Of a stretch of 44,260 nt of DNA, positions 1 to 44,260 are shown in pieces. A program made the position numbers and the translations under genes. The notes beneath the pieces are model-generated. The model was not told the origin of the DNA and did no database searches. It saw only the letters and a list, made by a program, of their open reading frames with translations. Each line of letters opens with the position of its first letter. Within the stretch, counting starts at the first letter, position 1. Source of the DNA: Sphingomonadaceae bacterium (GTDB lineage: Bacteria; Pseudomonadota; Alphaproteobacteria; Sphingomonadales; Sphingomonadaceae); assembly GCA_025362895.1 (NCBI GenBank), contig JANYFA010000040.1, positions 1-44,260 on the forward strand, in the 5' to 3' direction.

Positions 1-1
1 G

Positions 2-724
2 ATTTTCCACACCCTTAAAAAGCGTCTGTCCGATGCCGGCCTGTCGACATCGGTCGGCGACGAAGGTGGCTTCGCCCCCAATCTCGCGTCGCCCGCAGTC
101 GCGCTCGATTTCATCATGGCGTCGATCGAGGCGGCGGGTTATCGCCCCGGTGACGATGTGATGCTCGCGCTCGACTCCGCCGCCACCGAATTCTTCCACG
201 AAGGTAAATATGTTTTAGCGGGGGAGGGGCGGACCCTCACCGCCGACGAAATGGTCGCTTATTATACCGAACTCGCCGGCAAATATCCGATCCTGTCGAT
301 CGAGGACGGCATGGCCGAAGACGATTTCGCTGGATGGAAAGCGCTGACCGACACGCTAGGCGCGACGCATCAGCTCGTCGGTGACGACCTTTTCGTTACC
401 AACCCCAGCCGGCTGCGCGACGGCATCGGCCGCGGCCTCGCCAACTCGTTGCTGGTCAAGGTCAATCAGATCGGCACGCTGACCGAGACGCTGCAGGCGG
501 TCGAAATGGCGCATCGCGCGCGCTACACCTGCGTCATGTCGCACCGGTCGGGCGAGACCGAGGATTCGACGATAGCCGACCTTGCTGTCGCGACGAACTG
601 TGGCCAGATCAAGACTGGCAGCCTCGCCCGCTCCGACCGGCTCGCGAAGTACAACCAGCTTATCCGCATCGAGGAAGAATTGGGTGATACCGCGCGCTAT
701 GCGGGGCGGGCGATCCTGCGCTGA
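2..724 (+). CDS. eno: enolase, C-terminal part (5' end outside window)
   Basis: Enolase converts 2-phosphoglycerate to phosphoenolpyruvate in glycolysis; it is cytoplasmic and also found in the RNA degradosome of many bacteria. The open frame enters from the window edge and runs 240 codons to TGA. Visible family motifs in order: [20 protein letters not shown] (a metal-binding acidic segment), [22 protein letters not shown] with the catalytic lysine, [15 protein letters not shown] and [18 protein letters not shown]. About 180-190 N-terminal residues are missing, because the family is usually about 425 long. The next gene is ftsB, the usual enolase neighbour in proteobacteria. Identification is secure. 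Confidence 0.97.
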
Positions 725-754
725 CCGTGCGCGGCTGTCGCCGTGGGTAGCGCC

Positions 755-777
755 ACCAACGATCTTGAATCGTTGGT
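755..777 (+). terminator. perfect 9-bp stem-loop after eno
   Basis: ACCAACGAT and ATCGTTGGT form perfect arms around the 5-base loop CTTGA, 30 bases after the eno stop and just before ftsB. No T-tract follows, so it may be an attenuating or RNA-stabilising hairpin rather than a classical intrinsic terminator. The dyad is seen directly; its function is inferred. Confidence 0.45.
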
Positions 778-799
778 TGGAACATGGTGTAACGATGCG

Positions 800-1120
800 A
801 TGACTGCCCGCGCCCACCCGCTCACCCTCGCCCGCGCGGCAATGCTGCCGACGGCGTGTGTCGTCATAATCGTTTATTTCGCGGTTCACGCCATCACGGG
901 TAATACCGGGATCATCGCGTGGCGGGGATACGCAGCGCAACATGCAGCGGTCGCAGCCGAAGCAGGGCGCGTCGCTGCGGATAAAGCCGCTCTCGCACGA
1001 CAGGTTGCCCTGCTCGATCCGCGCCACGTCGATTACGACCTCGCCGACGAACTTGTTCGGCGCGATCTGGGAACGATACGAGCCGACGAGGTTATCCTCC
1101 CGCTCCCTGACGCCAAATAG
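800..1120 (+). CDS. ftsB: FtsB/DivIC-type septum formation initiator
   Basis: A 106-residue bitopic membrane protein. A hydrophobic segment at about residues 13-33 (AAMLPTACVVIIVYFAVHAI) is followed by an alanine-rich helical, probably coiled-coil stretch. The C-terminal motif LLDPRHVDYDLADELVRRDL is typical of alphaproteobacterial FtsB-like proteins. FtsB bridges FtsL and FtsQ in the divisome. I chose the ATG at 800 because it places a short basic N-terminus before the membrane segment; a GTG at 743 in the same frame would add 19 residues overlapping the hairpin at 755-777. Position directly after eno supports the assignment. The start is less certain than the product. Confidence 0.85.
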   Translation: MTARAHPLTLARAAMLPTACVVIIVYFAVHAITGNTGIIAWRGYAAQHAAVAAEAGRVAADKAALARQVALLDPRHVDYDLADELVRRDLGTIRADEVILPLPDAK

Positions 1121-1193
1121 GCGCGTTTTGTCATTGCCCGTGACTAGTATCAGCGTATAGGGTCAACATGCGAAACCCCGGGAGCCGCGCCGC

Positions 1194-2237
1194 ATGGCTA
1201 AGTCAACCGTCGCTGCTGAACCGAATTTGCCCCTCCGTGAACGTCCTAAAGTGCCGGAACGGTTCGTTGCGACCAACGCTGAACTCCTCGCCTTCTACCG
1301 TGAGATGCTCCTCATCCGCCGCTTCGAGGAGCGCGCCGGGCAAATGTACGGCATGGGGCTGATCGGCGGCTTCTGCCATCTCTACATCGGCCAGGAGGCG
1401 GTCGTCACCGGCGTCCAGTCGGCACTCGCCAAAACCGACAGTGTCATTACCGGCTACCGCGACCACGGCCACATGCTTTCTGCTGGCATCGACCCCCGGG
1501 TTGTCATGGCCGAACTGACCGGGCGCCACGCCGGGATCAGCAAGGGCAAGGGCGGCTCGATGCACATGTTCTCGGTCGAGCACGGCTTTTACGGCGGCCA
1601 CGGTATCGTCGCGGCGCAGGTTCCGCTCGGCACCGGCCTCGCCTTTGCGCACAAATACAAGAACGACGGTGGCCTCGCGGTGACCTACTTCGGCGACGGC
1701 GCATCAAATCAGGGCCAGGTCTACGAAAGCTTCAACATGGCCGAGCTGTGGAAGCTGCCGGTGATCTACGTCATCGAAAACAACCAGTACGCGATGGGAA
1801 CCAGCGTTAACCGCAGCTCATCCGAAGATCAACTCTACCGCCGCGGCGAGAGCTTCCGTGTCCCCGGTCTCCAGGTCGACGGCATGGACGTCTGTGAGGT
1901 GCGGGGCGCGACCGACGTCGCGGTCGATTGGGTGCGGAGCGGCAAGGGTCCGATCCTGTTGGAAATGAAGACGTACCGGTATCGCGGCCACAGCATGTCC
2001 GATCCCGCCAAGTACCGCAGCCGCGAGGAAGTCGCCGCGATGCGCGAAAAGAGCGACCCGATCGAACACTGCAAGCGCGACATCATCGCCGCCGGTGCCG
2101 CCGACGAACCGAAGCTGAAGGACATCGAGAAGGAAGTTCGCGCCATCGTCGCCGACGCCGCCGACTTCGCCGAAAGCGCGCCCGAGCCCGACGCGAAGGA
2201 ACTGTGGACCGACGTTCTGGTGGGGACGTACGGGTGA
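1194..2237 (+). CDS. pdhA: pyruvate dehydrogenase E1 component, alpha subunit
   Basis: E1 alpha pairs with E1 beta (pdhB) to decarboxylate pyruvate with thiamine diphosphate and acetylate the lipoyl groups of the complex. The 347 residues match the family length. Visible motifs: the N-terminal region LIRRFEERAGQMYGMG, the GFCHLYIGQEAV segment, the thiamine-diphosphate motif starting GDGASNQGQ and ending IENNQYAMG, and the loop YRYRGHSMSDPAKYRSREEV, which lines the active site. The stop is 136 bases before pdhB, and that gap holds a long inverted repeat (2261-2349). It is the first gene of the pdhA-pdhB-(membrane protein)-aceF-lpd operon. Confidence 0.97.
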   Translation: MAKSTVAAEPNLPLRERPKVPERFVATNAELLAFYREMLLIRRFEERAGQMYGMGLIGGFCHLYIGQEAVVTGVQSALAKTDSVITGYRDHGHMLSAGIDPRVVMAELTGRHAGISKGKGGSMHMFSVEHGFYGGHGIVAAQVPLGTGLAFAHKYKNDGGLAVTYFGDGASNQGQVYESFNMAELWKLPVIYVIENNQYAMGTSVNRSSSEDQLYRRGESFRVPGLQVDGMDVCEVRGATDVAVDWVRSGKGPILLEMKTYRYRGHSMSDPAKYRSREEVAAMREKSDPIEHCKRDIIAAGAADEPKLKDIEKEVRAIVADAADFAESAPEPDAKELWTDVLVGTYG

Positions 2238-2260
2238 GGGTAACCCATCCCCACAACCGG

Positions 2261-2349
2261 GTCATGCCGGCGCAGGCCAGCATCCACGGTGGCACCGTTC
2301 GCCCGGTGTCTCGTCTCGCACCGTGGATGCCGTCCTGCGCCAGCATGAC
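2261..2349 (+). repeat. long imperfect inverted repeat between pdhA and pdhB
   Basis: Arms 2261-2291 and 2319-2349 are 31 bases each and match at 28 positions when one is reverse-complemented; the loop is 27 bases. The arm core (GGCGCAGG, then CATCCACGGTG) resembles the arms of the repeat at 9588-9678, so both look like copies of one dispersed palindromic element of this genome. As RNA it would form a large hairpin between pdhA and pdhB and could tune their ratio; that role is inference. Confidence 0.75.
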
Positions 2350-2373
2350 CCCTCTGACTAGGGTCCAGTCCTG

Positions 2374-3903
2374 ATGCCAACCGAAATCAAACTCCCCGCC
2401 ATGTCGCCGACGATGGAGGAGGGCACCCTCGCCAAATGGCTCGTCAAGGAGGGCGACACGGTCAAACCGGGCGACGTTCTCGCCGAGATCGAGACCGACA
2501 AGGCGACGATGGAACTCGAAGCCGACGAGGGGGGGGTAGTCGAAAAGCTCCACGTTGCGGCGGGCACCGATGCGGTCAAGGTCGGCACGCTGATCGCGAC
2601 GATCGCGGGAGAGGGGGAGACAGTTTCCGACGCCGCAGCCTCTGCTTCCCTCCCGCCTGCGGGAGGGGCCGGGGGTGGGGGAGTTGCCCAGACACCACCT
2701 CTGCCCAAGCAACCTTCCGGCGAGCAACAGCAGGCTGCGAGTCCGCCACCGTCCGCGCCACCTTCTGGCGATCCGACTTCCGCACCCCCGGCCCCTCCCG
2801 CAAGCGGGAGGGGAGCAGATGGCGACGCTGACACTGCCTCGACCACTGCGACCGCCACCGGGGCCACCCCAAAACCCGGCCAAGTTCCCGCCAGCCTGCA
2901 AGTCGCCCCCACCACCCCCGGCCCCACCCACCGCCAGACCGTCCGCGAAGCGCTGCGCGACGCGATGGCCGAGGAGATGCGCGCCGACCCGACCGTTTTC
3001 GTCATGGGCGAGGAGGTCGCCGAGTATCAGGGTGCGTACAAGGTCACGCAGGGGCTGCTCGAGGAGTTCGGCCCCACCCGCGTCGTCGACACGCCGATCA
3101 CCGAATACGGTTTCGCCGGTCTCGGTACCGGCGCGGCGATGGGCGGGTTGAAGCCGATCGTCGAGTTCATGACGTTCAATTTCGCGATGCAGGCGATCGA
3201 CCACATCGTCAACTCGGCCGCCAAGACCAACTACATGAGCGGCGGCCAGATGCGCTGCCCGATGGTGTTCCGCGGCCCTAACGGCTCGGCAAGCCGCGTC
3301 GCCGCGCAGCACAGCCAGAACTACGCGCCGTGGTACGCTAGCGTCCCCGGCCTGATCGTCATCGCCCCCTACGACGCGGCGTCGGCCAAGGGGTTGCTCA
3401 AGTCCGCGATCCGCTCGCCCGACCCGGTCGTCTTCCTCGAAAATGAGCTACTTTACGGCCACAGCTTCGACGTGCCCGACGGCGACGTCGCGCTGCCGAT
3501 CGGGCAGGCCGCCGTCGTCCGCGCAGGCAAGGACGTGACGATCGTCAGCTACTCGATCGGTGTCGGCATCGCCCTCGACGCCGCGACCAAGCTGGCGGAG
3601 GAGGGCATCGACGCCGAGGTCATCGACCTCCGCACGCTGCGTCCGCTCGACCGCGCGACGGTGCTCGCGAGCCTCAAGAAGACCAACCGCATGGTCGTCG
3701 TCGAGGAAGCGTGGCCGGTCTGCTCCATCGCAGCTGAGATCGTGACCATCGCGATGGAAGACGGCTTCGACGATCTTGACGCGCCAGTGCTGCGGGTCAA
3801 CAGCGCCGACGTGCCGCTGCCGTATGCCGCGAACCTCGAGAAACTGGCGTTCGTGAAGATCGAGGATGTCGTGGGGGCGGTAAAGAAGGTTTGTTACCGG
3901 TGA
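2374..3903 (+). CDS. pdhB: pyruvate dehydrogenase E1 component, beta subunit, with N-terminal lipoyl domain
   Basis: This 509-residue E1 beta carries its own lipoyl domain (residues 1-80, lipoyl lysine K43 in ETDKATME), as known in several alphaproteobacteria. A Pro/Ala/Gly-rich linker of about 105 residues follows, then the transketolase-type E1 beta domain from about residue 186 ([23 protein letters not shown], the [19 protein letters not shown] segment, [27 protein letters not shown]). It works with PdhA in the pyruvate dehydrogenase complex. The linker DNA contains two copies of a palindromic repeat in opposite orientation (2640-2679 and 2782-2820). The following membrane-protein gene begins inside its stop codon (GTGA overlap). 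Confidence 0.96.
2640..2679 (+). repeat. REP-like palindromic element, first copy, inside pdhB
   Basis: Contains perfect arms CCCTCCCGC (2648-2656) and GCGGGAGGG (2659-2667), followed by GCCGGGGGTGGG. Reverse-complementing 2782-2820 gives nearly the same roughly 38 bases, so this is one half of an inverted pair. It is read through in frame as the glycine/proline-rich linker of PdhB. Confidence 0.75.
2782..2820 (-). repeat. REP-like palindromic element, second copy (inverted), inside pdhB
   Basis: Perfect arms CCCCTCCCGC (2792-2801) and GCGGGAGGGG (2804-2813). It is the reverse-complement partner of the element at 2640-2679, with about 100 bases between them. Both lie in the PdhB linker and contain no stop in the pdhB frame. 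Confidence 0.75.
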
Positions 3904-4355
3904 GCTTGTGGCTCGCCCGAAGTCGATTTTTTGCGCGACGCGGAGCGATGGCTGGCGCTTCGGCTCTGCTGATACTCTGCGTTTGCGGAATCGTCGTTCA
4001 GTGGTTCACTTATAACGGGCCAGACGCGCCGACATTTTGGGGTATTTTCGCGTATTTTCTTTGGATACTTCCGGTCAGCGGCGTGACCGCCGCCATCGCC
4101 GTTGTTGCAGGCAACAGCATTCTACTTCTCCGTCAGAGCCGCCCGATGTCGTCAACGACGGCGGCCGTCGTTTGGACAATAGTTGTCATCTTAGGGGCCG
4201 CTGTCGCGTTGCTTCTAAGGAGTAGACCTCTAGACACCATAGTGGCTGGCACCGCGATCTTAGCCGGCGGACTAATAGCTATCTTTTGGCACGTTACGCC
4301 GGCTGAGCTTTCCGCCGCGCATATCGGCCAACAGCATTCAATCGAGGCCGACTAA
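3900..4355 (+). CDS. small integral membrane protein of unknown function inside the pdh operon
   Basis: I do not recognise a family. The 151-residue protein has four likely membrane segments ([73 protein letters not shown]) and a basic N-terminus. The GTG at 3900 is chosen because AAGAAGG lies about 10 bases upstream and the codon overlaps the pdhB stop (GTGA); a TTG at 3891 is also in frame. Its own stop overlaps the aceF start (TAATG). Translational coupling on both sides shows it is part of the operon. Base composition is visibly poorer in GC than pdhB and aceF, which hints at later insertion. Most pdh operons have nothing at this place. Confidence 0.75.
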
Positions 4356-5818
4356 TGCCCATCGACATCACCATGCCCGCGCTGTCGCCGACGATGGAGA
4401 CGGGGACGCTCGCCAAATGGCTGGTCAAAGTCGGCGACCCGGTCAAGTCGGGCGACATCCTGTGCGAGATCGAGACCGACAAGGCGACGATGGAGGTCGA
4501 GAGCATCGACGAGGGGACGGTCGCCGAACTCCTCGTCACCGACGGAGCAGCGGACATCAAGGTCGGCGCGATCATCGCGCGGCTGAGCGGGGAGGGGGAA
4601 GCAGCGGCTTCCAGCTTGGAGACTGCGGCCCCGGCCCCTCTCCCCACTCAGCCTGCGGCTGAGTCGCCCTCTCCCCAGAGGGGCGAGGGAGCAGAAAAGA
4701 ATGCTGCCGCCGCTCCCTCTCCCACCCGGGGAGAGGGCGACTCGCGCGGCGACGCCGCGCGGCGGGCAAAGGGGGTGGGTAATCCAGCCGATACCGCAGC
4801 CGCCGCACCGCCCACCGGCGCGTCGCTCCCTCCCGGCGCCCGAGTCAACGCCAGCCCGCTCGCCCGCCGCCTCGCCGCCGCCGCCAATCTCGACCTCGCG
4901 GGCGTCACCGGCTCCGGCCCGCACGGTCGGATCGTCAAAGCCGACGTCGCCGCCGCCGCCGCATCGCCCCGCCCGCCGCCCGCGGAAGCCGCCGCTGAAC
5001 CAGAGGCCTCGACGGCCCACGCCGCGCCCGCGCCCCGTGACGTGCCGCCACCGCGACCTGTGCACGACGCGGCGCACGACGACGCCCGCCCGGCACCCGC
5101 CGCCGTCGCGCTGTCTGCCCCCGCCGGCGTCCCGATGGAGGCGGTCAAACTCTCGAACATTCGACGGACGATCGCCCGCCGCCTGACTGAGTCGAAGGCG
5201 ACCGTGCCGCACTTCTACCTGACCGTCGATATTCGCCTCGATGCCCTTTTGCAGCTGCGCAGTGACCTGAATAAATCGCTCGAAGCGACTGGAATCAAAG
5301 TGTCGGTCAACGATCTGCTGATCAAAGCGCTTGGCCTCGCGCTGACGCGAGTGCCTGACGCCAACGTCCAGTTCGCCGGGGCGGAATTGTACAAGTTCGC
5401 CCGCGCCGACATCTCGGTTGCCGTCGCCATCCCCGGTGGCCTGATCACCCCCGTCATCACCGACGCCGCGAACAAGCGCCTGAGCGTCATCGCCAGTGAA
5501 ATGAAGGACTTGGCCGCGCGGGCGAAGGACGGCAAGCTCAAGCCCGAGGAGTACCAAGGCGGCACCGCGTCGATCTCGAACCTCGGGATTTTCGGGATCA
5601 AGCAGTTCGACGCCGTCATCAACCCGCCGCAGGGCCTGATCCTTGCCGTCGGCGCTGGCGAGCCGCGTCCGTATGTCGTCGACAACGCGATCGTCGTCGC
5701 CACTGTGATGAGCGCCACCGGCAGCTTCGACCACCGCGCGATCGACGGGGCGGTCGGTGCCCAGTTCATGAGCGCCTTCAAAAGGCTGGTCGAAAACCCG
5801 CTCGGCATGTTGGCATGA
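4355..5818 (+). CDS. aceF: dihydrolipoamide acetyltransferase (E2) of pyruvate dehydrogenase
   Basis: E2 forms the core of the complex and transfers acetyl from lipoate to CoA. Domains in 487 residues: lipoyl domain 1-78 (lipoyl K43 in ETDKATME), a long linker, the E1/E3-binding domain around 162-198 ([30 protein letters not shown]), a second Ala/Pro-rich linker, and the catalytic acyltransferase domain from about 265 with the HxxxDG active-site motif [11 protein letters not shown] near the end. Only one lipoyl domain is present; PdhB carries another. The first linker is built largely from two palindromic repeats in opposite orientation (4630-4694, 4709-4780). The stop overlaps lpd by four bases (ATGA). 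Confidence 0.96.
4630..4694 (-). repeat. REP-like palindromic element, first copy, inside aceF
   Basis: Contains the inner dyad ACTCAGCC/GGCTGAGT and the block CCCTCTCCCC followed by GAGGGGCGAGGGAGCAG. Read as reverse complement it aligns with 4709-4780 (GCTCCCTC, then GGGGAGAGGGCGACTC). It encodes the Ser-Pro-Gln-Arg-Gly-Glu-Gly part of the E2 linker. Confidence 0.7.
4709..4780 (+). repeat. REP-like palindromic element, second copy (inverted), inside aceF
   Basis: Contains GCTCCCTCTCCC, GGGGAGAGGGCGACTCG, a GC-rich dyad (CGCGCGGCG, then CGCCGCGCGGCG) and GGGGGTGGG. It is the reverse-orientation partner of 4630-4694, about 15 bases away. The translation [18 protein letters not shown] is unlike any E2 linker of the ordinary Pro-Ala type. 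Confidence 0.7.
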
Positions 5819-7209
5819 GCGAGGCATTTGATCTCGCTATCCTCGGCAGCGGTCCCGGCGGCTATGTCGCGGCGATCCGCGCGAGTCAGTTGGGGATGAA
5901 GGTCGCGATCGTCGAGCGCGAGCGGCTCGGGGGCATCTGCCTCAACTGGGGGTGCATCCCGACCAAAGCCTTGCTGAGAACCAGTGAAATATATCATTAT
6001 ATGCAGCACGCCGACGCTTATGGGCTGAGTGTCGCCAATGTTTCCTTTGACTTGAGCAAAATTGTTGAACGATCGCGCAAAGTCGCGGGGCAGCTCAACG
6101 CTGGCGTCAAGGGATTGATGAAAAAGAACAACATCACCGTCGTCGAAGGCCTCGGCGCGCTGACTGAGGCAACGCAGATCACGGTCACCACAGGCGACAC
6201 GACGAGGGTGCTCGAAGCGACAAACGTCATTATCGCCACTGGCGCTCGAGCGCGCGACCTGCCGGGGACGCCCGCCGATGGTCAGCGGATCTGGACCTAC
6301 CGCCATGCGATGGTCCCGCCGGCGATGCCGACCAAGCTGCTCGTCATCGGCTCGGGGGCGATCGGCATCGAATTCGCCAGCTTCTACAGTGACATGGGGG
6401 CGAAGGTTACCGTCGTCGAGATGCTCGATCTTATCCTACCGGTCGAGGATGCCGAAATTTCGGCGCATATGGCTAAGACTCTGACGAAGCAGGGAATGAT
6501 CCTCGTCACGGGGGCCAAGGTAGCCGACGTGATGCCGGGCCCCGACGGCGTCGCGGCGACGATTACGACCGCTGACGGGCAAGCGAAGACAGAGACTTAC
6601 AGCCATGTCATCGTCGCGATCGGCATCGTCTCGAACCTCGAGAACATCGGATTGGAGACGCTCGGCGTCGTGGTCGAGCGCGGGCGGGTCAAGGTCGACC
6701 CGTGGGGGATGACCAACGTCGCGGGGCTGTGGGCGATCGGAGACGTCACCGGCGCCCCGTGGCTGGCACACAAGGCGAGTCACGAGGGCATTGTCGCCGT
6801 CGAAAAGATCGCTGGGTTGGAACCGCATCCCTTTAAAATCTGGAATATTCCCGGCTGCACCTATTCGCGTCCGCAGGTGGCGAGCGTCGGAATGACCGAA
6901 GCGGCGGCGCGCGAGGCGGGGCACGATCTCAAGGTCGGTAGGTTCCCCTTCATCGGCAATGGCAAGGCGATCGCGCTCGGCGAAGCCGACGGCTTCGTCA
7001 AAACGGTGTTCGACGCCGCGACCGGGCAGTTGCTTGGTGCCCACATGATTGGCGCGGAAGTGACTGAACTCATTCAGGGTTATGTCATTGCGCGGCAGCT
7101 CGAAACGACCGAGGCCGAGTTGATGGAGACGGTCTTCGCCCACCCGACGCTGTCCGAGATGATGCACGAAAGCGTCCTCGGCGCGTACGGGCGCGCGGTC
7201 CATTTCTAG
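5815..7209 (+). CDS. lpd: dihydrolipoamide dehydrogenase (E3)
   Basis: This FAD enzyme reoxidises dihydrolipoamide with NAD+ for the pyruvate dehydrogenase complex. The 464 residues show the FAD-binding [10 protein letters not shown] motif at 11-20, the redox disulfide [11 protein letters not shown] (C42, C47), the NAD-binding [13 protein letters not shown] motif near 179, the second FAD motif [20 protein letters not shown], and the C-terminal active-site [12 protein letters not shown] supplied to the partner subunit. The start overlaps the aceF stop by four bases, so this is the last enzyme gene of the operon. Identification is secure. Confidence 0.97.
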
Positions 7210-7212
7210 GCG

Positions 7213-7575
7213 ATGCTGGCGGCGCTGCTCCTCGCCGCCGCCGCGCTCAGCCCGCTCGATGCCGCGATCCACGCCAGCGTCGCGCCGTGCCCGCCGCCCA
7301 AGCCAGGCGAGATCGTCGTCTGCGGCAGGCGCGACGATGGCGAGCGTAGCCGCTACCGGTCGCCGATTGCCCCCGGGTACGACGTCGGCGACCCTCGGGC
7401 GCGGAGCGTTGCACGCGAACGCTACGAGCTGCTCGATTATGACGGCGGCGAGGCGGGAAGCTGCTCGGCGGCCGGGGCCAACGGCATGTTCGGCTGCGGT
7501 TTCAAGAAACACAAGGCGTGGGCGACGCAGCGCGCCGGTGCCCGTGATCCGCGCGGGCCGCTCTACGACAAGTGA
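7213..7575 (+). CDS. small secreted protein of the sphingomonad EIVVCG type
   Basis: The 120 residues begin with a hydrophobic stretch (MLAALLLAAAALSPLDAA) that looks like a signal peptide with few positive charges. Mature sequence includes CPPPKPGEIVVCGRR and RYRSPIAPGY, a pattern I know from many uncharacterised exported sphingomonad proteins; the paired cysteines could form a disulfide in the periplasm. The start is three bases after the lpd stop, so it is probably co-transcribed. It is convergent with carbonic anhydrase downstream. No function can be assigned. Confidence 0.75.
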   Translation: MLAALLLAAAALSPLDAAIHASVAPCPPPKPGEIVVCGRRDDGERSRYRSPIAPGYDVGDPRARSVARERYELLDYDGGEAGSCSAAGANGMFGCGFKKHKAWATQRAGARDPRGPLYDK

Positions 7576-7627
7576 CGGGAATGCCGCGGACAGGGGAGGC
7601 TCGTCGTTCGCCGTGAACTGCCCGTCA

Positions 7628-8293
7628 TTAGGCGGCGGCGCTCCAGTCGAAGGCGACCTCCTCGAACCGCCCGGTGACGGGATCGAGGACGCGCAGGACG
7701 CCGTCGGCGATATCGAAGTGCGCGCCCTGCAGCGCCAGCCGCCCGGCTTCGACGCGCTCGGCAACGAAGGGAAACGTCATCAGATTGTCGAGGCTCAGCC
7801 GGATGGCGGCGAGTTCGAGCGCCTCCTGCGCGTCGATATCGGGGCTGAGCGCTGCGGCGGCGCGGATGCGGTCGCGGGCAGGCTCGATCTTCGCCATCCA
7901 TCGCCCGATGAATGCGCCGTGCCCCTCGGCCGCCTCGTCGAACTTGCCGGTCAGCGACGCCGAGATGCCGCCGCAACGGGCGTGGCCCATGACGACGATG
8001 TGGTCGACCTCCAACTGGGTGACGGCGAATTCTATCGCTGCCGACGAGCCATGGGTCGCGCCGTCGGCTTCGTACGGCGGAACCAGGTTGGCGACGTTAC
8101 GCATGACGAACATCTCGCCGGGGGCCGAATCGAAGATCCGCGTCGGGTCGACCCGGCTGTCGGCGCAGGCGACGACCATTACGCGCGGCGACTGGCCGCC
8201 GTGAGCGAGGGCGTCGAAGCGCGTCCGCTGGTCGATGTACGGACCGGCACGGAAGCGGCGATAGCCGTTGAGAAGCGCGCTGAAGGCCGGCAT
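7628..8293 (-). CDS. can: beta-class carbonic anhydrase
   Basis: Interconverts CO2 and bicarbonate in the cytoplasm, feeding bicarbonate to biotin carboxylases such as the one at 41174. The 221 residues show the zinc and active-site motif ACADSRVDP (C43, D45, R47) and GHARCGGI (H104, C107), both diagnostic of the beta class. It is transcribed towards the end of the pdh operon. The upstream side holds a perfect AAGTTT-AC-AAACTT dyad (8317-8330) about 25 bases before the start codon. Confidence 0.94.
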   Translation of the reverse strand: MPAFSALLNGYRRFRAGPYIDQRTRFDALAHGGQSPRVMVVACADSRVDPTRIFDSAPGEMFVMRNVANLVPPYEADGATHGSSAAIEFAVTQLEVDHIVVMGHARCGGISASLTGKFDEAAEGHGAFIGRWMAKIEPARDRIRAAAALSPDIDAQEALELAAIRLSLDNLMTFPFVAERVEAGRLALQGAHFDIADGVLRVLDPVTGRFEEVAFDWSAAA

Positions 8294-8622
8294 GACTAGC
8301 GTCGCCCCGCGTGCGTAAGTTTACAAACTTCACACGGCGATGCTGGTGCGCCGACATCGTAGTCGTAAAAAATTCGCGAGATTTTGTGCCCAAATAGCAA
8401 CGTCTGTGCTCTTGGCGCTGCGGTGCAACCGACTGCACGGCGACGCAGGTGTTCCTTCGCGCATTTTGCGTCGATGGCGGCGGGGCGACGGTGACGGGGA
8501 TGACCGGAAAGAGGTTCGACACTGTACATCGCCCCTCTCTGGCAAAATCATCGCGTGTAGGACAGCGCCAATCGCCGCACCGGGCGTTGGCTTTGCTGAG
8601 GGACCGGCCTATCTGACCGTGT
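8294..8622. other. intergenic region between divergent can and lipA
   Basis: These 329 bases separate two divergently transcribed genes and should contain both promoters. Composition is less GC-rich at 8300-8410 (a run TCGTAAAAAATTCGCGAGA and the dyad 8317-8330). A frame open on the plus strand from 8340 into lipA encodes an arginine-rich sequence without recognisable features; I do not consider it a gene. I see no confident RNA gene or terminator here. Confidence 0.6.
8317..8330. promoter_or_regulatory. perfect dyad upstream of carbonic anhydrase
   Basis: AAGTTT-AC-AAACTT is a perfect palindrome of six-base arms with a two-base centre, 24-37 bases upstream of the can start codon. The size and symmetry suit an operator for a dimeric repressor or activator overlapping the can promoter. 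The dyad is seen directly; its function is inferred. Confidence 0.35.
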
Positions 8623-9564
8623 ATGACGTCATCGCTCGCCGATCCCGCGCCCCGCATCCGTAAACCCGACTGGCTTCGCGTCCGCGCGCCGACCTCGACT
8701 GCCTTTGCCGAAACGCGGCGACTGATGCGGAATCTCAACCTGAATACGGTGTGCGAGGAGGCTGCGTGCCCCAACATCGGTGAGTGCTGGACACAAAAGC
8801 ACGCGACGGTGATGATCCTCGGCGATACCTGCACCCGCGCGTGCGCCTTCTGCAACGTCAAGACGGGGATGCCGGGGCCGGTCGACCGGCTCGAACCCGG
8901 CCATGTCGCCGAGGCCGCCGGGGCGCTTGGGCTCGAACATATCGTCATCACCAGTGTCGATCGCGACGATCTGACCGACGGCGGCGCGGGGCAATTCGTG
9001 AAGGTGATCGAGGCGCTGCGCCGCCACGCGCCGAACACGACGATCGAAATCCTGACGCCGGACTTCCGTAACAAGGCCGACCGTGCGGTGGCGGCGATCG
9101 TCGCGGCGCGGCCCGATGTGTACAACCACAACCTTGAGACGGTGCCGCGCCTGTATCCGACGATCCGCCCGGGCGCGCGCTATTTCCATTCGCTTCGGCT
9201 GCTCGACCGGGTCAAGACGCTCGACCCGTCGATCTTCACGAAGTCGGGGCTGATGGTCGGGCTGGGCGAGGAGCGCCATGAAATGCATCAGGTGTTCGAT
9301 GATATGCGCTCGGCCGACGTCGACTTTCTAACCGTCGGCCAGTATCTCCAGCCGACGCCGCGCCACGCGAAGGTGATCGGCTTTGTCACGCCCGACACGT
9401 TCCGCAGCTATGCCGCGATCGCCCGCGCGAAGGGGTTCCTTCAGGTTGCGGCGTCGCCGCTGACGCGGTCGAGCTATCACGCCGGGGCGGATTTTGCCGC
9501 GATGCGGGCGAAGCGCGCGGCGGCGATGGCGGGGGCGGCGCGTGAGACGGAGGCAGTCGCTTGA
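8623..9564 (+). CDS. lipA: lipoyl synthase (radical SAM)
   Basis: Inserts two sulfurs into protein-bound octanoyl groups to make lipoate, the cofactor of PdhB and AceF encoded upstream. The 313 residues contain the auxiliary cluster cysteines [12 protein letters not shown] (C44, C49, C55), the radical SAM motif CTRACAFC (C70, C74, C77) and the C-terminal RSSY with the serine ligand of the auxiliary cluster. The ATG at 8623 gives a normal family length. A long inverted repeat (9588-9678) follows the stop. Clustering with pdh genes is the usual sphingomonad arrangement. Confidence 0.97.
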
Positions 9565-9587
9565 AGCTGCGGCCCCCACAAACTCGG

Positions 9588-9678
9588 GTCATCGTGGCGC
9601 AGGCCAGGACCCACGTCGCCACCAACCGTCAGCCAGTTGTGATGCGCGACCGTAGATCCTGGCCTGCGCTAGGATGAC
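9588..9678 (+). repeat. long imperfect inverted repeat between lipA and the COQ10-like gene
   Basis: Arms 9588-9619 and 9646-9678 are reverse complements with a few mismatches; the shared core is GCGCAGGCCAGGA. The arm design (GTCAT, GCGCAGGCC, then a CCACGG/CTACGG block) matches the repeat at 2261-2349. Both look like members of one dispersed hairpin family. Confidence 0.7.
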
Positions 9679-9722
9679 GTCGAGAGGCGGGGATCGCGGT
9701 TTCAACGGCGGCGGAACCACCG

Positions 9723-9770
9723 CCTGATGCCGCGCCACATCCCCGAGGCAGCCTGATGCCGCGTCACATC
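9723..9770 (+). repeat. near-tandem duplication around the COQ10-like start codon
   Basis: CCTGATGCCGCGCCACATC at 9723 recurs as CCTGATGCCGCGTCACATC at 9752, 29 bases later with one change. The first ATG opens a frame that stops just before the second. This looks like a short tandem duplication that left a decoy start upstream of the true one. Confidence 0.6.
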
Positions 9771-10226
9771 GAAGACCGCTTTCTGCCGTACACACCCGAG
9801 CAGATGTTCGACCTTGTCGCTGATATCGGGCGCTATGCGGAGTTTCTCCCGTGGGTGCAGGCGATGCGCGTCACGTCGAACGATGGAACGACAGTCGTTG
9901 CTGACATGGTCGTCGGCTTCAAGATGGTGCGCGAACGCTTTACCAGCCGCGTGACGCTCGATCGCCCGCGCGCGCTCCATGTCAATTATATTTCGGGTCC
10001 GCTAAAATATCTTCGCAACGACTGGCGGTTTGACCCTGCGCCGGGCGGATGCACGGTCCATTTCGCGGTCGACTTCGAGTTTCAGTCCAAACTATTCGAA
10101 CGGCTGGCAGGCGTGTTCTTCGGCGAGGCGTTCCGCCGGATGGTTGCGAGCTTTGAGAAGCGGGCGGGGGCTCTTTACGATCCCTCGCGCGGCATCAGCA
10201 ACTCAAGCGCACAAAGCACGGCCTGA
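9756..10226 (+). CDS. START/SRPBCC family protein, COQ10/RatA type
   Basis: The 156-residue protein is a polyketide-cyclase/START-like lipid-binding fold, with PYTPEQMFDLVADIGRYAEFLPW at the N-terminus, then VVADMVVGFKMVRERFTSRV and the C-terminal GEAFRRMVASFEKRA helix. Relatives are yeast Coq10, needed for ubiquinone function in respiration, and Escherichia coli RatA, described as a ribosome-associating toxin. In alphaproteobacteria a ubiquinone role next to lipA is the more likely reading, but the sequence does not decide. The 3' end overlaps the convergent cinA gene by 52 bases. Confidence 0.88.
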   Translation: MPRHIEDRFLPYTPEQMFDLVADIGRYAEFLPWVQAMRVTSNDGTTVVADMVVGFKMVRERFTSRVTLDRPRALHVNYISGPLKYLRNDWRFDPAPGGCTVHFAVDFEFQSKLFERLAGVFFGEAFRRMVASFEKRAGALYDPSRGISNSSAQSTA

Positions 10227-10675
10227 CGCCGGATCTCGCTCCGCCCCAGGTCGCCGAAGGCTTTGGTATCGGCGTGCTTGCTGTCCGGATCGCCGCGATG
10301 GGCGACGGCGAAGACGACGGTGCCGACGGGCTTTTGGGCAGAGCCGCCACCCGGTCCGGCAATGCCGGTTATCGCGACGGCGATGTCGGCGTGGCTGGCC
10401 TTGAGCGCGCCCTGCGCCATTGCCCAGGCGACCGCGATCGACACCGCGCCAAAGGTATCGATCAGGTCGGAATGGACGCCGAGCGCCTCCATCTTGGCCT
10501 CGTTCGAGTAGGTGACGAACGCGCGGTCGACGACATCGGACGACCCGGCGACTTCGGTCAGTGCCGCTGCGACGAGGCCGCCGGTGCACGACTCAGCGGT
10601 CACGATCGTCCGCCCGGCGGCGCGGTTGGCGGCGATGACTGTCGCGGCGAGGTCGAGGATTTCGGCGTCGAACAT
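10175..10675 (-). CDS. CinA C-terminal-domain protein (NMN deamidase type)
   Basis: A stand-alone CinA C-terminal domain of 166 residues, the PncC class that hydrolyses nicotinamide mononucleotide to nicotinate mononucleotide in NAD recycling. Motifs: TAESCTGGLVAAALT with the nucleophilic serine (S29), YSNEAK, and GIAGPGGGSAQKPVGTV. The ATG at 10675 overlaps the ispDF stop (TGATG), so it is translationally coupled to ispDF. Its 3' end overlaps the convergent COQ10-like gene by 52 bases. The N-terminal MoCF-like domain of full-length CinA is absent, as is usual for this subgroup. Confidence 0.92.
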   Translation of the reverse strand: MFDAEILDLAATVIAANRAAGRTIVTAESCTGGLVAAALTEVAGSSDVVDRAFVTYSNEAKMEALGVHSDLIDTFGAVSIAVAWAMAQGALKASHADIAVAITGIAGPGGGSAQKPVGTVVFAVAHRGDPDSKHADTKAFGDLGRSEIRRQAVLCALELLMPREGS

Positions 10676-11862
10676 CAGATTACTTGAACGCTCGCCGGCG
10701 CCGCCGGCAACACTTGAACGCTCGCCGGCGCCGCCGGCAGGCGCACCGACGCCACCGCCTGCGCGGCGATGCCCTCGCCGCGACCGGTACAGCCGAGGCC
10801 TTCGGTCGTGGTCGCCTTGATGCTGACCGACTGGCAGCCGGTAATGTCCGCGACGCGGGCGACGAAGGCGGCGCGGTGGGGGCCAACCTTGGGGGCCTCG
10901 GCGATGATCGTCAGATCCAGGTGGTCGATGATGCCGCCCGCCGCGCGGACGAGTGTGCAGGCGTGGGCGAGGAAGCGGTCGGAACTCGCGCCGCGCCATC
11001 GCGGGTCGCTCGGCGGGAAGTGCGTGCCGATATCGCCCGCGCCGATGGTGCCGAGCAGGGCGTCGGTCAATGCGTGAAGGCCGACATCGGCGTCGCTATG
11101 GCCGATCAGCCCGGCGGTGTGGGGCACACGGACGCCGCACAGCCATAGGTGATCGCCGGGGCCAAAGCGGTGGACGTCGAAACCTTGAGCAGAGCGCGGG
11201 ATCATGTGCTCCGCTAGCATAGCCTCGGCGCGGGCGAAATCATCCGCGGTCGTCAGCTTGAATGCCGCCTCGTCGCCGGGCACGAGGGCGACGACGATGC
11301 CTGCGGCGCGGGCGACGGCGACATCGTCGCTTTCATCGCCGGTCGCCGAACAATGGGCTGCAAGAAGCGGCGCGAGAGCGAAGCCCTGCGGCGTCTGGAC
11401 GCGGTGGAGGCGGACGCGGTCGACTTCGCCATCGACCGTCGCGTTGCCGCTGCGGAGCGAATCGACGACGGGCAGGGCGGGGGTCGCGCCGTCGTAACTG
11501 GCGAGCGCGGCGACGACGCGGTCGATCATCCCGGCGGTGACAAACGGGCGCGCCGCATCGTGGATCAGAACATGGGTGACAGTGTCCGGCAACGCGGCGA
11601 GCCCGGCGACGACCGATTCCTGTCGCATCGCACCGCCGATGACGGGCGGCGGCAAGTCGAGTCCGGCGACAGCCGCAATGTAGAGATCGCGGTCGTCGTC
11701 ATGGATAACGACATGGACGGCAGCGATTGCCAGGTGCGCGACGAACGCATCGACCGCATGCCGCAGCACCGGCTTCCCGCCAAGCATGCGATATTGTTTG
11801 GGGACGTCACCACCGGCGCGAAAGCCGCGCCCGCCAGCGACGATGAGAGCTTCGACGTGCAT
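10675..11862 (-). CDS. ispDF: bifunctional IspD/IspF enzyme of the non-mevalonate isoprenoid pathway
   Basis: A fusion of 2-C-methyl-D-erythritol 4-phosphate cytidylyltransferase (residues 1 to about 220: LIVAGGRGFRAGG, DVPKQYRML, HDAARPF, RVQTPQGF) and 2-C-methyl-D-erythritol 2,4-cyclodiphosphate synthase (from about 225: GFDVHRF, HSDADVGLHALTDALLG, GDIGTHFPPSD, KATTTEGLG). Fusion of these steps is common in alphaproteobacteria. The last 20 or so residues are two copies of LPAAPASVQV, encoded by a 30-base tandem repeat at 10682-10739, an unusual tail beyond the IspF fold. It is followed by coupled cinA. Confidence 0.96.
   Translation of the reverse strand: MHVEALIVAGGRGFRAGGDVPKQYRMLGGKPVLRHAVDAFVAHLAIAAVHVVIHDDDRDLYIAAVAGLDLPPPVIGGAMRQESVVAGLAALPDTVTHVLIHDAARPFVTAGMIDRVVAALASYDGATPALPVVDSLRSGNATVDGEVDRVRLHRVQTPQGFALAPLLAAHCSATGDESDDVAVARAAGIVVALVPGDEAAFKLTTADDFARAEAMLAEHMIPRSAQGFDVHRFGPGDHLWLCGVRVPHTAGLIGHSDADVGLHALTDALLGTIGAGDIGTHFPPSDPRWRGASSDRFLAHACTLVRAAGGIIDHLDLTIIAEAPKVGPHRAAFVARVADITGCQSVSIKATTTEGLGCTGRGEGIAAQAVASVRLPAAPASVQVLPAAPASVQVI
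10682..10739 (+). repeat. 30-base tandem repeat at the 3' end of ispDF
   Basis: Two direct copies begin ACTTGAACGCTCGCCGGCG, at 10682 and 10712, identical for at least 28 bases and 30 bases apart. The unit contains the palindromic core GCCGGCGCCGCCGGC. It duplicates a 10-residue C-terminal tail in IspDF. Confidence 0.85.
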
Positions 11863-11974
11863 CGTCGCCGCTATACGCGCGCGGCGATGACGAACAAGGG
11901 CTGACTCGTCGGCGGGAGAGGACCGTTGCGGGGGCGAATTGACTCGCGGCGGTCAGCGGCGAAATAAGCCGCGC

Positions 11975-12003
11975 TTGCCGCACCGCAGCGAACACGATAG
12001 GAT
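11975..12003 (+). promoter_or_regulatory. candidate sigma-70 promoter of dusB-ntr operon
   Basis: TTGCCG (11975-11980) and TAGGAT (11998-12003) are separated by 17 bases, upstream of dusB in the gap to divergent ispDF. A start near 12010 would give a leader of only about 20 bases. The boxes are moderate matches; this is inferred. Confidence 0.35.
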
Positions 12004-12006
12004 TAA

Positions 12007-12023
12007 TGCCTAGTTTTTAGGCA
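12007..12023 (+). promoter_or_regulatory. hairpin in the dusB leader overlapping the ribosome-binding region
   Basis: TGCCTA-GTTTT-TAGGCA is a perfect 6-bp dyad ending seven bases before the TTG start at 12031. Its 3' arm contains the only AGG near the start that could serve as ribosome-binding site, so folding would hide it. The dyad is seen; translational control is inferred. Confidence 0.4.
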
Positions 12024-12030
12024 CCGATCC

Positions 12031-13035
12031 TTGCGTCACCTCCCACCCCTCGCCGTCGGCCCGTATCGGATCGACCCCGTGATCCTCGCGCCGATGACGG
12101 GGGTGACCGATCTGCCGTTCCGGCGGATCGTCAAACATTACGGCGCCGGGCTGACCGTCAGCGAGATGATCGCAGGCGAGGCGATGGTCCGCGAGACGCG
12201 GCAGTCGCTGGCGAAATGCGCGTGGGATGCCGCCGAGCAACCCGTGTCGATGCAGCTGGCCGGGTGTGAGCCGCGCGTCATGGCCGAGGCCGCCAAGCTC
12301 AACGCCGATCGCGGCGCGGCAATTATCGACATCAACATGGGGTGCCCGGTCAAGAAGGTCGTCAACGGCCATGCCGGGTCGGCGCTTATGCGCGACTTGC
12401 CGCTCGCCATGGCGCTGATCGCGGCGACGGTTTCGGCGGTCGATGTGCCGGTGACGCTCAAGATGCGGATGGGGTGGGATCACGCCAGCCTGAATGCCCC
12501 TGAACTCGCGCGGATCGCCGAGGACCTCGGCATTGCGATGATCGCGGTCCACGGGCGAACGCGGTGCCAGCTGTATCGCGGCGAGGCCGACTGGGGATTC
12601 GTGCGCCGCGTGAAGAAAGCCGTCCGCGTCCCGGTCATCGTCAACGGCGACATCTGCACGCTCGACGATGTCGACGCCGCGCTCGATCAGTCGGGTGCCG
12701 ACGGCGTGATGATCGGTCGGGGAGCGTACGGCAAGCCGTGGCTGCTTGGGCAGGCACTTGCGTGGCTGCGGACTGGGCGACGCCGCGAGACGCCGGAGAT
12801 TGTCGAACAATATGACGTTATTACAGCGCATTATACGGCGATGATTGATCATTATGGCAGCCACGTCGGTGTCAATCTGATGCGTAAGCATCTCGGCTGG
12901 TACACCAAGGGGCTGACAGGGTCGGCCGAATTTCGCAACAGGGTAAACCTCGAGCCCGATCCGGCGCGGGTGCTGGCGATGCTTGCCGAATTCTACGCGC
13001 CGTTCCTCGACGCACCTGCGCGGCTGGCGGCGTGA
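12031..13035 (+). CDS. dusB: tRNA-dihydrouridine synthase DusB
   Basis: A flavin enzyme that reduces uridine to dihydrouridine in tRNA D-loops. The 334 residues show [14 protein letters not shown] at 19-32, the [19 protein letters not shown] segment with catalytic C105, [16 protein letters not shown] and [17 protein letters not shown], all typical of the family. The TTG at 12031 is the only usable start in this frame: a stop lies at 12004-12006 and no ATG or GTG lies between. dusB directly before ntrB-ntrC is the classical alphaproteobacterial order (the old nifR3-ntrB-ntrC arrangement). Confidence 0.95.
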
Positions 13036-13051
13036 CGAGCGCGACCCCTGC

Positions 13052-14161
13052 GTGAGCGTCTTCCCGCTCCGCCGCCGGGCACGGAAACCGCTCGATGTGC
13101 CGCCGCTCGACCTGGTTGCGGCGTTGCCGATGCCCGTCGTCGTCCTCGACGCCGATGGCGCGATCGCACTCGTCAACGCTGCCGCCGAAACCTTCTTCAA
13201 TGCGAGCCAGGTGGCGCTGCGTGAGCGCGGCCTTGTCGCGGGCGTCGTGGCGGAGTCGCCCCTTGTCGGGCTGATCAACGACGCCCGTGCGCGCGGCGGC
13301 GACCTCGTTGCCTACGACATCGAGATCGCGCTCGCCGGGGGCAAGATCGTGCGCGCTGATGTGTTCGTCACCCCGCTGACCGACACGCCCGGCTGGACGA
13401 TGGTGAGCCTGCAGGCACGGACGGTTCCGGCGCTGGTCGATCGTCAGCGAGGCAACCAGAACGCCGCGCGTTCGGCGATCGGAATCGCCGCGATGCTTGC
13501 CCATGAGATCAAGAACCCGCTGTCGGGCATTCGCGGCGCGGCACAGCTCCTCGCCACTACCGCTGACAGCGAGGGCCGCGAACTGACCGCCCTCATTCGG
13601 ACCGAAGTCGACCGCATTGTTGCGCTGATCGACCGGATGGAAGGGTTCACCGATACGCGCCCCGTGCCGAAGCGCCCGGAGAATATCCACGCCGTCCTCG
13701 GCCATGTTCGGCAAGTTGCAGCAAGCGGCTTTGCGCGGGGCATTTCGATCCGCGAACGCTATGACCCGTCGCTGCCGCTGGTCGCAGGCAATCACGATGC
13801 GCTCGTCCAGGTGTTCCTCAACCTCGTCAAGAATGCCGCCGAGGCGATTGCGGCAGCTGGCGGCGATGGGGGGGAAATCACGTTGACCACCGCCTATCGC
13901 CACGGTTTTCGCGTGGCCGCCGAAGGGTCGGCCCGGTCGGTCGCGCTGCCGCTGGAAGTCTGCATCATTGATACCGGGGCCGGGCCGGGGGATGTCGCGC
14001 GTCATATGTTCGAGCCATTCGTGTCGTCGAAGCGTAGCGGGGGTGGCCTCGGCCTCGCTCTGGTGGCCAAGATCGTCGGCGATCATGGCGGCGTCGTCGA
14101 ATGCGAGCGCGCCGTCGATCCGCCGCGCACCATTCTTCGCGTCCTGCTGCCAACCGCATGA
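13052..14161 (+). CDS. ntrB: nitrogen-regulation sensor histidine kinase NtrB
   Basis: NtrB phosphorylates or dephosphorylates NtrC according to nitrogen status signalled by PII proteins. The 369-residue soluble protein has an N-terminal PAS domain ([21 protein letters not shown]), a HisKA segment with the phosphoacceptor histidine in [18 protein letters not shown], and the ATPase domain ([11 protein letters not shown]-box, [19 protein letters not shown]). The GTG at 13052 is preferred because it gives family length and starts after dusB stops; an ATG at 12983 in the same frame would overlap dusB by about 50 bases. The stop overlaps the ntrC start (ATGA). Confidence 0.92.
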
Positions 14162-15603
14162 GCGACTTCGAACCTAGCGCGAGCGCGCCGACCGTAATCG
14201 TGGCCGACGACGATGCCGCCATCCGCACCGTCGTCCGCCGCGCGCTGACCCGCGCGGGTTATGCGGTTCGGGGGACCGAAACGGCGGCGGGTCTCGCCCG
14301 GCTGATCGACGACGGCGTCGGCGACGTCGTCATCAGCGATGTGATGTTCCCCGACGGCAACGGCCTCGACGGGCTGCCGGGGCTTCTCGCCCGCCGCCCG
14401 GGGCTGAAGGTCATCGTTGTCAGCGCGCAGAACACGCTGTCGACGGCGGTGCGCGCGACCGAAGCGGGGGCGTTCGATTATTTGCCCAAGCCGTTCGACC
14501 TCGATGAACTCGTCCGCGCAGTGGCTAGCGCGGTCGATGCGAACGGGACGACGGTCGACGTCTCGCCGCCGCACCTGGGCGACGATTTGCAACTGATCGG
14601 GCGGTCACCGGCGATGCAGGACGTGTTTCGCACGATCGCACGGATCGTACCGACGACGCTGACGGTAATGATCCTTGGCGAGTCGGGAACCGGCAAGGAA
14701 CTCGTCGCGCGGGCGGTACATGACCTTGGGCCGCGCCGCGCCGCGCCGTTCGTCGCGGTCAACATGGCCGCGATCCCGCGCGAGCTCATCGAAAGCGAGC
14801 TGTTCGGCCACGAACGCGGGGCGTTCACCGGCGCGGCGGCGCGCGCGTCGGGGCGGTTCGAACAGGCCGAGCGCGGGACGCTGTTTCTCGATGAGATCGG
14901 CGATATGCCGCTCGATGCACAGACGCGGCTGCTCCGCGTGCTGCAGTCGGGTGAATTTACGGCCGTCGGCGGCGCGCGGGTCCAGCGGGCCGACGTCCGC
15001 ATCATCGCCGCGACCAACCAGGACCTGCGGCGCCTGATCGACATCGGGCGCTTTCGCGAGGACCTCTATTACCGTCTCAACGTCGTGCCGCTCCGCCTGC
15101 CGCCGCTGCGGGCGCGGGCCGACGATATCCCGGCGCTGGCGCGACACTTCCTCGACCGCGCCGCTGCCGAGGGGCTACCGCGCAAAGTGCTCGACCAGAG
15201 CGCCGCTGACGCGATTGCGCGGCACGACTGGCCGGGGAATGTGCGCGAACTCGAAAACCTGATGCGACGCTTGGCGGCGCTGACGCGCGGCGACACGATC
15301 GACGGCGATGCGGTGCGTGGCGGCCTCGACCGCATCGCCGCGCCGCCGCCGCCAGTCGCTGCCGCGACCGATTTGAGCGGCGCGGTCGCTGGGCATCTGG
15401 CGGCGTATCTGGCCCGCTTTGGCGACGACCTGCCCCCGGATGGCTGGTACGACCGTGTTCTGGCCGAAATCGAGCGCCCGTTGCTTCAGCTGAGCCTCGC
15501 GGCGACGGCGGGCAACCAGATCCGCGCGGCGCGGTTGCTCGGGATCAATCGCAATACCCTCCGCAAAAAACTGTTGGAGCGCGGCATCGTCAGCAGGGGC
15601 TGA
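14158..15603 (+). CDS. ntrC: nitrogen response regulator NtrC (sigma-54 activator)
   Basis: The 481 residues comprise a receiver domain with phosphoacceptor D61 ([11 protein letters not shown]) and conserved lysine in LPKPFD, a sigma-54 interaction AAA+ domain with Walker A GESGTGKE, the GAFTGA loop in [15 protein letters not shown], Walker [12 protein letters not shown] and [13 protein letters not shown], and a C-terminal Fis-type helix-turn-helix ([20 protein letters not shown]). The intact GAFTGA shows it can contact sigma-54, unlike NtrX downstream. It is coupled to ntrB by a four-base overlap. It controls nitrogen assimilation genes. Confidence 0.96.
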
Positions 15604-15695
15604 CACGCGCCGACGCAGGCGCGAGAGCGCAGAAACCGCTTCGTCGCATTGTTGCAACGAGTGTGTTCCTTTTACCACGCGAAGCGCGTAGCGTT

Positions 15696-18002
15696 ATGCC
15701 GATGGTCGCATTGCGTCTTCCCCAGACACGGCCCCAGTTGCGGCGTTGGCGTTCGCTACGTCGCCGGTTTAACCGCTGGGTCGCGCGGGTCGATCTCTAC
15801 CCGCGGCTTGAACTCGCCATCGGTGCGCTGGTCGTCATCCTCGGCGTATCGAGCTACGCGGTCCTGACCGGTCGGCACGCGCCGGCGGCGGGCTATTCAC
15901 CGCCGCTGGTGACGCTTGTCCTCGTTGCCAACCTGTTGCCGCTAATGGCGCTGATTGTCCTCATCGCGCGGCGGATTACCCTGTTGCTGACCGCGCGGAA
16001 GCGGGGGACGGCGGGGGCCCGGCTCCACGTCCGGCTGGTTGCCCTGTTCGCGACGGTCGCGGCGGTGCCAACGTTGCTCGTCGTCGTGTTTGCGTCGCTG
16101 CTGTTTCAGTATGGCGTCCAGTTCTGGTTCAGCGACAAGGCGAAGGCGGTGTTCGAAAACGCCGACAAGATCGCCAACTCCTATGTCGCCGAACAGAGCG
16201 CGCGGATGATTGCCGACGTGCCGAAAATGGCGGGCGACATGGGCGATTACGGGCGGAAATTCGGCTATGGCTCGCGCGACTTCGGCGAAGGCCTGATCTA
16301 TCAGTTGCAGGGGCGGCACCTGAACGCCGGGACGGTGTTCACCCCGACCGGCACGACCTATAAGACGCTGGCGATCGGCTTCATTGGCAAGCCTTACGCC
16401 GTCCGCCTTCAGCCGCAGGATATCGCCCACGCCCGCGCCGGCGAAGTCCGCCTGATCGCCCAGGCCGCCGACCGGATCGAGGCCGTCATTCGCATCGACA
16501 CCGACCATTATTTATATGTCAGTTCGTCGGTCGATCCGCGCGTGCTGGCGCAGGTCAACGGGACGAAGAAGGCGCTCGCCGACTATCGCTCGCTCCTCGC
16601 GCGCAGCCGGGGGGTCCAGCTACGGTTCAACGCCCTCCTCGTCATCGTGTCCCTGCTCATTCTCGCTGCCGCCGTGTGGTTCGCGCTGTGGCTGGCGAAC
16701 GCGCTGGTGACGCCAATCGCGCGCCTCGCCGATGCCGCCGCGCGGGTCGGGGCCGGCGACCTCGATGCACGCGTCCCGGTCAAGGGATCGCCCGACGAAA
16801 TCGGCACCCTCGGTCGTGCCTTCAACCGCATGACCGGACAGTTAAAGGCGCAGCAGACCGCGCTCGTCACCGCCAATATCCAGCTCGATGCGCGGCGACA
16901 ATTTACCGAGGCGGTGCTGTCGGGTGTCTCGGCGGGCGTGGTATCGATCGACGCCGCCGGGATCATTCGCCTCGCCAACCACTCCGCCGCCGTTCTCCTC
17001 CAGACGACCGAGGATAATCTGGCCGGGCGCAGGCTCGCCGCCGCCGTCCCCGAACTCGCCGCCCTGCTCGACGAAGCGGCGGTGCGCGGCGTTGCAAGCG
17101 CGCAGGTCGAGATCGTCCGCGGGGCCGATACGCAAACGCTCGCCGTTGCCATTGCCGCCGAACGCAGCGGCGCGCGCAGTTATGTCCTGACCTTCGACGA
17201 CATCACCGGGCAACTCTCCGATCAACGGCAGGCGGCATGGGCCGACGTTGCCCGCCGCATCGCGCACGAGATTAAAAACCCGCTGACGCCGATCCAACTT
17301 TCGGCCGAACGGCTCCAGAAGAAATACGGGCGGCACGTTGTCGACGACCCCGCGACATTCGCCAATCTGACGGGAACGATCGTGCGCCAGGTCGGCGACC
17401 TGCGGCGGATGGTCGACGAATTCTCGTCGTTCGCGCGGATGCCCAAGCCGGTGTTCGGTCCCGAACCGATCGCCGATCTCGCGCGCGAGGCGGTGTTCAT
17501 GCAGGAAGTCGCCAACCCCGCCATCGCCTTCACGCTCGACGTGCCCGACGCGATGCCGCTGTTGGTGTGCGACCGGCGGCAGATCGCGCAGGCGCTGACG
17601 AACTTGCTCAAGAACGCGACCGAGGCGGTGGCGGCACGCACCGAACGCGATGCCGCCGAGGGTAGGGGTGGCGAGGGCAGGGATGGCGACGGAAGGAGCG
17701 GCGGCGACGGGCGCATCACGCTGGGGATCGTCGTCGATGACGCCCGGGTCACGTTACGCATCACCGACAATGGCATCGGCCTGCCAACCGAGAACCGCGA
17801 CCGCCTGACCGAGCCGTATGTCACGACGCGTGCACGCGGCACGGGGCTCGGCCTCGCGATCGTCAAGAAGATCGTCGAGGAGCACGGTGGTACGCTCGAC
17901 CTCGGCGATGCTCCGGGCGGCGGGACCGTCGCGCGGCTATCCTTCGACCGGACGGCGATCGTGACCGAGACCTACGCCGAACCTTTGCAGAAGACAGGAT
18001 AA
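15696..18002 (+). CDS. ntrY: membrane sensor histidine kinase NtrY
   Basis: NtrY with NtrX responds to nitrogen or redox and envelope conditions in alphaproteobacteria. About 768 residues: membrane segments near residues 35-55, 65-95 and 110-135, a periplasmic sensing region, another membrane segment near 310 (LLVIVSLLILAAAVWFALWL), HAMP, PAS (LSGVSAGVVSIDAAGIIRLANH), HisKA with [20 protein letters not shown], and the ATPase domain (NLLKNATEAV, DNGIGLP, GTGLGLAIVKKIVEEHGG). The ATPase domain contains a Gly/Arg/Asp-rich insertion around 17660-17710. I chose the ATG at 15696; a GTG at 15663 is also in frame. Confidence 0.93.
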   Translation: MPMVALRLPQTRPQLRRWRSLRRRFNRWVARVDLYPRLELAIGALVVILGVSSYAVLTGRHAPAAGYSPPLVTLVLVANLLPLMALIVLIARRITLLLTARKRGTAGARLHVRLVALFATVAAVPTLLVVVFASLLFQYGVQFWFSDKAKAVFENADKIANSYVAEQSARMIADVPKMAGDMGDYGRKFGYGSRDFGEGLIYQLQGRHLNAGTVFTPTGTTYKTLAIGFIGKPYAVRLQPQDIAHARAGEVRLIAQAADRIEAVIRIDTDHYLYVSSSVDPRVLAQVNGTKKALADYRSLLARSRGVQLRFNALLVIVSLLILAAAVWFALWLANALVTPIARLADAAARVGAGDLDARVPVKGSPDEIGTLGRAFNRMTGQLKAQQTALVTANIQLDARRQFTEAVLSGVSAGVVSIDAAGIIRLANHSAAVLLQTTEDNLAGRRLAAAVPELAALLDEAAVRGVASAQVEIVRGADTQTLAVAIAAERSGARSYVLTFDDITGQLSDQRQAAWADVARRIAHEIKNPLTPIQLSAERLQKKYGRHVVDDPATFANLTGTIVRQVGDLRRMVDEFSSFARMPKPVFGPEPIADLAREAVFMQEVANPAIAFTLDVPDAMPLLVCDRRQIAQALTNLLKNATEAVAARTERDAAEGRGGEGRDGDGRSGGDGRITLGIVVDDARVTLRITDNGIGLPTENRDRLTEPYVTTRARGTGLGLAIVKKIVEEHGGTLDLGDAPGGGTVARLSFDRTAIVTETYAEPLQKTG

Positions 18003-18004
18003 GC

Positions 18005-19402
<1,398 letters not shown>

Positions 19403-19404
19403 CG

Positions 19405-20151
19405 TTATTCGGTGTTGAAAAGATTTCCGTCAGTAACAGTCGCGCAATACGCTTGGAACGCTGCCCGCGATTCTGGCGATCTCGCTGATACGTCAAACTG
19501 AACGGTGCGTTCGTCTAACACTGACGTTCGAAGATGAGATAGGTTACAATTAAAGATCGTAATGCTCGGCGCGGGTCTGCAGCTTTTTTCGTCATTCACT
19601 ATAAAATGAGACTGCTCCAACGCAGCGATGACATCGCTAAAATGAAGTTCTAGATCTTCTGGCGAGTCTGAAGACATAGATATGTCGTCGACGTAGACAG
19701 AAACCAGTACGCGCGGAGGCGGGCCCTCAAGCAGGCGTCCGGCCTGCGATGACGACAAAACCAAGGTAGCTAAGATCGGAGACTGGACAAACCCGTACGG
19801 CAGAACATAGCCGGGCTCTGCATAAGGGTTTTTTACGCAAGACCACTTTGCATAGTGTCGTGCTTGAATAACGCCAATCGTGCGTAATGCCCGTTGGACC
19901 CGACTCTTTGCCAGGCTGTAAAAAAGTCGACTTAAGTCAATCTTCGCAAAATATTTGTGGCTGCGGTGTCCATGCAAGGCCGCAATGTGTCCACCTGGCA
20001 TCAAATGAAGATAAACAGGATGGACCTGCCATAAATATTCGACCTGCGCCTTAACATCGTAGCCTATGCGATAGCCTCTACGGCTAGGTACAAAGATTGG
20101 CTTTCCGCGCGACTCGTAGCGATATTCGTAATTCTGAAATTGAACCGTCAT
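19405..20151 (-). CDS. lone reverse transcriptase (retron/DRT-like, subfamily not assigned)
   Basis: A 248-residue RNA-directed DNA polymerase. Core motifs in order: the first catalytic aspartate D72 in FAKIDLSRLFYSL (RT3), LPYGFVQSPILATL at 117-130 (RT4), the YVDD box at 153-156 in VSVYVDDISMSS (RT5), HFIVNDEKS at 182-190 (RT6) and ITIFNCNLSHL at 198-208 (RT7). All metal ligands are intact, so it is probably active. There is no maturase, endonuclease, integrase or protease domain, so it is not a group II intron or retroelement protein. It is shorter than most retron RTs. The ATG at 20151 has AAGG nine bases upstream; 14 more residues are open upstream but overlap the small ORF. The coding region is much poorer in GC than ntrX and hfq, which indicates acquisition. 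Anti-phage defence is a plausible inference only. Confidence 0.93.
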   Translation of the reverse strand: MTVQFQNYEYRYESRGKPIFVPSRRGYRIGYDVKAQVEYLWQVHPVYLHLMPGGHIAALHGHRSHKYFAKIDLSRLFYSLAKSRVQRALRTIGVIQARHYAKWSCVKNPYAEPGYVLPYGFVQSPILATLVLSSSQAGRLLEGPPPRVLVSVYVDDISMSSDSPEDLELHFSDVIAALEQSHFIVNDEKSCRPAPSITIFNCNLSHLRTSVLDERTVQFDVSARSPESRAAFQAYCATVTDGNLFNTE

Positions 20152-20263
20152 AGTTGACAACCTTGTCCACAAGTTCAACCACAACACTGACAAACTTAAT
20201 CAAGTCGGTCAGTACCGGAAGGTACTTGTGAACAAGATCGATGAGAGTACGCTTTTTCGGCAT
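20084..20263 (-). CDS. 59-residue helical protein overlapping the reverse transcriptase start
   Basis: The ATG at 20263 has a strong ribosome-binding site, AAGGAG, at 20276-20271 with seven bases spacing. The protein begins MPKKRTLIDLVHKYLPV, then a hydrophobic, valine/leucine-rich helix to about residue 36, followed by a hydrophilic tail. The reverse transcriptase begins at 20151 in another frame, so the last 68 bases are shared. The helix could bind the membrane or form a bundle. Possible readings: an accessory protein of the RT cassette, a leader peptide that couples RT translation, or the first part of a frameshift-fused protein. I recognise no family. The ribosome-binding site makes translation likely. 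Confidence 0.6.
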   Translation of the reverse strand: MPKKRTLIDLVHKYLPVLTDLIKFVSVVVELVDKVVNYDGSISELRISLRVARKANLCT

Positions 20264-20270
20264 ACCACAT

Positions 20271-20450
20271 CTCCTTGCTTACACGACCGGCAACCCACAA
20301 CCCCCAGCAGGGAGTCGTCAACCAAGAGAGCCGGATGGACCTCAAAAGCGTTAGTCTAGGGTGCCCTGCATCAGGGTTCCGAGAATAAGCCATGCTGAGC
20401 TGTGGGCTATCGCCGGACGATGACGCAAGCGTGGGATTGTATCGGCGACG
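20271..20450 (-). ncRNA. candidate structured RNA upstream of the reverse transcriptase cassette
   Basis: The minus-strand transcript of this stretch could form three hairpins. First, TCGCCG/CGGCGA arms (20443-20448 and 20410-20415), with an inner ACG-CUUG-CGU hairpin. Second, CCCUG-AUG-CAGGG (20376-20364). Third, ACGACUCCC-UGCU-GGGGGUUGU (20318-20297), nine pairs including two G-U, enclosed by CCGGC/GCCGG. In the third the two wobble pairs become mismatches on the opposite strand, so the fold belongs to the minus-strand RNA. The location just before a lone RT matches the place of template RNAs in retrons and several defence RTs. No protein-coding frame with a ribosome-binding site is evident here. 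Ends are approximate; it could also be only a structured 5' leader. Confidence 0.4.
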
Positions 20451-20492
20451 GTTCAAGTGCGCTTGCAGGCCTCTAAGGTGCCTCCTTGCCGC

Positions 20493-20521
20493 TTGAGCCT
20501 GCCTCCACCAACGCCTATATT
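20493..20521 (+). promoter_or_regulatory. candidate sigma-70 promoter of hfq
   Basis: TTGAGC (20493-20498) and TATATT (20516-20521) with an optimal 17-base spacer, giving a transcript start near 20528 and a leader of about 85 bases before hfq. It lies next to the outward-facing reverse transcriptase leader, so the two units share a divergent control region. Confidence 0.55.
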
Positions 20522-20613
20522 CACGCCTCTGGCCCTCGCCGGACAGCGGCGTTCCCGATCAACGGAGGTGTCGTGCAAACACGGTTTGCCAATAACAAGA
20601 AAGGCAAGAGCCC

Positions 20614-20865
20614 ATGGCCGAAAAGCCCACCAGCCTGCAGGACACGTTCCTGAACACCGTCCGCAAGACGCGCACCCCGGTGACCATGTTCCTCGTCAAC
20701 GGCGTTAAGCTGCAGGGCAATATCACCTGGTTCGATAATTTCAGCGTCTTGCTCCGCCGCGACGGCAATTCGCAGCTCGTCTACAAGCATGCGATCTCGA
20801 CGGTGATGCCCGCCGGGACGATCCAGCTGTTCGACGCGGAGAAGGTTGACGACGACGTTGAGTAA
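20614..20865 (+). CDS. hfq: RNA chaperone Hfq
   Basis: The 83-residue Sm-like protein forms a hexamer that pairs small RNAs with mRNAs. Sm1 is seen in [42 protein letters not shown] and Sm2 in [14 protein letters not shown] (the canonical YKHA(I/V)ST motif). The C-terminal tail is short and acidic ([11 protein letters not shown]), as in alphaproteobacteria. It ends in an overlap with hflX (TTGAGTAA). The order ntrX-hfq-hflX is conserved in the class, here interrupted by the reverse transcriptase cassette. Confidence 0.97.
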
Positions 20866-22423
20866 GCCCCCGGCGGACGTCGATACGCCCGACATTGCAA
20901 GCGACCATGCCCCCCCCGTGGATGCCCCGCCCTTGCGCCGCTCCGCGACCCGCGGAGTGTCCGCCCAGGCGCAGGCCGGGTTTGACGCGCAGCGCGGCAT
21001 CCGCTTCGGCGCGAACACCCTCGTCGTTATGCCCGACCGCGATGCCGCGGCGGGCAGGGGAGGCGGCGGGTCGCGTGGCGGGTCCGGCGCTCGCCTGCCC
21101 TCGACCGCGACGCGCGACGCCGAAGCGCGACTAGAGGAGGCGGTCGGACTCGCCGCTGCGATCAACCTCAACGTCGTCGAGCGCGAAATTATCCGCATCC
21201 GCAAGGCGAGCGCGTCGACGCTGTTCGGCAAGGGGCAGATCGAGCGGCTCCATGCGACCGTCGCCGCCCACGACATTTCCGTCGTCGTCGTCGACGGCGC
21301 GCTGTCGCCGATCCAGCAGCGCAACCTCGAAAAGGCGCTCGACGCCAAGGTCATCGACCGCACCGGGCTGATCCTCGAAATTTTCGGCGAGCGGGCGACG
21401 ACGCGCGAGGGGTCGCTCCAGGTCGAACTCGCCCACCTCGACTATCAGGCGAGCCGCCTTGTCCGCTCGTGGACCCACCTCGAACGCCAGCGCGGCGGCG
21501 TCGGCTTTCTCGGCGGCCCCGGTGAATCGCAGATCGAGAGCGACCGCCGCCAGATCCGCGACAAGATGGCGAAGCTCAAAAAGGAGCTCGACGAGGTCAA
21601 GCGGACCCGCGCGCTTCACCGCGACCGGCGGCAAAAGGCTCCGTACCCCGTCGTCGCGCTCGTCGGCTATACCAATGCCGGAAAATCGACGCTGTTCAAC
21701 CGCCTAACCGGGGCGACGGTGATGGCCGAGGACCTGCTGTTCGCGACGCTCGACCCGACGATGCGCGCGATCGAACTGCCCGGGGTCGACAAGGTCATCC
21801 TGTCCGACACGGTCGGCTTTATCAGCGCGCTGCCGACCCAGCTCGTCGCTGCCTTTCGTGCCACGCTCGAGGAGGTGATCGAAGCCGACCTGATCGTTCA
21901 CGTCCGCGATTGCGCCCACCCCGATAGCGAGGCGCAGGCCGCCGACGTGGCCGACGTCCTGCGCGGGCTGGGCGTGATCGACGGCGGCAGCGGCGAAACA
22001 AGCGCAACGGGCGCGTGGGACGCCGCAGCACGCGAACGCGGCGACAATGGCAGCGGCAACGACAGGGCTGTTGGCAAGGGGGAAGGGGCCACGATGCCGG
22101 TGCCGCTGATCACCGCGCTCAACAAGGTCGATATGCTCGACGCCGATGCCCGCGCCGGGCTGCTCTCCAACCTGCCCGACGACGCCGTCGCCATCTCGGC
22201 GGTGAGCGGGGAAGGGGTCGATGCCCTCCAGGCGTTGATCGCGGCGATGCTCCAGCGGTCGAGCCGCATCGCCGATTTCGTTCTCGCACCGGGCGACGGA
22301 AAGCGAGCGGCATGGCTGTATGCCCATGGCGAAGTCGTCGCCCGCACCGACGCCGACGACGGCGGCGTGACGCTGCGTGCCCGCCTGACCCCGGAAATGG
22401 CGGCGCGCTTCGCGGTGATGTGA
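20858..22423 (+). CDS. hflX: ribosome-associated GTPase HflX
   Basis: A GTPase that rescues or splits stalled 70S ribosomes under stress. The 521 residues contain the HflX-specific N-terminal region ([34 protein letters not shown]-type helices, [14 protein letters not shown]) and the G domain: G1 [12 protein letters not shown]3 DTVGF, G4 NKVD. I prefer the TTG at 20858, twelve bases after GGAGAAGG and overlapping the hfq stop; a TTG at 20846 abuts that site directly. There are two low-complexity additions: an N-terminal Gly/Arg segment ([12 protein letters not shown]) and a roughly 35-residue insertion before G4 ([20 protein letters not shown] and following). Confidence 0.94.
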
Positions 22424-22687
22424 AGCGTAGGTCCGGCCCGACTGTGCCGGACCGGTGTCCCGATGCAAAGAACTGCGCTCCCGCCGAGCCCCTGTAAAAT
22501 CGTTTTCCTACAGCATCTCAACCGCTTATTCTCTTACCGATGGAGTCAATCGCCGATTTTCCGTGCGGTCGCCGCGCGCCAGATGCCTTCGGGCAACGGA
22601 TAGGGTCATGCGCGGGGATGCGGTGGGGGGTGGCGTGCCGCCAACTTCGTCAAGCGCGCCTGACACTTCCTACAACGACGCCACTTC
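22424..22687. other. intergenic region between convergent hflX and mazG
   Basis: It contains a perfect 8-bp stem-loop at 22430-22453 directly after hflX and a second, weaker dyad (CTGTA at about 22491, TACAG at about 22509). No convincing gene is seen on either strand. Confidence 0.5.
22430..22453 (+). terminator. stem-loop after hflX
   Basis: GGTCCGGC and GCCGGACC form perfect 8-bp arms around an 8-base loop, six bases after the hflX stop. No T-run follows, so it may work as a bidirectional or Rho-assisted end, or protect the 3' end. Confidence 0.5.
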
Positions 22688-23455
22688 CTACGAGGCGGCA
22701 GCGCGCTCCGCCGCCTTCGCCGCGTCCCACAAGGCTTCCTTCGCGGCGAGGTTCATGCCGGGGAAGGCATCGCCTGCCGTTGCCTCCATGCTCGCGAAAC
22801 GGCGTTCGAACTTGGCGTTGGCGCCGCGGAGTGCGGCTTCGGGGTCGACGCCTTCATGGCGCAACAGGTTGACGACGGCGAACAACACGTCGCCGCCCTC
22901 GTCGGTCCGTTCGGGGGCGGTGCTCGCAGCGGCGAACTCGGCCAGTTCCTCGGCGATTTTCGCACGCGGACCGGCGACGTCGGGCCAATCGAACCCGACC
23001 CGGGCGGCGCGGCGCTGGATCTTGTCGGCGCGCATCAGCGCGGGGAGGGCGGCAGCAACCCCGCTCAACGCCCCCGCGCGCGGTTTTTCTGCGGCCTTGA
23101 GCGCCTCCCAGTCGGGCGCCACCGCCGCCAGCTGCGCCGAGTCGCCGAACAGATGCGGGTGCCGGCGTTCCATCTTGTCGGCGATTGCCGTGGCGACGTC
23201 GGCGAGAGTGAAAAGGCTTTTATCCTCAGCGATTTGTGCGTGGAAAACGACCTGGAGGAGGAGGTCGCCAAGTTCCTCGCACAGGGCGTCCATGTCGCCG
23301 CGCTGGACCGCGTCGGCAACCTCATACGCTTCCTCGATTGTGTACGGCGCGATGGTGGCGAAGTCCTGCGCCCGGTCCCAGTCGCACCCGGCGGGACCCC
23401 TCAAGCGCGCCATGATCGCGGCGAGGCGGGCGAGGGCGGGAAGTGGATCGGCCAT
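22688..23455 (-). CDS. mazG: nucleoside triphosphate pyrophosphohydrolase MazG
   Basis: Hydrolyses NTPs and non-canonical dNTPs to monophosphates, acting as a house-cleaning enzyme and modulator of ppGpp. The 255-residue protein has two MazG-type helical repeats. The first is complete, with GCDWDRAQDF, the metal-binding EEAYEVADA and EELGDLLLQVVFHAQIAED; the second has AEELAEFAAA and EGGDVLFAVVNLLR. It is convergent with hflX, its usual neighbour in alphaproteobacteria. Confidence 0.95.
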   Translation of the reverse strand: MADPLPALARLAAIMARLRGPAGCDWDRAQDFATIAPYTIEEAYEVADAVQRGDMDALCEELGDLLLQVVFHAQIAEDKSLFTLADVATAIADKMERRHPHLFGDSAQLAAVAPDWEALKAAEKPRAGALSGVAAALPALMRADKIQRRAARVGFDWPDVAGPRAKIAEELAEFAAASTAPERTDEGGDVLFAVVNLLRHEGVDPEAALRGANAKFERRFASMEATAGDAFPGMNLAAKEALWDAAKAAERAAAS

Positions 23456-23500
23456 GTGCCGGGCCTAGACAAGTCGGCCATCAGCGGCAACTGTCGCGGC

Positions 23501-24385
23501 ATGACCATGACCCGCCGCACCGTGCTTACCAGCCTCGCCGTTGCTGGTGCCACCGCCGCGCTCCTGACGGGCTGCAACAACCTGTCGACGCTCAACGGCC
23601 TCAACGCGCTGACGCCGGGCGACGGCGGGGTGGTGCGCCGGGTAAGCGGCGCCGCTTACGGAACCGACCCGGTGCAGCGGCTCGATGTCTATGCGCCCGA
23701 ACACTCGACGGGGCCGCTCCCGGTCGTCGTGTTCTTCTATGGCGGCGGGTGGAATTCAGGATACCGCGCCGGCTATGCCTTTGCCGCGCGGGCGATCGCG
23801 GCGCGTGGCTTCGTCGTCGTCGTGCCCGATTACCGTCTGGTTCCGGCAGTACGCTTCCCGGCGTTCGTCGACGATGCCGCCGCCGCGATCCGCTGGACGG
23901 TCGACCACGTCGCCGCGAGTAGCGGCGACCCGGCGCGCATCGCCGTCGCCGGTCACTCGGCCGGGGCGCATATCGCGATGCTTGTCGCCCTCGACCGCCA
24001 GTATCTGGCCGCCGTCGGTGCTCCAGGCGCGATCAAGGCGGTTGTCGGTCTCGCGGGACCGTATGATTTCTTGCCGTTCGATGCGAAATCGGCGATCGAT
24101 GCCTTCGGCACCGCGCCCGACAAACTTGCGACGCAGCCGATCCACTTCGTTCGCGCCGACGCACCGCCAGCGTTGCTGCTTACGGGCGACGCCGACGATG
24201 TCGTCCGACCGCGCAACACCGCCGCGCTCGCCGCTGCATTGCGTGGTGTCGGCGCTCCAGTCGAGGTGCAGACCTACGCCGGGGTCGGCCACATCGGCAT
24301 TCTGCTCGCGCTGTCGAAACCATTCCGGGGGAAAGCGTCGGTCCTCGATGCGATGAGTGGATTTATGCACGCCAAGCTCGGGTAG
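23501..24385 (+). CDS. alpha/beta hydrolase esterase, predicted lipoprotein
   Basis: The 294-residue protein starts MTMTRRTVLTSLAVAG and has a lipobox LLTGC (cysteine at about 24), so it is probably lipid-anchored in the periplasm. The hydrolase fold is of the hormone-sensitive lipase/carboxylesterase type: oxyanion segment FFYGGGWNSG (tyrosine where HGGG is usual), DYRLVP, nucleophile elbow AGHSAGAHIAM, acid LTGDADDVV and catalytic histidine GVGHIGIL. The substrate is unknown; small acyl or aryl esters are typical of the family. I chose the ATG at 23501 because the signal peptide begins there; the frame is open much further upstream but overlaps mazG. Confidence 0.88.
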   Translation: MTMTRRTVLTSLAVAGATAALLTGCNNLSTLNGLNALTPGDGGVVRRVSGAAYGTDPVQRLDVYAPEHSTGPLPVVVFFYGGGWNSGYRAGYAFAARAIAARGFVVVVPDYRLVPAVRFPAFVDDAAAAIRWTVDHVAASSGDPARIAVAGHSAGAHIAMLVALDRQYLAAVGAPGAIKAVVGLAGPYDFLPFDAKSAIDAFGTAPDKLATQPIHFVRADAPPALLLTGDADDVVRPRNTAALAAALRGVGAPVEVQTYAGVGHIGILLALSKPFRGKASVLDAMSGFMHAKLG

Positions 24386-24459
24386 GGGCACGCACGCCAA
24401 GTCGGATTTCGGCGCATAGAGGAAAGTCCGATAATATGTATTATGTTAAATCTGTGTTA

Positions 24460-25260
24460 TCAGATGGTCGTCACGGGTTCCGTCGGCCGTGCGCGAGCGA
24501 ACAGCCTGAAGAAGTTATCGGTTGTCTGGGTAGCAAGAAGTGCGGCATCGACACCGCGTAGCTGCGCCAGAAACGTCGCCGTATGAACGACATAGGCGGG
24601 TTCGCATACCTTGCCGCGTAACGGCATTGGCGCAAGGAAAGGTGAATCGGTCTCGACGAGAATACGGTCGTGCGGCAGCGTCGTTGCCGTCGCTTGAAGG
24701 TCTTTTGCGTTCTTGAACGTCAGAATACCGGACAGCGAGATGTAGAATCCCAATGCAAGGGCTTGTTCGGCAAAGGCAGCGCTGGCTGTAAAGCAGTGAA
24801 TCACGCCGGGGAACGCTCCCTTCCCCATTTCCTCTGTCAGGATCGCGACTGTGTCGCCCTCGGCGTCGCGCGTGTGGACAACCAACGGCAGGCCGGTTTC
24901 TCGAGCGGCGGCGATATGGGCGCGGAAGCTCGCCTGCTGCCGGTCGCGATCGCTGTGATCATAGAAATAATCGAGTCCGGTTTCACCAATCCCGATGACC
25001 TTGGAATGCGCGGCAGCCGCAATCAGCCGGGCCGCGTCGATGTCGGGATGCGCGTCCGCTTCGTGCGGGTGGATGCCGACCGTCGCCCAAATATCGGGAT
25101 GCGTGTCGGCGAGCGCGATCACCTCCGCCCACTCGCTTTGCCGCGCCGAAATGCCAAGCATGGTGCCAACACCTGCGGCGCGAGCGCGTTCGATTACACC
25201 GTCAACGTCCTCGCGTAGGCCTTTGTAGTTAAGATGACAGTGCGAATCGACAAGCATCAT
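24460..25260 (-). CDS. tatD: TatD family metal-dependent DNase/hydrolase
   Basis: The 266-residue TIM-barrel metallohydrolase shows DSHCHLNY at the N-terminus, ATVGIHPHEA, IGETGLDYFYD, VVHTRDAEGD, FPGVIHCFTASA and LVETDSPFLAP, all TatD/YcfH hallmarks. TatD proteins are 3' to 5' exonucleases or deaminase-like hydrolases. The order tmk-holB-metG-tatD, as here, is the common arrangement. The start ATG at 25260 overlaps the metG stop (TGATG); a second ATG follows at 25257. It is the last gene of the minus-strand operon. Confidence 0.94.
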   Translation of the reverse strand: MMLVDSHCHLNYKGLREDVDGVIERARAAGVGTMLGISARQSEWAEVIALADTHPDIWATVGIHPHEADAHPDIDAARLIAAAAHSKVIGIGETGLDYFYDHSDRDRQQASFRAHIAAARETGLPLVVHTRDAEGDTVAILTEEMGKGAFPGVIHCFTASAAFAEQALALGFYISLSGILTFKNAKDLQATATTLPHDRILVETDSPFLAPMPLRGKVCEPAYVVHTATFLAQLRGVDAALLATQTTDNFFRLFARARPTEPVTTI

Positions 25261-26798
25261 CAATCGACCCAGCGCGGAAAGAGCCCGGTGGGGGCCGGAA
25301 GGTCGGTACCGGCAGCGACGATCGTGTTCAGATTGGCGAACGTCCGCGCCTCCGCTGAAACGCCAAGCTGATCGAGCAAGCGCGACGCCGCACTCGGCAG
25401 CGCGGGCTGAACGAGAATGGCAATGCGGCGGACGGCGTCGGCGGTCGTGGCGAGGACCGCGGCCATCCGGGCCGGATCGCTCGCCTTCAACGCCCATGGC
25501 GCCGCGTCGGCGAAATAGGCGTTGGCGGCGGCGACCATCGTCATCACCGCCTCCAGCGCGCGGTTGAGGCGAAGGCCCGCCATTTCGACGCGGTAGATCG
25601 TCGCTTCGCTGGCCACCGTCGCGGCGAGGTCGGCATCGTCCACTCCGTCCCCGACCGGAGGCATGATCCCGCCGCAATTCTTGGCGATCATGCTTAGCGA
25701 ACGCTGCGCCAGGTTGCCGATACCGTTGGCGAGATCGGCGTTCGTCCGCTCGACGATCGCTGCGTGGCTATATGTCCCATCGTCGCCGAAAACGATCTCG
25801 CGGAGCATGAACCAGCGCAACCGATCGACTCCGAGCGTCGCTGCCATTTCGGCGGGGTCGACGACGTTGCCCAGTGATTTCGACATCTTACCGCCGCCGC
25901 GATCGAGGATGAAACCGTGGCCGAACACCTGCTTCGGCAGCGCCAACCCCGCCGACATCAGAAACGCCGGCCAGTAGATAGCATGGAAGCGGACGACGTC
26001 TTTGCCGATGACATGAAGGTCGGCGGGCCAGACGGCGTCGTACCCTGCGCGAGGATAACCTGCGCCGGTCAAATAATTGGTCAGCGCGTCGACCCAAACA
26101 TACATGACGTGATCGGGCGCATCCGGGACGGGGACGCCCCAGTCGAAGCTGGTCCGTGAGATCGACAGGTCGCGCAGGCCGCGCTCGACGAACGCGCGCA
26201 TCTCGTTGATCCGGCTCGATGGCGCAATGGGCACCGGATCGCTGTCGTACCACGCGAGCAGCCGGTCGGCGTAGGCCGACAGGCGAAAAAACCAGCTTTC
26301 CTCGACGGTCCATTCGACGGCCGTACCCTGCGGCGACAGGCGAACGGTGGCCCCGGCGGCGTCGGTCGCGTCGACCAACTCGGTCTCGTCGTAATAGGCT
26401 TCGTCGCGCACCGAGTACCAGCCGGTGTAGCGGTCGAGATAAATGTCGCCCCGCGTGACCATCGCCTGCCACAGGGCTTGCGACGCCGCGATATGGTCGG
26501 CGTCGGTAGTACGGATGAAGCGATCGTGGCTGATCTCGAACGTCGTCGCCATATCCTTGAAGGCCTCGACCTGACTGTCGACATACGTCTTGGGGGCCAC
26601 CCCAGCGGCGCGGGCGGCTTGAGCGATTTTCAGGCCGTGTTCGTCAGTGCCGGTGAGGAAAGTGACCCTTTTGCCGTCGAGGCGATGGAAGCGGGCGATG
26701 CAATCAGAGGCCACGACCTCGTAAGCATGACCCATGTGGGGACGGCCATTGGGGTACGAGATCGCCGTCGTGATATAAAAGGTATCAGGCGATTTCAT
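25260..26798 (-). CDS. metG: methionyl-tRNA synthetase
   Basis: Class I aminoacyl-tRNA synthetase of 512 residues, the short form without the C-terminal dimerisation domain. Motifs: AISYPNGRPHMGHAYEVV with the HIGH box (HMGH), TGTDEHGLKI, WVDALTNYLTGAGYP, and the KMSKS box in RGGGKMSKSLGN. No zinc-knuckle cysteine cluster is seen, consistent with the zinc-free subclass. The ATG at 26798 lies inside the 3' end of holB (14-base overlap), and the stop overlaps tatD. Confidence 0.96.
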   Translation of the reverse strand: MKSPDTFYITTAISYPNGRPHMGHAYEVVASDCIARFHRLDGKRVTFLTGTDEHGLKIAQAARAAGVAPKTYVDSQVEAFKDMATTFEISHDRFIRTTDADHIAASQALWQAMVTRGDIYLDRYTGWYSVRDEAYYDETELVDATDAAGATVRLSPQGTAVEWTVEESWFFRLSAYADRLLAWYDSDPVPIAPSSRINEMRAFVERGLRDLSISRTSFDWGVPVPDAPDHVMYVWVDALTNYLTGAGYPRAGYDAVWPADLHVIGKDVVRFHAIYWPAFLMSAGLALPKQVFGHGFILDRGGGKMSKSLGNVVDPAEMAATLGVDRLRWFMLREIVFGDDGTYSHAAIVERTNADLANGIGNLAQRSLSMIAKNCGGIMPPVGDGVDDADLAATVASEATIYRVEMAGLRLNRALEAVMTMVAAANAYFADAAPWALKASDPARMAAVLATTADAVRRIAILVQPALPSAASRLLDQLGVSAEARTFANLNTIVAAGTDLPAPTGLFPRWVD

Positions 26799-27798
26799 GC
26801 GGTTGCCCGATTCGGCTAAGGTCAGCGACAAGTTCGGCGAGACGGAAGGCAACGCTTTGCGGCTCGAGACTGAGGGGAACAGCGCTCGCCGCAAGCGACG
26901 TCGCTTGCTCCCACAACTCGATCGCACGGGCGAGGCGGCTGCCGGTCAGCTCGCGTGCGGCGGTGGCGAGATAAGCGGGGACGAGGTCGAGAAAGGCGTC
27001 GTAGCGCGCCGTTGCAGTCTTGGCCGCGAGAGCGCGGGCGAGAGTCAGGGCGCCAACGCTCGCCGCAGCCGGGGTGGCGCGGGCAAGATCGTCGAGCGTG
27101 GCACGCAGACCCGAAACATCGGCCGCTGCCAGCCGGACGGCGCGTCCGGGGCGACCTTCGCCAATGTCGCGCAGCGCCTCGCGCGCGGCGCGCGGCGTGT
27201 CGGCGAGTTCGGAGGCAAGCACGGCATCGACCTCGTCGTCGGCAAGCGGCTGAAAACGTAGGATGCGGCACCGCGATCTGATGGTCGGCAGCAGCCGCCC
27301 CGGCGAATGGCTGACGGCAAGGAACAAGGTATTGGGCGGCGGCTCCTCGAGGTGTTTGAGGAACGCGTTGGCAGCATTGCGGTTCAGGTCGTCGACGGCA
27401 TCGATGATGACGACGCGCCACTCCGACAGCGCTGGGCGGGTGCGAAAGATCGAATTGAGCGGTTCGCCGATCGTCGTGTCGCTTTTGACGAATTGATCGA
27501 CCGAAATGCCGGGGCGCATTTTGCCGGTCTTGGGGTTCTCCTGAATTTGGACGCGGCGAAAATCGATATGACTTCCTGCACTTAGCAGCCGCACCGTCGG
27601 ATGATCCGGATCGACCGCGAAATCGTCGTCGTCAACCCCGCCATTCGCCGCGCGGGCGAGGAGCCACGTCGCGGCGGCTTGGGCGAACGCCGCCTTCCCG
27701 ACGCCGCGTGGTCCGGCGAGGAGCCACGCATGGTGGACCCGCCCCGAAACGACGGCGTCGCGGAGCGCGCGGCCCTGTTCGACGTGGCCGATCAGCAT
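26785..27798 (-). CDS. holB: DNA polymerase III delta prime subunit
   Basis: Clamp-loader subunit that helps load the sliding clamp at the replication fork. The 337 residues include a Walker-A-like GPRGVGKAAFAQ near residue 30, VVIIDAVDDLNRNAANAFLKHLEEPP and the SRC-type motif PTIRSRCRILRFQPL typical of HolB. It overlaps tmk by seven bases upstream and metG by 14 downstream, so the three are tightly coupled. Confidence 0.94.
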   Translation of the reverse strand: MLIGHVEQGRALRDAVVSGRVHHAWLLAGPRGVGKAAFAQAAATWLLARAANGGVDDDDFAVDPDHPTVRLLSAGSHIDFRRVQIQENPKTGKMRPGISVDQFVKSDTTIGEPLNSIFRTRPALSEWRVVIIDAVDDLNRNAANAFLKHLEEPPPNTLFLAVSHSPGRLLPTIRSRCRILRFQPLADDEVDAVLASELADTPRAAREALRDIGEGRPGRAVRLAAADVSGLRATLDDLARATPAAASVGALTLARALAAKTATARYDAFLDLVPAYLATAARELTGSRLARAIELWEQATSLAASAVPLSLEPQSVAFRLAELVADLSRIGQPHEIA

Positions 27799-28415
27799 GG
27801 CAGCAGCGTTTCGACTTCGCGCCAGACGGCGGCGGCAACGCTATCGATGTCGCCGGTGGCATCGATCAGACGGACGCGGGCGGGGTCTGCGATCGCAAAA
27901 TCGCGAAACGATTGTGCAACGTTATCATGGAATTGACCGCCAGTCTTCTCGAACCGGTCGAGCGCGCCGCGCGCCGCCGCCCGGGCTCCGCCAAATAGCG
28001 CGGGTAGATCGAGCACCAGCGTCAAGTCGGGCCATAAGTCGTTGGTTGCAAAGCGGTGCATCGCGCGGAGAGCGTCGACCGCCATGCCCTTCCCCGCTCC
28101 TTGATAGGCGAGCGTCGAATCGATATAACGGTCGCACACGATCCATGATCCTCTCGTGAGCGCTGGGCGGATACGGCGGGTCACGTGGTCGGCACGCGCG
28201 GCGTTCATCAGCAGCGCCTCGGTGACGCCGTCCCAACGGTCTGCATCGCCTTCGACGACGAGCGAGCGGATTGCTTCGGCCCCCGGCGTGCCTCCCGGTT
28301 CGCGGGTTTCGACGACGTCGATCCCATGCTCGCGAAGGCGCACGGCGAGCCGCGCCGCCTGCGTCGACTTTCCTGCCCCCTCCCCGCCTTCGAAGGTGAT
28401 GAATTTGCCTGTCAT
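27792..28415 (-). CDS. tmk: thymidylate kinase
   Basis: Phosphorylates dTMP to dTDP. The 207 residues open with the P-loop FITFEGGEGAGKSTQAARL, followed by the DR(Y/H/F)-type motif in VCDRYIDSTLAYQGAGKG, with ETREPGGTPGAEAIR (substrate-binding) between. The ATG at 28415 overlaps the dacA stop by four bases. It is downstream of the cell-wall genes and upstream of holB, as in other alphaproteobacteria. Confidence 0.96.
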   Translation of the reverse strand: MTGKFITFEGGEGAGKSTQAARLAVRLREHGIDVVETREPGGTPGAEAIRSLVVEGDADRWDGVTEALLMNAARADHVTRRIRPALTRGSWIVCDRYIDSTLAYQGAGKGMAVDALRAMHRFATNDLWPDLTLVLDLPALFGGARAAARGALDRFEKTGGQFHDNVAQSFRDFAIADPARVRLIDATGDIDSVAAAVWREVETLLPC

Positions 28416-29587
28416 TGGCGCAGGATGAGGGTCCGGAAAGCGCTGCCGAGGCGCCCGAATGCTCCCGCCTTGGCGACCGCTTCGCTCGCGACCAGCGGCA
28501 GGCGCACGGGCGGCAGGCCCGGGGTCGCGACAACGAGGTCGGCGATATGCTGCCCCTTGGCGATCGGCGCCTTCACCGGGCCGTCGTACACGAGCGTCAC
28601 CTTGCGTCCTTCGGCAAAGCCGCGCGGCACACTGACCCTGAGGTCGGTTGCCCCGGTCAGCCCGACGTCGGCGGCGGCACCCAGCCATACCGGCGCGCGC
28701 CCGACGACGACCCCGGCGCGGGCGAGCGGCACTGCCGTCCACGCCCGGAAGCCCCATTGCATGAAATCAACGCTTTGCGCGATCCTCTCGTTAAATGACT
28801 TCAATCCGGCGATGACCATTACCAGTCGCCGTCCGTCCTGCACCGCCGATCCGGTGAAGCCATAGCCGGCCTCGTCGGTGTGCCCGGTCTTCAACCCATC
28901 CGCCCCGGCGACGCGCCCGAGGAGCGGGTTGCGGTTGGCCTGGGTGATGTCAGCCCCCGCCCCGAGCGTCTTGCCCCAGGTAAACGAGGTGTCGCCATAG
29001 AACTGCTTGTAGAGCGCCGGGAAGTCACGGATTGTCCGCTCTGCGATCGTCGCAAGATCACGCGGGGTGACGACTTCGTTCGGGTCGGGCCAGCCGTTGG
29101 TGTTGGCGAAGTGCGATCCCTTGAGACCCATTTTCGCCGCCGCCCGGTTCATCAGCGCGACATAGGCGTCCTCGCTTCCCGCAAGTCCTTCGCCGAGCGT
29201 AACGCAGGCGTCGTTGCCCGACAGCGTGATGATGCCGTGGAGCAGGTTGGCGACCGAGACCTGTTCGTTGACCGACAGGAACATCGTCGACCCCTGCGAA
29301 TGCCACTTCGTCCATGTTTCGGGGCGAACGGTGATCGTCTGGTCGAGCTTCGCCTCGCCGCGCGTGATCATGTCGAACGCGACATAGACAGTCATCATCT
29401 TGCCCATCGACGCCGGCGGCATCGGACGGTCGGCATCCTTGGCGAACAGGACCATGCCGTTCGACAGATCCTTCATATACGCCTGCGGAGCGGGCGTCGC
29501 GAATTCGGGCAGCGCCGGAGCGGCCGCGAGCGGCCCGGCCACAAGCAGCGCGGTAGAAAGCAGAGCGGCAGCAGGCAGGATACGCAT
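28412..29587 (-). CDS. dacA: D-alanyl-D-alanine carboxypeptidase (penicillin-binding protein)
   Basis: A 391-residue periplasmic serine peptidase that trims the terminal D-alanine of peptidoglycan pentapeptides. Signal peptide MRILPAAALLSTALLVAGPLAAA; active-site SxxK in PPASMGKMM; SGN in ITLSGNDACV; KTG in DGLKTGHTDEAGY; a C-terminal beta domain (DLRVSVPRGFAEG) and a terminal amphipathic helix that would bind the inner membrane. It starts 17 bases after rlpA. Confidence 0.96.
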   Translation of the reverse strand: MRILPAAALLSTALLVAGPLAAAPALPEFATPAPQAYMKDLSNGMVLFAKDADRPMPPASMGKMMTVYVAFDMITRGEAKLDQTITVRPETWTKWHSQGSTMFLSVNEQVSVANLLHGIITLSGNDACVTLGEGLAGSEDAYVALMNRAAAKMGLKGSHFANTNGWPDPNEVVTPRDLATIAERTIRDFPALYKQFYGDTSFTWGKTLGAGADITQANRNPLLGRVAGADGLKTGHTDEAGYGFTGSAVQDGRRLVMVIAGLKSFNERIAQSVDFMQWGFRAWTAVPLARAGVVVGRAPVWLGAAADVGLTGATDLRVSVPRGFAEGRKVTLVYDGPVKAPIAKGQHIADLVVATPGLPPVRLPLVASEAVAKAGAFGRLGSAFRTLILRQ

Positions 29588-29604
29588 CGAACGGGCAACT
29601 CCAA

Positions 29605-30444
29605 TCAGCGGCCGGCGACGGCGACCACGGTTCGCGCATCGGTGTAGCCCGCCGCCTGGACGCGCGCCAGTATCGGTGTCGCGTCCGCCGCGCTCGCGAA
29701 CGGGCCAAGGCGGACGCGCCACAGGCCGGCGGGGGACCGCTCGACCGCCGCCGGGGCGAAGCCGAGAAGGAAGCCCTTGAGCCATTCGGCGCGTCCGCCG
29801 TCGCTCAGCGCGGCGACCTGGATGAAGATCGTTCCCGGTGCGGCGCCCGGCTCGGCGGCGGGGATGGGTGCGACGGGAACGCTCGTCGGCACGGGCGGCG
29901 GCACGGGCGGCGGGGCCAGCGCGGCGACGGTGATATTGTCGGGATACACGCGGCGAACGCGGACATTGGCCGTCCCGGGCCGATCGACGCCCAATAGCTG
30001 CGCGCTTTTTCGCGACAGGTCGATGATCCGCCCATCGACGAACGGACCGCGGTCGTTGACGCGGACGGTGAGGATACGCCCGTTGTCGAGGTTCGTCACC
30101 TCGACGAAGCACGGTAGCGGCAATGTCTTGTGTGCCGCCGAAATACCGTCCTGATCGTAACGCTCGCCGCTCGCGGTGGCCAGCGCGTGGAAGCCGGGGC
30201 CGTACCAGCTGGCGATGCCGGTGACGTCATAGGCGCGGTCGTCGGCGGGCGTGTACCAATGGCCCATGACGAAATAAGGCTGGCCGATCTTGACGCGGTC
30301 GGCCGATGGCGCAGGCCGGGCGATGCCGCCGTGATGCGGTGCGGGCGGCGTGGCGCGCCGCGGGGCATGCGTAGCGCAGGCGGCGAGACCGAGCGCCATA
30401 GCGGTGCCGAGCGCCTTGCGGGTGAGGGTTCTACCGCAACGCAT
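29605..30444 (-). CDS. rlpA: RlpA-like septal lytic transglycosylase with SPOR domain, lipoprotein
   Basis: The 279-residue protein has a lipoprotein signal ending LAAC, a double-psi beta-barrel domain (GIASWYGPGFHALATASGERYD; TVRVNDRGPFVDGRIIDLSR), a proline-rich spacer and a C-terminal SPOR domain from about residue 205 (FIQVAALSDGGRAEWL; WRVRLGPFASAADATPIL). RlpA proteins cleave denuded glycan at the septum, and SPOR targets them there. It overlaps the upstream mltB-like gene by 14 bases, so the two wall hydrolases are co-translated. Confidence 0.94.
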   Translation of the reverse strand: MRCGRTLTRKALGTAMALGLAACATHAPRRATPPAPHHGGIARPAPSADRVKIGQPYFVMGHWYTPADDRAYDVTGIASWYGPGFHALATASGERYDQDGISAAHKTLPLPCFVEVTNLDNGRILTVRVNDRGPFVDGRIIDLSRKSAQLLGVDRPGTANVRVRRVYPDNITVAALAPPPVPPPVPTSVPVAPIPAAEPGAAPGTIFIQVAALSDGGRAEWLKGFLLGFAPAAVERSPAGLWRVRLGPFASAADATPILARVQAAGYTDARTVVAVAGR

Positions 30445-31585
30445 CGCTGAGCAGCCCGACCGACAGCGCGTACAGGTTCGAACAATTATAGCCGAGCAGC
30501 GCCCGGTAATTGCCGAATGTCAGGAACGCCCGCCCGCCCGCCCCGTCGGGTTCGACCAGCGTCGCCAGCGTCGTATCCGCCGGCCACGGCTCCGTCGTTC
30601 CGTCCGGCGCAGCGGTCGTCAGCCCCAGCGCGCGCCACTCGGCAACCGATAACCACCGGCTATGTTTCTCGAACACCCGTGCACATTTCGTCGGGGCGAC
30701 GAGGTTGCGGACGCGGCTGCGGTCGAGCTCGGCGGGCACCATGACCTCGACGCCCCACCCTGTCCCCGCCCGCCAACCGTCGGCGGCGAGCTTGGTCGCG
30801 ATCGACAGCGCGATGTCGGGGCGCGACGTCCAGATGTCGGCGCGTCCGTCGCCGTCACCGTCGCGGGCAAAGGCAAGGTACGTCGACGGCAAAAACTGCG
30901 CTTGCCCCATCGCGCCCGCCCATGACCCCGTCAGCCGATCGCGGGCGATCCCGCGCGCGACGATGGCGACGACCGCCGCGAGTTCACTGGTGAACAGGTC
31001 GCGTCGCCGCCCGTCGAAGGCGAGCGTCGCGAGGCTGCGCGGCACGTCGAAGCCGCCGGTGACGGCGCCGTAACTCGACTCCATCCCCCAAATACCGAGG
31101 ACGACGGCACCCGGCACGCCGGTCGTCGCTTCGTCATGGGTGAGGTCGCTTTCCAGCGCGGCGTGGAGCGCACGGCCCCGCGCGATCAATACCCCATCGA
31201 TGTGCCGCTCGGCATAAGACGCGAAGGTCGTCGGCCGCGCCGCACTGTTGGGCTGGGCGCGGTCAAATTCGACGACTCGCGGCGAATAGCGCAGGCCGCC
31301 AAGGACAACGTCGAGCACAGCCGGTGCGACACCTTTGGCCAACTCGGCGGTGCGGAAACCTGCGAGCCACGCGGCGAAGCTTCCGTCGGTGCCCGCCAGC
31401 GCCTCGTCCACGCCCAGCGCCTCGTTCTCTGGCCGGGACGGTGCGCCAGCAATCGGCGGCGCGAGTGCGGTCGTGGTAACGCCTCGCACCGGCTGGGCAT
31501 GGACGGCGGTGGCGAGAACGCCGACGCAAAGCATGAACTGGACCATCACCGGCAAACGATGCCACACGCCGACCCGCGCGGCCAT
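30431..31585 (-). CDS. lytic murein transglycosylase, MltB-like
   Basis: About 384 residues; cleaves peptidoglycan glycan strands with formation of anhydro-muramyl ends. Family signs are [15 protein letters not shown] with the catalytic glutamate, [27 protein letters not shown], and a C-terminal peptidoglycan-binding segment ([30 protein letters not shown]). The signal peptide region is [21 protein letters not shown] picked the ATG at 31585 for its basic N-terminus; 31546 and 31651 are alternatives. It is the first gene of the seven-gene minus-strand operon. Confidence 0.9.
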
Positions 31586-31656
31586 CGCCGCGAGGCATGA
31601 AACGCTCCGCCTTGCAATGTAGGACCCCGCCCTGTAAGCGCGCGCATTCAATTTGG

Positions 31657-31670
31657 CCGGTCGGAACCGG
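31657..31670 (+). promoter_or_regulatory. small hairpin in the rpmE leader
   Basis: CCGGT-CGGA-ACCGG forms a 5-bp stem 23 bases before the rpmE start. It might be part of a leader controlling ribosomal protein synthesis; only the dyad is seen. Confidence 0.25.
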
Positions 31671-31692
31671 TCGTCAGCGACAGGACACGCGC

Positions 31693-31923
31693 ATGAAGAC
31701 CGGCATCCATCCCGAATATCACATGATCAATGTGAACATGACCGACGGGACCAAGTTCCAGACCCGTTCGACATGGGGCAAGGAGGGTGACACCATGTCG
31801 CTCGATATCGATCCGACGTCGCACCCGGCGTGGATCGGCGGCGCGGGGAAAATGCTCGACGCCGCGGGCCAGGTAGCGCGCTTCAACAAGCGCTTCTCCG
31901 GCTTTGGCCTCGGCAAGAAATAG
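31693..31923 (+). CDS. rpmE: 50S ribosomal protein L31
   Basis: The 76-residue protein begins [20 protein letters not shown] and continues [26 protein letters not shown] and FNKRFSGFG, typical of L31 in sphingomonads. The zinc-binding CxxC pair of the classical form is absent, so this is the zinc-independent type. It is encoded alone, divergent from the wall-hydrolase operon. Confidence 0.95.
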
Positions 31924-31987
31924 GTACAAAAGCGGTTGGGTACGAAAGATTCGCAATCATCGGGGCGAACTTAGCGAACTTAGTCGG

Positions 31988-33535
31988 TTAGAACACTTCC
32001 GTCGCGAGGCGCTTCGCCGCCGCATAATCGGCCTTGCCGTTCGGCGCACGGGGGACTTCGCGGACCCAGATAACGCGCTTGGGTGCCTTGTAGGGGGCCA
32101 GATGAACCCGAACGTGGGCGATCATCTCGGCCTCGCCAGCGGCTGACCCGGCGACGATCGCGGTGACCGCCTGCCCCCACTTCGCGTCGGCGACCCCGAA
32201 GACGAGGGCGTCGTCGACCGCCGGATGGGTTTTCAGTGCCTCCTCGACTTCCTCGGGAAAGACCTTCTCGCCGGCGGTATTAATGCAGTGGCTGCCGCGC
32301 CCGAGCAGGGTGATCGACCCGTCTGCCTCGACCGTTGCCCAGTCGCCCGCCACCGAATAGCGTTTGCCGTCGATCGTCGGAAAGGTCGCCGCCGACTTCG
32401 CCGGGTCCTTGTAATAGCCGACCGGATTCAGCCCGCCGCGCGCCAGCCGCCCCGTTTCACCCGGCCCCAGCGGGTGCAGGCCGTCGTCGACGACGATCGT
32501 CTCGGGCCCGGCGGTAAAGCGGGTCGCCGCTCCGGCGGTCGCCGCGCTCGTCATCGACACGCCGATGCCAAGGCTTTCCGACGAGCTGAGGGCGTCGAGC
32601 AGGATGAGGCGCTCGTTATGACGCAGCAATCCGGCCTTGACCTCGGGCGACCACATCGTCCCCGACGACAAGATTGTTGCGAGCGACCCGATGCTCCCGG
32701 CACCAGCATCGAGTGCCGCCAGCAACGGGCGGGCGAAGGCATCGCCGACGACGACGGCATAGTCGGGGGAATGCGCGGCGCACGCGGCGAGCGCGGCGTG
32801 CGGTTCGAAGCCACCGGGGAGCGTGACGACGCAACCGCCGCGCGCCAACGTGCTCAGCGTCGTCAGGAAGCCCGTTCCGTGCATCTGCGGTGGCAGGACT
32901 AGGCTGCGCTGGCGGCCAACGCCGGCGGCGATGTTGGCGAGCAGAACGTCGATTCCGGTCAGCGGACTCTCGCCGATCGACGCGCCGCCGCCCATCAACA
33001 ACCACAGGTCGCCCTGCGCCCACATCACGCCCTTCGGCGACCCCGTCGTGCCGCCCGTGTAGATGAACAGCATGTCGTCGGGGTCGTGGTCCTGCGGCGG
33101 CAGCACGGCGTCGCCGGTGGCCGCCGCCTCGAACGCCGAGCCGACCTCGATGATCTGGGCGAGCCGGGGCAGCCGGTGGGAGAGCGGAGCCACCAGTGGG
33201 GCGAACTCGGCATCGTGAACGAGTACCACGGCATCGCTGTTGTCGAGGATGTAGAACAGCTCCTCACCAATGTAGCGGTAGTTGATATTGACGTGGACGA
33301 GGCGCGCCTTGAGCGCCGCCACCGTCACCTCGGCATAAGCAGGGCCATTGCGAAGCAGCAGCGCAACCTTGTCGCCAGCGACCGCGCCACCCGCGAGGAA
33401 GCTCGCGGCAAGCGCGTCGGTCCGGCGGTGGAAGTTGCCCCACGACGTAACGTGGTCACCATGGATAAGCGCCGCATCGGCGGGTGGAACCACTGTTCTG
33501 ATGGCGTCGAAAACCCGCCCGAGACTTATCGCCAT
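31988..33535 (-). CDS. AMP-forming acyl-CoA synthetase (fatty acid-CoA ligase family)
   Basis: A 515-residue member of the ANL superfamily that activates a carboxylic acid to its CoA thioester using ATP. Motifs: P-loop FIYTGGTTGSPKGVMW, the A5-type region LLDALSSSESLGIG, GDWATVEADGSITLLGRGSH and the catalytic lysine motif APNGKADYAAAK near the C-terminus. No signal or membrane anchor is seen. The substrate cannot be told from the sequence; fatty or alicyclic acids are likely. The ATG at 33535 has GGGG six bases upstream. Confidence 0.9.
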   Translation of the reverse strand: MAISLGRVFDAIRTVVPPADAALIHGDHVTSWGNFHRRTDALAASFLAGGAVAGDKVALLLRNGPAYAEVTVAALKARLVHVNINYRYIGEELFYILDNSDAVVLVHDAEFAPLVAPLSHRLPRLAQIIEVGSAFEAAATGDAVLPPQDHDPDDMLFIYTGGTTGSPKGVMWAQGDLWLLMGGGASIGESPLTGIDVLLANIAAGVGRQRSLVLPPQMHGTGFLTTLSTLARGGCVVTLPGGFEPHAALAACAAHSPDYAVVVGDAFARPLLAALDAGAGSIGSLATILSSGTMWSPEVKAGLLRHNERLILLDALSSSESLGIGVSMTSAATAGAATRFTAGPETIVVDDGLHPLGPGETGRLARGGLNPVGYYKDPAKSAATFPTIDGKRYSVAGDWATVEADGSITLLGRGSHCINTAGEKVFPEEVEEALKTHPAVDDALVFGVADAKWGQAVTAIVAGSAAGEAEMIAHVRVHLAPYKAPKRVIWVREVPRAPNGKADYAAAKRLATEVF

Positions 33536-33592
33536 GCCCATCCCCAATCGTTTGACGCAGCTTGCCACGCCAACCGGGCGAGCGCCAGCCGA

Positions 33593-34063
33593 CTAGCCAA
33601 ACGGGCGGTTGCGCGCGACGATGGCGGCGTTAAGGCAGGCGGCGAAGCTCACCCAGGCGAAATAGGGAACGATGAGCCAGCTGGCGAGAACCGAGAACGG
33701 CCGCACGCCGATCAGCAAGGCCAGCAACGATCCCCACAGGAACACGACTTCGATCAGCGCATAATCGGGACGCCGGAACTTGAAAAATATCGGGCTCCAC
33801 GCAAAGTGGCACACGGCATTCACGCCGTAGAGGATGAGCACCGCCGTCTGGGCATCGGCTCCCGACGCGCCGCGCCAGGCCAGAACCCCCGACCACGCCC
33901 ACAGTCCGAGGATGATGGTCCACGCCGGACCGAACGCCCAGTTGGGCGGGTTCCACGATGGCTTCCGCAACGCGGCGTACCACCCGTCGATCGGCGTGAG
34001 CAGCCCGCCGCCGGCCGTGAGCACGAGGGCGGCGACGACGGCGACGATGACGGGCGTGTCCAT
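33593..34063 (-). CDS. tspO: TspO/MBR family tryptophan-rich sensory protein
   Basis: A 156-residue membrane protein with five transmembrane helices and the family signature LRKPSWNPPNWAFGPAW near the first loop, plus the WSPIFFKFRRPDYALIEV region. Bacterial TspO proteins bind porphyrins and take part in oxygen or stress-dependent control of pigment genes. It is followed on the same strand by the acyl-CoA synthetase, 57 bases away, with no evident functional link. Confidence 0.94.
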   Translation of the reverse strand: MDTPVIVAVVAALVLTAGGGLLTPIDGWYAALRKPSWNPPNWAFGPAWTIILGLWAWSGVLAWRGASGADAQTAVLILYGVNAVCHFAWSPIFFKFRRPDYALIEVVFLWGSLLALLIGVRPFSVLASWLIVPYFAWVSFAACLNAAIVARNRPFG

Positions 34064-34145
34064 GCACCCCAGTCCGTCATCGCACCGGCGACGTCAACGG
34101 TACACGGCGTCTAAAGCCAGGGCGCCTGCTGCCGATAAGCTTAGC

Positions 34146-34164
34146 GAGCAATGCTGCTCAGCAT
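34146..34164 (+). promoter_or_regulatory. two overlapping, mutually exclusive hairpins before the beta-helix gene
   Basis: GAGCA-ATGC-TGCTC (34146-34159) and ATGCT-GCTC-AGCAT (34151-34164) share bases, so only one can form. They end about five bases before the ribosome-binding site GGAGAAG. Such alternatives can act as a switch, but the pairs are short and may be chance. Confidence 0.25.
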
Positions 34165-34178
34165 GATCGGAGAAGTCC

Positions 34179-35024
34179 ATGTTTCTGATCGCTCTGGCCG
34201 TCCTCGCGGCGAGCCCCGCCACTTTCGAGAGTGCCTTTGCCGCCGCCAAGCCCGGCGACACCCTGCGACTGATCGCCGGACGTTATCCGTTGACGATCAT
34301 CCGGTCGCGCACGTTCAGTCCGCCACTCACGGTCGACGCCAGCGCGGCCACCATGACCGGCATCGTCCTGCGCGACACGAGTGGCATCCGGTGGACCGGC
34401 GGGGTATTCGACGGCAGCATCCTGACGGTGAAGTCCGCGACCGATTTCGGTTTCGCCGCCTACGCCGGCAGAAACATAACGGTCACCGGGGTCACGTTCT
34501 CGGCGCTGCGGGTCGGGGTCGTGCTCGACCACATCGTCGGCGGCGAGGTGAGTAACAGCTCGTTCGTCGGGATGCGCGCCGACGGGATCGACCTCGCCGT
34601 CTCGCGCTCGATCACCATCACGCACAATGCCTGTCACAATTTTCGCGTCGATCCTGGTGAGCACCCCGACTGCATCCAGGCGTGCTCGAAACCGACCGAT
34701 CCGCCGGTCGCTGATATCGTCATTAGCGGCAACAGCGCGATCGGGACGATGCAGGGAATCAGCTTCTTCGACGGTGACGTCAACGGCGTGGCGCAGGGCG
34801 GTTTCGACCGCGTCTCGATCTTCGGCAACAGCGTCATGAATACCATGGGCAACGGCATCGCGGCCTATAATTGCCGGGCTTGCACCGTCCGCAACAACAC
34901 GGTCGGATCCCTGCCCGATTACATTTACGTGTCGCAGCTGGTTGTCATCGGCGGATCGGTCGCGCAATGTGGCAACGCCGTCGCGATGGTTCCCCGCCAA
35001 GGAACACCGCCCTGCCGAAATTGA
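34179..35024 (+). CDS. right-handed parallel beta-helix repeat protein, exported
   Basis: The 281-residue protein has an N-terminal hydrophobic segment (MFLIALAVLAASPATFESAFA) suitable as signal peptide, then the KPGDTLRLIAGRYPL start typical of pectate-lyase-like folds. Repeating turns follow (SGIRWTGGVFDGS, RNITVTGVTF, GGEVSNSSFVGM, RSITITHNAC, DIVISGNSAIG, DRVSIFGNSVMN, RACTVRNNTVG). The shape suggests polysaccharide binding or cleavage; no catalytic set can be assigned. The ribosome-binding site GGAGAAG is close to the ATG. Its stop is only eight bases before the left repeat of the tRNA-Ser element. Confidence 0.82.
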   Translation: MFLIALAVLAASPATFESAFAAAKPGDTLRLIAGRYPLTIIRSRTFSPPLTVDASAATMTGIVLRDTSGIRWTGGVFDGSILTVKSATDFGFAAYAGRNITVTGVTFSALRVGVVLDHIVGGEVSNSSFVGMRADGIDLAVSRSITITHNACHNFRVDPGEHPDCIQACSKPTDPPVADIVISGNSAIGTMQGISFFDGDVNGVAQGGFDRVSIFGNSVMNTMGNGIAAYNCRACTVRNNTVGSLPDYIYVSQLVVIGGSVAQCGNAVAMVPRQGTPPCRN

Positions 35025-35032
35025 GCCGGACC

Positions 35033-35046
35033 CGGAGGATGAGGTG
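35033..35046 (+). repeat. left attachment repeat of the tRNA-Ser element
   Basis: CGGAGGATGAGGTG is identical to the last 14 bases (read in reverse complement) of the tRNA-Ser gene at 39414-39427. The two direct copies bound a 4.4 kb segment that carries an integrase at its tRNA end, the expected layout of attL/attR. Confidence 0.75.
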
Positions 35047-35449
35047 TCCGTCTAACTCTGAACGGTAAGACACTGGTCTACATAGGGTTCCGGCAATGAC
35101 GGAATGCGCTACCCGCCATTTCTTCCGCCGCCGTGGACGCGTCACTCCCATTTTTGGGCTTTTGTGCGTCGCGTGGTCGGCTCACTAGGCCGGTGGAAAC
35201 GCGCTCCCGAACTGCCAATTGTGGGCGCGCGCAATCTGGAGGCTAGTGGTGCTGTAACGAGCGTAGCGCATAGACTACAGGCGACCGGGGCTTCAATGGT
35301 GAAGTGCCTTGATCGGCGCAGCGCGACCTTCATTAAAGTTTCCCAGTTTAATCCGGCCGTTGTAGCCTAGATAGAAATGTGCCGCGTCGCGTGCGTTCAT
35401 AACGTCGTGCCTTGGAGTGAAGCGCTTTCAATCTAGAGGGGAAGATTAC
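35047..35449. other. non-coding left end of the element
   Basis: This stretch contains the 18-bp repeat at 35112-35129 and a perfect dyad ATTAAA (35332-35337)/TTTAAT (35347-35352) that could be an operator for the exported-protein gene. No gene with a ribosome-binding site is evident. Confidence 0.5.
35112..35129 (+). repeat. 18-bp direct repeat near the left end (candidate integrase arm site)
   Basis: CCCGCCATTTCTTCCGCC, identical to 39282-39299. It lies 66 bases inside the left attachment repeat. Integrases of the lambda/P4 type bind such arm sites on both sides of the core. Confidence 0.6.
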
Positions 35450-35887
35450 ATGAAGCGGGGTCTACTCGTCGCGCTACTGCTGGCATCGGTTCCGGCGTCC
35501 GCACTCCATATCAGGTACCAGGCTTATGAAGGCCCCGTGCAGCCGATCCAGGGCGCAGGCGGCACCAAGATCGTCGTCGATGGCGTGGACTATTGGACGA
35601 CCGGAACGCCTCCGCGCGCGTACATTGTGATTGGCATCATCGACGATCGCCGCAGGACCGGCTTGATAACCAAGGACGCCATTGGCTCACGGGCCATAGC
35701 GGCAAAAGTTAGGGAGGTCGGCGGCGATGCGGCGGTCGTAATGGACCAGCATGACAACGTGACCGGCTTTGTCGGCGGCACACAGGTTTTTGGCTCGGGC
35801 AGCTACGCCTTCGCGACGCACTCCTCGCTTGCAGTGACCGAGGCTCTGACGCGTTTCGCCGTCGTAAAGTACGCGGACGCAAAATAG
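35450..35887 (+). CDS. exported protein of unknown function, cargo of the element
   Basis: The 145-residue protein has a clear signal peptide (MKRGLLVALLLASVPASA) and a mature part with TKIVVDGVDYWTTGTPPRAY, IVIGIIDDRRR, IGSRAIAAKVREVGGDAAVV and a hydrophobic beta-rich end. The PPRAY...IGIIDDRR and GGDA patterns recur in small uncharacterised exported proteins of proteobacteria. The ATG at 35450 has GGGGAAG upstream. It is the only plus-strand gene of the island, so it is probably cargo with its own promoter. Function unknown. Confidence 0.75.
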   Translation: MKRGLLVALLLASVPASALHIRYQAYEGPVQPIQGAGGTKIVVDGVDYWTTGTPPRAYIVIGIIDDRRRTGLITKDAIGSRAIAAKVREVGGDAAVVMDQHDNVTGFVGGTQVFGSGSYAFATHSSLAVTEALTRFAVVKYADAK

Positions 35888-35963
35888 ATTTCGGCCTCCC
35901 CTCGCTCGAGGACCCGGGGTCGCCGAACGATACGCGCACGCGACGGCGGCACCGGGCGGTCGC

Positions 35964-36575
35964 TCAGAGCCGAGCCGCCATGAGCCGGGCCATGGCGAGC
36001 GCGCATTGCTCGTCTAAAGCCCAGTATACTTGTTCGTGCCGGTTGAAGGTGCGCTGCCACATTCCGCGCGGCCGACATATACCCGCCTCCCAGCCCGGCT
36101 CGCTGCCCAGCTTCCGTTGCAGGCGAAACAGCGCCCCAAACGGCCGGTCAGCACGGGATAGCCGCTGCGAATCATACGGGAGCCGCCATGCCGCACGCCC
36201 GGCGAAACGGTCGCCGCCGGGCGGAAGGTAAAGCTTGCCGACGCGTGCGCCGCTGAAAGGGCAACGCATGAACCACCGGCGGCCGCCATAGTTGGGCCGG
36301 GTGTGTGTCAGTATGACCGACTGGCGAATCGTCTCCGGTCCGCTTTCCCGCTGCCGGGAGTAGGTCAGCTCAAGCCGGGCGGCTTCGAGGTCGCGCATAT
36401 CGGACCGGTAGCCGATGGCCCCGGCGCACTCGCCGCCTCGCGTCCAGCTGAGTGTGCCAATGCAAAGGCGGCCGGGCACGGCGCGACCGGTGCGTATCAT
36501 CCATGCGAGGTCGATCCGCAGGCTGGCGTCTGCCGTAGGTCGCGACGCGTGCCGCCCACTGCCATAGCCGCCCAT
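35964..36575 (-). CDS. GYGSGR-type conserved hypothetical protein
   Basis: The 203 residues begin MGGYGSGRHASRPTADASLRID, a start I associate with uncharacterised proteins found in proteobacterial islands and plasmids. Later features: WMIRTGRAVPG, GTLSWTRGGECAGAIGYRSD, RRWFMRCPFSGARVGKLYLPPGGDRFAGR and a basic arginine-rich helix region with many tryptophan and tyrosine residues. No catalytic motif is recognised. It starts 15 bases after the HVH-motif gene, so they are probably co-transcribed. It is the last minus-strand gene of the island. Confidence 0.72.
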   Translation of the reverse strand: MGGYGSGRHASRPTADASLRIDLAWMIRTGRAVPGRLCIGTLSWTRGGECAGAIGYRSDMRDLEAARLELTYSRQRESGPETIRQSVILTHTRPNYGGRRWFMRCPFSGARVGKLYLPPGGDRFAGRAAWRLPYDSQRLSRADRPFGALFRLQRKLGSEPGWEAGICRPRGMWQRTFNRHEQVYWALDEQCALAMARLMAARL

Positions 36576-36590
36576 ATCGCCGTATCTAGA

Positions 36591-37289
36591 TTATCCGCAA
36601 TCATTAGCAAAGTGGCCTGTCGTTGTGCCGATGGCGTCTGCGTCCGGTCGCGTGTCAGCCCCTCGCCGGTCCGCTTCCGCTTCCGCAAAACGCCGGCGCG
36701 CCGCTACGCCAAGGTTTTGCGACCAGCCCGCCCGCTTGCCGATGATGCACCCTTGATAGGTCGGCTCGAACGTCGTCTGTCCTATCGTCGCCGCGACGCC
36801 GAGGGGTGCACCCTTTCTTTGATAATTAATCAGCTTCACGAGGTTGACCCGGTAACGCTCCGAGCCTTGGAGAGGGCAGTCGCGAGCGCCAGCAATCGCA
36901 CGTGAAAGCAGGACACCGGCCCGATACGGGCGGCCTGTCACGCGGCGTAGCCAACCCCTTTGCATCGCGAAAAAGGACGGCGCGAGCGCGGGAGGAAGGT
37001 GCAACAGGATATGGACGTGACTGCCCTTCGCGTCGCCTGTCTCGCGCGCGAAGGTGTATGCCGCCAAGCGGAATGCCCAGCTTGCCACGTCGAGGGAAGT
37101 CACTCCGTGTGGTCCAGCCGCCTTCAGGGCGGCAAGCGTGCGTGTCACCTGACCTAGCCGTTTGGAGCTTGCGACGGTCGCGCCCTCGGGCTTACTGTCG
37201 CCGCGCTCGGTCCAAAAAGCGGGCGAAACGGGGCCGGGAGCCGCTGTGGCGGTGGCTCTCGGCCATTCGATTGTGGGGGGAGCGTTCAC
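36591..37289 (-). CDS. island protein with HVHILLH motif, possible replication or mobilisation function
   Basis: The 232-residue product contains GSHVHILLHLPPALAP (about residues 88-103), then WLRRVTGRPYRAGVL, LSRAIAGARD, YRVNLVKLINYQRKG and a C-terminal GCIIGKRAGWSQNLG followed by an Arg/Ala-rich tail. The His-hydrophobic-His pattern recalls HUH nucleases and rolling-circle initiators, and similar uncharacterised proteins occur in small mobile elements, but I do not see a certain catalytic tyrosine motif. The GTG start overlaps the alpA-like stop (GTGTGA), showing coupling. The N-terminal 60 residues are low in recognisable features. Confidence 0.65.
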   Translation of the reverse strand: MNAPPTIEWPRATATAAPGPVSPAFWTERGDSKPEGATVASSKRLGQVTRTLAALKAAGPHGVTSLDVASWAFRLAAYTFARETGDAKGSHVHILLHLPPALAPSFFAMQRGWLRRVTGRPYRAGVLLSRAIAGARDCPLQGSERYRVNLVKLINYQRKGAPLGVAATIGQTTFEPTYQGCIIGKRAGWSQNLGVAARRRFAEAEADRRGADTRPDADAIGTTTGHFANDCG

Positions 37290-37480
37290 ACTGCGCCCCC
37301 GCCGACAGTCGGCAATGCCGCTGCCCAGCGCCGCGCTTCCGAAAGCGCCACCCGGCTAGAGCGGCCAATCTTTGTCAGCCGCAACTTGCCCGCGTTGACG
37401 GTGCGATAGAAGCCAGTGCGCGAGATTGCATAGGTTTGGAGGAAGTCGGGGACGGTAAGGTACCCGTCGTGGTCAGCCAT
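37286..37480 (-). CDS. AlpA-like helix-turn-helix regulator/excisionase
   Basis: The 64 residues form a MerR/AlpA-type winged helix: DGYLTVPDFLQTYAISRTGFYRTVNAGKLRLTKIGRSSRVALSEARRW follows the pattern of excisionase-family proteins that bind DNA near attachment sites and activate integrase or excision. GGAG lies nine bases before the ATG. It sits between the integrase-side gene and the HVH gene and probably controls the switch between integrated and excised states. Confidence 0.85.
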   Translation of the reverse strand: MADHDGYLTVPDFLQTYAISRTGFYRTVNAGKLRLTKIGRSSRVALSEARRWAAALPTVGGGAV

Positions 37481-37559
37481 GTTGACGTCTCCATGTCAGC
37501 CCAGGATTGGGCGTTCCACGGAGTATCTCGGAACAAACGGCGACAAAAGGAGGAATTAG

Positions 37560-38105
37560 TCAGCTCTTTTGTGCTTTGGCCTGACGAAACACGCGCTCCG
37601 CTTCGTCCCAAGATGCAAGGGTGCTATCTCTAAGAGTAGGACGCGTACCCGCGCGCACGTTAATGCTATCCGCACTGGCCGCGAACTCGCGCCCTTCCCT
37701 CAGGCGTTGAAATGCCATGGCACGCGATATGCCCCAGTGATGCGCCATGTCGCTCACTGCATTCTTTAGCGGCTTACCGTCGCGCTTCGCTCTCTCAACA
37801 GCCGCCCAGAGGCTAAAAGCCTCGCTAAAATGGCGTTCCGCTACATCGGGCGGAACGTATACGCCGCGTGTGGTTCTTGTAAGCGTCAGTTTCCATTCGC
37901 TTGCAGAGTTGTCGAGTGCGTCGGCAAGAGCCTCTAAAAAGCGGCTTCCGGCGTCCGCATTCTCACGGGCTAGTTGAACGAGCACATCCGCAATAGCAGG
38001 AGCGTCAAATGGCATCGGCTCGTTGTCCAAGCCGCGCCAAATGCGCATAGCGCGCTCTAAGCCGAAGTTGACACGGAGCGTTCGCCAGTCGCCGTTCTTC
38101 GCCAC
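37560..38105 (-). CDS. hypothetical protein coupled to the integrase
   Basis: The 181-residue protein starts with GTG directly after the integrase TAG. It contains MAKNGDWRTLRVNFGLERAMRIW at the N-terminus, a helical middle and DMAHHWGISRAMAFQRLREGRE, which looks like a helix-turn-helix. It may be a DNA-binding regulator. No family is recognised. Base composition is lower in GC than the chromosomal flanks. Confidence 0.7.
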   Translation of the reverse strand: MAKNGDWRTLRVNFGLERAMRIWRGLDNEPMPFDAPAIADVLVQLARENADAGSRFLEALADALDNSASEWKLTLTRTTRGVYVPPDVAERHFSEAFSLWAAVERAKRDGKPLKNAVSDMAHHWGISRAMAFQRLREGREFAASADSINVRAGTRPTLRDSTLASWDEAERVFRQAKAQKS

Positions 38106-39278
38106 CTAAGCCACCAGCCGCACGACGTTGGTGCTACCGCCCGCCGCGTAGTCCGCCCAAGCCTCTAGGAGCGGCCTACGGCGCTCCAGAAGGTCGCCGC
38201 GCTGGTAGGCTGCTTCAAGCTTCCCTTGTGTGTGTGCGAGGGCCATTTCAACTATCTCGCCGACAAAGTGGGTTTGCTCCGCTGCCCAACTTTTGAAGGT
38301 TGCCCGGAATCCGTGAGCGGTGACTTGAAAGCCCATGTCCCTCGCCACCTTGCCAAGCGTCGCATCGCTCATTGGCCGATCGGCGCGCGCGCCTTGGAAA
38401 ACGTAGTTTGAGCGCGGATTGCGAAGTTCGCGCGCGCGGATGAAAACGCGGCGGGCGGATGGTGACAAGGGGACGCGGTGCTCGCGCCCGCCCTTCATCT
38501 TCGAACCCGGAATTGTCCAGAGCCCGGCTTCGAGGTCCAACTCGTCCCAAGTCGCGCCGCGTATCTCGCCGGGCCGGGCCGCCGTGAGGATCAGCGCCTC
38601 GAGTGCCAGCCGCCCGAACGTCTCGCGCTCGCGAAGCCTGCCGACGAACGCGGGTAGCTCGCTGTAGTGAAGGGCCGCGTGGTGCCCCTTGGCCGCGCGG
38701 TGCCGTGGTAGGCCCTTAGACAACGCGCGGAGCGGAGCCTCACTGACCCGGTACCCCTTTGCGTGCGCCCAATCTAGGACGGCGGCAACGCGCTGCTTCA
38801 CCCGCCGCGCCGTCTCCGGTTTCTCAAGCCATATCGCTGCGAGCACGTCGCGCACGGCTGGTGCTTCAATGCCGTCAACGCGCGTCGTGCCTAGTGCGGG
38901 GAAGGCGTAAGCTTCGAGCGAGGAAAGCCATTGGGAGCGGTGCGGACCACTACGCCACCCTTTCTCATGCTCGGTATAAAAGGCGATGGAGGCCTCCCGG
39001 AACGTCGGTACGCCAGCCGCCCGGCGACGCTCGGCAACCGGGTCTAGGCCGCCTTCGACCTGAGCACGGATGCGAGACGCCCGGTCACGCGCTTGCGCGA
39101 GCGATACCTTGGCGCGGCTGCCAAGCCCGAACTCGCGCCGCCGCCCGTCCTTTTGGACGCGCACGATCCATGACGCGGAGCCGGTGGACGAAACCGCCAG
39201 ATAAAGCCCCTCGCCGTCGCCGTAGCTACCCGGCTCGCGTAGCGCCTTGATCTGAGTTGCCGTAAGCTTGCCCATCAC
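38106..39278 (-). CDS. tyrosine recombinase (P4-type phage integrase)
   Basis: The 390 residues start with the DUF4102-type arm-binding domain (KLTATQIKALREPGSYGDGEGLYLAV, REFGLGSRAKVSLAQARDRA). A SAM-like core-binding domain follows, then the catalytic domain with the first arginine in TAARPGEIRGATW, HGFRATFKSW (His-x-x-Arg) and the nucleophilic tyrosine in LEAAYQRGDLLERR. It lies about 135 bases from the 3' end of tRNA-Ser, the usual place for an integrase that uses that tRNA as its attachment site. All catalytic residues are present, so it is probably active. Confidence 0.94.
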   Translation of the reverse strand: MMGKLTATQIKALREPGSYGDGEGLYLAVSSTGSASWIVRVQKDGRRREFGLGSRAKVSLAQARDRASRIRAQVEGGLDPVAERRRAAGVPTFREASIAFYTEHEKGWRSGPHRSQWLSSLEAYAFPALGTTRVDGIEAPAVRDVLAAIWLEKPETARRVKQRVAAVLDWAHAKGYRVSEAPLRALSKGLPRHRAAKGHHAALHYSELPAFVGRLRERETFGRLALEALILTAARPGEIRGATWDELDLEAGLWTIPGSKMKGGREHRVPLSPSARRVFIRARELRNPRSNYVFQGARADRPMSDATLGKVARDMGFQVTAHGFRATFKSWAAEQTHFVGEIVEMALAHTQGKLEAAYQRGDLLERRRPLLEAWADYAAGGSTNVVRLVA

Positions 39279-39281
39279 CTT

Positions 39282-39299
39282 CCCGCCATTTCTTCCGCC
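39282..39299 (+). repeat. 18-bp direct repeat next to the integrase start (candidate arm site)
   Basis: CCCGCCATTTCTTCCGCC, identical to 35112-35129 at the other end of the element and in the same orientation. It lies just upstream of the integrase ATG, so it could also serve autoregulation by the integrase. Confidence 0.6.
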
Positions 39300-39413
39300 A
39301 CTGATAGCGGGTCATTGCGGAATAGCAAGGGACGCGGGGGAACGGATTTAGCGGCTAACTAGCGAAATTCAGGCGCTTTCGCTCGTTTCGCGACATTCCA
39401 GAAAATGGCTAAG

Positions 39414-39427
39414 CGGAGGATGAGGTG
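39414..39427 (+). repeat. right attachment repeat, 3' end of tRNA-Ser
   Basis: CGGAGGATGAGGTG, identical to 35033-35046. It covers the 3'-terminal acceptor strand of the tRNA, so integration restores an intact tRNA gene. Confidence 0.75.
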
Positions 39428-39503
39428 GGATTCGAACCCACGGTGAGCTTGCACCCACGGCGGTTTTCAAGACCGCTGCCTTAGACCACTCGGCCACTCA
39501 TCC
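39414..39503 (-). tRNA. tRNA-Ser (anticodon TGA)
   Basis: On the minus strand: acceptor GGATGAG (39503-39497) pairs with CTCATCC (39424-39418); D-arm GGCCGAGTGGTCTAAGGC; anticodon stem-loop GCGGT-CTTGAAA-ACCGC with anticodon TGA; a long variable arm (GTGGGTGCAAGCTCAC) as in class II serine tRNAs; T-arm GTGGG-TTCGAAT-CCCAC. The base after the acceptor is T and the next three are CCG, so CCA is not encoded and the discriminator differs from the G usual for serine tRNAs. It is the attachment site of the adjacent element. Confidence 0.95.
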
Positions 39504-39585
39504 GCTGACCGTCCTTACCCCGGTCGCCGCCCGCTGGAAAGCGTCCGGGGTTGAGTGCCCCCTGCCCTCGGCCTATAGCCCGCTC

Positions 39586-41169
39586 ATGGTTCAGCGCATC
39601 GGTTCTCCTCTCCCCGCGACGGCGGAGACCCGGCGCAATTCGGTGGCGATGGGGGAACTGGTTGCCGACCTTGCCACGCTGGTCGGGCGCATTGCCGAGG
39701 GTGGACCAGCAGCATCGCGCGAGCGGCATGAGGCACGGGGAAAACTTCTGCCGCGTCAACGGGTCGAACGGCTCCTCGATCCGGGAACGGCGTTTCTCGA
39801 GATCGGTCAGCTGGCGGCGCACGGCGTCTATGACGACGACGTCCCCGCCGCCGGGATGATCGCGGGCGTCGGCCAGGTTGCTGGCAGGCTCTGCGTTATC
39901 GTCGCCAACGACCCAACCGTCAAAGGCGGTTCCTATTATCCGCTGACGGTCAAGAAACACCTTAGGGCGCAGGAGATTGCGGCAGCGAACAAGCTCCCCT
40001 GCATCTACCTGGTCGACAGTGGCGGCGCGAACCTGCCGCGTCAGGATGAGGTCTTTCCCGATCGCGACCACTTCGGGCGCATCTTTTACAATCAGGCGAC
40101 GATGAGCGCGGCGGGCATCGCCCAGGTCGCTGTCGTGATGGGAAGCTGCACCGCCGGGGGAGCCTACGTCCCCGCCATGTCGGACGAATCGATCATTGTG
40201 CGCGACCAAGGCACGATCTTCCTCGCCGGTCCACCGCTAGTCAAGGCGGCGACGGGGGAGGTTGTCACCGCCGAGGACCTTGGCGGTGGCGATGTCCACG
40301 CCCGGCTGTCCGGCGTCGTCGACCACCTCGCCGATGACGACGCCCATGCCCTCGACATCGCCCGGCGCATCGCCGGGACGCTCCCCGCTGCCACCGCGCT
40401 GCATCGCGCCCCAGCGATGCCGCCGCGCTTTCCCGGCGCGGACTTGCACGGACTGATCCCGACCGATACCCGCCAGCCGCAGGACGCGCGCGAGGTCATC
40501 GCGCGAATCGTCGATGACAGCATCCTCGACGAGTTCAAGGCGCTGTACGGCACCACCCTCGTCACCGGCTTCGCCCACATCGAGGGGATGCCGGTCGGCA
40601 TCGTCGCCAACGACGGTATCCTGTTCAGCGAGTCGGCGCAGAAGGGCGCGCACTTCATCGAGCTATGCTGCCAGCGCCGGGTGCCGCTCCTGTTTCTCCA
40701 GAACATCAGCGGCTTCATGGTGGGGCGCAAATACGAAAATGAGGGCATCGCGAAGCACGGCGCGAAGATGGTCACCGCCGTCGCCTGCGCCGCCGTGCCG
40801 AAGATCACCGTCGTCACCGGCGGCAGCTTCGGCGCCGGCAACTACGGAATGTGCGGTCGCGCCTTTTCGCCCCGCTTTCTGTGGATGTGGCCGAACGCGC
40901 GGATCAGCGTCATGGGCGGCGAGCAGGCGGCGAGCGTCCTTGCCACGGTCAAGTCGGGCGGCTTCAAATCCGCCGCCGACGAAGCCGCGTTCAAGACCCC
41001 GATTCGCGAGCGCTACGAACGCGAAGGCCACCCCTATTACGCCAGCGCCCGCCTATGGGACGACGGTGTCATCGACCCCGCCGACACCCGCCGCGTCGTC
41101 GCGCTCAGCCTCGCCGCCAGCCTGACCCAGCCGATAGAGGAAACGCGCTTCGGCACGTTCCGGATGTGA
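39586..41169 (+). CDS. mccB: methylcrotonyl-CoA carboxylase, carboxyltransferase (beta) subunit
   Basis: The 527-residue carboxyltransferase moves carboxyl from biotin to 3-methylcrotonyl-CoA in leucine degradation. Motifs match the MCC beta class: [18 protein letters not shown]-like N-terminus, [55 protein letters not shown] and [20 protein letters not shown]. It lies four bases before the biotin carboxylase gene. A related geranyl-CoA or other acyl-CoA substrate cannot be excluded, since enoyl-CoA hydratase and isovaleryl-CoA dehydrogenase genes are not in the window. Confidence 0.9.
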
Positions 41170-41173
41170 CCGC

Positions 41174-43261
41174 ATGAAGAAGCTCATCATCGCCAACCGC
41201 GGCGAGATCGCGCGGCGGATCATCCATACGGCGCACCGGATGGGGATTGCGACGGTCGCAGTCTATTCCGATGCCGACCGTAATGCCCTCCACGTCCGCG
41301 AGGCGGGCCAGGCGGTCCATATCGGCCCGGCTCCTGCCGCTGAGTCGTACCTCGACAGCGCCCGGCTGCTCGACGCCGCCGCAAGGTCAGGCGCCGACGC
41401 CGTCCACCCCGGCTACGGCTTCCTGTCCGAGAACGCCGACTTCGCCGATGCAGTGCGAGGGGCCGGACTCCTCTTCGTCGGGCCCCCCGCAGGGGCGATG
41501 CGCGCGATGGGGCTGAAGGACGGGGCCAAGGCGGTGATGAAAAAGACCGGGGTGCCGACGACGCCCGGTTATCAGGGCGACGACCAGAGCCTTGTCCGCC
41601 TCGAGCGCGCCGCCGCGCAGATCGGCTTCCCGCTGCTGATCAAGGCGGTCGCCGGCGGCGGCGGCAAGGGGATGCGTGCTGTCCATGCCAAGGCCGAGTT
41701 TGCCGAGGCGCTGCTCGCCGCCCAGCGCGAGGCGGGGCGCGCCTTCGGCAACGACGGCGTCCTCCTCGAGAAGCTGATTGCCCGCCCCCGTCACGTCGAA
41801 GTCCAGGTCTTCGCCGACGCCGCCGGCAATGTCGTCCACCTGTTCGAGCGCGACTGCTCGCTCCAGCGCCGCCACCAGAAGGTCATCGAGGAGGCCCCCG
41901 CCCCCGGCCTGTCCGACCGCCTGCGCCACACGCTCGGCGTCGCGGCGTGTGCGGCGGCAACCGCGATAGCCTATGAAGGCGCGGGAACGGTCGAGTTCAT
42001 CCTCGACCTCGACGCGGTCGATGCGGCTGGCGACCCCGCCTTCTACTTCATGGAGATGAACACCCGGCTCCAGGTCGAGCACCCGGTGACCGAGGCGATC
42101 ACCGGCTTCGACCTCGTCGAATGGCAGCTCCGCGTCGCGCGCGGCGAAATGCTCCCCGCGAGCCAGGCGGCGATCGTCGCGACCGGCCACGCGGTCGAGG
42201 CGCGGCTGTACGCCGAAGACCCCGAAAGCGGCTTCCTTCCTTCGACCGGCACGCTGACGCGGGTGCGTTTCCCGTCGGGGGCGACATTCACCAATGGCGG
42301 CGCGGGGTCGTCGGCTCGCGACGTGTCTGTCGGCGAGCCGACCGGGCGCGGCGGACAAGCGGGTTGGGCGCGGGTCGACAGCGGTGTTGAGACCGGCAGC
42401 GAGATCAGCGTCTTCTACGACCCGATGATCGCCAAGGTCATCGCCTACGGTCCCGACCGGGCCAGCGCGATCGACGGCCTCGTCGCTGCGCTCGACGGGT
42501 GCGTCGTCGCGGGGGTCAAGACCAACCGCGCCTTCCTCGCCCGGCTGGTCGACCACCCGGCGTTCCGTGCTGGCGAGATCGACACCGGCTTCATCGCCCG
42601 CCACGAGGTGGCGCTCGGGCTGGGTGGAGCCGCGCTCGCGCCGCCGGCCGCGACCCTCGCCGACGCGCTGATCGTCGCCGCGCTTGCCACCGCGCCGCCG
42701 CTCGCGCCCGGCGCCAACCCCTTCACGCGCCACGGCGACTGGCGGCTCAACCTTCCCGCGAGGCGGTACGTCGATCTGTGGACATCGGGCGGCGAGCGGG
42801 TCGCGCTGACGATCACGGGGGACGCGATCGAAGGACTGGCCCCGGCGGCGGGCGAGCCCCCCACGCCCCTTACCGCCACCGGCCGTTTCACCGGCGACGT
42901 CACCTTCGCCGCCGACATCGCCGGCCGCCGCGTCAATGCCGTCGTCGTCCGCGAGGACGACCACATCGAGGTCCGCATCGCCGGAGTCGCCGCGCGCCTG
43001 TCGCTCTACGCCCCCCGCACCGCTGCGGTAGAGCCCGGCGGCGACGGACGCGTCGTCGCCCCGATGCCCGGCCGCGTCCTCGCCCTCGACGTCCGCACGG
43101 GCCAGACCGTCGCCGCCGGCGACCGCCTCCTCGTCCTCGAAGCGATGAAGATGGAGCACCGCCTCACCGCGAAGCTCGCCGGTACGGTCCGCTCGGTGCA
43201 CGTCGCGGAAGGCGATCAAGTGGGAGACGGAATGGTGCTCGTAGAGATCGAGGCCCCATAG
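41174..43261 (+). CDS. mccA: methylcrotonyl-CoA carboxylase, biotin carboxylase/carrier (alpha) subunit
   Basis: The 695-residue biotin-dependent subunit uses bicarbonate and ATP to carboxylate its biotin. N-terminal biotin carboxylase: KKLIIANRGEIARRI, HPGYGFLSENADFA, ATP-grasp KAVAGGGGKGMRAV, ERDCSLQRRHQKVIEEAPAP, EMNTRLQVEHPVTE. A central domain follows, then the C-terminal biotinyl domain with the biotin lysine in VLEAMKMEHRL. An insertion of about 25 residues (42297-42378) before RVDSGVETGSEISVFYDPM contains a perfect 10-bp palindrome, which suggests a repeat element captured in the frame. Confidence 0.92.
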   Translation: MKKLIIANRGEIARRIIHTAHRMGIATVAVYSDADRNALHVREAGQAVHIGPAPAAESYLDSARLLDAAARSGADAVHPGYGFLSENADFADAVRGAGLLFVGPPAGAMRAMGLKDGAKAVMKKTGVPTTPGYQGDDQSLVRLERAAAQIGFPLLIKAVAGGGGKGMRAVHAKAEFAEALLAAQREAGRAFGNDGVLLEKLIARPRHVEVQVFADAAGNVVHLFERDCSLQRRHQKVIEEAPAPGLSDRLRHTLGVAACAAATAIAYEGAGTVEFILDLDAVDAAGDPAFYFMEMNTRLQVEHPVTEAITGFDLVEWQLRVARGEMLPASQAAIVATGHAVEARLYAEDPESGFLPSTGTLTRVRFPSGATFTNGGAGSSARDVSVGEPTGRGGQAGWARVDSGVETGSEISVFYDPMIAKVIAYGPDRASAIDGLVAALDGCVVAGVKTNRAFLARLVDHPAFRAGEIDTGFIARHEVALGLGGAALAPPAATLADALIVAALATAPPLAPGANPFTRHGDWRLNLPARRYVDLWTSGGERVALTITGDAIEGLAPAAGEPPTPLTATGRFTGDVTFAADIAGRRVNAVVVREDDHIEVRIAGVAARLSLYAPRTAAVEPGGDGRVVAPMPGRVLALDVRTGQTVAAGDRLLVLEAMKMEHRLTAKLAGTVRSVHVAEGDQVGDGMVLVEIEAP
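42310..42342 (+). repeat. palindromic element inside mccA
   Basis: GTCGGCTCGC (42310-42319) and GCGAGCCGAC (42333-42342) are perfect 10-bp arms around a 13-base loop. The encoded segment SSARDVSVGEPTG lies where biotin carboxylases normally continue directly to the RVDSG segment. Confidence 0.65.
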
Positions 43262-43699
43262 GCCGCCCACCAAATCCTACGTAAAGTCCACACTAAGTTC
43301 ACGCCCGCGCACAAAAAACAAATTCCTTCCCCACGCTCCCGAACGGACCGGCGCGTGAAAAAAAGACGTGATCGCGCGCTGTGTGCGGTCTGTCATGTGG
43401 CCGCCATTGGTCGATTGCATGTTATCCCCCATTGATGGGGAGAGAACATATCATGTACCCGGGTCCGTAGAAAAGTGCTTTCTACAATGGGGTACAGGTA
43501 TCCACGACGACGGATGGCGCTGTTCGCGCGGTGCAGATAAACATCGCAGCACTGCGGATCGTACTGCGTGACATCCATCATGCCAGCGTGAGGACTCGGA
43601 GCGGTGATACCCCTGCCGCGAATTCGATAACGAAGTGAGTACAGTGTACGTCGCCGGGCAATCGGGCGGTGAACGCGACCGACCGATGAAGGACCCGGC
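43262..43699. other. intergenic region with strong secondary structure
   Basis: These 438 bases lie between mccA and the HicB-like gene. They contain a stem-loop at 43427-43440 and a nested hairpin at 43448-43501 (listed separately), an A-rich stretch at 43312-43325 and a GTACA-G-TGTAC dyad at about 43639-43649. I find no HicA toxin or other gene with a plausible start and ribosome-binding site. Confidence 0.55.
43427..43501. ncRNA. candidate structured RNA or cis-element (two adjacent hairpins)
   Basis: First hairpin: CCCCAT (43427-43432)/ATGGGG (43435-43440). Second, nested: outer TGTACCC (43454-43460)/GGGTACA (43490-43496), inner GTAGAAA (43467-43473)/TTTCTAC (43479-43485) around loop AGTGC, with possible extension by ATA/TAT and a C-G pair at the base. 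Fourteen perfect pairs in the two main arms of the second hairpin is more than expected by chance. The pairing is symmetric, so the strand is not decided. It could be a small RNA, a protein-binding site or the remnant of a mobile element. Confidence 0.35.
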
Positions 43700-44113
43700 A
43701 TGAACTATCCGGTCGATCGGACGCGCGATGACGATACGATCCTCGTCACCTTTCCCGACGTGCCCGAGGCCATCACTTTCGAAGCCGATCGCGACGACTC
43801 GCTCGCCCGAGCGGTCGATGCGCTCGAAACCGCGCTGATGGGCTACATCGCCGACCGTCGCGACATCCCGAGGCCCGGGGCAAGCGGGGGACGGCCCATC
43901 GTGGCGATGACGCTGCTCGGGTCGATGAAGATCACCCTCTATCAGGCGATGCGCGCGAAGGGCTGGCGCAAGGCCGACCTCGCCCGCGCGCTTCACGTCG
44001 ATCCGCGTCAGGTCGACCGCCTGCTCGACCTGCGCCACGGCTCGCCGGTGACACAGATCGAAGCGGCGCTCGCGGCGTGCGGGCATACAGTGCGGGTGGA
44101 GCTGGTGGCGTAG
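43700..44113 (+). CDS. hicB: HicB-like antitoxin, no partner toxin seen
   Basis: The 137 residues have the HicB partial RNase-H-like fold (NYPVDRTRDDDTILVTFPDVPEAITFEADRDDSLARAVDALETALMGYI) and a C-terminal helix-turn-helix (YQAMRAKGWRKADLARALHVDPRQVDRLLDL). In complete systems HicA, a small double-stranded-RNA-binding ribonuclease toxin, is adjacent. None is present in the 438 bases upstream, and an IS element starts 14 bases downstream. It may be a solitary regulator or the remnant of a pair. GAAGGA lies about seven bases before the ATG. Confidence 0.85.
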   Translation: MNYPVDRTRDDDTILVTFPDVPEAITFEADRDDSLARAVDALETALMGYIADRRDIPRPGASGGRPIVAMTLLGSMKITLYQAMRAKGWRKADLARALHVDPRQVDRLLDLRHGSPVTQIEAALAACGHTVRVELVA

Positions 44114-44126
44114 CAGAACAGCAGTC

Positions 44127-44260
44127 TGAACCGCGCCGGGTTTGCCGGAGGCTCCAACTCCTGAGAGGATGGAGCGATGACGAGCAAGACGACGAACAAG
44201 TACGCGCCTGAGGTGCGCGATCGCGCGGTCCGGATGGTGCTGGACCACGAGAGGGATCAT
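44127..44260 (+). mobile_element. IS3-family insertion sequence, left end (continues beyond window)
   Basis: A left terminal repeat beginning TGAACCGCGCCGGGTTTGCC lies just before a transposase start. This terminal sequence is typical of IS3-family elements, probably of the IS407 or a related group. The right end is outside the window, so completeness cannot be judged. Confidence 0.8.
44177..44260 (+). CDS. IS3-family transposase OrfA, N-terminal fragment
   Basis: The ATG at 44177 follows GAGAGGATGGAGCG. The 28 codons up to the window edge read MTSKTTNKYAPEVRDRAVRM, then VLDHERDH, the conserved start of the helix-turn-helix of IS3 OrfA proteins. OrfA binds the terminal repeats and is normally fused to OrfB by frameshifting. 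The rest is outside the window. Confidence 0.88.
   Translation, partial: MTSKTTNKYAPEVRDRAVRMVLDHERDH

Follow-up and report, generated by a model that had tools for sequence, protein, structure and literature searches.

Retron types are reportedly set out in the work of Mestre et al. from 2020, and the effector of retron type IV (Ec48) is a larger two-transmembrane protein. In retrons, a reverse transcriptase (RT) and its RT-DNA keep a toxin neutralized for as long as no phage interferes with their complex, and 13 types are distinguished (abstract and passages of PMC12548924). The priming guanosine of retrons lies at the inner end of the a1/a2 stem, most often within TAGC (passages of PMC6868368). 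Other RTs, namely those of DRT2, DRT9 and DRT10, are likewise described, in abstracts, with a nearby structured RNA and in a defense context. Among peptide toxins, the TisB-type membrane toxins of type I systems are shorter than 60 aa and form a hydrophobic helix that bears positive as well as negative charges along a narrow strip (passages of PMC8309996).

Here, we describe a cassette of ~1.1 kb from a 44,260-nt stretch of Sphingomonadaceae DNA (the window), in which a leader RNA, a 59-aa ORF and an RT gene follow one another. All three lie on the minus strand, flanked by ntrX and hfq. As in retrons, the RT has the retron enzymes Eco1/Ec86 and Eco8 as its nearest characterized relatives by sequence and by Foldseek, it is preceded by an RNA with a complementary 5'/3' stem, which carries TAGC at its inner end in the window, and, as in some retrons, an ORF stands between RNA and RT (passages of PMC6868368). 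Unlike retrons, however, the cassette has an RT of only 248 aa with FN in place of VTG, which forms a clade of its own and fits no PADLOC retron model as a member, and it pairs this RT with a protein whose core measures 38 aa. A membrane effector, as in type IV, is only proposed for the cassette, and the RT_IV model, with 386 positions, is not among the 25 best PADLOC models of the window RT. The small protein resembles the TisB-type toxins in length, predicted helix and charge distribution, a likeness by description rather than by sequence comparison, whereas its partner is an RT-RNA unit. In contrast to the DRT systems, with which the cassette shares an RT beside a structured RNA, its matches to DRT profiles are much weaker, and the DRT structures matched by Foldseek are larger (425-496 residues).

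The cassette is best explained as a compact retron-like defense or toxin-antitoxin unit with the small peptide as its effector, to which we assign a probability of about 0.57. That it represents a new, and perhaps the smallest, type of retron, with a pore-type peptide of ~30-60 residues as effector and a minimal RT with msDNA as antitoxin, is close to an even bet and is put forward tentatively; such a type would join the logic of retrons to the chemistry of type I toxins, and would have an RT with FN for VTG and a relaxed TAG priming site. In its anatomy, the cassette shares the three parts of retrons, with a partner protein that would have shrunk to a membrane-type peptide. As both the peptide step and the synthesis of msDNA are proposals, the cassette is called retron-like and a candidate new type, not a proven retron. 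A small ORF of this kind beside an RT is not described in the titles, abstracts and passages that were searched, including the abstract of PMC13405049 and passages of PMC9122126 and PMC8934634.

Genomic setting of the cassette

The features of the cassette are collected in Table 1. On its two sides lie a protein with Response_reg and Sigma54_activat domains (ntrX-like) and Hfq, as assigned by Pfam, and its GC content is 0.506 over positions 19501-20500 vs 0.66-0.69 in neighboring intervals beyond the cassette. The gap between ntrX and hfq amounts to 1214 nt in the window. Of 29 further hfq loci, 15 have ntrX within the fetched stretch, at a distance of 131-523 nt, and the fetched stretch of the remaining 14 contains no ntrX. 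Since four genomes of the same genus (L225-L228) hold differing DNA at this place, with ~0.5 to 3 kb unlike the interval at 19402-20614 of the window, the ntrX-hfq interval is a cargo spot that varies within the genus. An RVT_1 search of the window's own genome, which is 76.6% complete, returned one RT, that of the cassette. Promoter-like blocks that were seen by eye in the leader alignment are not claimed, because, around the start of the leader, a sigma-70 consensus scan detected no site on the minus strand.

An earlier, sequence-only reading of this DNA had described a lone RT cassette, poorer in GC than its flanks, placed like cargo between housekeeping genes and containing a small helical ORF and a hairpin-rich stretch ahead of the RT. 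Composition and placement are borne out by the values above; the ORF was recovered as an overlapping frame at the RT start, and the hairpin-rich stretch corresponds to a multi-branch minimum free energy (MFE) fold whose pairs covary in 25 relatives.

Elsewhere in the window, a tyrosine integrase gene (38109-39278, minus strand) with an Arm-DNA-binding domain adjoins a tRNA-Ser gene (39415-39503, minus strand), and none of the three ORFs beside it is matched by Pfam at E<=0.001; the stretch 35967-39503 is probably a small integrated element. An ORF at 43700-44110 has a sub-cutoff Pfam match to HTH_31 and an N-terminus that we take, by eye, to be HicB-like, and is possibly an antitoxin.

Table 1. 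Features of the cassette, in window coordinates
Feature	Position	Strand	Basis
Structured non-coding RNA, msr-msd-like leader (putative; ends approximate)	20273..20426	-	MFE fold, consensus, covariation
a1 arm, CGTCCGGC	20412..20419	-	7/8 pairs with 20284-20291, MFE fold and consensus helix 1
TAGC, inner end of a1, with G20407 as candidate priming guanosine	20406..20409	-	Sequence, family survey, placement as in passages of PMC6868368
Inner stem, 3' strand (partner 20397-20406)	20294..20304	-	Sequence and consensus helices 2 and 3
a2 arm, GCCGGTCG	20284..20291	-	Sequence, MFE fold, consensus
Small hydrophobic protein, 59 aa	20084..20263	-	ORF call, alignment, cross-clade profile, polar stripe
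Reverse transcriptase, 248 aa, ATG at 20151	19405..20151	-	ORF call, Pfam, alignment, AlphaFold, fold matches

The small protein encoded ahead of the RT

Clear conservation of the small ORF is limited to its first 38 codons (20150-20263), a core that ends with VVNY at the RT start codon; the other 21 codons lie within the RT gene. No match to the small protein was obtained from Pfam, PADLOC or NCBIfam, in line with the earlier failure to assign it to an accessory family, and against PHROGs only values of 0.021 and 0.27 were obtained. Its conservation was assessed with a profile trained on 67 distinct small proteins from outside the window's clade, which was run against the 4853 stop-to-stop ORFs of 30 clade loci. 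With a threshold of E<=1 it found the ORF at the expected place in all but one of these loci (29 of 30, with 25 reaching E<=0.01; the 29 small proteins are distinct, some being near-copies) and nothing elsewhere, the small ORF of the window being matched at E=3.1e-7. The reverse test was weaker: searched with a clade-trained profile, 103 other loci yielded 46 matches at E<=1, of which 39 occupied the position of the small ORF, and the best matches were decayed members of the window's clade itself (L016 and L040). These two copies of the cassette, in Rhizobium jaguaris and Aquamicrobium, respectively, contain frame breaks.

With profiles that were partly trained on the same loci, a homolog was counted in 121 of 133 fetched loci (109 of 121 distinct sequences). 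The 12 loci lacking a counted small ORF comprise three that lie outside the family (L094-L096), two cut at a contig end (L041, L088), six with partial RT frames (L038, L086, L087, L091-L093) and L047, in which an ORF ending in NY is visible but was not counted. Wherever both starts were assigned (108/108 loci), the small ORF overlaps the RT start by 4-166 nt on the same strand, the RT start being taken as the earliest start codon in a search that began 12 nt ahead of the NY end. A separate small ORF is missing from L038 and from L101-L103, the latter being fusions: the small protein is joined in frame to the RT on four viral (prophage) contigs (L101-L103 and L233), which carry two distinct sequences with 69% identity. 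In an AlphaFold model of one natural fusion, the helix is not docked on the RT and has a pLDDT of ~39-49.

Across 93 small proteins the core measures 31-58 aa (median 38), and the maximum Kyte-Doolittle-19 hydropathy reaches at least 1.6 in 68 of 96. Polar residues gather on one face, with a mean resultant of 0.60 vs 0.33 after shuffling and p<=0.05 for 46 of 93 proteins, and p=0.012 for that of the window, in whose helical wheel D9, K13, D20, K23, E30 and K34 fall within 120-220 degrees and K3, K4 and D33 outside. The Y at the end of all 96 proteins partly reflects the script, which required N, S, H, I or Y followed by Y; the penultimate residue, free among these letters, is N in 86 of 96. 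The small protein is predicted to be a single hydrophobic or amphipathic helix with a polar stripe, and would have the short hydrophobic helix expected of a type I toxin; by its resemblance to such toxins it is a candidate membrane toxin.

Alternatively, the small protein may be an obligate cofactor or leader peptide rather than a toxin, coupling translation of the RT to the upstream RNA or serving as a membrane-anchoring RT subunit. Such a role would suit a conserved core that ends at the RT start codon, the overlap in every locus with both starts assigned and the existence of natural in-frame fusions, yet a mere leader needs no conserved hydrophobic helix with a polar stripe, a feature with which a membrane anchor is still compatible. 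We consider this unlikely, although it is the strongest competitor of the peptide-effector reading.

The leader RNA

The leader of the window has as its MFE fold a closed multi-branch structure of ~150 nt, in which the last hairpin competes with part of the 3' strand of the inner stem; the edge at 20426 was chosen to lie 12 nt ahead of the GGCGATAG motif and does not represent a mapped terminus. When 25 leaders of the window's clade were aligned, 16 columns were invariant and RNAalifold returned 26 pairs, 13 of them with compensatory change. Within this consensus of 25 relatives, 92.4% of cells are paired vs 38-50% when the partner is slid, and double changes are seen in 68 cells vs a shuffled mean of 23.8. 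A covariance model scored the window leader at 85.3 bits, the window being one of its 25 training rows, and found six clade loci outside the training set, some of which are near-copies of training rows. Beyond the clade, 13 of 68 loci were matched at E<=10 (five at E<=0.05, the weakest at 6.3), all 13 at full length and directly upstream of the small ORF, with five weak matches elsewhere; 32 control loci (28 reference RT loci, L006 and L094-L096) gave three matches, the best of 6.5 bits.

A motif scan, written only once the motif had been noticed, searched for an 8-nt arm before TA(A/G)(C/G) with a partner in the last 50 nt preceding the small ORF. Among 107 distinct leaders, 8 of 8 pairs were formed in 64 (9 in the shuffled control), 7 in 27 (control 39) and 6 in 4 (control 44), the motif being absent from 12; for the a1 arm of the window, another partner of equal score (7/8) was listed first. 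The tetramer at the inner end of the 91 leaders with a 7- or 8-pair arm is TAGG in 56, TAGC in 26, TAAC in 5 and TAAG in 4. The leader has a covarying a1/a2 stem of the retron type, with the complementary 5' and 3' ends that characterize retrons, and the putative TAGC priming site is present in the window and variable across the family.

The sequence-only reading had named homologs devoid of both the small ORF and the upstream structure as evidence that would speak against it; instead, the same small ORF and leader layout recur beside homologous RTs, and the layout is found in most distinct leaders. Judged by sequence comparison, leader RNA, small ORF and RT are kept together over wide divergence. 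Over 19300-20900, Rfam at E<=1 contained no intron, and its sole match, to a microRNA family (0.86), was taken as chance.

Placement of the reverse transcriptase

RVT_1 is the sole Pfam match of the window RT (1.2e-13, above cutoff), in agreement with the initial description of a single-domain enzyme with D72 and a YVDD box (D155, D156), and AlphaFold gave a confident model (pLDDT 96, pTM 0.91). The catalytic residues are accompanied by H62, the histidine of retron region X, and by F200 and N201 where VTG is expected; all of these positions are invariant in 74 aligned family RTs, at a mean column identity of 41%. In region X, His is present in 40/40 family RTs and the Asn position is occupied by Ala (38), Val (1) or Gly (1), Ala being also found there in the type I-B and type IX references and in three of four reference retrons of type III-A. 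A plain text search for NAxxH anywhere in the sequence succeeded in 2 of 40 family RTs vs 20 of 33 references, and at the start of region Y none of the 40 has VTG and all have FN, VTG being present in 16 of 33 reference RTs and G at that position in all 33. Each of the motifs NAXXH and VTG is reported for 14 of 16 validated retrons (passages of PMC6868368).

Among solved structures, the window RT is matched best by sequence to Ec86 (1.4e-12, over Ec86 60-297), followed by Eco8, Kva2 and Ec83, the best non-retron structures being a group II RT (6.2e-6), a DGR RT (7.8e-6) and DRT9 (3.7e-5). The top 13 Foldseek matches of the RT model are all retron RTs, and VIA-align Z-scores are 18.8 for Eco8 and 18.7 for Ec86, but also 17.5 for DGR and 17.2 for group II; the fold is matched by DGR, group II, telomerase, DRT2, DRT9 and AbiA structures as well.

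PADLOC retron models match all 74 family RTs at E<=1e-3, the nearest types being VI, I-B, II-A and IX. On the best of these models, the window RT (P0001) scores 34.4 bits and five other members 52.6-76.7 bits, whereas 27 retron references, a set that excludes L094-L096, reach 234-754 bits on the type that suits them best and, within the top 25 models listed for each protein, 76-374 bits on other types; by their scores, the window RT and the five other members fit none of the PADLOC retron types as members. With 33 bits on an NCBIfam retron model, the window RT is no member of any NCBIfam retron or DRT model either. Three group II RTs that exceed the TIGR04416 cutoff score higher on an NCBIfam retron model (72-84 bits). 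A profile of the family RTs in turn gives retron references 14-54 bits and the three group II RTs 19-26 bits. The profile searches that had been proposed earlier rank retron models above DRT/UG models with none fitting as a member, and the initial failure to match the RT to a named subfamily holds, as none of the PADLOC retron types fits. The other outcome that the sequence-only reading had named as speaking against it, a clear fall of the RT into a well-described subfamily, thus did not occur.

A maximum likelihood tree was built from 40 of the 74 family RTs and 33 references (27 retron RTs, L094-L096 and three group II RTs). All 40 family rows fall on a single branch (support 100/100, stem of 2.16 changes per column) that is separate from the group II RTs at 100/100 and stands next to retron type I-B at 84/80; because the latter joining carries a long-branch warning, no sister type is claimed. 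The tree does not sample DRT and DGR RTs or retron types VII, VIII, X and XII; of the comparison initially envisaged, it covers the retron and group II rows, against which the clade is distinct. The nearest characterized relatives of the window RT are retron RTs, with a modest affinity, and its family is a clade of its own outside the sampled retron types.

A DRT-like RT-ncRNA system appears improbable. In such a system the product would be a repetitive or protein-primed DNA instead of the msDNA of retrons, and the small protein would act as effector or regulator. This reading would account for FN in the place of VTG, for a TAG that is not strictly kept and for an RT outside the sampled retron types, and DRT systems with an ncRNA exist (abstracts of PMC12483538 and PMC12489045). 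The a1/TAG/a2 layout is retron-like, however, and retron models outscore DRT/UG models for P0001 and five further members: for the window RT, PADLOC gives RT_II-A 3.1e-9 vs 0.0022 for Drt5, 0.0052 for UG20 and 0.013 for UG26, the four DRT/UG models among its listed matches being 398-511 positions long, and for the other five the best DRT/UG match among those listed is UG33 with 36.4 bits, where RT_VI gives 64.3. NCBIfam Drt5 gives the window RT 15.7 bits against a cutoff of 550. The retron arm is preferred over DRT because of these weaker DRT/UG matches.

A plain retron of RNA and RT alone, with the small ORF as a fortuitous overlapping frame, is highly implausible, for although many retron cassettes consist of msr, msd and RT only (passages of PMC6868368), the cross-clade profile test and the fusions strongly oppose a chance frame. 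Just as little credence is given to a degenerate remnant of a group II intron, DGR or CRISPR-associated RT, which the RVT_1 match and a generic RT model labeled CRISPR-associated (the best raw PADLOC E-value for P0001, 6.4e-14) might suggest, but which is at odds with intact catalytic residues, a conserved RNA and two-gene layout, RVT_1 as the sole Pfam domain, the separation from three group II RTs in the tree and 14.6 bits on the group II model TIGR04416, where the cutoff is 300.

Proposed mechanism

For the retron-like unit with a peptide effector, we propose that the RT copies part of the leader RNA into a short msDNA, with synthesis probably primed from the TAG guanosine, and that the complex of RT, RNA and DNA would neutralize the small protein. 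Disturbance of the complex by a phage would free the peptide, which could then insert into the inner membrane and depolarize the cell, so that the infection is aborted; the overlapping starts of small ORF and RT would keep toxin and neutralizer in step. The proposal that this is a new retron- or DRT-type candidate with a small ORF and a template RNA, already part of the sequence-only reading, gains support from the small ORF in 121 of 133 loci, from the leader layout in most distinct leaders and from the separate branch of the RT. Against the model count the missing VTG of 40/40 family RTs, a TAGC that is not universal, the modest retron affinity of the RT, the undocked helix of the natural fusion and the limited reach, beyond the window's clade, of the RNA model (13 of 68 loci) and of the clade-trained small-protein profile (39 of 103 loci). 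If the model is true, a widespread compact retron-like class would offer a minimal RT useful for structural and genome-editing work, and, with an RT-DNA complex that senses phage paired to a toxic peptide, the restraint of a membrane-active helix by such a complex would become directly testable.

Distribution and neighborhood

Within the same order, 5 of 396 genomes match at E<=1e-3, the window's own genome included, and one of them (L006) is a type XI retron only. Further matches are found in nine plasmid records, seven of them from Rhizobiales (identity 32-49%), and in 13 Klebsiella phage records (identity 32%). A scan of genome contigs with a 12-row alignment yielded 89 relatives among 203 pattern matches, of which 80 were kept, and in viral contigs an alignment scan gave 39 relatives among 69 matches, where a single protein as query had given no match. 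The genome hosts are labeled Pseudomonadota nearly throughout, with one metagenome-assembled genome labeled Roizmanbacteria. The weakest matches kept, L094-L096 from other phyla, were rejected as family members, with 68-82 bits on the family profile. Two members, L163 and L164, which seem to be identical to the loci L063 and L057, reach more than 330 bits. The family's RT and small protein are recorded under the accessions WP_000151542.1 and WP_000380485.1, respectively. Two of the rejected RTs, L094 and L096 (290 and 309 aa, labeled Bacteroidota), have RT_VI as their best PADLOC model at only ~200 bits and are perhaps another unclassified retron group.

In Escherichia coli, one P2-type copy was matched in 34 of 5426 genomes, in 32 of them over at least 80%, and in strain JL05 it lies in a P2-like prophage between an ogr-like gene and ssrA. 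The cassette is unannotated as a system even in these prophages: the 15 E. coli copies listed carry only the NCBI labels 'reverse transcriptase domain-containing protein' and 'hypothetical protein'. With a close relative in an E. coli P2-like prophage, the model is therefore testable in E. coli.

The neighbors of plasmid copies include Xre/RES toxin-antitoxin, S8 peptidase with ATP-binding protein, AbiEii, PIN-domain and abortive-infection genes. Of 306 flanking ORFs from 87 loci, 79 were compared with PADLOC, and any neighbor enrichment is read here without a baseline. The 25 families listed, of 83 matched at E<=1e-15, include type I and II methylases, LmuB, mad2, Argonaute-SIR2, PLD-helicase, RmrA, PDC-S01 and PD-Lambda-1, each listed defense family being found in one or two proteins. 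On two Rhizobiales plasmids (L007 and L009), the pair of S8 peptidase and ATP-binding protein is found again beside the RT.
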